This document shows positions 1 to 39,796 of a stretch of DNA of 39,796 nt, one piece after another. A model generated the notes under the pieces. It worked only from the letters and a program-made list of their open reading frames with translations. It was not told where the DNA came from and searched no databases. The stretch is from Methanococcoides sp. AM1 (GTDB lineage Archaea > Halobacteriota > Methanosarcinia > Methanosarcinales > Methanosarcinaceae). The stretch's first letter is position 1. The number at the start of each line of letters is the position of its first letter. The DNA is taken from the NCBI RefSeq assembly GCF_900774055.1, contig NZ_CAAGSW010000001.1:1-39796 (forward strand), read 5' to 3'. The position numbers were made by a program, and so were the translations under genes.

Positions 1-907
1 TTGCAACTTCGTGTAACCTATCCCTGCCATACTTTTCAATGAACTTTGCACCAACCTTCTTAACCTTAGCCGATGCACCCTTTGGGAATGTTCCGATATA
101 CTTCTCGTTCATTTCCTGTATAGACTCAAGGAAAGCTGCACGTGCAAGGATCGATGCTGCAGCCACTGCAATTGACTGGTCTTCGGCTCTGGGTATCTGA
201 ACAGGCTTCACATCGATGTTCCATTGGCGAAGTTCATCCTTGACCATGCTGTCGTGGTATGCGAACTTGTCAATGATGATGCTATCGCCCTGCTGGTACA
301 GGTCTTTGATCGCACTTACATGGTTTACGGTAAGCATGATGTTCAGGTTCTGAAGTTTTTCATAATATTTATTGTAGGCAACTGGCTCAAGGATCTTCAC
401 GGAGAACATATCAGCTGAAATTGAGCTCTTTATCTGCTTTGCAATAGAAATGTTCTGATGATCGGTCAACTGTTTGCAATCCCTGACACCGATCCCCTCA
501 AGAATTGATTCAATTTCTGGAGTGGTCTTTACTGCAGCTACTACAAGAGGACCAAAGAAATCACCCTTACCTGATTCATCAGAGCCAATTACACCATGTC
601 CATTTGTAACAGACAAGTCTATAGATGATGTTAACTTTTCTTCGGGAATTGAAATGTTCTTATTATTAGGTGAAGGCACTACACCTTCTCTTAGTGCAAT
701 ACGTATTTCTTCTGCTTCAGGTGATGTGCCTAACTGGGATAGATCAACTTTAATTCCCTTCTTTCCATCGTATATTCTTATTACGCGGGAAAACTGTTTC
801 TTTGATACGCTGAACTGAATACCGAAATTGATTTCCTTTGGTGTATCCACGTCAAACCCTGGGATCAGGATTGATCTTATCTCATTGTACTTGTCAGTTA
901 TTTTCAT
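1..907 (-). CDS. rnhC: Ribonuclease HIII, partial (C-terminus beyond window)
   Basis: This enzyme cleaves the RNA strand of RNA-DNA hybrids. The first 302 codons are visible and the gene runs off the left edge without a stop. Residues 1 to about 95 look like the N-terminal substrate-binding (TBP-like) extension typical of type HIII. The catalytic domain then opens with GSDESGKGDFFGPLVV at about 108-123, where D110 and E111 are active-site acids. DESGKGD distinguishes HIII from the DEAGRG of HII. Further conserved segments are RDCKQLTD and SIIIDKFAYHD. The ATG at 905-907 has AGGGGA a few bases upstream. Most archaea rely on RNase HII, so an HIII here is notable. The identification is strong; whether an HII also exists in the genome cannot be seen. 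Confidence 0.92.
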   Translation of the reverse strand, partial: MKITDKYNEIRSILIPGFDVDTPKEINFGIQFSVSKKQFSRVIRIYDGKKGIKVDLSQLGTSPEAEEIRIALREGVVPSPNNKNISIPEEKLTSSIDLSVTNGHGVIGSDESGKGDFFGPLVVAAVKTTPEIESILEGIGVRDCKQLTDHQNISIAKQIKSSISADMFSVKILEPVAYNKYYEKLQNLNIMLTVNHVSAIKDLYQQGDSIIIDKFAYHDSMVKDELRQWNIDVKPVQIPRAEDQSIAVAAASILARAAFLESIQEMNEKYIGTFPKGASAKVKKVGAKFIEKYGRDRLHEVA

Positions 908-1139
908 CTGATTCCCCTTATTGTTATTTCGGTTCTGTAGAAAACCTATCAAAATCACCATCAACGGGTGAACATAGGAAATAAGCATCAATATCTGCCA
1001 TACATTTTGAATTATTGTTAACTTAAATTCTCGTCCAAATTTTGAGGATTTCTACAAAGCCAAAATTAGACTCGATTTTAATTAACTACATTATGGTAAA
1101 AATAGAACCAATGACTGGATAGTCTTGTAATAAGAATGG

Positions 1140-1211
1140 AGCCTCGGGTGGGATTTGAACCCACGACCTCGTCCTTACCAAGGACGCACTATACCCCTAA
1201 GCCACCGAGGC
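1140..1211 (-). tRNA. tRNA-Thr (anticodon GGU)
   Basis: The minus strand folds as a cloverleaf. The 7-bp acceptor stem is GCCTCGG with CCGAGGC, and the T-arm contains GGTTCAAATCC. The anticodon loop is TTGGTAA, with anticodon GGT at 1177-1179 (plus-strand complement). The discriminator is T, as in archaeal tRNA-Thr, and CCA is encoded immediately after it (1137-1139, complement). A possible box A (TTTATAAA) lies about 70 bases upstream, overlapping the end of the chorismate lyase-like gene, which would imply a leader on the precursor. No intron is visible. Confidence 0.95.
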
Positions 1212-1281
1212 ACCTTCATTGAGTGGGGGTGTGATGTGGTTCCCAAATACACAGAATCAATTATGAACCTTTCGGTCGGGT

Positions 1282-1803
1282 TTATAAATTCCAGCGCTCG
1301 TCTACCGGAAACTTCTCATTTATCCACATGAGGGTACTGTTATCGTGTACGATGCGGTATGACCTTGAAAGTGCTTTGCTGCTACCGAAAAGGAGGTTGT
1401 CTTCGTTGATCTCGATATTATCGAAGTCACGACGGGTCTCGATACCGCTGTTTCGGAGGATCTTGCCGATGGGGATATCTGCGCGCATGAGGTCCTGACG
1501 GATGTCTTCGGGCATTCTCTCAATAGGGGAAAGGGATAGAGCCCTGACAAAGGGTCTTGCACCTGCAAAAAGCGTCACAAGCCTGTAGTTCACATCAGAC
1601 CCTACGGCAATGTCAAGAAGGGATGCGGTTTCCTCATCTGCCTTTATGAGATGCTGTGCCTCAGTGACCACAGAGACGTCCTTACGGGTCATTATCTCAA
1701 GAAGGAATGTTACAGACCCATCGGTACCTGCACATACCCTCAGGCACGTCGGTATGTCGAAGGACTTTAGTGCCTTAAGGAATTCCTTATTAACGAATGT
1801 CAC
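1282..1803 (-). CDS. Chorismate lyase-like protein (DUF98 family)
   Basis: A 173-residue protein resembling the archaeal chorismate pyruvate-lyase family (DUF98). It would convert chorismate to 4-hydroxybenzoate and pyruvate. In methanogens 4-hydroxybenzoate is the aryl precursor of methanopterin. Visible family features are the N-terminal TDGSVTFLLE segment (about residues 27-36) and the signature PIGKILRNSGIETRRDF in the second half. The start is GTG at 1801-1803 because an in-frame stop lies three codons upstream; the ribosome site is weak. It lies 31 bases behind the DUF5611 gene and probably shares its transcript. The family call rests on motif resemblance; substrate and role are inferred. 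Confidence 0.72.
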   Translation of the reverse strand: MTFVNKEFLKALKSFDIPTCLRVCAGTDGSVTFLLEIMTRKDVSVVTEAQHLIKADEETASLLDIAVGSDVNYRLVTLFAGARPFVRALSLSPIERMPEDIRQDLMRADIPIGKILRNSGIETRRDFDNIEINEDNLLFGSSKALSRSYRIVHDNSTLMWINEKFPVDERWNL

Positions 1804-1834
1804 AGCTGATCAATATCCCCTGGGATCAAAAGCC

Positions 1835-2146
1835 TTACTTGGATACTGCCTTTTTAGCCTGCTTAAGGCGTTCCTTAGCAGTATATCCTGTTGCCAGCTG
1901 AAGGAAATCCCTGAATCTCTTGTTCGTGTCAAGGATCATCTCGTCATCGCCGAGAGTAGCATCCGTAACAGTATTTACCACTACCTTCTTGCCGTCCATA
2001 TAAACGGACAGTTCGGTCATCACGCCATAAGAAACTAAAAGCTTGTCACCCTCGCGTTTGATCTCGCTTGGGAAGCATTTTTCAATTTCTTCATAGATTC
2101 TTTCGATGTCCGGGGAAAAACCACGTTTTAATTTGTATTCCTGCAT
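1835..2146 (-). CDS. DUF5611-like conserved archaeal protein
   Basis: A 103-residue soluble protein starting MQEYKLKRGFSPDIERIYEE. It resembles a conserved small protein of Methanosarcinales (DUF5611) with no known function. It has an alternating alpha/beta character and a basic C-terminal tail (KERLKQAKKAVSK) but no cysteine cluster, membrane segment or catalytic motif. An in-frame ATG ten codons upstream (2176) would give 113 residues; the inner ATG was preferred because family members appear to begin with MQEYK. It precedes the chorismate lyase-like gene by 31 bases on the same strand, so the two are probably cotranscribed. Confidence 0.65.
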   Translation of the reverse strand: MQEYKLKRGFSPDIERIYEEIEKCFPSEIKREGDKLLVSYGVMTELSVYMDGKKVVVNTVTDATLGDDEMILDTNKRFRDFLQLATGYTAKERLKQAKKAVSK

Positions 2147-2244
2147 TGCTATCGTATTAGAGATAGCTATTAACACGAATAAATATTCCGGTATGGCAAG
2201 TCATTTGAGAAGCTTTTGGTTTTAGGCTACATTGATAAGATAAG

Positions 2245-2940
2245 TTACTTCTCAAGAAGCAGTTTTCCACCATCACCTAAGATCCTGACCTTTTGCACCT
2301 TCTCAAGTAACATCTCACCAAGCTTTCGAACCTCATCCCATTCCGGAGTTGGCTTATCATGTCCTTTGAACGGCAAGTCGAAATCAGGATTGCTCATGAA
2401 CTGGTACAGCATGACCTCTGATGCATCCTCTATATCCGGCAGGATACGAGCTAGCGTTTCAGCATTGATAAACTCCGGAATTACCCTTATCCAGACCCTC
2501 AGCCATTTCTGTTTTGCAATATCCAGGGATTCGTGCAGTAAAGAGACGTATTTGATACTGCGCTCCTCCGAGAGGCCAGTAAGCTCCATGATCGCAGGAA
2601 TATCATCAAGAGGTGCTTTGATCTCAATAACAAATCCCCTGACAAAAGGAAGTGCCTTCTCAAGTACATCCGGCTTCATGCCATTGGATTTGAGCAGTAT
2701 ACTTTTGCCGGCAGCGTGGAGTCCTTCGATAAGGGGAAGAAGCTCCTTCTGGAGCGTTGGTTCCGCACCACCCAGATAAACATCCTTACTTTCAGAGCTT
2801 TTTGCAAGATCCACAACATCCTCGATGGAATATTCCTTCTTGGGCTGGCGTATGTGTACACAATATGGGCATATCATATTGCATCCGGCAAATTCCACGC
2901 GTAACTGTCCCTTATTATCAGATAGGCCTATCAGTCTCAT
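2245..2940 (-). CDS. Radical SAM protein of unknown substrate
   Basis: A 231-residue compact radical SAM enzyme. The 4Fe-4S ligands are C20, C24 and C27 in GCNMICPYC, near the N-terminus as in pyruvate formate-lyase-activating and QueE-like enzymes. GGAEPTL around residue 58 corresponds to the SAM-binding GGEP motif. The remainder is a partial TIM barrel with no auxiliary cluster cysteines and no extra domain. The ATG follows GGATGAATCACA. It is divergent from the 98-residue gene at 3138 and stands alone on its strand. It could be an activase for a glycyl radical enzyme or a small-molecule enzyme; the sequence does not decide. Confidence 0.8.
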   Translation of the reverse strand: MRLIGLSDNKGQLRVEFAGCNMICPYCVHIRQPKKEYSIEDVVDLAKSSESKDVYLGGAEPTLQKELLPLIEGLHAAGKSILLKSNGMKPDVLEKALPFVRGFVIEIKAPLDDIPAIMELTGLSEERSIKYVSLLHESLDIAKQKWLRVWIRVIPEFINAETLARILPDIEDASEVMLYQFMSNPDFDLPFKGHDKPTPEWDEVRKLGEMLLEKVQKVRILGDGGKLLLEK

Positions 2941-3137
2941 TGTGATTCATCCTGAATAATTCTAAAAAGATATCGTCATCTGAACATATAATACTTTTCT
3001 GCAATACCGGAGCAGGAAAGACATATCCATATATTTGATCGAAAAGTTCTTTAATTTCAGAAACCCGATCTATGGGGACCAGCGATTACTATATATGTAG
3101 AACGTGCCATCAGTTCTGTCATATAAAGGTGATCACA

Positions 3138-3434
3138 ATGCCAAAAATGCTGACAATTGAAGACCTCGAAAAAAGGAAAGAGAATAAAGAGATAGAAGAG
3201 GAATTTGGAGAAGAGATCGAGGACCTTTTCGACCTGGTAATGCCTCCAGGAACACCATCATACATCATCTATGATATTGTAGAAGAATTTGGCCTGCAGC
3301 CAGTCGAAAGACAGATGACCGTTAATGTTGTAGAATCTGACAAAAGGGAAGTTATCGTTCTGAGAGGCAAGCTTGATGTCGTTAAAGAAGCAGAAGAATA
3401 CTACTTCAAGGAAATGAAAGCATTCGTTGAATAA
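3138..3434 (+). CDS. Small conserved-looking protein of unknown function
   Basis: A 98-residue acidic protein that I do not recognise. It opens with a charged, probably helical stretch (about residues 5-30, EDLEKRKENKEIEEE), then a PPGTPSYIIYD turn and a C-terminal alpha/beta segment. There are no cysteines, signal peptide or membrane segment. The start is ATG 3138 because GGTGATCACA precedes it at correct spacing. The longer frame from 3072 would cross the promoter region, where a TATA-like ACTATATATG lies at 3088-3097. It converges with the marker 2 gene, and a hairpin lies between them. Confidence 0.7.
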   Translation: MPKMLTIEDLEKRKENKEIEEEFGEEIEDLFDLVMPPGTPSYIIYDIVEEFGLQPVERQMTVNVVESDKREVIVLRGKLDVVKEAEEYYFKEMKAFVE

Positions 3435-3445
3435 TGCTGATATTT

Positions 3446-3480
3446 AAAAAAAGAGAACCTGTTAAATTGATCACAGGTTC
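3446..3480 (-). terminator. Hairpin with T-tract ending the nifB-marker 2 operon
   Basis: GAACCTGT (3455-3462) pairs with ACAGGTTC (3473-3480) across a 10-base loop. Read on the minus strand, the stem is followed by CTC and seven T (3446-3452). It lies 30 bases past the marker 2 stop codon and between convergent genes, so it may also slow plus-strand readthrough. Confidence 0.65.
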
Positions 3481-3509
3481 ATTCCACATTTTCTGACCAT
3501 ATATTTTGA

Positions 3510-4502
3510 TTATATATCATCTGTTTCCATATCGATACCTGTAATGGCATCGGTGTTAAGATCAAAGACAACTGCCTTCCGGTCACCTGAATAAATATCC
3601 ACTTTTTGAGAATCGTTGATCTCACCGACCACAGCCGCAGCAATTCCAACATCTTCAAATATCCGGATACACTCATCACAGTTCTCCGGTTTTGCAGTTA
3701 AAATATAGCCGGTTGCAGGATAGATTTTAAGCCACTGCTCCAGCTCAAGGCCTTCTGGCATAGGGATCTTTGTAACATCCACAGATGCGCCAACTTTGCT
3801 GGTCTCACATAGCATTCCAAGCGTTCCCACGGTTCCCGGATTGCTGATATCCTTTCCTGCTGTCAGCAACTTCTTCTCAGCGAGAGTCTGCATCACAAGG
3901 AAACGGTCGCGAACGGTTTGTGCATCCTTAAAAGAGGTAGTATCCCAGCTGTAAGGGGAATTTTTGCCCACACGGCCGTCCATATCATAGGCAGCTATTA
4001 CTGCATCACCCGGCTTTGCCATGTCGCTTCTGACAATGCAGTCCTTCTTTGCAACACCAATAATAGCAACACCAAGTGAATTATAAGGAGTATCAGGATG
4101 AACATGCCCTCCAACCATGGGGACACCGAACTTCTTTACCCCATCCTTGATACCACGCATCATCTCTTTGCATGCTTCAGAATCACAGGAGGACATGACA
4201 TTGACCATCGCAACAGGTCTTCCACCCATTGCGGAGATGTCATTAACATTTACAACAACGGAAGTATATCCTGTCCACCAGGGACTTTCAAGTGCGATCT
4301 TGCCCCAGATGGCATCGGCAGCAAATAGTATGACTTCATCGCCACCAGTATCGAGTACCGCTGCATCATCGCCAAAATCCACGATGGTCTCACCGTATTC
4401 ACTGCGCACGTCCTCGAACATATTGACAATGTCAGCTATAGGTTTCTTGCGGGTCACACCTTCAAAGTTTCGAAGGTTTGCAGCCAGTTGTTCAATATCC
4501 AA
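3510..4502 (-). CDS. Methanogenesis marker protein 2 (PurM/AIR synthase-like)
   Basis: A 330-residue member of the PurM/selenophosphate-synthetase-like ATP-binding fold. Its opening MDIEQLAANLRNFEGVTRKK is typical of methanogenesis marker 2, a family confined to methanogens and relatives whose biochemical role is unsettled. The glycine-rich VDFGDDAAVL (about residues 40-50) and SAMGGRP (about 89-95) match the nucleotide-binding face of the superfamily. It starts with TTG at 4500-4502 behind AAGGGTATAC. It lies 42 bases behind nifB in the same direction and is followed by a hairpin terminator, so the two form a two-gene operon. A role in maturation of a methanogenic enzyme or metallocofactor is inference. 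Confidence 0.85.
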   Translation of the reverse strand: MDIEQLAANLRNFEGVTRKKPIADIVNMFEDVRSEYGETIVDFGDDAAVLDTGGDEVILFAADAIWGKIALESPWWTGYTSVVVNVNDISAMGGRPVAMVNVMSSCDSEACKEMMRGIKDGVKKFGVPMVGGHVHPDTPYNSLGVAIIGVAKKDCIVRSDMAKPGDAVIAAYDMDGRVGKNSPYSWDTTSFKDAQTVRDRFLVMQTLAEKKLLTAGKDISNPGTVGTLGMLCETSKVGASVDVTKIPMPEGLELEQWLKIYPATGYILTAKPENCDECIRIFEDVGIAAAVVGEINDSQKVDIYSGDRKAVVFDLNTDAITGIDMETDDI

Positions 4503-4544
4503 GTATACCCTTCCCTTATGTTGTTCAGGCAGAACAGAAGAAGA

Positions 4545-5483
4545 TCATTCTTCATGTTCCATCTTTTTTATAGACTCCATTTTGATAACGTTCCTGCGCT
4601 CCTCGCTCATCTGAGACAGGTCCTTGCCAAGAAGACCATATGCATCAGACCTGCACTGGCGGCAGTGGCGCATCTGTTGTACATAAGGCTCACAGAGAGC
4701 CTGTACTTCCTTGCGTTCTTGATCAGAAGGTGGCTCCATGTCTGCAAACTTTGCCTGACAGATAAGAGGCATTATGTTCATGATAAAGACGCCAAGTTCG
4801 CGTACTTTCTTTGCAACCTCTAAAATATGATCCTTGTTGATCTCCGGAATAAGTACCGTATTGATCTTGACAACAAGTCCGGCTTCAACTGCCATCTTTA
4901 TGCCTTCAAGCTGATTCTTGATCAGGATCTCTGCAGCTTCCACCCCTGTGTAGGACTTGCCTTTGTAAGCTATATGGTCCACGATCTTTGCCTGTATCTC
5001 AGGATCAATGGCGTTAAGCGTTACAGTCAGTGTGCTGACACCCGCCCTTAGAAGATCATCCATCTTATCCGGAAGTGCCAATCCGTTTGTACTAAGACAA
5101 AGAGTTACATCAGGGAATTCGTCCTTGATGAGTTCAAGGGTCTCAAAGGTCTCATCATTGGCAAGAGGATCACCAGGACCTGCTACTGCAACTACCTTGA
5201 TGAAAGGATAATCCTTGAGAACAAGCCTTGTCTTTTCTAGTGCTTCCTGAGGGGTCAGTACTTCACTTGTCACACCAGGACGGCTCTCATTTACACAATC
5301 GAACTTGCGATCACAATAATTGCACTGGATGTTGCATTTTGGAGCTACAGCCAGGTGAATGCGGCCATATTTGTGCTGTGCGTCTTTATTATAACAAGGA
5401 TGTTCTGAGATCTTTCTCATAACATCAAGATCAACACCATTTTCATCGTGACATTCGTCAGGGATTTTATCAGTATCAGGCAA
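4545..5483 (-). CDS. nifB: NifB, FeMo-cofactor precursor (L-cluster) radical SAM synthase
   Basis: NifB fuses two 4Fe-4S clusters and inserts carbide from SAM to make the 8Fe-9S-C precursor of nitrogenase cofactor. The radical SAM ligands are C50, C54 and C57 (CNIQCNYC). HPC at 28-30, DCVNESRPGV and the C-terminal RQCRSDAYG are NifB signatures that bind the substrate clusters. It has the stand-alone archaeal form without a NifX domain (312 residues). The start is TTG 5483 because GGAGG lies 7 bases upstream; a TTG at 5525 would add 14 residues but has no clear ribosome site. No nifHDK, nifEN or nifX is present in the window. It is cotranscribed with methanogenesis marker 2, which hints at a role outside nitrogen fixation. 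Confidence 0.93.
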   Translation of the reverse strand: MPDTDKIPDECHDENGVDLDVMRKISEHPCYNKDAQHKYGRIHLAVAPKCNIQCNYCDRKFDCVNESRPGVTSEVLTPQEALEKTRLVLKDYPFIKVVAVAGPGDPLANDETFETLELIKDEFPDVTLCLSTNGLALPDKMDDLLRAGVSTLTVTLNAIDPEIQAKIVDHIAYKGKSYTGVEAAEILIKNQLEGIKMAVEAGLVVKINTVLIPEINKDHILEVAKKVRELGVFIMNIMPLICQAKFADMEPPSDQERKEVQALCEPYVQQMRHCRQCRSDAYGLLGKDLSQMSEERRNVIKMESIKKMEHEE

Positions 5484-5494
5484 AGTTTGTCCTC
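5484..5494 (-). promoter_or_regulatory. Ribosome binding site that sets the nifB TTG start
   Basis: On the minus strand GGAGG is followed by seven bases and TTG (5481-5483). It is the strongest Shine-Dalgarno sequence near the gene and favours the shorter reading over the TTG at 5523-5525. Confidence 0.55.
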
Positions 5495-5558
5495 CAGCAT
5501 TAATAAAATGAAGTCTGCAATTCAATTAGAACGGTTATAGATATAGGTTGTGGAAAGA

Positions 5559-5909
5559 TCACTCCAAACCATTCAGTTCACACCACTTACCATGACCTTC
5601 CCAGACCTTTACAGAAAGCGGATAACCCAGCTTTTCAGACAGGTCTGCATGAATATGCTCACACATATTCTCTGCACTTGGGAATGGGAGAATATCATTA
5701 AGGAGCTTGTGGTCATAGTTCTTCAGGACTTCACGCACGGTCTTCTTGATCTCATAGAAATCCATGACCATTCCGTTTTCCTTTTTCTCGCCCTCGAGAA
5801 CTATCTCTATTTTATAAGTGTGACCATGGACAATGCCACAGGTCTCATGTTCAGGCAAATAATGTGCACTATCGATGTATTCTATTATTCCAAGTCTCAT
5901 TTTTGTCAT
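5559..5909 (-). CDS. queD: 6-carboxytetrahydropterin synthase QueD
   Basis: QueD makes 6-carboxy-5,6,7,8-tetrahydropterin from dihydroneopterin triphosphate, the second step towards preQ0 and archaeosine. The zinc ligands are visible as H16 (SAHYLP) and H28/H30 (VHGH), with the catalytic C24 between them. A DHKLLND segment and the C-terminal WEGHG motif complete the family pattern. At 116 residues it has normal length. Its ATG overlaps the queE stop codon (TAATG), so translation is coupled; an ATG five codons upstream is less likely. It is last in the queC-DUF366-queE-queD operon. Confidence 0.92.
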   Translation of the reverse strand: MTKMRLGIIEYIDSAHYLPEHETCGIVHGHTYKIEIVLEGEKKENGMVMDFYEIKKTVREVLKNYDHKLLNDILPFPSAENMCEHIHADLSEKLGYPLSVKVWEGHGKWCELNGLE

Positions 5910-6628
5910 TATAAACAACCCCACATCTTATGTGTTTGAGGAATTATCAAAGTATCTATTGAATCAAGCAGATCCTTTTGTAACTTAAGCATAACATCAA
6001 TTTCAGGAGCAAGATGTTTCTGTGTCACCGGTTGAAGTACCACACAGGAAACATATCCTGAAATAGCATCTACGATCCCCAGTACGTCATCAGATACCGT
6101 GTCCTTTGTGATGACCAGTTTGCAAAAGCATTCCCTTTCCTTCGTGTTGCGAAGCATGTGAAAACATTCTATGGTCCTTTCAAGATGAGCTGCAAAATCC
6201 TCTCCCTCGAACTCATTAATAAGCTTCACATCCCCTGACACATAGGAGACCTTGTCCTTGATCTTCTTTGCCATATGTGGAAGCGTCATATTAGATTCAA
6301 GGTACAGAGGCCTTGACACATCCAGCTCTGCAATAAAATCGGCCTCAAGAAGAGGTTCTCCGCCTGTGAGGGATATGGAATGAACATTCTCATAGCTATC
6401 CAGCAGCTCACTGACATCCCTCACGCTAAGAGGATTTGGCATGTCTTGGAATACGTTTGTCCCGGGAACTTTTTCAAATTTGCAGACGGTAGGTGTCTCA
6501 ACATTTGTGTCACAGTATGAACAATTGAGATTACAGCCAACGAATCTTACGAAAGCCTGCCTCACGCCCACATGAGGACCTTCCCCCTGAACAGAGCAAA
6601 ATATCTCACTGACCGGCACCTGCATCAT
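5909..6628 (-). CDS. queE: 7-carboxy-7-deazaguanine synthase QueE
   Basis: This radical SAM enzyme contracts 6-carboxytetrahydropterin to 7-carboxy-7-deazaguanine. EIFCSVQGEGPHVG at about 8-21 is the QueE opening. The cluster ligands are C32, C36 and C39 (GCNLNCSYCDT), and TGGEPLL is the SAM-binding GGEP motif. At 239 residues it is the usual size. The start ATG overlaps the DUF366 stop (ATGATG across the junction), and the stop overlaps queD. Together with queC and queD this supplies preQ0, which archaea insert into tRNA position 15 as the precursor of archaeosine. Confidence 0.93.
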   Translation of the reverse strand: MMQVPVSEIFCSVQGEGPHVGVRQAFVRFVGCNLNCSYCDTNVETPTVCKFEKVPGTNVFQDMPNPLSVRDVSELLDSYENVHSISLTGGEPLLEADFIAELDVSRPLYLESNMTLPHMAKKIKDKVSYVSGDVKLINEFEGEDFAAHLERTIECFHMLRNTKERECFCKLVITKDTVSDDVLGIVDAISGYVSCVVLQPVTQKHLAPEIDVMLKLQKDLLDSIDTLIIPQTHKMWGCL

Positions 6629-7182
6629 ACCACATCCAATGGCCGGGATTTGCGAAGGTCTTTTTCGATATCATCGATCTCAGATGCATATTTGTTAGAT
6701 ATAGCTCCAAGAAGTCCTACCGCTTTCACCTCATCGATACCAATATCCGCCAGGTTGCCATAAAAATCATGGGACACATTGATCCCGAAATGGATCTTCT
6801 GGGATACTGCAGAAGTACTTGCAATAGAGATCGTCAGTTTTTTGCCATCTGCAAAAAGGTCATCTCCCTGCCTTGTGGTCACTACACCATTCTCCAGAAG
6901 CACCTCTGCCACAATTGCAGTGAACAGTCGCTGTCGTGCATAGACGAGCTTAAGGTCAGTGGAATCAAAGTGTTCTATAAGAAAATGAAGCATGTCAGGA
7001 GAATAGATCAAATCTCCCATCCGCTTGTCCTCAAGATCGATCATATGTTCGAGCTTCACATCACAGCCACCTCTGAAAGCAACAATGGAATCCTGCTGGA
7101 TACCCTTCAGGTTGTATGCCCACAAAGAGGAGATCTGACTTCCGTCATAATCCAATATTTCATCAAGAATTATACATTCCAT
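6625..7182 (-). CDS. DUF366 protein of the archaeosine operon
   Basis: A 185-residue protein of the DUF366 family, recognisable from its opening (MECIILDEILDYDGSQISS, then a SLWAYN segment) and FRGGCDV. It has no membrane segment and no zinc-binding pattern; the C-terminal third is helical and charged. The function is unknown. The ATG at 7182 follows AAGGTGCTTATT, so the GTG three codons upstream is not used. It sits between queC and queE with a 19-base gap and a 4-base overlap, so it is translationally tied to preQ0 synthesis. A role as an accessory or alternative enzyme of that pathway is inference from position. Confidence 0.82.
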   Translation of the reverse strand: MECIILDEILDYDGSQISSLWAYNLKGIQQDSIVAFRGGCDVKLEHMIDLEDKRMGDLIYSPDMLHFLIEHFDSTDLKLVYARQRLFTAIVAEVLLENGVVTTRQGDDLFADGKKLTISIASTSAVSQKIHFGINVSHDFYGNLADIGIDEVKAVGLLGAISNKYASEIDDIEKDLRKSRPLDVV

Positions 7183-7201
7183 AATAAGCACCTTCGAATC
7201 T

Positions 7202-7900
7202 TTAAATATCCAGTCCCAATCTAACCATAAGAGGATCCTTTAAGCCAGCCTCATGGAAACCACGCGCACGTCTTACACAGCTTTCACATACTCCGCATGG
7301 CTTATCTCCACCGTGATAACAACTCCAGCTCCACTCAAGTGGTGCCTTTGCATCCATTGCCTCATGCACTATAGTTGCCTTGTCCATATCAATTAGAGGT
7401 GCAAGAACTTTTACACCATTTGCAGTTGAGTAAGAGAAACACCCATCTGTTGCATTAACGAACTCTTTAGAATTATCAGGGAAGGTCTTTGCCTCCTCCC
7501 CATTGAATCCTGCAATAACATGATCGCAATCATAGCTTTCAGCAAAGCTTGCTGCAATGTTCAAAAAAACACCATTCCTGTTAGGAACCCATACACTCTT
7601 TGCAGAGTCTTCAGTGATGCTACCATTATCCCCGGAGAGATCCTCGACCGATAGCTCAGGAACATCCACATCCTCGTTTACAAGAGATGTATTCGTTATG
7701 TCCTGTAACCAATCCAGGCGGATGATCCTGTGCTCTATCCCATAATGCTCACAAATAATTATTGAATGATCGATCTCCCTCCGGACAGAGCGCTGACCAT
7801 AATCGAACGTCAGTGCCAGAACCACATCAGAAGTCTTTTTTGCAATTGCAAGAGCAGCGATAGAATCCAGTCCACTGCTTAATAATGATATCGATCTCAT
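7202..7900 (-). CDS. queC: 7-cyano-7-deazaguanine synthase QueC
   Basis: QueC converts 7-carboxy-7-deazaguanine to preQ0 using ATP and ammonia. The PP-loop reads LLSSGLDS at 6-13, with serine where most members have glycine. [10 protein letters not shown] is the conserved substrate segment. The zinc site is the C-terminal [15 protein letters not shown]. At 232 residues it has usual length. The start is ATG 7900 because GGAG lies seven bases upstream; an in-frame ATG at 7921 lies inside the operator region. It is the first gene of the archaeosine operon, and its promoter carries three perfect AGTATTA half-sites. Confidence 0.93.
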
Positions 7901-7922
7901 AAAGAAACTCCAACTAAGCATA

Positions 7923-7970
7923 AGTATTACACCAGTAATACTCCAGTATTATTTAAAACTGCCGAATACT
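7923..7970 (-). promoter_or_regulatory. queC operon promoter with inverted-repeat operator candidate
   Basis: The TATA-like TTTTAAA lies at 7952-7958 (minus sense). Around it are AGTATTA at 7923-7929, TAATACT at 7936-7942, AGTATTA at 7945-7951 and a looser AATACT at 7965-7970 (plus-strand coordinates and sense). The first two form an inverted repeat with a 6-base gap and the second and third one with a 2-base gap. The repeats cover the stretch from TATA box to expected transcription start, where a bound repressor would block RNA polymerase. Confidence 0.5.
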
Positions 7971-8056
7971 GAAGATCAAAATAAAAAGATAATACTAAAA
8001 GTAATTAAGATCGAAGTAAAAATTCCTATTTTAAAAAAATAAAGATTGGAAGCTAA

Positions 8057-8209
8057 TCAGACTGATGCCGTTTGACTATTACCGCCTGAAGAACTTCCAC
8101 CTGCAGATTCAAGACACTGTATAGTACAGTACATTTGCTTTTTCACATGAGTATCATACACAATGATCTCGCTTCCACAGTTATCACAATATACTTTTAC
8201 AAGTTCCAT
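8057..8209 (-). CDS. 50-residue zinc-knuckle protein
   Basis: A short gene encoding 50 residues. C8 and C11 (CDNC) and C28 and C32 (CTIQC) could form a zinc knuckle; the last 15 residues are a flexible serine/glycine tail. The ATG at 8207-8209 is preceded by GGTGGTACAA, a good ribosome site, and AAAAAATAAA upstream may serve as a TATA element. It lies upstream of queC on the same strand, about 156 bases from it, so it could be read through into the archaeosine operon, although queC has its own promoter. The function is unknown. Confidence 0.62.
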   Translation of the reverse strand: MELVKVYCDNCGSEIIVYDTHVKKQMYCTIQCLESAGGSSSGGNSQTASV

Positions 8210-8298
8210 TTGTACCACCACGGTTTATTTTTTCTTTGTAAAAGGAACATTAGTCCCAGAGTACTAAGTACTGGATGCAATTCTCGGGAATTCAGGAA

Positions 8299-8442
8299 TT
8301 AACTGAGCATCTTCTGGTGATATACCTCCACATATTCAACCAGAAATTTTGCATCAGTGCCATTCCCATTTGTTGCGGTCAGGGATACATTGTAAACTCC
8401 AGAATTCTCGTAAACGAATACGAGCATGAAACGTTTGAATCC
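8299..8442 (-). pseudogene. PKD-domain remnant of a surface protein
   Basis: The minus-strand frame encodes 47 residues. VYENSGVYNVSLTATNGNGT followed by a VEYVEVY strand matches the C-terminal half of a PKD (polycystic kidney disease) beta-sandwich domain, common in Methanosarcinaceae surface proteins. The core WDFGDG half, a signal peptide and everything upstream are missing; a stop codon lies at 8443-8445. An ATG at 8427 could give a 42-residue peptide, but its ribosome site is too far away. A promoter and GGTGGTGG leader like those of the 796-residue surface gene lie directly upstream, as if an internal deletion fused the leader to the tail of the gene. Confidence 0.6.
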
Positions 8443-8485
8443 TTACCACCACCATTTATACCCAATTAAGATATTGGTTGGATTT

Positions 8486-8515
8486 GTATATAAATATATC
8501 TATAGAGAAGTGTAT
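8486..8515 (-). promoter_or_regulatory. Promoter copy in front of the PKD remnant
   Basis: The 18-base GTATATAAATATATCTAT (8486-8503, plus sense) is identical to 11085-11102 in front of the surface gene. In both, AGTGTAT follows five bases later (8509-8515). On the minus strand this is an A/T-rich TATA box preceded by ATACACT. A leader with ATAAATGGTGGTGG downstream resembles ATAAACGGTGGCGG of the surface gene. Confidence 0.6.
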
Positions 8516-8553
8516 GCTCATAATAATGAGGTGATTTAAAGAGAGAAAAATGA

Positions 8554-8600
8554 GAAAAAAACAAAAAATAGATAGAACAGGAATAAAATGAAACCTGCTC
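8554..8600 (-). terminator. Terminator of the surface-protein gene
   Basis: On the minus strand GAGCAGG (8594-8600) can pair with CCTGTTC (8575-8581) with one G-T wobble. It is followed by T-rich sequence (six T, G, then a longer T-tract) at about 8554-8568. It lies about 40 bases past the stop codon at 8639. Confidence 0.6.
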
Positions 8601-8638
8601 TTTAACGATATAGGATCGATATTCAAAGTTAAATAAGC

Positions 8639-11029
8639 TCAACCATTGCTGTACAATGTACCGTTGTTATACATCTCCAGAACATTTTTAAGCTCCTCTC
8701 CGGAATCGTTCCATGCATCTTCAACCCCAGAACCAGTAGTACCTAATGGATAGGATTCCATCCATGCATCAGCAGCAGCGATGAAATCAACTGATTCACC
8801 ATCTATTACATGAGGATAGTACGGACTACCGGCCATTACATTAAGTTTAGCTGCTACCAACTGGACAAACATAATGTATGGCTTACCTTCATTTGATCCC
8901 ATGATATCGATAGCATCAGACTTGGTGTAAGTTTCGTTCCCGATGGTTATTTCTTCAACTGGCCAATCATCAGGATTATTCTTCCAATATCCTTGGCCCT
9001 TGAGCATCTCCACAAGCTCTTCATTAGTTATACCGAAGTAGTAACTTGGATCCTCATCTGTTGCCAGGAACTCTCCATAAGAGCCGGTCACATTTCCAAT
9101 ATTGCAGTACTGACCCACAATAACCGTACCACTGGCATTGTAAACCCAAACCTCACCGGGTTCGAAGTAGTTATCACCATCACCACCACGCAAGTATAAT
9201 TCCGGACTGACACTGCTATCATTATCCTGCACATTTATGACGAGGTTCACATTTCCTGTGTTGGTAACATTGTAGGTCCATTCAACCGGGTAACCAACTA
9301 GAAGATATGGTCCTATAGGTTCATCAGCATCATAACCATCAGTGAACTTCTCAATGTCGATGGATGCATTTACACCGAAGTAGTGGCTAAGGTCTTCATC
9401 GTAGACTTTCTCATCTTCATAATATGCAGTGACATTGCCAAGGTTCACGTACTGACCGGCAATAGCAATATCGGATGCATTATAGACCCAGACCTCACCA
9501 GGTTCGAAGACACCATCGCCGTCATCACCGCTGATCAGACCACCGACTGAAGTACGGTTATCGAGTACGACAGGATCGGTAAGATTCACATTGCCGGTGT
9601 TATTGACATAATAGGTCCATTCAACAGGAGAACCTACAAGAAGATCAAGACCGGGAGCAGTATCATTGTCATGACCATTGGTATGCTTCTCAAGTTCAAT
9701 GGAAGGGGAAGTTTCGAAGACAGACTCAGTAACACCGAAGTAGTGGCTAAGGTCTTCATCGTAGACTTTCTCGTCTTCATAATATGCAGTGACATTGCCA
9801 AGGTTCACGTACTGACCGGCAGTAGCAACATCGGATGCATTATAGACCCAGACCTCACCGGGTTCGAAGACACCATCGCCGTCATCACCGCTGATCAGAC
9901 CACTGACTGAAGTACGGTTATCAAGCACAACAGGATCTGTAAGATTTACATTACCGGTGTTGTTGACATAATAGGTCCATTCAACAGGAGAACCTACAAG
10001 AAGATCAAGACCGGGAGCAGTATCATTGTCATGACCATTGGTATGCTTCTCAAGGTCAATGGAAGGAGAAGCTTTGAAGACAGGCTCAGTAACACCGAAG
10101 TAGTGGCTAAGGTCTTCATCGTAGACTTTCTCATCTTCATAATAAGCAGTGACATTGCCAAGGTTCACGTACTGACCGGCAGTAGCAAAACCGGATGCAT
10201 TATAGACCCAGACCTCACCGGGTTCGAAGACACCATCACCGTCATCACCGCTGATCAGACCACCGACTGAAGTACGGTTATCAAGCACAACAGGATCTGT
10301 AAGATTTACATTACCGGTGTTGTTGACATAATAGGTCCATTCAACAGGAGAACCTACAAGAAGATCAAGACCGGGAGCAGTATCATTGTCATAACCATTG
10401 GTATGCTTCTCAAGGTCAATGGAAGGGGAAGCTTTGAAGACAGGCTCAGTAACACCGAAGTAGTGGCTAAGGTCTTCATCATATACCATCATGACCCCAT
10501 GGTAAGCTGTCACACTGCCAATGTTAGTATACTGACCCTCTTCAGCTACGCCGCTGGCATTGTAGATCCAAACTTCACTCGAATCCAGGATCTCATTTTC
10601 GTTAGCATCACCACTGAGATACACAGGATTGACACTGCTATCATTATCTGCAACAGCGATATCCTGAAGGGGCAAGTCGCCTGTGTTGGTGACATTATAG
10701 GTCCATTCAACAGGAGAACCTACAATAACTTCAGGGCCAGGAGCATTGTCGCCATCATAGCCATTGGTATGCTTCTCAATATCGATAGAGATCTTATCAT
10801 CGTCAGGACCAATAGTCGTACCACCACCGCTTCCACTTGATCTTGTAACTCCAACACCTTTATCCTTGGAAATTACAAAAGCATCCTCCCATTCAGAGAA
10901 AGTGCTATCATGTCGATCATCTGTAGGATTGGGGGCAAGCCCCGGCGAATTAGTTGAAATGCTAGTGAGACCACTCATTAGCAACGTGATGAAGAGTAGA
11001 AGACCTAATGGTTTGATTATTGGATGCAT
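8639..11029 (-). CDS. Secreted repeat protein with five 120-residue DUF11/DUF7507-like domains
   Basis: A 796-residue exported protein. A hydrophobic signal peptide spans about residues 1-26, followed by a low-complexity linker (SSGSGGGTT) to about 75. Five beta-sandwich repeats follow, each beginning near an IEKHTNG or similar motif and containing SPVEWTY, NTGN, GEVWVYNAS and HYFGV: roughly 78-193, 198-313, 318-433, 438-553 and 556-670. The C-terminal 125 residues are unlike the repeats and start with GQGYWKNNPDDWP. There are many N-glycosylation sequons (NVT, NAS, NGT) and acidic residues. No C-terminal membrane anchor or PGF-type sorting tail is visible, so it is secreted or held by other means. 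The promoter and a GGTGG leader are clear. Ligand and role are unknown; adhesion or cell-envelope function is inferred. Confidence 0.85.
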   Translation of the reverse strand: MHPIIKPLGLLLFITLLMSGLTSISTNSPGLAPNPTDDRHDSTFSEWEDAFVISKDKGVGVTRSSGSGGGTTIGPDDDKISIDIEKHTNGYDGDNAPGPEVIVGSPVEWTYNVTNTGDLPLQDIAVADNDSSVNPVYLSGDANENEILDSSEVWIYNASGVAEEGQYTNIGSVTAYHGVMMVYDEDLSHYFGVTEPVFKASPSIDLEKHTNGYDNDTAPGLDLLVGSPVEWTYYVNNTGNVNLTDPVVLDNRTSVGGLISGDDGDGVFEPGEVWVYNASGFATAGQYVNLGNVTAYYEDEKVYDEDLSHYFGVTEPVFKASPSIDLEKHTNGHDNDTAPGLDLLVGSPVEWTYYVNNTGNVNLTDPVVLDNRTSVSGLISGDDGDGVFEPGEVWVYNASDVATAGQYVNLGNVTAYYEDEKVYDEDLSHYFGVTESVFETSPSIELEKHTNGHDNDTAPGLDLLVGSPVEWTYYVNNTGNVNLTDPVVLDNRTSVGGLISGDDGDGVFEPGEVWVYNASDIAIAGQYVNLGNVTAYYEDEKVYDEDLSHYFGVNASIDIEKFTDGYDADEPIGPYLLVGYPVEWTYNVTNTGNVNLVINVQDNDSSVSPELYLRGGDGDNYFEPGEVWVYNASGTVIVGQYCNIGNVTGSYGEFLATDEDPSYYFGITNEELVEMLKGQGYWKNNPDDWPVEEITIGNETYTKSDAIDIMGSNEGKPYIMFVQLVAAKLNVMAGSPYYPHVIDGESVDFIAAADAWMESYPLGTTGSGVEDAWNDSGEELKNVLEMYNNGTLYSNG
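9361..10440 (-). repeat. Tandem 360-bp in-frame repeats within the surface gene
   Basis: Three near-identical 360-base units (9361-9720, 9721-10080, 10081-10440) keep exact register: AAGTAGTGGCTAAGGTCTTC recurs at the same offset. Comparing 9661-9720 with 10021-10080 gives four mismatches in 60 bases. Flanking units at about 9001-9360 and 10441-10800 have the same period but have diverged. This pattern indicates recent duplication or gene conversion of the central domains. Confidence 0.9.
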
Positions 11030-11084
11030 ACCGAACCGCCACCGTTTATATTATTGTATATTAGTGGAGGTATAAAATACATTA

Positions 11085-11114
11085 GTATATAAATATATCT
11101 ATGCCATAGTGTAT
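11085..11114 (-). promoter_or_regulatory. Promoter of the surface-protein gene
   Basis: On the minus strand ATACACT, five bases, then ATAGATATATTTATATAC forms a strong archaeal TATA promoter about 60 bases before the ATG at 11029. The leader carries GGTGGCGG shortly before the start. The rest of the gene-free stretch 11115-11347 is A/T-rich and I see no other feature in it. Confidence 0.65.
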
Positions 11115-11347
11115 AATTATTATCATTATTATGAGAAAACGTACTTGAAATAATAGCCATATCCGAGCAAACCACACGCAGTAACAATGAACTCAAATGA
11201 AGAACAGATTATGGAACATTAGCTCACAAGATCAAGATCCAAATAAATATTGAAAAACAAAAAAGATAGAAAAATCCACAAGTGAATTCCATGTCATTTT
11301 AAAGCTGAAAGGTCTTATTGAATGAGACGCGGCAAAATATCCTGCCA

Positions 11348-12328
11348 TCAGAACATAGGAAGCTTTTTACCTACACTTTTGCCCTTTGCTGTATGATAGA
11401 CAAGAAGTGCAGTTGCAACATCCTGTATCGCAAGACCCGTAGAATCAAATATCGTTATCTCCGAATTATCCAACCTTCCGGGTTTTAGCCCTGCGATAAC
11501 TTCACCAAGTTCACAGCAGATATCTTCGACCCCAATAACTCCACTTGACAAAGGAACATTAACCTCACCTGAGTGTGATGCCTGAGCCATGTCATCCACA
11601 ACTACCCTGGAACATACTAATATAGACGGTTCAAGTTCCTCCTTACCTGCAGCATCAGCACCAATTGCATTTATGTGAGTACCTGGTTTGATCCACTCAC
11701 TCCTCACAATAGGTTCCCTTACAGGAGTTACAGTAACAAGAATATCGCAATCACATACATCCTCTATTGATGAACACACAGTAATGCTACAGCCTGCTTT
11801 ACCCTCCATCTCCAGTTTAAACTGTTCACCACGAGTCCTATGTGCACTATAGACCTTGATCTCCTCAAGATCGAAAACGTTAGCAATAGCAAGCAATTGC
11901 GTTCTCGCCTGATTACCTGACCCCACGATCCCCAGGACACGGGATTCCGGACGTGCGAGATATTTTGCTGCAATACCACCTGCTGCACCTGTTCTGATAT
12001 CTGTCAGGTAGGTAGCATCCATAACAGCAAGCGGAGCCCCTGTTGCTGTGGAATTCAGGATGAAAAGCGCCATAACGGTAGGCAGACCTTTCTCCCGATT
12101 ATCCGGATGGACATTCACGATCTTCACACCTGCCACATCCTGCTCTTCAAGATATGCAGGCATCGTACGCAGGTCACCATTGTGGCTTTCAAAATACAGA
12201 TAGGACTTTGGAGGCATCTGAACTTTCTTCCTGCCATGCTGTTCAAATGCTTTCTCAACAGCATCCATTGCATCAGGAATATTAAGCAATGACCTTACAT
12301 CGTTCTGGTCCAGCCATAGAACATCCAA
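11348..12328 (-). CDS. ala: Alanine dehydrogenase (ornithine cyclodeaminase/mu-crystallin family)
   Basis: A 326-residue NAD-dependent enzyme resembling the archaeal alanine dehydrogenases related to mu-crystallin, interconverting pyruvate plus ammonia and L-alanine. K41 (MPPKSYL) and K69 (GVKIVNVHP) fit the conserved substrate lysines. The Rossmann glycine motif is GIVGSGNQART at 133-143. DATYLTDIRTGAAGG (104-118) is the family signature. The start is TTG at 12326-12328 behind GGGTGATAAATC. It is divergent from mptN and transcribed alone. Ornithine cyclodeaminase is the alternative reading; overall resemblance favours alanine dehydrogenase. Confidence 0.8.
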   Translation of the reverse strand: MDVLWLDQNDVRSLLNIPDAMDAVEKAFEQHGRKKVQMPPKSYLYFESHNGDLRTMPAYLEEQDVAGVKIVNVHPDNREKGLPTVMALFILNSTATGAPLAVMDATYLTDIRTGAAGGIAAKYLARPESRVLGIVGSGNQARTQLLAIANVFDLEEIKVYSAHRTRGEQFKLEMEGKAGCSITVCSSIEDVCDCDILVTVTPVREPIVRSEWIKPGTHINAIGADAAGKEELEPSILVCSRVVVDDMAQASHSGEVNVPLSSGVIGVEDICCELGEVIAGLKPGRLDNSEITIFDSTGLAIQDVATALLVYHTAKGKSVGKKLPMF

Positions 12329-12443
12329 GATTTATCACCCATTAATAGATGGATAATGGGCCGTATAAACTTTCTGGATTACTTTAGCAGATCCAATTAT
12401 ATTTTGCGATATCTTGATGTACTTTTAATATCAGTTATTTATA

Positions 12444-13373
12444 ATGAAAAAGATAGGGATCATTGTAACAGATCCTGATGATCCGACAGCTATTGCCTTT
12501 GGAAAAGCTTGCCAGAGGAACAAGGTTAGCCATCAGATCATGGATCTTAAGAAAGCAGAAGTATCAACCGGAGGTCGAACTGAGTGGCATATAGGAAAAA
12601 TAGATCCACTGCAATTCGATGCCATCATTGTCAGGGACGTCGGTGCCGGAGCGTTCGAGGGAGTGTCTTTCCGCTTTGACATCCTCAGACAGCTCGAAGA
12701 AGAAGGGATCCTTGTTGTCAATTCACCCTCTGCAATCCAAAATGCTGCTAACAAATATTATGCATCCTGCCTGCTGTCCGGCAAAGGGTTACCCATCCCA
12801 AAAACAAAGGTAGTCCAGGATCCTGAAAGTGCAATAGAAGTGCTCGAAGAAATGAAGGATGCGGTTATTAAACCTGTTTTTGGATATAAGGGGATGGGAA
12901 TCCACAGAATAAAGAACGGCACACTTATCCCTGGTAATGGAACAGACCAGAAAAAACTTGTTCCGGAAAAGATCGGCCAACTTATGGAACAGAGAGGGAT
13001 GTTATACATTCAGGAATTTATCGAGAATCCGGGCAGGGATATCCGGGCATTTGTTGTTAATGGAAAGCTCATCGGTGCAATATACAGGACTGCACCGGAA
13101 GGATCATGGATCAACAACCTAAGTCAGGGCGGATCTGTATCCCAATGTAAATTGTCTGCGGAGCAGGAAGATATCTGCATAAAAGCTGCCGGATCCATCG
13201 GGGCTTTCTTTGCAGGAGTTGATCTTGTAGAAAAGAGAGATACAAGTGGCAATAAAGCAGACGAGAGTCTCATATTAGAGGTAAATGGTACACCATCGGT
13301 GGCAGGGATATATAAGGCATGGGGAATTAATGCTGCTGATGATATCATAAGGGATGTTATCAAAGAGATATAA
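12444..13373 (+). CDS. mptN: Tetrahydromethanopterin:L-glutamate ligase MptN (RimK-like ATP-grasp)
   Basis: A 309-residue ATP-grasp ligase. It adds glutamate to tetrahydromethanopterin, giving the tetrahydrosarcinapterin used by Methanosarcinales. An N-terminal pre-ATP-grasp domain occupies about 1-95. The ATP-grasp core shows NKYYAS, VIKPVFGYKGMGIHR (ATP-binding lysine and glycine loop), the YIQEFIENPGRDIRAFV strand and the metal site LILEVNGTPSVAGI. A TATA-like element lies so close to the ATG that the mRNA may be almost leaderless. RimK-type ligases acting on other substrates (such as CofF for F420) are alternatives, but the sequence resembles MptN best. Confidence 0.82.
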   Translation: MKKIGIIVTDPDDPTAIAFGKACQRNKVSHQIMDLKKAEVSTGGRTEWHIGKIDPLQFDAIIVRDVGAGAFEGVSFRFDILRQLEEEGILVVNSPSAIQNAANKYYASCLLSGKGLPIPKTKVVQDPESAIEVLEEMKDAVIKPVFGYKGMGIHRIKNGTLIPGNGTDQKKLVPEKIGQLMEQRGMLYIQEFIENPGRDIRAFVVNGKLIGAIYRTAPEGSWINNLSQGGSVSQCKLSAEQEDICIKAAGSIGAFFAGVDLVEKRDTSGNKADESLILEVNGTPSVAGIYKAWGINAADDIIRDVIKEI

Positions 13374-13406
13374 CATAATAATTCATATTCATCGGGGAAC
13401 TTTCAA

Positions 13407-13754
13407 ATGGCAGAATATAAACAGTGTATTGTGATCAGGGATGACCTGAAGCTCTCAAAAGGGAAACTTGCAGTACAGGTCGCCCACGCTGCGGTATCAG
13501 CTGCGGAATGGGCTGACCGGTCTGACCTTGAAAAATGGAAAGAGGGAGGACAGAAGAAAGTGGTATTAAGGGCAGAGAAACTTCAGGACCTTTTTGAACT
13601 TAAGGAAAAAGCAAGACGTGAAGGACTATCTACAGCATTGATCACCGATGCAGGTCTTACCGAGATAGCACCTGGAACGATCACCGTCCTGGGGATCGGG
13701 CCGGCAAAAGCGGAAGCTATTGACAAGATCACAGGTTCCTTGAAATTGTTATAA
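13407..13754 (+). CDS. pth2: Peptidyl-tRNA hydrolase, archaeal type (Pth2)
   Basis: A 115-residue Pth2 enzyme that releases peptides from peptidyl-tRNA dropped off ribosomes. It begins [20 protein letters not shown], and [13 protein letters not shown] (about 24-36) contains the catalytic-site residues. The [24 protein letters not shown] segment is characteristic. The length is normal. GGGGAACTTTCAA precedes the ATG. It is first of three closely spaced plus-strand genes (pth2, transglutaminase-like, truD), 18 and 11 bases apart. Confidence 0.95.
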
Positions 13755-13772
13755 CTTTTATGAGGCAAAGCA

Positions 13773-14942
13773 ATGGTATGTCGTCACTGCCTGTTAATAA
13801 CCATAATATATTTCCTGATAGTGGTTTCGATCGGAGCATTTGCCATATCCAACATTCCAATTGATTCCCAGGACATACAAGAGCTGCCCATATACAACTA
13901 TTTAGCAGCCGACAGGGGCAATTTTGTCATCGATGCCGAAGAACTTACAGTTCCAAAGGTCGTTTATGAGAAAGCTGACCGTATCGAAGACAAACCTCGT
14001 GCCACCTCGACCAGTTCCCCGGCATTAGAGATCGCTACTTCATACTACTACACTAATTTCTATGAGAACAGTCCCGCAACAATAGAACTCATTGTTGAGA
14101 ACAGGGCAGACACACCCATCTTCGTTTATAGCTATGGCGTCGAATTGTCTGATGAAAAATATAAGGGACAGGAAACAGGACATACCATAGAACCCGGTGA
14201 AAAAGAAAAGATCGGATTTATCTGTATCGATATTCCTGCAAATGTCGAATCCATGGACATAAAACTGGGATTCGGGATACTTGCAAAAACGAGCTCTGGC
14301 CAATGGTATGATTATGGATTACAGTTTTTGGAAGAGATAAGTCTTGAAGTAATGCCCATAGTGAATGAAACCACTATAGAGTACATATCTAACAAAGAAC
14401 CGCTATTCACGATCACAAATGACAAGGTGGACCCAAGAAGTGAAGATGTGCGTGCACTTGCCGCCTCCGGCGCAATGGTATATCCCGGAGAGTACAACAT
14501 ATACCAGGTATGTTCACTTTTCGACCATGTGAAGAGCGAGATCAAATACATGAGCGACCCCAGAGGAGATGATTATTGGGCCACGCCTGATGAAACACTG
14601 AAAGTCTATGCCGGTGACTGTGACGATTCGGCCATCCTGCTTTCTTCTCTTATAGAAGCTATTGGCGGAAGTACCAGAATGTACTTTACCGACACTCATG
14701 CCTTTACAACCGTATACATAGGAAAAGATGATGAAGCAAGGGATAACATTGATGCAGTAAAAAAATACTACGAATGTGTTCCCGTGTATTATGCAACCGA
14801 TGAATATGGATCATGGCTGATACTGGACACAACATCCGGCCTTTATGCAGGAGACCTTCCAGCCGGAGCAATGCCAACAGATGATGCATGGGTCTTTACG
14901 AATACAGAAACAGTTAATATAATAGATATTATTCCTGACTGA
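13773..14942 (+). CDS. Membrane-anchored or exported transglutaminase-like protein
   Basis: A 389-residue protein with one hydrophobic segment at about 8-27, a signal peptide or N-terminal anchor that places the rest outside the cell. The middle (about 85-200) looks like a beta-sandwich domain. The C-terminal part is a transglutaminase-like cysteine protease fold with a plausible triad: C283 in AGDCDD, H309 in DTHAF and D352 in LILDTTSG. Such domains act as peptidases or amide-forming enzymes. The substrate is unknown. It is embedded between pth2 and truD with tight spacing, an odd place for an exported enzyme. Confidence 0.75.
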   Translation: MVCRHCLLITIIYFLIVVSIGAFAISNIPIDSQDIQELPIYNYLAADRGNFVIDAEELTVPKVVYEKADRIEDKPRATSTSSPALEIATSYYYTNFYENSPATIELIVENRADTPIFVYSYGVELSDEKYKGQETGHTIEPGEKEKIGFICIDIPANVESMDIKLGFGILAKTSSGQWYDYGLQFLEEISLEVMPIVNETTIEYISNKEPLFTITNDKVDPRSEDVRALAASGAMVYPGEYNIYQVCSLFDHVKSEIKYMSDPRGDDYWATPDETLKVYAGDCDDSAILLSSLIEAIGGSTRMYFTDTHAFTTVYIGKDDEARDNIDAVKKYYECVPVYYATDEYGSWLILDTTSGLYAGDLPAGAMPTDDAWVFTNTETVNIIDIIPD

Positions 14943-14953
14943 AGGAGAAAAAC

Positions 14954-16273
14954 ATGTACAAAGTCCCACCTGTAGAAGAACAGATAGGAATAGAACTTTA
15001 CAGCAGCATTACCCCCGGCATAGGAGGAGCACTTCGAAGACAGATAGAGGACTTCGGAGTCATTGAGATCACAAATAGGGAAGAGGGAGATGAAGGAAAA
15101 TACCTCATTGCCGAGCTTACCAAACACAATTGGGAAACACACCATCTGATAAGGGATATTTCAAGAATACTGGGGATCAGCCAGAAACGTATTGGTTTTG
15201 CAGGCACCAAGGATAAAAGAGCCGTTACAACGCAAAAGATAAGTTTTTATGATGTTACTGAGGAAAAGGTCGAAAAGATAAATCTCAAGGATGTTGAACT
15301 AAAGATCCTCGGAAGATCTAACAGGAGTGTAGAGCTTGGGGATCTTACAGGAAACGAGTTCGTGATAACTGTAAGGGAAATCGATCTTGAGAAGGCTGAG
15401 CTGGAAAGCAGAATGCAACAGACCACAGAATCCATAAAGGAACAGGGAGGAGTCCCTAACTTCTTTGGGATCCAGCGTTTCGGAGCATTCCGTCCCATCA
15501 CTCATGTTGTCGGCGAATCCATCGTAAGAGGAGATATCGAAAAAGCAGCTATCGACTATATAGCAGCTGCCTATCCCGATGAGCCGGAAGAGACAAGAGA
15601 ACTACGTGAAATGGTCTTTACCAAACGGGATTATGTAGAAGGATTGAAAGGTTACCCATTACAATTGAGATATGAGCGTGCTATGATGCATCATCTGGTC
15701 TCCAATCCGGAGGATTTTGCCGGAGCTATTGAGACCTTACCAATGAACATCATGAAAATGTTCGTTCATGCATACCAGTCATACATCTACAATACCATTA
15801 TTTGCCAGCGTATAAAGAAGGGATTGCCACTTAACATGGCTGTCGTAGGAGATATTGTCTGCTTTAAGAACAAGTCAGGTCTTCCTGACAATTCCCGTAT
15901 TGAAAGGGTCACCGAGGATAACATCGATGGCATGAACAATCTTGTAAAGAGGAAAAGAGCATTCGTGACAGCGCCTTTGATCGGTTATGACACGGAAATT
16001 GCATTAGGAATTCCAGGAGAGATCGAAAGAGATGTACTGGAAAAGCTGGATGTGCCTCTTGAAGGGTTTAAAGTGCCTGCCATGGAGAAGATGGGATCAA
16101 AAGGTCTTCGACGCGAGATCTTACTTGGAGTGGAACCGAAATATAGCATCAGTGAAGACGAACTGAACGCTGGAAAATATAGTGTTAAACTTGATTTTAG
16201 CCTTCCAAAGGGAAGCTACGCCACAACTGTTCTGAGAGAATACATGAAAGTGGAACCTTCAAGAATGAGCTGA
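14954..16273 (+). CDS. truD: tRNA pseudouridine synthase D (TruD)
   Basis: A 439-residue archaeal TruD that isomerises uridine 13 of tRNA to pseudouridine. The catalytic aspartate is D87 in FAGTKDKRAVTTQ. VPNFFGIQRFG around 166-176 is the second family signature. The inserted TruD-specific domain lies between about 190 and 340 (including MNIMKMFVHAYQSYIYNTII). GAAGGAG precedes the ATG at 14954. It is last of the pth2 operon and converges with pyrG across a 127-base A-rich gap. Confidence 0.95.
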   Translation: MYKVPPVEEQIGIELYSSITPGIGGALRRQIEDFGVIEITNREEGDEGKYLIAELTKHNWETHHLIRDISRILGISQKRIGFAGTKDKRAVTTQKISFYDVTEEKVEKINLKDVELKILGRSNRSVELGDLTGNEFVITVREIDLEKAELESRMQQTTESIKEQGGVPNFFGIQRFGAFRPITHVVGESIVRGDIEKAAIDYIAAAYPDEPEETRELREMVFTKRDYVEGLKGYPLQLRYERAMMHHLVSNPEDFAGAIETLPMNIMKMFVHAYQSYIYNTIICQRIKKGLPLNMAVVGDIVCFKNKSGLPDNSRIERVTEDNIDGMNNLVKRKRAFVTAPLIGYDTEIALGIPGEIERDVLEKLDVPLEGFKVPAMEKMGSKGLRREILLGVEPKYSISEDELNAGKYSVKLDFSLPKGSYATTVLREYMKVEPSRMS

Positions 16274-16400
16274 CCGGCAAAGATACAAAATAAGATCTAA
16301 AATCAGACCTTAAATAAGATCAGAGATCGGATCTGAAATACGCATAAGTCCAAGTATAAATATAAAAGCAAAAGTAAAAGAAAAAGGAATGATCTTTTGA

Positions 16401-18002
16401 TCAGTCCTTTCTTTCCTTGCTCTTTTTAAGCATTGCATCCATAAATGCCTTGAACGGCGGGGATGGCCTTCCGGGTCTTGATCTGAATTCCGGATGGAAC
16501 TGGGATGCAAAATAGAAATCATTTGCAGGAACCTCTGCGATCTCCATCCTGTTCTTGTTCTTCCCGGAGAAGATCATACCAGCTTCCTCAATACGATCAA
16601 CATAGTTCGGATTTACCTCATACCTGTGCCTGTGACGCTCGATAATGGTACTTTCACCATAGATATTCTCTGCAAGTGAACCTTCCTTGAGGGTAGCTTC
16701 ATAGTCACCAAGACGCATTGTTGCACCCATATCAACCACATTTTCCTGCTCAGGAAGCAGGTCTATAACCGGATAAGGCGTAGCTTCATTAAATTCGCTA
16801 CTGTTTGCACCTTCAAGTCCAACTACATTCCTTGCAAACTCGATCACTGCAAGCTGCATACCAAGACAGAGTCCAAGGTAAGGTATATTGTTCTCCCTTG
16901 CAAATTTGATAGAGAGGATCTTGCCCTCAGTACCACGTTCCCCGAATCCGCCCGGAACAAGTATTCCATCAAAACCAACCAGATCTTCAACAGCTTTCGG
17001 ATCATCATCAAAGGCTTCTGCGTCGAACCATGTTATATCGAACTTGCAACCAGACCCAATAGCACCGTGTTTAAGAGATTCCACAATACTAATGTAGGAA
17101 TCTTCAAGGTGGGTGTATTTTCCGACAATTGCAACCTTAACCTTACCGGTTGAGTTGTTCATCCTCTGAACCATCTCTTCCCACTTTGTATCTCCCAGAG
17201 TGGATTTAAGATCAAGTTTCTTTAAAAGGAAATTACTGAGACCTTCCCTCTCCAGCTGGAGCGGAACCTCATAGATGTCAGCAGAATCGTGGGCACTGAT
17301 GACCGCTTCCACCGGAACATCACAGAAAAGAGCGATCTTGGAACGGGTGCCTTCCATAAGTGCAGTTTTACATCTTGCAACGATCACATGCGGAGTTAGA
17401 CCCAATTCCCTTAGCTCTTTAACAGAATGCTGTGTAGGTTTTGTTTTCTGGTCACCCTGTGAATCCATAGGTACCAGGGTCACATGAAGGAATGCAATGT
17501 CCTCAGGAGACTCTTCCCTGTACATTTGCCTCAATGCTTCAAGGAATGGCATGCTCTCGATATCACCAACAGTACCTCCAACCTCAATGAGACAGACATC
17601 TGCACCACTCTTTGCTGCTATCCTGCGTATGCGGTCCTTTATCTCATTGGTTATGTGAGGAATGATCTGTACGGTCTTACCAAGATACTCTCCTCTGCGC
17701 TCTTTGTTTATGACTGCCTCATAGATCTTACCGGTTGTCAGGTTGTGATCCCTTGTAAGTTCAGTATCAAGGAAACGTTCATAATTTCCAAGGTCAAGAT
17801 CAACTTCGCCGCCGTCTTTCAGAACATAGACCTCGCCGTGCTGATAAGGACTCATGGTACCTGCATCAATATTGATGTAAGGGTCGATCTTTATGGCCGT
17901 AACATTGTAACCTTTATTTTTTAGATTTCTGCCGACAGATGCTGTGGTGATCCCTTTCCCCAGACCACTCATAACTCCACCGGTGACGATGATATATTTC
18001 AT
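16401..18002 (-). CDS. pyrG: CTP synthase
   Basis: A 533-residue glutamine-dependent CTP synthase that converts UTP to CTP. The N-terminal synthase domain opens [20 protein letters not shown] with its P-loop and has [13 protein letters not shown]. The C-terminal class I glutaminase domain carries C379 (LGLCLGMQ) and H503/E505 (FHPEF). The length is normal. It is last of a three-gene minus-strand operon, 15 bases behind a DUF7524-like membrane protein. T-rich sequence follows its stop on the minus strand (about 16365-16390) and could end transcription. Confidence 0.97.
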
Positions 18003-18017
18003 GTGGATTCAACTACC

Positions 18018-18695
18018 TCATTTATTTTTAAATATTGGAAGCCTCGTTAACAGGTAAGCAATTAAAGATGTGAATACTATGGTAAAAGCTAATGCTGTAT
18101 AAAAGTCGACCTCAAGTCCAATTTCCATATTGTTGCCTGATACCAGGCGTACAGCTATATAGATCAGAGCTAAAATAATTAATAATGCCGAAAATAATAC
18201 AAAATTCCGTGCGTCAAATACCTGAATAAAAGACTCGGAAATTCCCGGAAATATATCTGACAAGTGCTTTCTTGTATCGGATCTTTTATTTCTGGCCATG
18301 ACCGGAGCAGGTGATGACAAACTTTCATCTATATCGACCAGAGCAGGAACATTGCCAGTGTCCGACATTCCGATATTTACAGTGAAACTTTCTGTTTTTG
18401 AACCATACCCCACCGTTACAAAGATCTTACCTTTGTTCAAAATGCGCCCGTCAAAAGGAATGCGTGCAATGACAGGTATATATTCCTCATGTGAGACATA
18501 GGGATTATCCTCCAGAAATGTAAGGTTATCCTGAAGTCCGTCGCTGGCAGATAAATGTACATGGGTCGGTGAACCGTAATTTATGATCACTATCTCAAAA
18601 CTGTGCTCTCCACCGGGAGATAAGGGTATATCCACTATATCTGATTCAAATTCAATGGAATTTACACCAAGACGGTTTATGTGTACCTGTTGCAA
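18018..18695 (-). CDS. Membrane protein with extracytoplasmic-type N-domain (DUF7524-like)
   Basis: A 225-residue protein. Residues 1 to about 110 form a probable beta-sandwich (SPGGEHSFEIVIINYGSPTHVHL), resembling proteins annotated DUF7524 in archaea. A charged linker follows (about 130-155). Two membrane helices lie at about 164-185 and 197-217, so both termini are probably on the same side. The start is TTG at 18693-18695 behind GAGGTTGAGTACAC. It is 15 bases from pyrG and 40 from the Trm112-like gene, so the three are one operon. The function is unknown; no link to CTP synthesis is evident from sequence. Confidence 0.65.
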   Translation of the reverse strand: MQQVHINRLGVNSIEFESDIVDIPLSPGGEHSFEIVIINYGSPTHVHLSASDGLQDNLTFLEDNPYVSHEEYIPVIARIPFDGRILNKGKIFVTVGYGSKTESFTVNIGMSDTGNVPALVDIDESLSSPAPVMARNKRSDTRKHLSDIFPGISESFIQVFDARNFVLFSALLIILALIYIAVRLVSGNNMEIGLEVDFYTALAFTIVFTSLIAYLLTRLPIFKNK

Positions 18696-18735
18696 GTGTA
18701 CTCAACCTCGTTTATTAGATAATTCCTTTTTTAGA

Positions 18736-18918
18736 TCATTCCCTCAGCTCAGGAGGGAGCATGTTAGGGATACCATCCTCAATAGGGAAATACTCGTTAC
18801 ATTTCGAACAATAGAGTGTTCCAGAGATGATTTCCTTTTCGTCTTCTTTTGAGATATTCAGGACAAGATCACCTTTGCATATAGGACATGCCAAAATATC
18901 CATGAGATCTTTCTTCAT
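18736..18918 (-). CDS. Trm112-family zinc protein
   Basis: A 60-residue protein of the Trm112/UPF0434 type. C11 and C14 (CPIC) with C37 and C40 (CSKC) form the zinc site, followed by the characteristic YFPIEDGIPNMLPPE tail. In archaea and eukaryotes Trm112 binds and activates tRNA, rRNA and release-factor methyltransferases. GGTGATAGTAA precedes the ATG. It leads the operon with the DUF7524-like gene and pyrG. Archaeal genomes often hold several such short proteins, so it may or may not be the true methyltransferase partner. Confidence 0.82.
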   Translation of the reverse strand: MKKDLMDILACPICKGDLVLNISKEDEKEIISGTLYCSKCNEYFPIEDGIPNMLPPELRE

Positions 18919-19033
18919 TTACTATCACCAGACAAAAAAGCATTACAATTCATATCAAGGTTTTGGTTTTTTACAAAAATATGATCCCTTCATTCAAATA
19001 GATTAATCTACCAGTTATTCTCATTATAGGATT

Positions 19034-19975
19034 ATGTTCGATCTGCTTATAAGGGTGCTTGATTTTGCATTCCCTATAATAATTACTATATTTATAGGAC
19101 TTTTTGGAACCGGCTTCCTTATTGAGATGGGACTTATGCAAAAGTTCTCACGGTTCACAGAACCTCTTTTCAAGCATACACACCTCCCACAATCCTGCGC
19201 ATCTGCGTTCCTTGTATCACTGGGATCGACCGTCGCAGCGAATAGCATGGTTGTGAAGATCAAGGACGAAGGATGCCTTGATGAGCGTGAAACAATGCTT
19301 TGTGCGATCCTGAACAGCACGCCTGCGTACATAAGGGAGATATTGACCTACCAGATACCTATCGTGCTTCCTGCACTTGGTCCCGTGGTAGGCGGTTTTT
19401 ATGTTATGGTCTTCATACTAAGTGCCTTCGTGAAGGTCTCTGTCGTTATCATCCTGAGCAGGATCTGGTTCAGGGAGCACGATTGTGCAGTTCCTAAGCC
19501 TGAAAAAGCAGAACGCCCACATGTAAAGGATGCTATTGGAAAAGCATTCAAAAAACAGAAACGCCTCTTTACAAAGATAGCTGTCATTTACCTGACAATG
19601 ACAACACTTGTCTTTGCTTTAAGGGAAAGAGGTCTCTTTGAGATGTTCAGCGTCCTCCCACTTGCCGATATCTTTGGCATACCGCCGGAGAGCATAATCC
19701 CCCTTACAACATATGTTGCAAGTCCTATCCTCGGAGTATCACTGCTTGGACCTATGATAAGTGATGGAGGAATATCCCACCTGCAGGCAATGATAGTGCT
19801 TATGCTCGGAAGCATGTTCATGCTACCCATATTCAGTGTCAGGGCAATAATTCCACGTTACGTATCGATTTTCGGACCAAAGATCGGATTGAGGATAGTG
19901 GCATTTTCGACCGGAATGAGCATGCTTGTAAGATTCATACTTTTGATCGTATTGTTATCCATAGCAAGAATATGA
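19034..19975 (+). CDS. Nucleoside-recognition (Gate) domain membrane protein
   Basis: A 313-residue integral membrane protein with about eight hydrophobic segments. It resembles archaeal nucleoside-recognition/Gate-domain proteins related to the concentrative nucleoside transporter core and to spore-maturation-type proteins. Conserved pieces are GLFGTGFLIEMGLM near the N-terminus, STVAANSMVVKIKDEG (about 68-83) and the second half-repeat GVSLLGPMISDGGI. A cytoplasmic loop of about 35 residues (PKPEKAERPHVKDAIGKAFK) splits the two halves. The substrate is unknown. It is monocistronic, divergent from the pyrG operon and convergent with fpo. Confidence 0.75.
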   Translation: MFDLLIRVLDFAFPIIITIFIGLFGTGFLIEMGLMQKFSRFTEPLFKHTHLPQSCASAFLVSLGSTVAANSMVVKIKDEGCLDERETMLCAILNSTPAYIREILTYQIPIVLPALGPVVGGFYVMVFILSAFVKVSVVIILSRIWFREHDCAVPKPEKAERPHVKDAIGKAFKKQKRLFTKIAVIYLTMTTLVFALRERGLFEMFSVLPLADIFGIPPESIIPLTTYVASPILGVSLLGPMISDGGISHLQAMIVLMLGSMFMLPIFSVRAIIPRYVSIFGPKIGLRIVAFSTGMSMLVRFILLIVLLSIARI

Positions 19976-20034
19976 GTTATGGATAAGAAAAGTTGATCAA
20001 AAAGAGAAAACGAACACAAAAATAATAAAACCAG

Positions 20035-20074
20035 TACAAAAAAGAAGAAAGAAAGGTCAGTTAAACTGACCTTT
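20035..20074 (-). terminator. fpo operon terminator
   Basis: An almost perfect palindrome, AAAGGTCAGTT with AACTGACCTTT (20052-20074), overlaps the fpoO stop codon. On the minus strand it is followed by the pyrimidine tract TTCTTTCTTCTTTTTT (about 20036-20051). Confidence 0.7.
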
Positions 20075-20423
20075 AGTGATGTTCACCTAACAGTTCATCC
20101 TTATTTTCATAAGCTTCACTGCTTTGCTCAAGGCATTTCATGCAGATCTTTTTCCTCTCGATCTCATAACCTCTTGAGAAGGAGGGGATGTTTATCTCAA
20201 CATCCTGCAACTGCCCTTCTGTGCCGCAAAGGTCGCATTTTCCAAATGTCCCTACAGCTTTGCTTTCGGTAGCGTCGTCAAATGCCTTTTTGGCATTCTC
20301 AAGACAGCCTCCACAAAGACCTTTCCATACACCTTCAGGATAGGAGTTCTCGAACTTTGGTGCGAAAACCTTTACCGGGCATACGGTTGGAATTGCTACT
20401 CCGCAAAGATCACAATCTGCCAT
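20073..20423 (-). CDS. fpoO: F420H2 dehydrogenase subunit FpoO
   Basis: A 116-residue cysteine-rich soluble subunit of the F420H2:methanophenazine oxidoreductase. The cysteines lie in CDLC near the N-terminus, a lone CPV, LCGGC, CDLC and CMKC, and could hold an Fe-S cluster or zinc. FpoO has no counterpart in bacterial complex I; its exact role is not known. AGGAGGAATTTAAA before the ATG is the best ribosome site in the operon. It is the final gene, one base from fpoN, and is followed by a hairpin terminator. Confidence 0.9.
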   Translation of the reverse strand: MADCDLCGVAIPTVCPVKVFAPKFENSYPEGVWKGLCGGCLENAKKAFDDATESKAVGTFGKCDLCGTEGQLQDVEINIPSFSRGYEIERKKICMKCLEQSSEAYENKDELLGEHH

Positions 20424-20424
20424 T

Positions 20425-21879
20425 TTAAATTCCTCCTGGGATCAAAACTTTTGCGGCTTCCATTGCCATGTTCACAAATGGTTCCGGCCAGATACCTATT
20501 GCCAGTACACCTACAACAGCAAGGAGAAGTGCAACTACATATGGCGCAGGTTCTGATACCTTGTCACCCTCTGCCGGCATAGCATACATGTATCTGACAA
20601 CTCTTGCGTAGTAGTACAGTGAAAGTGCGCTGTTAAGGATAGCGATCACTGCAAGCCAGACAAGACCGGATTCAATGGTTGATGAGAACAATACAAATTT
20701 GCTCATGAAACCTGCTGTTGGTGGGATACCGGCCAGTGCCATTACAAAGATGGTCAGGCAGAGTGCAGTTATAGGCATCCTCTTGCCAAGACCCTTGAAG
20801 CTGTCAAGATGATCAGCTTTCAGTATATCCTTGTTCTCCGATGTTGCCATGTAAACCACAGCAGCTGTTGCAATAAAAGCTCCTGCTTTCATGAAGCCGT
20901 GTGAGAGCGCATAGAGTATACCACCGGTCAATGCCATTGGGGTCATGACCACAAATGCAATTGAAATGTATCCTGCCTGAGCAAGGGATGAGTATGCAAG
21001 CATGCGCTTTACACTGGTCTGGGACAAAGCCACGATGTTACCGTAGGTCATTGTGATAACTGCAAGGATAGCAAATGCCATCTGCCAGTCTGCCTGAAGG
21101 GCGATCAGACCTGTGATAAAGACCTTGAAAGCTGCAACAAAACCCATCTTCTTGGAACCAGCTGCCAGAAGTGCAGATACCAAGGAAGGTGCACCCTGAT
21201 ATGTATCAGGTGCCCACATGTGGAATGGTACAAGAGCGATCTTGAAACCAAAACCTGCGATGAGCAGCACCAGGGAAAGGATTCCCATTGGACTGCTTGC
21301 CAGAAGACCGATGTTCTGGGCAACTTCAGGAATGTTAGTTGTTCCTGTTGCACCGTAAACATATCCGATACCGAGCAGCAGCAGAGCAGCTGAAAGGGAT
21401 CCGATCATGAAGTACTTCATTGCGGCTTCGGTTGATGCAGGGTTCTTCTTCTCGAAACCTGCAAGAGCGTATGTTGCAAGACTTGCGAGTTCGAATGCTA
21501 CGAAGAGAACCATGAGATCATTTGCTGATGCTACCATCATCATACCGATGGTTGCGAAGAGCATGAGTACATAGTACTCATCAGCATGGTCGTTGCCATC
21601 AGTGTATTTAATGGATGCTATGGACACAAGTGTCGCAACGGTAAGGAACACGAGCTTGAAGAACTGTGATAGTGCATCAATGCTCAGTGAGTTCGAGAAC
21701 ATGACCGCAGTGGTGCCAAAGCTGTTGAGTGTCAGCGCAAAGGCAATTAGACAGCCAAGTGTTGCTATGTATCCGAGTATTTTCTTAGAGTGAGCTGAAA
21801 GGAATAATCCTAACAGCAATACAGTAAGTCCTGTTACCAGGAGCGTTATTTCAGGTGCGAGTAACATTAGGTTTACCAT
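20425..21879 (-). CDS. fpoN: F420H2 dehydrogenase subunit FpoN
   Basis: A 484-residue antiporter-like proton-pumping subunit, homologous to NuoN. It has about 14 membrane helices. The proton-channel core is visible as VAFELASLATYALAGF (helix 5 glutamate) and KIALVPFHMWAPDTYQGAP (helix 7 lysine region), with KRMLAYSSLAQAGYI as the second half-channel segment. GGTGTGAGATT precedes the ATG. It is 4 bases behind fpoM, and fpoO follows. Confidence 0.95.
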   Translation of the reverse strand: MVNLMLLAPEITLLVTGLTVLLLGLFLSAHSKKILGYIATLGCLIAFALTLNSFGTTAVMFSNSLSIDALSQFFKLVFLTVATLVSIASIKYTDGNDHADEYYVLMLFATIGMMMVASANDLMVLFVAFELASLATYALAGFEKKNPASTEAAMKYFMIGSLSAALLLLGIGYVYGATGTTNIPEVAQNIGLLASSPMGILSLVLLIAGFGFKIALVPFHMWAPDTYQGAPSLVSALLAAGSKKMGFVAAFKVFITGLIALQADWQMAFAILAVITMTYGNIVALSQTSVKRMLAYSSLAQAGYISIAFVVMTPMALTGGILYALSHGFMKAGAFIATAAVVYMATSENKDILKADHLDSFKGLGKRMPITALCLTIFVMALAGIPPTAGFMSKFVLFSSTIESGLVWLAVIAILNSALSLYYYARVVRYMYAMPAEGDKVSEPAPYVVALLLAVVGVLAIGIWPEPFVNMAMEAAKVLIPGGI

Positions 21880-21883
21880 AATC

Positions 21884-23371
21884 TCACACCCCCATTACAG
21901 CCATAAGGCTGACGATCTTTTCTGAATTCGTTATCATCATATCCAGCACCGGACTTGGGTTTATTCCAAAGTACAGTACAAGCAGGGCGATTATTCCCAT
22001 GGACAGTGTCTGGTAGGACGAAATGTCCACGATCTCACCAAGCTTCTCATTGAAAGTACCAAACATTGCCCTTTGCAATGCCCAGAGGTGATATGCTGCT
22101 GTGATCACGATAGCCAGCAGTGCAATGATCACATAGATCGGCACATTAATGAAACTGAATGTCAGCACAAGGAACTCTGCAATGAAACCGGTAAGGCCAG
22201 GCAGTCCAAGTGATGCCATGAAACCGAGTACCATTATCACTGTGAGCTTTGGCATCTTCTGTGCCAGGCCACCAAGTTCGTTGATGATCCTTGTACCTGT
22301 TGCAGTCTGGATCACTCCGCATGACATGAACAAAATGCTCATGATCAAGCCGTGTGAGAACTGCTGGAACATTGCACCGGATACTGAGAGGCTCACAAGA
22401 CCAGCGCAACCAAGGGTAACGTATCCCATGTGACTGATACTGGAGTATGCGATCATTCTCTTCAGGTCCTTCTGTGCAAGTGCAAGGAATGCACCGTAAA
22501 GGATGCTCACTGCACCAAGAGCTCCCATGATCGTGATCATAAGACTTGGAGTTGCTGTGAATGGTAACATTGGAAGCATTACCCTGAACAGTCCGTATCC
22601 ACCGATCTTGAGCAGTATGAAAAGCACACTGCCAGCGGTTGGTGCCTCGGAATATGCATCCGGCAACCAGGAGTGGAATGGAACTACAGGAAGCTTTACA
22701 ATGAATCCAAAGAGCAATGCAAGGAATATTGCATCTCTGAGAATTCCGGATTCAAAGAACTGGAACTGGGTGATCAGGTGATCGATGCCCATGTTCGGAG
22801 AACCGGTAAGTGCCCATGCGTTGAAGTACAGTCCAAAGATACCCAAAAGCATCACAAGGGATGCAACGTGAGTATAGATGAAGAATTTGATACCTGCATG
22901 CTTCTTGTTGGAGCCACCCCAGATATTCACCATGAAGAACAATGGTACGAGGGTAAGTTCCCAGAAGATGTAGAATACGAAGAAGTCAAGTGATACGAAA
23001 ACACCAATGACTGCTCCCTGCATTGCAAGCATCAGACCATAGAATCTGTTAGGAGCTGATCTGACATCATCCCATGTATAAATGATCAACAGTGGGATCA
23101 CTATAGCATTGAGCAGTATAAGAGGCATGGAAACGCCATCAACACCAAGGTGATAGTTGATACCCAGGGATGGGATCCAGTTTGCCATTTCCTCGAACTG
23201 CATAGCTGCGTTCGTACTGTCGAATGAGAAATACATGTAGAGGGTCAGGACCAGCGTGATGAGAGTACCCACTAAAGCGGATATCCTTGCCTGTTCCTTT
23301 GTTTTTGTTAAGAATGTCACGGCTGAGAACAAAATTGGTATCAGCACGATCAAAGATAATATTGGTAACAT
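21884..23371 (-). CDS. fpoM: F420H2 dehydrogenase subunit FpoM
   Basis: A 495-residue NuoM-like proton-pumping subunit. The conserved channel segments include FYIFWELTLVPLFFMVNIWG (helix 5 glutamate), KLPVVPFHSWLPDAYSEAPT (helix 7 lysine) and KRMIAYSSISHMGYVTLG. About 14 membrane helices are expected. GGAGGTCTTCTA precedes the ATG, which overlaps the fpoL stop by one base (TAATG), indicating coupled translation. Confidence 0.96.
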   Translation of the reverse strand: MLPILSLIVLIPILFSAVTFLTKTKEQARISALVGTLITLVLTLYMYFSFDSTNAAMQFEEMANWIPSLGINYHLGVDGVSMPLILLNAIVIPLLIIYTWDDVRSAPNRFYGLMLAMQGAVIGVFVSLDFFVFYIFWELTLVPLFFMVNIWGGSNKKHAGIKFFIYTHVASLVMLLGIFGLYFNAWALTGSPNMGIDHLITQFQFFESGILRDAIFLALLFGFIVKLPVVPFHSWLPDAYSEAPTAGSVLFILLKIGGYGLFRVMLPMLPFTATPSLMITIMGALGAVSILYGAFLALAQKDLKRMIAYSSISHMGYVTLGCAGLVSLSVSGAMFQQFSHGLIMSILFMSCGVIQTATGTRIINELGGLAQKMPKLTVIMVLGFMASLGLPGLTGFIAEFLVLTFSFINVPIYVIIALLAIVITAAYHLWALQRAMFGTFNEKLGEIVDISSYQTLSMGIIALLVLYFGINPSPVLDMMITNSEKIVSLMAVMGV

Positions 23372-25368
23372 TAGAAGACCTCCATGACCAACTTGATCAG
23401 AACGACCAGTAGTCCTACACCTGCAACAACTGCTGCTGCATAGTGCTGTATGACACCTGTCTGGAATTTCCTCAGGGAGTCACCTGCCTCAATAAGCACG
23501 GTACTGGTACCGTTGACAAGCCAATCCAGCATCTTGTCTGAATAGAAACCTGCGAGTGCTAAGCCCTCATAGATTATCTTTATAGAGAAGATCTCAACAA
23601 AGATCTGGTGCTGATAGTACCTGTTGTAGAGCAATTTGTAAACAGGGTTGTTCCTTGAAACAATTCTGCTCATGTCAACTACTCTCCTGTTGTAGATCAG
23701 GTAAGCAATTACAAGACCTGCGACCGCTACGATCAGAGGCATCCAGAGGACAAGAAGTGGTTCAGCTCCATGGTGTGCGAGATGGTATCCGCCAAGCTCT
23801 GCAAGTGCTTCGATGTCCATGTGTGCAAAGTTCTCTTCGATGAAGTGATAGAACGAAGTCCTTGTCAATGCACCGAATACCACTGCGAGCACAGCAAGGA
23901 TAGCCAGAGGCACTGTCATGGATGAAGGAGACTCGTGTCCACCATAATTTGTCCTTGGTTTCCCTGTAAAGGTCATGAAGATCAACCTGAAGATATACAG
24001 GGATGTAAGGAATGCTGCTGAGATAGCGAACAGATATGGTAACCAGTTTCCGGTAGATTCTGCGAAAAGGTATGCACCCTCGATTATCGGATCCTTACTG
24101 AGGAAACCGCTGAAACCAAGTTTTGTACCAGGAATACCGAAACCTGCCAGTGCAAGTGCTGCAGCTGTCATTGTGGCAAACGTGATAGGCATTATTTTAC
24201 CTACACCGCCGAGCTGTCTCATGTCATGTGTACCTACAGCGTGGATGACGCTTCCTGCACAGAGGAAGAGCAATGCCTTGAAGAATGCATGGTTGATGAG
24301 GTGGAACATTGAAACTCCAACTGCCTCTGCACCGATCACTGCACCAAGACCAAGACCAAGGACCATGTATCCAAGCTGACTGATGGTTGAATAAGCAAGT
24401 ACTCTCTTCAAATCGTTCATTACGATACCCATTGTCGCTGCGAACAGTGCAGTGAAAGCACCAAGATATGCAACGATGATCAATGAATCAGGCGCTGCAA
24501 GGAACATTGGGAAGGTACGTGCTACAAGATAGACACCAGCTGTAACCATTGTTGCTGCGTGGATAAGAGCTGAAACGGTCGTTGGACCTTCCATTGCATC
24601 AGGCAGCCACACATGAAGCGGGAACTGACCTGACTTACCAACTGCACCACCGAAGAACAACAAGGTAACAAGTGTCAGATGACTTACTTCCATACCCAGT
24701 ATCGTTGAATTGATAGCAACGAGGTCAGGGATCAGTTTGAACATTTCGTTGAACTGAAGGACATATACGCCTTCCGGAAGATTTCCATTGAATACTGTGA
24801 ATATGTCTGAAAAGAGCAGGACGATACCTGCAAGGAACATAACATCTCCGACCCTGGTGGTCAGGAATGCCTTCTTTGCTGCGGAAGCTGCTCCAGGTTT
24901 ATGGAACCAGAATCCAATAAGCAGATATGAGCTAAGACCTACAAGCTCCCAGCAAATGAACAGCTGAAGAATGTTGTCTGAAAGGATCAGACCAAGCATA
25001 GCTGCTGTAAAGAGAGCGGTCTCTGCAAAGTACCTTGGCTTAGCGGGGTCGTGTGACATGTAACCCACAGCATAGATGTGAATAAGCAGGCTCACAAAAC
25101 TGACCATTGAAAGCATTACCGCTGCAAGCGGATCGATCAGTATTCCGAGATTGAGTATTGCGAACCAGTGAACTGACTGAATAACGACATTCTCAGGGTT
25201 CTGCAACAATCCAATTGTGATAGCCAGTGATATTATACATGAAATGGCTATTGCCACGATCGGAATAATTGCACCGCCAGATGGCAATTTCTTCCCAAGG
25301 AAGAACGTAACCACAAAGGCAAGTGCGGGAAGTAGTGGTATTAAAAATGCAAGGTTTTCCATTGCCAT
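23371..25368 (-). CDS. fpoL: F420H2 dehydrogenase subunit FpoL
   Basis: A 665-residue NuoL-like subunit, the largest antiporter-like module at the distal end of the membrane arm. It has the quinone-oxidoreductase core (ICWELVGLSSYLLIGFW, QFPLHVWLPDAMEGPTTVSA, KRVLAYSTISQLGYMVLG). Its C-terminal extension (about 520-665) would include the lateral helix that clamps the antiporter subunits. The start is ATG 25368 with GAGGTGG five bases upstream. A GTG three codons earlier is part of that ribosome site, which itself lies in the last codons of fpoK. Confidence 0.95.
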   Translation of the reverse strand: MAMENLAFLIPLLPALAFVVTFFLGKKLPSGGAIIPIVAIAISCIISLAITIGLLQNPENVVIQSVHWFAILNLGILIDPLAAVMLSMVSFVSLLIHIYAVGYMSHDPAKPRYFAETALFTAAMLGLILSDNILQLFICWELVGLSSYLLIGFWFHKPGAASAAKKAFLTTRVGDVMFLAGIVLLFSDIFTVFNGNLPEGVYVLQFNEMFKLIPDLVAINSTILGMEVSHLTLVTLLFFGGAVGKSGQFPLHVWLPDAMEGPTTVSALIHAATMVTAGVYLVARTFPMFLAAPDSLIIVAYLGAFTALFAATMGIVMNDLKRVLAYSTISQLGYMVLGLGLGAVIGAEAVGVSMFHLINHAFFKALLFLCAGSVIHAVGTHDMRQLGGVGKIMPITFATMTAAALALAGFGIPGTKLGFSGFLSKDPIIEGAYLFAESTGNWLPYLFAISAAFLTSLYIFRLIFMTFTGKPRTNYGGHESPSSMTVPLAILAVLAVVFGALTRTSFYHFIEENFAHMDIEALAELGGYHLAHHGAEPLLVLWMPLIVAVAGLVIAYLIYNRRVVDMSRIVSRNNPVYKLLYNRYYQHQIFVEIFSIKIIYEGLALAGFYSDKMLDWLVNGTSTVLIEAGDSLRKFQTGVIQHYAAAVVAGVGLLVVLIKLVMEVF

Positions 25369-25370
25369 TT

Positions 25371-25673
25371 TTACCACCTCAATATGTTAAGTTTATCAAC
25401 ATTGATCATATCTCGCATCCTGTAAATTGACATGAGTATTGCAAATCCGACAGCTGCTTCTGCTGCAGCCAGTGCAATAGAGAACAGTGCAAATACCTGC
25501 CCTGTCATGTCATCATTGTAACTTGAGAAGGCGACCAGGTTCATGTTTGCGGAGTTTAACATAAGTTCCACACACATAAGCATCCTGATACCGTTCTTCT
25601 GTGACATGAATCCATAGAGACCTATGGAGAACACGATAGCTGAAAGACCAAGATACCAATTTAACGGGATCAT
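25371..25673 (-). CDS. fpoK: F420H2 dehydrogenase subunit FpoK
   Basis: A 100-residue NuoK-like subunit with three membrane helices. The conserved membrane carboxylates sit in [16 protein letters not shown] (second helix) and [14 protein letters not shown] (third helix). They are part of the proton path next to the quinone-site module. Its ATG overlaps the fpoJ C-part stop (TGATG). The 3' end of the gene doubles as the fpoL ribosome binding site. Confidence 0.95.
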
Positions 25674-26023
25674 CAGTTATCATCTCCTTTTGCCAGATAG
25701 ATGGCACCTATCAGTGAGGAAAGTAACACTACTGAAAGGATCTCGAATGGTATCACAAAGTCTGTAAAGATAAGGACACCCAATCCTTTGATGTTACTTG
25801 GATCAGCGATATTCTGGGGAAGCTGTTCAACAGTTGTCCATCCTGTACCATAAAGTGAAACCAGTACCACTGCAAGGAACAAGCCTGCAATGATCATCCT
25901 TGTAAATGACTTAACGATGGTCTCGAGTGAAGGAAGCTTCATATCCATCAACCTTAAGATCTGCCTCTTTGGGTTGAACTGATGGACAATTGAATCCATT
26001 ATAGTTGGACGTTCGTTAGTCAT
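25673..26023 (-). CDS. fpoJ: F420H2 dehydrogenase subunit FpoJ, C-terminal part
   Basis: A 116-residue protein corresponding to the C-terminal half of bacterial NuoJ. It has a hydrophilic N-terminus, one helix at about 43-62 ([19 protein letters not shown]) and a second one ([20 protein letters not shown]) near the end. The start is ATG 26023, preceded by GGAAGTGAGAACA; the upstream GTG at 26032 belongs to that ribosome site. It overlaps the end of the N-terminal half by eight bases. The two-gene form of FpoJ is the usual arrangement in Methanosarcinaceae, so this is not a frameshift. Confidence 0.88.
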
Positions 26024-26285
26024 TGTTCTCACTTCCCATATTCTTCTTAGTCAGCATAACTGCGAAGAGTATCAGAACTCCAATTGCTCCGACATACACA
26101 AGGATCTGGACAACACCCAGGAACTGTGCATTGAGCATAATATATACGATAGCCACTGTGAACATCGAGAGAACTAGTGCAAGTGCTGCACGTACTATGT
26201 CCCTTGAGACTATTGTCAGGATCGCTAACGAGATCAACACAAGAGCGACAATAGCAAAAATGGCACCTTCGATTATACCTGTCAT
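26016..26285 (-). CDS. fpoJ: F420H2 dehydrogenase subunit FpoJ, N-terminal part
   Basis: An 89-residue protein matching the N-terminal half of NuoJ, with three membrane helices. The third carries VVQILVYVGAIGVLILFAVM, the strongly conserved pi-bulge helix (transmembrane helix 3) of NuoJ that links quinone reduction to proton pumping. The start is ATG 26285 because GGTGA lies five bases before it; an in-frame ATG at 26297 lies upstream of that site. It follows fpoI closely. Confidence 0.88.
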   Translation of the reverse strand: MTGIIEGAIFAIVALVLISLAILTIVSRDIVRAALALVLSMFTVAIVYIMLNAQFLGVVQILVYVGAIGVLILFAVMLTKKNMGSENND

Positions 26286-26286
26286 T

Positions 26287-26694
26287 TCACTCACCATTCT
26301 CCCCTACCGGAACTTCACGTGCCAGCATGTCCGGAGTATATAGTAATTCCTCATGTGTCCACCTGATCACACCTGTGGTGTAGACCTTTGTGCTTGAAAG
26401 AGCACCGTGTGGACATTGATCAATACAGAGACCACAGAACAGGCAGTGACCGATATCAATGGCAGGGAACCATCTTGTCTTTTCACTGTCCGGACTAACC
26501 CTCGCCCTTACGATCTTTATCGCACTGTTAGGGCAGGTATTAGCACAAATTCCACAGCCTATACATTTACTTTTATCAAGTTTTTGAAGCCCTCTGAACC
26601 TGTCAGGCAACTCGGAGGGAACCTCAGGATACCGTCTGGTAATAGGGGGCTTGTAGATGTTCTTAACAGCTCTAGCAATATTTTTCAATACCAT
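26287..26694 (-). CDS. fpoI: F420H2 dehydrogenase subunit FpoI
   Basis: A 135-residue NuoI-like subunit carrying two 4Fe-4S clusters that pass electrons toward FpoB. The ligands are CIGCGICANTCP and CLFCGLCIDQCP, each the CxxCxxCxxxCP pattern. The N-terminal basic segment probably contacts the membrane arm. GTGTGATACC precedes the ATG. It is four bases behind fpoH. Confidence 0.95.
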   Translation of the reverse strand: MVLKNIARAVKNIYKPPITRRYPEVPSELPDRFRGLQKLDKSKCIGCGICANTCPNSAIKIVRARVSPDSEKTRWFPAIDIGHCLFCGLCIDQCPHGALSSTKVYTTGVIRWTHEELLYTPDMLAREVPVGENGE

Positions 26695-26698
26695 GGTA

Positions 26699-27733
26699 TC
26701 ACACTCCCAGGTAAATACCCAAAATTATTGCCCATCCAAGGTTCAATAATGATAATGGGAGAAGTCTTTTCCAGCTAAGGTCAACAACCTGATCGATCCT
26801 GAACCTTGGAACTGCCCATCTTAGCATGATGATTGTCAAAATGACAAGAGCAACCTTCAACAGGAAGTACATTGTTGGAAGCAAAATTCCCAGGATAGTA
26901 ATGTTTGTCAGGGCTGCAGGTAAATTCCAGCCACCGAGGAACAATAATACAACAAGCATTGAACCAAGGATCAGGTGGATATATTCTGCAAAGAAACCAA
27001 GACCGAATCTCATACCACTGTATTCAGTGATCCAACCTGCTACCAGTTCTTCTTCAGACTCGTTCTGGTCGAATGGAAGACGTCCCATATCGGCCATCAA
27101 AGCAACGAAGAAGACAAGGAAACCAAGAGGTTGAAGGAATATGAACCAGATCGGGCTCTGTGCCTGTGCGATCTCAACAATGTTCAGTGAACCTACCATG
27201 ATAGCTATACTTACCATAGTGATACCGAGTGGAACCTCGTATCCGATCATTCTTGCAAAGTTCCTGAAAGCACCCAGAAGTGAGTACTTGTTGTTTGAAC
27301 TGTATGCATACATGAACGCACCGATAATAGAGATAGAAGATACCGCTTCAATGTAAAGAAGACTTATATCCATCTCAGTTGCCACGATCGGGTACTCTAC
27401 ACCATTAATGACAACAGCACCGAATGGGATCGCAACAAGCATCATGAAAACAGATCCCATGAGAGCGATAGGTGCAGAAACGAAAAGCAACTTATCAGCT
27501 TTTGAAGGGATCAGATCCTCTTTGGTCATCAGTTTGATAGCATCAGCAACAAGCTGGAATATACCAAAAGGACCTACATATTTAGGACCAAGCCTGAACT
27601 GGATATCGCCTGATAGTTTACGCTCGAACCATACAACTAACATTGCACCGCCGAAAACCGCGCCGATCAAACAAAGGCCAAGTAAAGTACGGAGCCAGGG
27701 GTTGAATATAATATCAATACTTTCTGCTGACAT
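26699..27733 (-). CDS. fpoH: F420H2 dehydrogenase subunit FpoH
   Basis: A 344-residue NuoH-like membrane subunit with about eight helices that joins the hydrophilic arm to the membrane arm and forms part of the methanophenazine site. Conserved pieces are RLGPKYVGPFGIFQLVADAIKL truncated here to its core RLGPKYVGPFG, EAVSSISI, and the loop LPFDQNESEEELVAGWITEYSG core FDQNESEEEL, which lines the quinone cavity. The start is ATG 27733 behind AGGTGATTACA; the GTG at 27742 is within that ribosome site, which overlaps the fpoD stop. Confidence 0.95.
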   Translation of the reverse strand: MSAESIDIIFNPWLRTLLGLCLIGAVFGGAMLVVWFERKLSGDIQFRLGPKYVGPFGIFQLVADAIKLMTKEDLIPSKADKLLFVSAPIALMGSVFMMLVAIPFGAVVINGVEYPIVATEMDISLLYIEAVSSISIIGAFMYAYSSNNKYSLLGAFRNFARMIGYEVPLGITMVSIAIMVGSLNIVEIAQAQSPIWFIFLQPLGFLVFFVALMADMGRLPFDQNESEEELVAGWITEYSGMRFGLGFFAEYIHLILGSMLVVLLFLGGWNLPAALTNITILGILLPTMYFLLKVALVILTIIMLRWAVPRFRIDQVVDLSWKRLLPLSLLNLGWAIILGIYLGV

Positions 27734-27738
27734 TGTAA

Positions 27739-28863
27739 TCACCTGTCCGCCTCACTGGTACAACCGTCCATACTACCTGCAATAGCTGCCACATCAGCAA
27801 CAGTGGTTCCTTTTATGAGTGGAGGCAATGCCTGCATGGTCGGATAGACCGGTCCCCTTATCTTTACACGATGAGGTTTATCTGAGCCATCTGAAACGAC
27901 ATAGAAGCCCATCTCTCCACGTGGGTCTTCTACCCTGTGGAAAACATCGCCTTCAGGAACCCTCATTGTAGGGGTCCTAACACCATACAGGGAATCCTCA
28001 TAGAAGAGGGGTCCACTTGGCATCTGGTCCAGACACTGTTCTATAATGTACATGGCCTCTAGCATCTCATCGAGCCTTACTTCGATACGGGCTGCAATAT
28101 CACCGTCTGTAGCTGTGCACACCTTGAAATCAAGGTCCTTGTAAACAAGATATGGTTCATCTTTCCTTATATCAAAAGCAACACCTGTTGCACGAAGAGC
28201 TGGTCCGGATACACCCAGATCCCTTGCGGTCTTTGCCTCAAGGATACCTACACCGAAACAACGCTGCTTGTAGATCTCATCGCCATTGAACAGTCTTCTG
28301 TAGTCAGCGATCTGTTCCTTAAGACCGGCGAAGATTACAGCAGATTTTTCCTTGAATCCTTCAGGAAGATCGCCACGTACACCGCCGTACTTGAGGAATG
28401 TGTGTGTAACACGTGCTCCTGTTACCATGTCCATCAAAGTCAGAATATCTTCCCTTTCCTTGATGGTGTACATGAACATTGATACAAAGCCAATGAACTC
28501 ACCGAACTCACCCATACCAAGCAGGTGGCTCTGAAGTCTTGAGAGCTCCTCGAGGATGACCCTAATATATTGGGACCTTTCCGGAACTTCGATATCTGCA
28601 AGTTTCTCTACAGCACCAACGTATGCTTCTTCGTTGGTCATTGCTGTTAGGTAGCAGATCCTATCAACGATAGGAATACCCTGGAGATACGTCTTGTTCT
28701 CTAAAATCTTTTCAATACCCTTGTGAATGAAGCCTAACTCAATCTCAGCATCAACTACAGTTTCTCCCCTGAGCCTCAGGTTCAACCTGAAAGGTCCGGG
28801 CTGCATTGGGTGCTGTGGTCCGAGGTGGACTATCATTTCTGATGGGCCTACATTTTCATCCAT
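27739..28863 (-). CDS. fpoD: F420H2 dehydrogenase subunit FpoD
   Basis: A 374-residue NuoD (49 kDa)-like subunit, related to the large subunit of NiFe hydrogenases but without metal-binding cysteines. It forms most of the quinone (here methanophenazine) pocket with FpoB. The HLGPQHPMQPGPFRL motif near the N-terminus contributes the quinone-binding histidine. Later conserved segments are GVRGDLPEGF, SGPALRATG and DPRGEMGFYVVSDG. GTGAGGCTTAAAT precedes the ATG. It follows fpoC by 9 bases. Confidence 0.96.
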   Translation of the reverse strand: MDENVGPSEMIVHLGPQHPMQPGPFRLNLRLRGETVVDAEIELGFIHKGIEKILENKTYLQGIPIVDRICYLTAMTNEEAYVGAVEKLADIEVPERSQYIRVILEELSRLQSHLLGMGEFGEFIGFVSMFMYTIKEREDILTLMDMVTGARVTHTFLKYGGVRGDLPEGFKEKSAVIFAGLKEQIADYRRLFNGDEIYKQRCFGVGILEAKTARDLGVSGPALRATGVAFDIRKDEPYLVYKDLDFKVCTATDGDIAARIEVRLDEMLEAMYIIEQCLDQMPSGPLFYEDSLYGVRTPTMRVPEGDVFHRVEDPRGEMGFYVVSDGSDKPHRVKIRGPVYPTMQALPPLIKGTTVADVAAIAGSMDGCTSEADR

Positions 28864-28872
28864 ATTTAAGCC

Positions 28873-29349
28873 TCACACCAAATTTCTGGCAGTCGTGTTC
28901 GGGAAGCCTTCATAATCTTTTCTCAGAGGCCAATCCCCTAACAGCTCCTCTGGAAGAACAAGCTGTCTGAGGTCCGGGTGGTTGTTGAACTTAACACCGA
29001 ACAGTTCGTAAGTTTCTCTTTCGTACCAGTTTGCATTCCAATAGACAGGAACAATGGACTCGATCTCCGGAGCATCCCTTGGAAGCTTCACCTTGATGGT
29101 AAGCAACACAGGATGGTCGTATGAAGCTATGTGATAAACAACAACGATCTCGTCTTTTTTAGGATAATCTATTGCAGTTTCGCTTGAAAGATGGTCAAAT
29201 GCAAGTTCATCTTTCAGGTACTGGCAAACATCTTTGATCTTTTCAGGTTCCAGGTAAGCAGATATCCTTATGTCAGAATCTACTTTTGCGTCCGTAAGGG
29301 AATCCTGGAACTTGTTGACCAATGAATCAATAATGCTTTTTGCATCCAT
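28873..29349 (-). CDS. fpoC: F420H2 dehydrogenase subunit FpoC
   Basis: A 158-residue NuoC (30 kDa)-like structural subunit. The C-terminal signature WYERETYELFGVKFNNHPDL (about 108-127) is diagnostic, followed by PLRKDYEGFP. It carries no cofactor and holds FpoD and FpoI together. GAGGTTATATC precedes the ATG, and fpoB ends 9 bases upstream. Confidence 0.95.
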   Translation of the reverse strand: MDAKSIIDSLVNKFQDSLTDAKVDSDIRISAYLEPEKIKDVCQYLKDELAFDHLSSETAIDYPKKDEIVVVYHIASYDHPVLLTIKVKLPRDAPEIESIVPVYWNANWYERETYELFGVKFNNHPDLRQLVLPEELLGDWPLRKDYEGFPNTTARNLV

Positions 29350-29358
29350 GATATAACC

Positions 29359-29913
29359 TCAATAATCCGTCCCATGGTCCTTTTTAGCCATGATCTTCTT
29401 CTGAAGCTCAAGGAATCCCTGAAGCAGGGCTTCCGGCCTTGGTGGACATCCTGGAATAAAAACGTCTATAGGGAACAATTTGTCAATGTTCTGCACTGTA
29501 CTGTAGGATTCATAGAAAGGACCACCACTAATAGAGCAGTCACCCATGCATATTACCCACTTTGGTGCAGCCATCTGTTCCCACAGTTTCTGGAGTGCAG
29601 GAAGGTACTTCCTTGTCACGTATCCACTGATGATCATGACATCTGCGTGCCTTGGGGAATTACGTGGAATGATACCGAACCTGTCAGTATCATAGTGAGC
29701 ACAACCTGTAGCGATCATTTCCACACCACAGCAACCCATTGGCTGAGTCATGAACCATAGGGAATTTTTCCTACCCCAGTTTATTGCATCCTGTGCTTTT
29801 GTCTTTTTCAAGAAATCAGTGATAGCCATGGAAGTGGTGGTAATGACACCTGGAATCTCTTCCACGTACTCCTCCTGATCCTCTACTGGTACATTATCGT
29901 TTAATTCATCCAT
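29359..29913 (-). CDS. fpoB: F420H2 dehydrogenase subunit FpoB
   Basis: A 184-residue NuoB-like subunit that binds the terminal 4Fe-4S cluster (N2), which hands electrons to methanophenazine. The ligands are the adjacent cysteines in MGCCGVEM, the cysteine of CMGDCS and the one in PGCPPRPE. The N-terminal 30 residues are acidic and variable. The gene overlaps the end of fpoA by 13 bases, so it is read in a different frame. Confidence 0.96.
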   Translation of the reverse strand: MDELNDNVPVEDQEEYVEEIPGVITTTSMAITDFLKKTKAQDAINWGRKNSLWFMTQPMGCCGVEMIATGCAHYDTDRFGIIPRNSPRHADVMIISGYVTRKYLPALQKLWEQMAAPKWVICMGDCSISGGPFYESYSTVQNIDKLFPIDVFIPGCPPRPEALLQGFLELQKKIMAKKDHGTDY

Positions 29914-30296
29914 TTAAGAGCACCCTTCTTCCATAAGTAGGCATATCCAAACAACAAAACGAAAATGAAGATCAACATCTCAACGATCGCTGTTACCATA
30001 TCGACACCATTGCCTATGTATACCATAGCCCATGGGTAAAGGAAAAGAACTTCGATATCGAACAGAACGAATGCGATCGCATAAAGATAATACTCAACAT
30101 TGAACTGTATTCGCGCATCTCCTAACGGATCGGAACCACATTCATAGGTCGCATATTTATTAGGTGATTTGCTTCTGGGGCTTAGCAACTTGACCATAGC
30201 CATTGTTGCAGGTGGCATCAGAAGCGAAACTACAAGAAACACAGCAACCGGAATGTAACTATTGATAATATTGCTACTATCGATTATTACTGACAT
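29901..30296 (-). CDS. fpoA: F420H2 dehydrogenase subunit FpoA
   Basis: A 131-residue NuoA-like subunit with three membrane helices. The loop between helices 1 and 2 holds KYATYECGSDPLGDARIQF, including the conserved cysteine near the quinone entry. FVLFDIEVLFLYPWA is the second-helix signature. It is the first gene of the fpo operon. GGTGATTCATC precedes the ATG, and a TATA box lies about 60 bases upstream. The input subunit FpoF, which oxidises F420H2, is not in this window; in Methanosarcina it is encoded elsewhere. Confidence 0.95.
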   Translation of the reverse strand: MSVIIDSSNIINSYIPVAVFLVVSLLMPPATMAMVKLLSPRSKSPNKYATYECGSDPLGDARIQFNVEYYLYAIAFVLFDIEVLFLYPWAMVYIGNGVDMVTAIVEMLIFIFVLLFGYAYLWKKGALKWMN

Positions 30297-30318
30297 GATG
30301 AATCACCTGATGATTACT

Positions 30319-30362
30319 AATCGTAGATATTACAATCGTAGATATAGTATTCTCTATATAAC
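30319..30362 (-). promoter_or_regulatory. fpo promoter with tandem 12-base repeats
   Basis: On the minus strand AGTTATATAG (about 30353-30362) is a good TATA box. Just downstream, AATCGTAGATAT occurs twice (plus sense, 30319-30330 and 30334-30345) with a 15-base period. The transcription start expected about 25 bases after the TATA box would fall between or within the copies. This is a plausible operator or activator site; no known motif is recognised. The rest of the 281-base gap (30363-30547) is A/T-rich without a gene. Confidence 0.5.
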
Positions 30363-30499
30363 TATTTCCAAAAAAGAGTCATTCATGATAAAACATGACG
30401 ATATATAGCATAGAAAGTATACAGAATGAAAGAATAAAATAAGTAATAGATATTTCTATTTTGAGTAATAATAAACAGGATTTACAACAAATAATAGGA

Positions 30500-30569
30500 A
30501 TGATAAAAAAAGCGATCAAAAAATATTAATAAAAATAAGAATGCTGAGAAGCAGGTAACATCCTACTTC
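30500..30569 (-). terminator. Terminator between the zinc-ribbon gene and fpo
   Basis: On the minus strand GAAGTAGG and CCTGCTTC (30562-30569 and 30548-30555) form an 8-bp stem with one wobble and a 6-base loop. Several T-tracts follow downstream (about 30500-30540). It lies 8 bases past the zinc-ribbon gene stop and insulates fpo from the genes upstream. Confidence 0.65.
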
Positions 30570-30577
30570 CCCGTTCT

Positions 30578-31084
30578 TCAGACCATTTTTGGCGAGAAGT
30601 ATTTCTTTATCATTGCACCACAGTTCGAGCAGGAGATCACGAGCCATTCGCCAACTTCTTCCGATTCATACTTGTCAAAGATGGATGAGCCGCAACTGGG
30701 GCACATATAATGCTCCTTAAAGTAGTAATGATAGAACTGAGGAGTCTGCTCAAGCCAGTCAAGAACTTCATGCATGCGCTCAAAATAACGCTGTTTTGAA
30801 GGTGTCTTGCTTTCCTGAATAGCATCTTCAGCACGCTCAGTGACACCTTTTGCATATTTATGCGATTTAGAGGTTATCTTCTTGTAATCGCTTACATAGC
30901 GGGTAGTATTGTCCAGATAGTGCAGATATCCTTCATGTGCTTTTGGTTTTGAAGCATCCTGCACGGTCTTCATGAAATACTCGCCCATTACATCTTCCAT
31001 AATATCTGCACATGCAGTACAGATATTATAGCCCTCATATTGCTTATAGTCCTGATCTTCTCCGCAGATCACGCATTTTTCCAT
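30578..31084 (-). CDS. Double zinc-ribbon protein of unknown function
   Basis: A 168-residue soluble protein with two cysteine clusters. CVICG near the N-terminus with CTAC about 18 residues later forms one zinc ribbon. CPSCG and CSNCG near the C-terminus form a second. The middle (about 45-125) is highly charged and helical. The start is ATG 31084 because GGGTGTCCTAT precedes it; the GTG three codons upstream is part of that site. It is 24 bases behind the DUF22 gene, so the two are cotranscribed, and a strong terminator follows. Nucleic-acid or protein binding is a guess from the ribbons only. Confidence 0.7.
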   Translation of the reverse strand: MEKCVICGEDQDYKQYEGYNICTACADIMEDVMGEYFMKTVQDASKPKAHEGYLHYLDNTTRYVSDYKKITSKSHKYAKGVTERAEDAIQESKTPSKQRYFERMHEVLDWLEQTPQFYHYYFKEHYMCPSCGSSIFDKYESEEVGEWLVISCSNCGAMIKKYFSPKMV

Positions 31085-31108
31085 ATAGGACACCCCCTGC
31101 AGTAATTC

Positions 31109-31528
31109 TTATTTGACCAGTACAGGCTTCATAGCTTCCCTTGTGAACATGATCGGGAAGATGTTAAGTACTCCAAGCAGGTCTCCTGCACGAACCTTTC
31201 CGGTCTCCTGTCCGAAAACATAGACATATTTGATCGTTCGTGGCTTCTCAACAAGACAGTTACCTTCCTTGGAAGCTACCTTCAGGACAGAAGCTACCGC
31301 GTGGTAAGTAAAAGCACACGGAATTGCAAGAGTATCCGCATCCAGTGTGACCTCCTGGATAGCGATCTTCTTGTATTCGCCAGCACGGAGTTCTACATCC
31401 TCATCAGAGATCATCATCCCCCACTTCGCACGGGTGGCGATAGTGAATTCATAGGGTGCGGCCTTGAACTTCTTTGAAATCAATTCACCGTCTTTACGAG
31501 CTACTACTTGTATCGTTTCCGTGGACAT
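31109..31528 (-). CDS. DUF22 family protein
   Basis: A 139-residue protein recognisable as the archaeal DUF22 family from the AAPYEFTIATRAKWGMMISDE region near residues 23-43 and RAGDLLGVLNIFPI near the C-terminus. It is probably an all-beta fold, with no metal-binding cluster and no membrane segment. The function is unknown. GGTGATTTT precedes the ATG; a TATA-like TTTATACT about 30-35 bases upstream implies a very short leader. It heads a two-gene operon with the zinc-ribbon protein. Confidence 0.78.
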   Translation of the reverse strand: MSTETIQVVARKDGELISKKFKAAPYEFTIATRAKWGMMISDEDVELRAGEYKKIAIQEVTLDADTLAIPCAFTYHAVASVLKVASKEGNCLVEKPRTIKYVYVFGQETGKVRAGDLLGVLNIFPIMFTREAMKPVLVK

Positions 31529-31815
31529 AAAATCACCATAATATATGTTGGTATTTTAGTATAAATAGATTATCATTATTGTTAATGAACAATTTAAAGT
31601 TGACACTAGCAGAAGTTAAAAAAAGAATTGAACCAGGTACCCAAAATAATAACTATAAGATAATATGGCATTTCAATATTAATAATTATTTCAAGACTGC
31701 CATATAGAAAAGAGCAGATTCAAAAATGAAGCTTCAATTAATTGCTGACATATGAATTGAACAAAATCCTTTTGAGCATTGAAGGACTTAAAAGGACCAA
31801 ACTCGAGGGAAATTA

Positions 31816-31977
31816 ATGAAAGTCAATGAAAACTGTGTTGGATGTGGCCAGTGCACTGCATTTTGTAAAAAGGATGCGATCATTGTTAAAAGTAAGGCAC
31901 ATATCACAGATAAATGTGTAGAATGCGGAATATGTGCAGCATACTGCCCCATGAAAGCTATAGAGGTAGCTGAATGA
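31816..31977 (+). CDS. Small 2[4Fe-4S] ferredoxin paired with an FAD oxidoreductase
   Basis: A 53-residue ferredoxin. C7, C10, C13 and C17 (CVGCGQCTAFC), then C34, C37, C40 and C44 (CVECGICAAYCP), give two cluster-binding motifs. The second motif has the usual proline and the first lacks it (CKK). GAGGG precedes the ATG. Its stop codon overlaps the start of the FAD enzyme (ATGA), so the two are translated together and the ferredoxin is presumably the electron partner. The 287-base gap upstream (31529-31815) holds the DUF22 promoter and A/T-rich sequence; no other gene is visible there. Confidence 0.9.
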   Translation: MKVNENCVGCGQCTAFCKKDAIIVKSKAHITDKCVECGICAAYCPMKAIEVAE

Positions 31978-33245
31978 AGGTCATAGTGATAGGTGCGGGA
32001 CTTGGCGGTTTGCTAAGCGCGGCAAAATTATCAGGATCAGGATATGATGTTGAAGTCTTTGAACGCCTGCCTATGACAGGAGGACGGTTCACCAATATTG
32101 ATGTTAAAGGATACAAATTGACCACAGGCGCGCTCCACATGATACCACATGGCCCCACCGGACCATTGGCACAACTCCTCGAGGAAGTGGGCGCAGAGGT
32201 CACCATCGAGCGCGATGAAGGAATGGCTTTCATGCGCATCTTCGAAGACATTGAGAACAACATTTATGAAGACGTACCTTTTGGAAAGTTCGGAAAGATG
32301 TTCTCACTCTGGAACAGGATAAAACTTGCATTTTTCATGATGACCACCAGAAGAAATCCCCCCAGAGACTGCTCCTTTGCAGAATGGCTTTCAAAGCACC
32401 TCGATGAACCTCTTGCACATCAAATGGCAGATTCTTTCTGCGGCTGGGCCCTTAGCCTGAAAGCAGCTGATGTTCCTGTGGAAGAAGCATTTGAGATTTT
32501 TGAGAAACTATACCGCCACGGCGGTCCCGGAGTGCCGATCGGAGGCTGTAAAGCTGTTACTGATGCACTAGCGGATGTTGTCAGGAACAATGGTGGAACC
32601 ATACATACTGATAAAGAGGTCTCAGAGATCATCATCGAAGATGGAAAAGCTTCAGGCGTCATTATAGACGGTCAAAAATATCCTGCAGACCTTGTTCTCA
32701 GCAATATCGGACATAATTTCACACATGGCCTTTGCAAAGATGTTGATATTAACGAGGAACACCAGCAGTACCTGAACAAAATAAAAGTAATAAAGCCTTC
32801 TGCCGGAGTTAAGATCTGCCTTGCTGCAAATGAACCACTGATCGGACATGGAGGCGTTCTGTTCACACCCTCGGCCAGACGTGTGAATGGTATCAACGAG
32901 GTTACCAACATCGATCCTGATCTTGCACCACAAGGCAAACACCTTGTTATGGCCCACCAGACAACCCAATGGAATAGGATCCCTTATCTGGAGGATGAGA
33001 TCGACTTGGGCATAAAGGATCTTAACGAGATCTTTGCAGGCAAGGATTTCGACGTGCTCCTCACACAATCCTATTATAATGGCTGGCCTGTCAACAGGTC
33101 ATCATCAGGTTCAGACATCGGCAATACAACACCCATAGAAGGATTGTACGTAGTGGGCGATGGTGCAAAAGGCAAGGGCGGCATCGAAGTTGAAGGCGTA
33201 GCCCTTGGTGTAAAGAACACCATGAATCTCATTCTGGACAATTAA
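31974..33245 (+). CDS. Phytoene-desaturase-like FAD oxidoreductase
   Basis: A 423-residue flavoprotein of the CrtI/phytoene dehydrogenase and amine-oxidase superfamily. The FAD-binding Rossmann motif is VIVIGAGLGGLLSAAKL at 3-19, with the acidic VEVFE strand and the GGRF turn after it. The C-terminal FAD contact is GLYVVGDGAKGKGGIEVEG. It is translationally coupled to a small ferredoxin. Relatives act on isoprenoid chains or on carotenoids, but the substrate is not evident. By analogy with the ferredoxin-GGR pair at the other end of the cof cluster, a role in isoprenoid lipid or quinone-like side chains is inferred. Confidence 0.8.
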   Translation: MKVIVIGAGLGGLLSAAKLSGSGYDVEVFERLPMTGGRFTNIDVKGYKLTTGALHMIPHGPTGPLAQLLEEVGAEVTIERDEGMAFMRIFEDIENNIYEDVPFGKFGKMFSLWNRIKLAFFMMTTRRNPPRDCSFAEWLSKHLDEPLAHQMADSFCGWALSLKAADVPVEEAFEIFEKLYRHGGPGVPIGGCKAVTDALADVVRNNGGTIHTDKEVSEIIIEDGKASGVIIDGQKYPADLVLSNIGHNFTHGLCKDVDINEEHQQYLNKIKVIKPSAGVKICLAANEPLIGHGGVLFTPSARRVNGINEVTNIDPDLAPQGKHLVMAHQTTQWNRIPYLEDEIDLGIKDLNEIFAGKDFDVLLTQSYYNGWPVNRSSSGSDIGNTTPIEGLYVVGDGAKGKGGIEVEGVALGVKNTMNLILDN

Positions 33246-33486
33246 AACCTGAACATAAATCATTTTGATGGCGGAGCGCTAACCGTCAACAAAATTTTAC
33301 CATTTCTGCTCAAAGAGAACTGCCACCATCAGCATATTTCCATTATTACTTTGACCTCTGGAAACCCGGTATGATATTTTCCAACACATTTTAGTTATTA
33401 CCAAAATTTACCCTCAGGTATGATCTGCATCACAAATGTACCTTCGATTAAACTTATGTACTAATTCCTTCATTCATTCACCAATT

Positions 33487-34479
33487 ATGCCCGAATTTGT
33501 GACCTTCTCACGCAATGTTTTCATCCCTGTTACGAACATTTGCAGGAACCGTTGCGGATATTGTACCTTCAGGCGCGACCCGGACCACCCGGAAGCCCGT
33601 CTTATGAGTGCAGAAGAGATTATACAGATCCTGAAAAATGGAAAAGAAGCAGGATGTACTGAAGCGCTTTTTGTTTTTGGAGAATATGCCGAAGAGGTTC
33701 CCGAATATAGAAAGGAACTTAAAAAAATGGGCTATTCCAGCACCATTGAGTATGTCACTGAACTTTGTGAACTTGCCATCGAGATAGGAATGTTGCCGCA
33801 TACCAATGCAGGCATTCTCACCCGGCATGAACTCGAGATGTTAAAACCACTAAACGTTAGCATGGGCCTTATGCTGGAAACAACTGCAGAACTGAAAGCC
33901 CACAGTGAATCTCCCGGAAAAGCTCCTTCAAAACGGATCGAGATGATACGCACTGCCGGAGAACTGCAGATACCTTTCACAACAGGCATACTGGTAGGCA
34001 TCGGAGAAAGCATAGAGGACAGGAAGCATTCCCTGGAAACCATCGCAGCGATCCATAAAGAGTTCGGACATATCCAGGAAGTCATCATCCAGAACTTTAT
34101 GCCTAAACCGAACACACCGATGGCAGATCATGCCCCACCTGCAAAAGAAGAGATGATTCGGACAGTCTCCCTTGCGCGAGAGATACTACCGGATGATGTC
34201 TCTGTTCAGGTCGCACCAAATCTTATTAAGCCCCATATACTGATACAAAATGGAGCTACCGACCTTGGAGGAATTTCTCCCACCACCATCGACTGGATCA
34301 ATCCCGAAGCAGAATGGCCAAGTGTGATCGACCTTCAGCAGATGACAGGAGGGATACCCCTGAAGGAAAGATTACCGATATATCCACATCATATTAGGAA
34401 AGGCTGGTATAGCAACGACCTTTCTGACCTAATCGAAACACTTACCGATAAAAACGGATTCAAGAGGAAACAGCAATGA
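33487..34479 (+). CDS. cofG: 7,8-didemethyl-8-hydroxy-5-deazariboflavin synthase subunit CofG
   Basis: CofG is the radical SAM half that closes the deazaflavin ring of FO, the chromophore of coenzyme F420. The cluster ligands are C19, C23 and C26 (CRNRCGYC). Conserved TGILVGIGE and QEVIIQNFMPKP segments follow. It has 330 residues from ATG 33487, where PEFVTFSRNVFIPVTN matches family N-termini; an ATG 17 codons upstream is unlikely. A TATA-like element about 35 bases before the ATG suggests an almost leaderless mRNA. The stop overlaps the cofH1 start (ATGA). The gap 33246-33486 shows no other gene. Confidence 0.94.
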   Translation: MPEFVTFSRNVFIPVTNICRNRCGYCTFRRDPDHPEARLMSAEEIIQILKNGKEAGCTEALFVFGEYAEEVPEYRKELKKMGYSSTIEYVTELCELAIEIGMLPHTNAGILTRHELEMLKPLNVSMGLMLETTAELKAHSESPGKAPSKRIEMIRTAGELQIPFTTGILVGIGESIEDRKHSLETIAAIHKEFGHIQEVIIQNFMPKPNTPMADHAPPAKEEMIRTVSLAREILPDDVSVQVAPNLIKPHILIQNGATDLGGISPTTIDWINPEAEWPSVIDLQQMTGGIPLKERLPIYPHHIRKGWYSNDLSDLIETLTDKNGFKRKQQ

Positions 34480-35546
34480 TCCCTGAAGATATCGTAGAAA
34501 GAGCATACATGGGTACCACTACCAAAGAAGATGCTCTTAAATTACTGGAAGTGAAACCCTTTGAACTATATGCACTGGCAGACAAGCTAAGATATGAAGC
34601 AGTTGGAAATAACGTCACCTACGTTGTCAACCGTAACATCAATTTCACCGACAGATGTGTCGGAACATGTGGATTCTGTGCATTCAAGGATAAAAAGGGA
34701 TACCTGCTCTCACCTGAACAAATAAGGGAAAAGATTGATGAAGCAATTGCATCAGATGCCACCGAACTGTGTATTCAGGGAGGATTGATGGAGGATGTAA
34801 AACTCGATCTCTACCTGGACATTCTCAGGGCAGTAAAAGAAGACCACCACCACATCCATACTCATTGTTTCTCACCAATGGAAGTTTACCATGCTGCCAC
34901 TTCCAATGGACTGACCATTGAAGAAACCCTGGCTGAACTTAAGAAGAACGGATTGAACACCATGCCAGGGACCGCTGCAGAGATACTGGCAGACCGGGTG
35001 CGCGACATCATCTGCCCGGAAAAGATCACGAGACAGCAGTGGATAGACATAGTAACATCCGCACACCGGGCAGGGATACCCACAACTGCCACGATGATGT
35101 ACGGACATGTAGAAACATGGGAAGAACGCATTGACCACATACTCGCCATCCGTGAGATCCAGAAAAATACCATGGGCTTCACAGAGTTCGTGCCACTTCC
35201 CTTCATGCCTTACAATAACAGGATCGGAGAAGAGATGCTTAAAAACGGCCAGTTCATGACGACAGGAGTGGAAGACCTGAAAGTATATTCACTTGCACGC
35301 ATTTTACTCAATACACATATAGAGAATATTCAGGTAAGCTGGGTAAAACTTGGAAAGAAGCTTGCACAGCTTGCCTTGCTATGCGGTGGCAATGATCTTG
35401 GAGGCACACTAATGGAAGAAAGTATTTCGAGATCAGCAGGTGCATCTAACGGGGAAGTCATCACAGTGGAAGAGCTCGAATGGATCATAAGGGGTGCGGA
35501 AAGGACACCTGTCCAGAGAGACACACTTTACAGGAGCATATTATAA
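34476..35546 (+). CDS. cofH1: FO synthase subunit CofH, copy 1
   Basis: CofH, the other radical SAM half of FO synthase, joins tyrosine to 5-amino-6-ribitylaminouracil; its product goes to CofG. It has 356 residues with cluster ligands C61, C65 and C68 (CVGTCGFC). YGHVETWEERIDHIL and FMPYNNRIGEEML are family segments. ATGA coupling to cofG and TAATG coupling to copy 2 show one polycistronic message. It is clearly paralogous to the next gene. The two copies are intact, and Methanosarcinaceae commonly have both. Confidence 0.94.
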   Translation: MIPEDIVERAYMGTTTKEDALKLLEVKPFELYALADKLRYEAVGNNVTYVVNRNINFTDRCVGTCGFCAFKDKKGYLLSPEQIREKIDEAIASDATELCIQGGLMEDVKLDLYLDILRAVKEDHHHIHTHCFSPMEVYHAATSNGLTIEETLAELKKNGLNTMPGTAAEILADRVRDIICPEKITRQQWIDIVTSAHRAGIPTTATMMYGHVETWEERIDHILAIREIQKNTMGFTEFVPLPFMPYNNRIGEEMLKNGQFMTTGVEDLKVYSLARILLNTHIENIQVSWVKLGKKLAQLALLCGGNDLGGTLMEESISRSAGASNGEVITVEELEWIIRGAERTPVQRDTLYRSIL

Positions 35547-36616
35547 TGACAATTCCCGAAGATATCATTGAACGGGCCTACAAAGGAAGTGCAACAAAAG
35601 AAGATGCACTTAAACTTCTGGATGTAAATCCCTTTGAGCTTTACGCACTGGCAGATGAACTCCGCAAGGAGGCTGTCGGGGATACAGTGACCTATGTCAC
35701 AAACAGGAATGTCTACATCACCAACATGTGCAAAGGAAACTGTGGATTCTGTGCTTTCAGGGAAGGTGAAGGATACATCCTGACCATCGAAGAGATACTT
35801 GAGCAGGTCGGGCAGGCAGAAAAGGCCGGTGCTGTGGAGATCTGCATCCAGGGCGGTTACCTCCCACAACTCGACCTTGAATTTTACAATGAGATCGTAA
35901 AGAGCATACACACCACCTATCCAAATATGACCATACATGGATTCTCCCCAATGGAGATCCATTATGCATCATCCCTTTCAGGAACACCTCTTGAGGATGC
36001 TTTTGCCGAACTGAAAAAGAACGGACTGGGCACACTTACCGGAACATCTGCAGAGATACTTTCGGACCGCGTTCGAAAGATCATATGCGAGGATAAGATA
36101 ACAACCGACCAGTGGATAGAGACAATCAAAGCCTCCCACAGGGTCGGCTTGCGTACCAATGCCACCATAATGTACGGTCATGTGGAAACATGGGAAGAAC
36201 GGTTCGACCATATACTGACAGTGCGTAATATCCAGGAAGAGACCGGAGCATTCACCGAACTGATAACAATGCCTTTCATGCCTTACAACAACCGTGTTGG
36301 TGAGGAGATGCTGAGTTCAGGGAAGTTCATGACCACCGGAACGGAGGATCTCAAACTAATAGCAATTGCAAGAGTTCTGCTCAACAAACAAGTGGACAAC
36401 CTTCAGGCATGCTGGGTCAAGCTCGGCAAGAAGCTTGCACAGGTAGCTTTATCCTGTGGCGCAAATGATCTGGGAGGTACACTTATGGAAGACCAGATCA
36501 CTCTTGCATCCGGAGGAGCGAACGGGGAATACCTATCACCGGAAGAACTGGAGTGGATCATCACAAGTGAAGGCCGCAAACCGATGAGAAGGAATGCATT
36601 ATACGAGGAAATCTAA
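35546..36616 (+). CDS. cofH2: FO synthase subunit CofH, copy 2
   Basis: A second intact CofH of 356 residues, similar along its whole length to copy 1. Ligands are C62, C66 and C69 (CKGNCGFC), and YGHVETWEERFDHIL and FMPYNNRVGEEML are conserved. The start ATG shares one base with the copy 1 stop (TAATG). Differences are spread across the protein, so this is an old duplication, not a recent one. Whether the copies differ in substrate, expression or partner is unknown. Confidence 0.93.
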   Translation: MTIPEDIIERAYKGSATKEDALKLLDVNPFELYALADELRKEAVGDTVTYVTNRNVYITNMCKGNCGFCAFREGEGYILTIEEILEQVGQAEKAGAVEICIQGGYLPQLDLEFYNEIVKSIHTTYPNMTIHGFSPMEIHYASSLSGTPLEDAFAELKKNGLGTLTGTSAEILSDRVRKIICEDKITTDQWIETIKASHRVGLRTNATIMYGHVETWEERFDHILTVRNIQEETGAFTELITMPFMPYNNRVGEEMLSSGKFMTTGTEDLKLIAIARVLLNKQVDNLQACWVKLGKKLAQVALSCGANDLGGTLMEDQITLASGGANGEYLSPEELEWIITSEGRKPMRRNALYEEI

Positions 36617-36617
36617 T

Positions 36618-37265
36618 ATGCGGGCAGTGATCCCATATAAGAAAGAGAATGCCAAATCCAGGCTATCTCCGGTACTTTCACAGACAGAACGTGAGGAATT
36701 CGTCGAACTCATGTTAAGGGATGTGGTCAGCTCATTAAACTCCGCAGGGATCACAAAAATAGACATCCTTACCACCTCCAGTGAAGGAGTGCCCGATGAT
36801 CTGGATATAGATCTTATTGTAACCGACCCCGGACTTAATGCATCTATCAACTCATACCTGCAAAATGTTGATGAACCAACCATGATCATCATGGCAGATC
36901 TCCCCCTTGTGAGAAGCAGTCACATCAAAAAAATAGTATCATATCCCGAAGATGTTGTTATAGTTCCCGGGAAAGGTGGTGGTACAAATATACTGTTCAT
37001 CCGGCAACCAAATGATTTTACAGTAAAATACCATGGCTGCAGCTTTATAAGCCATTATGAGATCACAGAAGACCTTGGGAAGAGCATACGGATCTTTGAC
37101 TCATTCCTTGCAAGTATCGATATCGATGAACCTCATGATATTGTAGAGCTACTCTTATACGGAAATGGCCTTTCAAAAGAATATGCTGAAAAAAGATTTT
37201 GTGCCGAGACAGGTAAAGGGCGCGTGAAGATATCATCGCTTTCAAAGCTTTCTGATTTCATCTGA
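36618..37265 (+). CDS. cofC: 2-phospho-L-lactate guanylyltransferase CofC
   Basis: CofC activates 2-phospholactate (or a related three-carbon acid) with GTP for transfer to FO during F420 synthesis. It has 215 residues starting MRAVIPYKKENAKSRLSPVL, which gives the nucleotide-binding N-terminus, and IIMADLPLV is the metal-binding motif of the nucleotidyltransferase fold. VIVPGKGGGTNILFIR is a later conserved stretch. The ATG is two bases after the cofH2 stop. The 3' end overlaps the convergent cutA gene by 24 bases. cofD and cofE are not in the window. Confidence 0.93.
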   Translation: MRAVIPYKKENAKSRLSPVLSQTEREEFVELMLRDVVSSLNSAGITKIDILTTSSEGVPDDLDIDLIVTDPGLNASINSYLQNVDEPTMIIMADLPLVRSSHIKKIVSYPEDVVIVPGKGGGTNILFIRQPNDFTVKYHGCSFISHYEITEDLGKSIRIFDSFLASIDIDEPHDIVELLLYGNGLSKEYAEKRFCAETGKGRVKISSLSKLSDFI

Positions 37266-37556
37266 GATCCAGTGGAGATACTTATTTTCACCATTTATCT
37301 CCCATGAAATTATGCATGGTAGCTCATAGCTGTGAAGCGATACAACGGTTTCTTTAATTTCCTCGAATCTTTCAGAGGTCGTTTTCAACATCAGTGCAAC
37401 TTCATTATCCTCCACCATTTCATCGTTCCACCTATAAATGGAATTTATCGGATAGATATTAGCACATGCGGCAAGCCGCCTTGACACCAGTTCTTTTCCA
37501 AGCATGCGCGCTTCGTCCATATTTCCGGCTGTAATGTAAACTATAATATGTTGCAT
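37242..37556 (-). CDS. cutA: CutA1 family protein
   Basis: A 104-residue CutA1 homologue, a trimeric ferredoxin-like-fold protein linked in bacteria to divalent-metal tolerance and otherwise of uncertain role. Diagnostic pieces are SRRLAACANIYPINSIYRW (about 27-45) and LHSYELPCI (about 74-82). It is transcribed alone and converges with cofC with overlapping 3' ends. The 307-base gap behind it (37557-37863) holds its own promoter region and that of the ferredoxin-GGR pair, with no other gene visible. Confidence 0.93.
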   Translation of the reverse strand: MQHIIVYITAGNMDEARMLGKELVSRRLAACANIYPINSIYRWNDEMVEDNEVALMLKTTSERFEEIKETVVSLHSYELPCIISWEINGENKYLHWISDEIRKL

Positions 37557-37765
37557 AATACAAAATATTGGCAGAGAACATATCTAGATATCGTCTGCTC
37601 ATCTGCAGGTGACATATACTATCGGGCATGAGGAGTCATAATATAACTCAATGTTAACAAACATATGAGAAATATGCAAGACATTAGTCTCGAAGGTTAC
37701 AAATGTTTACAACCGTGTCCAAAAAAGACATATTTTTTCTTATTATTAGCTTCCGAGAAATAATC

Positions 37766-37777
37766 ACATATAAAAAT
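37766..37777 (+). promoter_or_regulatory. TATA box of the ferredoxin-GGR pair
   Basis: ACATATAAAAAT on the plus strand is the best TATA match in the gap. It lies about 90 bases before the ferredoxin ATG, so the mRNA leader would be about 65-70 bases. Confidence 0.45.
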
Positions 37778-37863
37778 TTCCATAAGCCAGTGAGCAACTC
37801 ACGAAACCTATATTATTGTCGAAGTAATAATGGTACATCACATCTGACTATCGGTGATAATGA

Positions 37864-38037
37864 ATGAGCATCATTATAAATAAATATAAATGTGGGTACT
37901 GCGGTGCATGTGTGGGCGTCTGCCCAACTGGAGCATTAGAGCTCATCGAAACATGGATAGAAGTAGACAATAAATGTACAGGATGTGGCATCTGCCAGAA
38001 GATATGCCCACTTGGAGCTATCGAGGTGGACAGATGA
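37864..38037 (+). CDS. Small 2[4Fe-4S] ferredoxin partner of geranylgeranyl reductase
   Basis: A 57-residue ferredoxin with C10, C13, C16 and C20 ([12 protein letters not shown]) and C38, C41, C44 and C48 ([12 protein letters not shown]). GGTGATAATGA precedes the ATG. Its stop overlaps the GGR start (ATGA). In Methanosarcina acetivorans an adjacent small ferredoxin is required with GGR for full lipid saturation, so the same partnership is expected here. It differs from the ferredoxin at 31816 in having a proline after the last cysteine of both motifs. Confidence 0.92.
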
Positions 38038-39254
38038 AAAAAGAGTATGATCTTATTGTAGTTGGTGCAGGTCCCGGAGGATCCATTGCTGCCAAAACCG
38101 CTGCAAAGGAAGGACTTGACGTACTTTTGATAGAGAAAAGACAGGAGATCGGAGATCCGATCAGATGTGCTGAAGGAGTGGGCAAATACAACCTGAAGCA
38201 ACATATCGAACCTGATCCCAGATGGATATGCGCAGATCTGAAAGGTTCACGCATATTTTCCCCGGATGGAACTGAGATCGAAATGGCAGAAGAGATCGCA
38301 GGAGGAGAGGTTGGATATGTACTTGAAAGAAAGATATTCGACCGGGCACTTGCAAACGAGAGTGCTATTGCCGGGGCAGAAGTGATGGTCAAGACCAGGG
38401 CCACTGACCTTATAATTGAGAATGAGACAGTCTGCGGTATCAAGCTCATGCATATGGGTGAAGAATATGAGGTGCGATCAAAGATCGTCATCGGTGCTGA
38501 CGGAGTGGAATCAAAGGTCGGCCGCTGGGCAGGAATAGACACATCAGTAAAGCCCGCAGACATAGAAACATGTGCACAATATCTGGTATCCAATGCAAAT
38601 ATCGATCAGGAATTCTGTTATTTCTACCTTGGGAATGAGATCGCACCTGCAGGGTACATATGGTTGTTCCCAAAAGGTGGCAACAAAGCCAATGTTGGAA
38701 TTGGAATACTGGGTAGTAAATCCGGTGAAAATAGACCTATTGATCTTTTGAATGAATTTATTGAAAAGAACATGCCTGATGCAAAGATCATCGAAATGGC
38801 AGTCGGAGGAGTACCTGTATCAGGTTCCATGGACAGGACAATTGCCAATGGCCTTATGCTTGTCGGCGATGCCGCCCGACAGTCAGACCCTATCACCGGC
38901 GGAGGTATCATTAATGCCATGGATGCAGGAAAGATCGCCGGAGAAATTGCTGTAAAAGCAATAAAGAAAGGAGATTATTCTACAACTACCTTGCAGGAAT
39001 ACGAAGAACTCTGGAGAGAAACAATTGGCAGGGAGATCGACAACAGCCTGGTAGTCAAGGAAACATTTGTCAATTTCACAGATGACGACCTGAACTCACT
39101 TGCTAACTCGCTCAAGAACGTTAACTTCACAAGCATGAGCCTTATGGACCTCTTACTTGCTCTTTTCAAGGCAAACAAGAAACTTCTCTGGGACCTCAGA
39201 GGACTCTTTAAGGACATTGTTAAGAACGATATTGACTTTAAATATAGATCCTGA
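38034..39254 (+). CDS. Digeranylgeranylglycerophospholipid (geranylgeranyl) reductase
   Basis: A 406-residue FAD enzyme that saturates the isoprenoid chains of archaeal membrane lipids. The FAD motif [18 protein letters not shown] lies at 6-23. RCAEGVG (about 44-50) is the GGR-family signature near the flavin. [20 protein letters not shown] is the C-terminal FAD and substrate loop. The start is ATG 38034; the upstream ATG in the same frame lies inside the ferredoxin gene. A seven-T tract (39262-39268) just after the stop may end transcription. GGR-type enzymes can also act on other polyprenyl groups such as methanophenazine side chains. Confidence 0.9.
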
Positions 39255-39261
39255 TCCGACA

Positions 39262-39294
39262 TTTTTTTGTTCCATTCTGAAAATGGATGGAACA
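39262..39294. terminator. T-tract and hairpin between convergent GGR and trkH
   Basis: Seven T (39262-39268) follow the GGR stop on the plus strand. TGTTCCAT (39268-39275) and ATGGAACA (39287-39294) can form an 8-bp stem. The stem comes after the T-tract on the plus strand, so the T-tract alone is the likelier archaeal stop signal. Confidence 0.4.
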
Positions 39295-39309
39295 ATATCT
39301 CATTTTGAA

Positions 39310-39795
39310 TTATTTTCTCCAGAACTCAGGAGTAAGCATAACTATAACAGTGAAAACTTCAAGCCTGCCTATCCACATATTGGCGATCAGCACTAGCTTT
39401 CCAATAGCAGGGACAGTACTGAAGTTTGCCATTGGTCCGACCATATTAAAACCCGGACCTATATTGCCAAGAGTTGCTATGGATGCTGTAACGGAACTGG
39501 TAAGATCCATTCCAAATATTGAAAGGATGGCAGAGCTTATCAAAAATATCAGGAAGTATATCACAACAAAAGAGATAATCGCATGCATGATGTCAACTGG
39601 AACGCTCTTACCATTAAATTTGATAGGCCTCACAGCTTTAGGGTGGATAGCTTTAAAAAGCTCGCTTCGTGCGTATTTCAGCAAAAGGAGAAGACGTACG
39701 ACCTTTATACCACCTGCAGTAGAACCAGCACAACCACCAATGAACATCATCGCCAGTAAAACAACCTTCCCCGAATCTGTCCACAAGTTGAAGTC
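39310..39795 (-). CDS. trkH: Trk-type potassium uptake protein TrkH, partial (N-terminus beyond window)
   Basis: The last 161 residues of a TrkH/KtrB-type K+ transporter subunit; the frame is open to the right edge, so the start lies outside. GGCAGSTAGGIKVVR near the visible beginning is the hallmark just after the third pore region, and the TLGNIGPGFNMVG segment is the fourth selectivity-filter loop. At least three membrane helices are visible, ending LTPEFWRK. The usual partner TrkA is not in the window. Confidence 0.9.
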   Translation of the reverse strand, partial: DFNLWTDSGKVVLLAMMFIGGCAGSTAGGIKVVRLLLLLKYARSELFKAIHPKAVRPIKFNGKSVPVDIMHAIISFVVIYFLIFLISSAILSIFGMDLTSSVTASIATLGNIGPGFNMVGPMANFSTVPAIGKLVLIANMWIGRLEVFTVIVMLTPEFWRK

Positions 39796-39796
39796 A

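Follow-up and report, generated by a model that had tools for sequence, protein, structure and literature searches.

A nifB-mmp2 gene pair of nitrogenase-free Methanococcoides as a likely cofactor-supply operon for methyl-coenzyme M reductase

Methanococcoides sp. AM1 carries nifB directly ahead of the gene for methanogenesis marker 2 (mmp2), and our analysis indicates that this pair is likely an operon that supplies a cofactor for methyl-coenzyme M reductase (MCR). The DNA analysed, here called the window, is a stretch of 39,796 nt. We consider it very probable that the NifB encoded in it serves MCR activation, a role that was already proposed by Ramirez-Amador et al. 2025 (PMC12176620). Mmp2 probably acts in MCR maturation broadly; that it acts directly on the cluster or its delivery is doubtful.

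Results

nifB and mmp2 form a putative two-gene operon

The nifB gene (4545..5483, minus strand) encodes a stand-alone radical SAM NifB of 312 aa, without a NifX domain and with a TTG start. Its product belongs to the NifB family (TIGR01290, 367.7 bits against a cut-off of 343.65) and matched known structures closely in phmmer searches (4.6e-112 against PDB 6y1x and 3e-77 against the NifB structures 7bi7/7jmb). The motifs CNIQCNYC, HPC and HCRQC, along with C129, were present and conserved in the NifB alignment, so that the protein has both the CX3CX2C motif of radical SAM enzymes and the further Cys/His positions shared by NifB proteins; we take these conserved positions to be the K1/K2 cluster sites. 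NifB builds an [8Fe-9S-C] cluster from two [4Fe-4S] units, SAM and a ninth sulfur, and by homology the NifB of the window would be expected to make the same product. It resembles the NifB proteins of methanogens (PDB 6y1x, 7bi7, 7jmb; Fay et al. 2015) in being a stand-alone radical SAM protein with the motif cysteines and no NifX domain, but differs from them in its setting, a putative two-gene operon with mmp2 in a nitrogenase-free genus.

We place the start of nifB at 5483: the TTG there and the GGAGG ribosome-binding site ahead of it (5491..5495, minus strand) are common to the 10 genus genomes, while a longer reading frame starting at 5525 is not conserved among congeners and was rejected. 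The TTG start of mmp2 (3510..4502, minus strand) is likewise kept in 10/10 genomes. The nifB stop (4545) and the mmp2 start (4502) are separated by a gap of 42 bases on the same strand, as the sequence-only reading of this DNA had claimed, and both genes scored above their profile cut-offs.

Upstream of nifB, the block AACCTATATCTA (5538..5549, minus strand, read from 5549 to 5538) is identical in all 10 genus genomes while its flanking bases vary, and it is probably an archaeal TATA box that directs joint transcription of nifB and mmp2, with a transcript start expected near 5515. Judged from sequence, the two genes are probably co-transcribed as an operon. On the 3' side of mmp2 lies a hairpin with an 8-bp stem and a 10-base loop (GAACCTGT...ACAGGTTC, 3480-3455), followed by seven T at 3452-3446 (whole element 3446..3480, minus strand), which is a plausible terminator. 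The stem-loop and T run fit the single terminator claimed earlier, but the fold was only modestly better than that of shuffled sequences (z -1.18), the element varies within the genus and is not kept in all of its genomes, and a terminator pattern scan missed it because of the 10-base loop, so that this claim is unproven.

The genes further upstream form a queC-DUF366-queE-queD (archaeosine/preQ0) cluster, in which queD (5559..5924, minus strand; TIGR03367, 99.9 bits) is the last gene and a neighbour outside the nifB-mmp2 unit. Most genera of the family have these genes ahead of nifB and queD is just 75 bases from nifB, so nifB-mmp2 might be the mere tail of a que operon and its neighbourhood functionally meaningless. 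We regard this as very improbable, since a promoter-like block separates queD from nifB in every congener and three unrelated gene neighbourhoods bring nifB together with other MCR genes, and we rejected it because three loci (L051, L052 and L055) have nifB-mmp2 but lack the que genes.

Elsewhere in the window, two tandem cofH-like radical SAM genes (34476-36616) follow a cofG-like gene (33436-34479), and positions 8639-11029 encode a predicted secreted protein of 796 aa in which a stretch of about 95 residues recurs several times almost unchanged.

The gene pair is conserved throughout the family

The pairing is not unique to this genome. In a survey of 200 genomes of the class, nifB preceded mmp2 in the same orientation in 80/80 genomes of the window's family, presumably Methanosarcinaceae, that list both genes on one contig, a count drawn from related, not independent, genomes that include many draft assemblies; this count rules out chance adjacency. 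Genera with and without nitrogenase both keep the arrangement. The gap, measured between profile ends, was at most about 205 bases in 59 of these genomes and 0.6-2.3 kb in the other 21, which belong to two Methanosarcina-like genera. The wide gap there is partly due to a tandem second nifB (L057, L058), and inspection of the remaining wide gaps gave no convincing ORF. Four family genomes list the two genes on separate contigs (G133, G156, G181, G189), and the pair was visible on direct inspection in two more (G008, G122). Outside the family, nifB and mmp2 were 0.34-0.37 Mb apart in G007, G073 and G119.

The tandem nifB genes of some Methanosarcina-like genomes (L057:9148-11481 and L058:8735-11071) are divergent, lie between queD and mmp2, and show about 62% and 71-73% identity to nifB of the window. 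Genomes G106, G115, G121 and G126 of genus g5 have a second nifB away from mmp2 (L069, L070, L071, L072), which in G106 is far from nitrogenase genes too.

nifB persists in a genus without nitrogenase

The sequence-only reading had found no nifHDK or nifEN near nifB, and this absence extends beyond the 39,796-nt window, which holds no nitrogenase genes, to the whole genome, whose completeness is 99.93%. A search for nitrogenase alpha (TIGR01862, 1e-60) gave no match in the genome of the window or in any of the 10 genus genomes. The only PF00148 (Oxidored_nitro) match in the genome was a CfbD-like protein of 371 aa, whose gene is flanked by a Mur-ligase-like and a NifH-like gene, an F430-type cfb arrangement as assigned from gene order and known families. 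By these searches the genome encodes no NifD, NifK, NifE or NifN, and on the TIGR01862 result together with the CfbD-like identity of the single PF00148 match we rejected a hidden nitrogenase.

Some nitrogenase-bearing relatives in the family use the same nifB, which would fit a nifB left over from a nitrogenase system since lost, or one serving an undetected nitrogenase-like enzyme. Against this reading, which we find extremely improbable, nifB is intact in 10/10 genomes of the nitrogenase-free genus, and the sole PF00148 protein is CfbD-like; CfbD does not contain the [8Fe-9S-C] cluster (PMC12176620). Another function was considered possible for nifB of Methanocaldococcus, which lacks the nitrogen operator (Lie et al. 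2022, PMC8809328).

nifB is linked to MCR genes in other lineages

In the Methanobacteria loci inspected, nifB is the last and mmp2 the first gene of a run, mmp2-mmp3-mmp6-mmp5-mmp15-mmp17-nifB, with a small gene labelled DUF2111-like between mmp6 and mmp5. In 93/96 genomes that carry both genes on a single contig, nifB has the orientation of mmp2 and lies no more than 10 kb downstream of it. In the exceptional genome G229 the run is broken between mmp15 and mmp17, yet mmp17 and nifB are still 9 bases apart, measured between alignment ends (L187, L188). Since nitrogenase alpha was detected in only 23/120 Methanobacteria genomes and absent from 97/120, the linkage of mmp2 to nifB is independent of nitrogen fixation. 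In several nitrogenase-bearing Methanobacteria genomes, among them G222, G224, G225 and G234, the one nifB detected belongs to the MCR marker run, downstream of mmp2.

A different arrangement was seen in Ca. Methanohalarchaeum thermophilum (one genome, L201:1636-6913), where the order is A2-mcrC-cytochrome-like-HdrD-like-nifB, the two genes after mcrC both being hdr-like, with a gap of 4 bp before nifB, and mcrA is in the same neighbourhood a few kb upstream. A2 and mcrC were identified by TIGR03269 (706 bits) and TIGR03264 (301 bits), respectively. Its McrC keeps 4/4 FeSI/FeSII ligands (C12, H49, C55 and H118 in M. maripaludis numbering), the residues being taken from the alignment with a tag offset of 36. 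The gene order of this organism also places a possible membrane electron donor beside the activation genes and nifB. In Ca. Syntrophoarchaeum (one genome, L196:6300-11031), nifB is directly ahead of mcrB-mcrA-mcrG-like genes; it comes right after a gene for the archaeoflavoprotein AfpA.

Linkage of this kind is not general. In Methanomicrobiales and Methanotrichaceae, and in most of the ANME loci inspected, no MCR gene recurred beside nifB, and a universal nifB-mmp2 pairing was ruled out because, of 80 named mmp2 loci in other lineages, the one from Methanobacteria was alone in having nifB within reach; the survey left out Methanococcales. One Archaeoglobaceae MAG (G201, L116), which may be incomplete, speaks against the tie of NifB to MCR in having mmp2 and two mcrA-like genes with no detectable nifB. 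We found no report linking nifB to mmp or mcr genes in the openly accessible papers searched, and within that literature, in which few subscription papers were covered, the linkage is apparently unreported.

The MCR activation complex is the probable client of NifB

The MCR activation complex purified from M. maripaludis contains McrC, Mmp7, Mmp17, Mmp3 and A2 together with MCR, and three of its clusters were assigned as [8Fe-9S-C] (PMC12176620), in agreement with the nitrogenase-type clusters that the sequence-only reading had placed in this complex. The reported iron content is about 27 Fe per complex. An earlier pull-down gave the same MCR activation partners (PMC9584954). NifB is essential even in nitrogenase-free methanogens and is the probable maker of the clusters (PMC12176620), a proposal based on phylogeny and essentiality; we found no gene-neighbourhood argument in the text of that paper.

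The genome of the window has the genes for A2, Mmp3, Mmp17 and Mmp7 clustered on contig 2 (L195), in the order A2-mmp3-mmp6-mmp5-mmp15-mmp17-mmp7. Its Mmp7, aligned to PDB 8s7v chain H, keeps H84, C90 and C143, which are cluster ligands or contacts. In these respects its machinery is like the complex of PMC12176620; NifB and Mmp2, in contrast, are not subunits of that complex. Mmp2 is unlisted among the purified proteins, and the string "mmp2" does not occur in the text of PMC12176620.

Taken together, the universal presence of nifB in a nitrogenase-free genus (10/10 genomes), its linkage to MCR or MCR-activation genes in four lineages, and the [8Fe-9S-C] clusters of the activation complex (PMC12176620) give good support to a role of NifB in MCR activation, and thereby to the earlier claim that this NifB serves methanogenesis. 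Gene linkage alone does not establish function.

Mmp2 is a PurM-fold protein with lineage-specific neighbours

Mmp2 (330 aa) matches the methanogenesis marker 2 profile over its full length (TIGR03267, 498.5 bits against a cut-off of 365) and contains AIRS (PF00586) and AIRS_C (PF02769) domains. Its AlphaFold model (pLDDT 90.9) gave structural matches to PurL/HypE/SelD/ThiL at Z 25-28, or about 20-28 with PurM included. By sequence and predicted structure it is a member of the PurM/AIRS superfamily near PurL, HypE, SelD and ThiL, which bears out the description of marker 2 as a PurM-like protein. The ATP binding in that description is likely as well, as the invariant D/G/N/K positions and the GGHxHPD motif are consistent with an enzyme that uses ATP. 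Among 33 Mmp2 homologues there is no invariant cysteine, which makes cysteine ligation of a cluster by Mmp2 improbable.

Mmp2 is like HypE/SelD/ThiL/PurL in fold, sequence and the GDDAA and GGH/GGD-type motifs, but it has no conserved cysteine and scores far under the curated cut-offs of those families. It is not a HypE (28.3 against a cut-off of 251.6 bits), as its C-terminus (...ITGIDMETDDI) lacks the HypE cysteine, nor a SelD (69.5 against 125 bits), as its N-terminal loop lacks the catalytic Cys/Sec. The closest NCBIfam sister is the sll0787 family of AIR synthase-like proteins (TIGR04049, 290.7 bits), although Mmp2 falls under its cut-off of 321.3 and that family is bacterial; it presumably belongs to a nitrilase/radical SAM cluster.

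The neighbours of mmp2 change from lineage to lineage. In 62 loci of Methanotrichaceae, Methanomicrobiales and Methanohalarchaeum (L083-L161), mmp4/mtxX comes after mmp2 in the same orientation, an order that in Methanotrichaceae and Methanomicrobiales suggests a functional pair. In ANME-1, mmp2 has a HAD-family gene before it and a cofH-like gene after it (L151, L152, L154, L156, L157, L158, L162), and a relative of this HAD gene is located just upstream of A2 in the genome of the window. Thus mmp2 travels with MCR genes generally, and nifB is one partner among several.

Discussion

In the mechanism that we propose, NifB would join two [4Fe-4S] units, SAM and a ninth sulfur into the [8Fe-9S-C] cluster, and the clusters would be delivered to McrC and Mmp7, the cell having no nitrogenase. 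The three clusters in McrC/Mmp7 would here form the wire that reduces the Ni of F430, as described for M. maripaludis (PMC12176620). Mmp2, as a PurM-fold and presumably ATP-using enzyme, would most likely act in the same MCR maturation pathway.

The part of Mmp2 is where the readings diverge. The earlier suggestion that marker 2 makes or delivers the cluster is favoured by its pairing with nifB in one family and by the Methanobacteria run, where other markers stand between the two genes; it is weakened by the different partners of mmp2 in other orders and because Mmp2 was not reported in the purified complex. In its most specific form, Mmp2 would be an ATP-dependent maturase dedicated to the L-cluster branch of MCR activation, either activating sulfur or a small group for NifB in the manner of SelD/HypE or powering the hand-over to McrC/Mmp7, which we judge unlikely. 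A reading to which we give slightly less than even weight holds that NifB supplies MCR activation while Mmp2 has some other task in connection with MCR, such as an ATP-dependent step linked to Mmp4/MtxX, F430 or the modification of MCR, and is encoded with nifB for the sake of co-regulation alone. The mmp2-mmp4 order in 62 loci of other orders, the HAD-mmp2-cofH-like order in ANME-1, the want of a conserved cysteine able to hold a cluster, and the purified complex in which Mmp2 is unnamed (PMC12176620) all agree with it; an operon-like run common to nifB and mmp2 in two distant lineages, however, goes beyond what random co-regulation would lead one to expect.

Gene order conserved in four lineages favours NifB as the cluster source for the MCR activation complex, and it offers candidates for the missing delivery steps, namely Mmp2 and, in Methanobacteria, also Mmp5, Mmp6 and Mmp15. 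Because several nitrogenase-bearing Methanobacteria carry one detected nifB, located in the MCR run, the data also fit a proposed history in which the [8Fe-9S-C] cluster originated to serve methane metabolism and nitrogen fixation came later. If Mmp2 does prove to be a maturase, methanogens would own a cofactor assembly line separate from nitrogen fixation.
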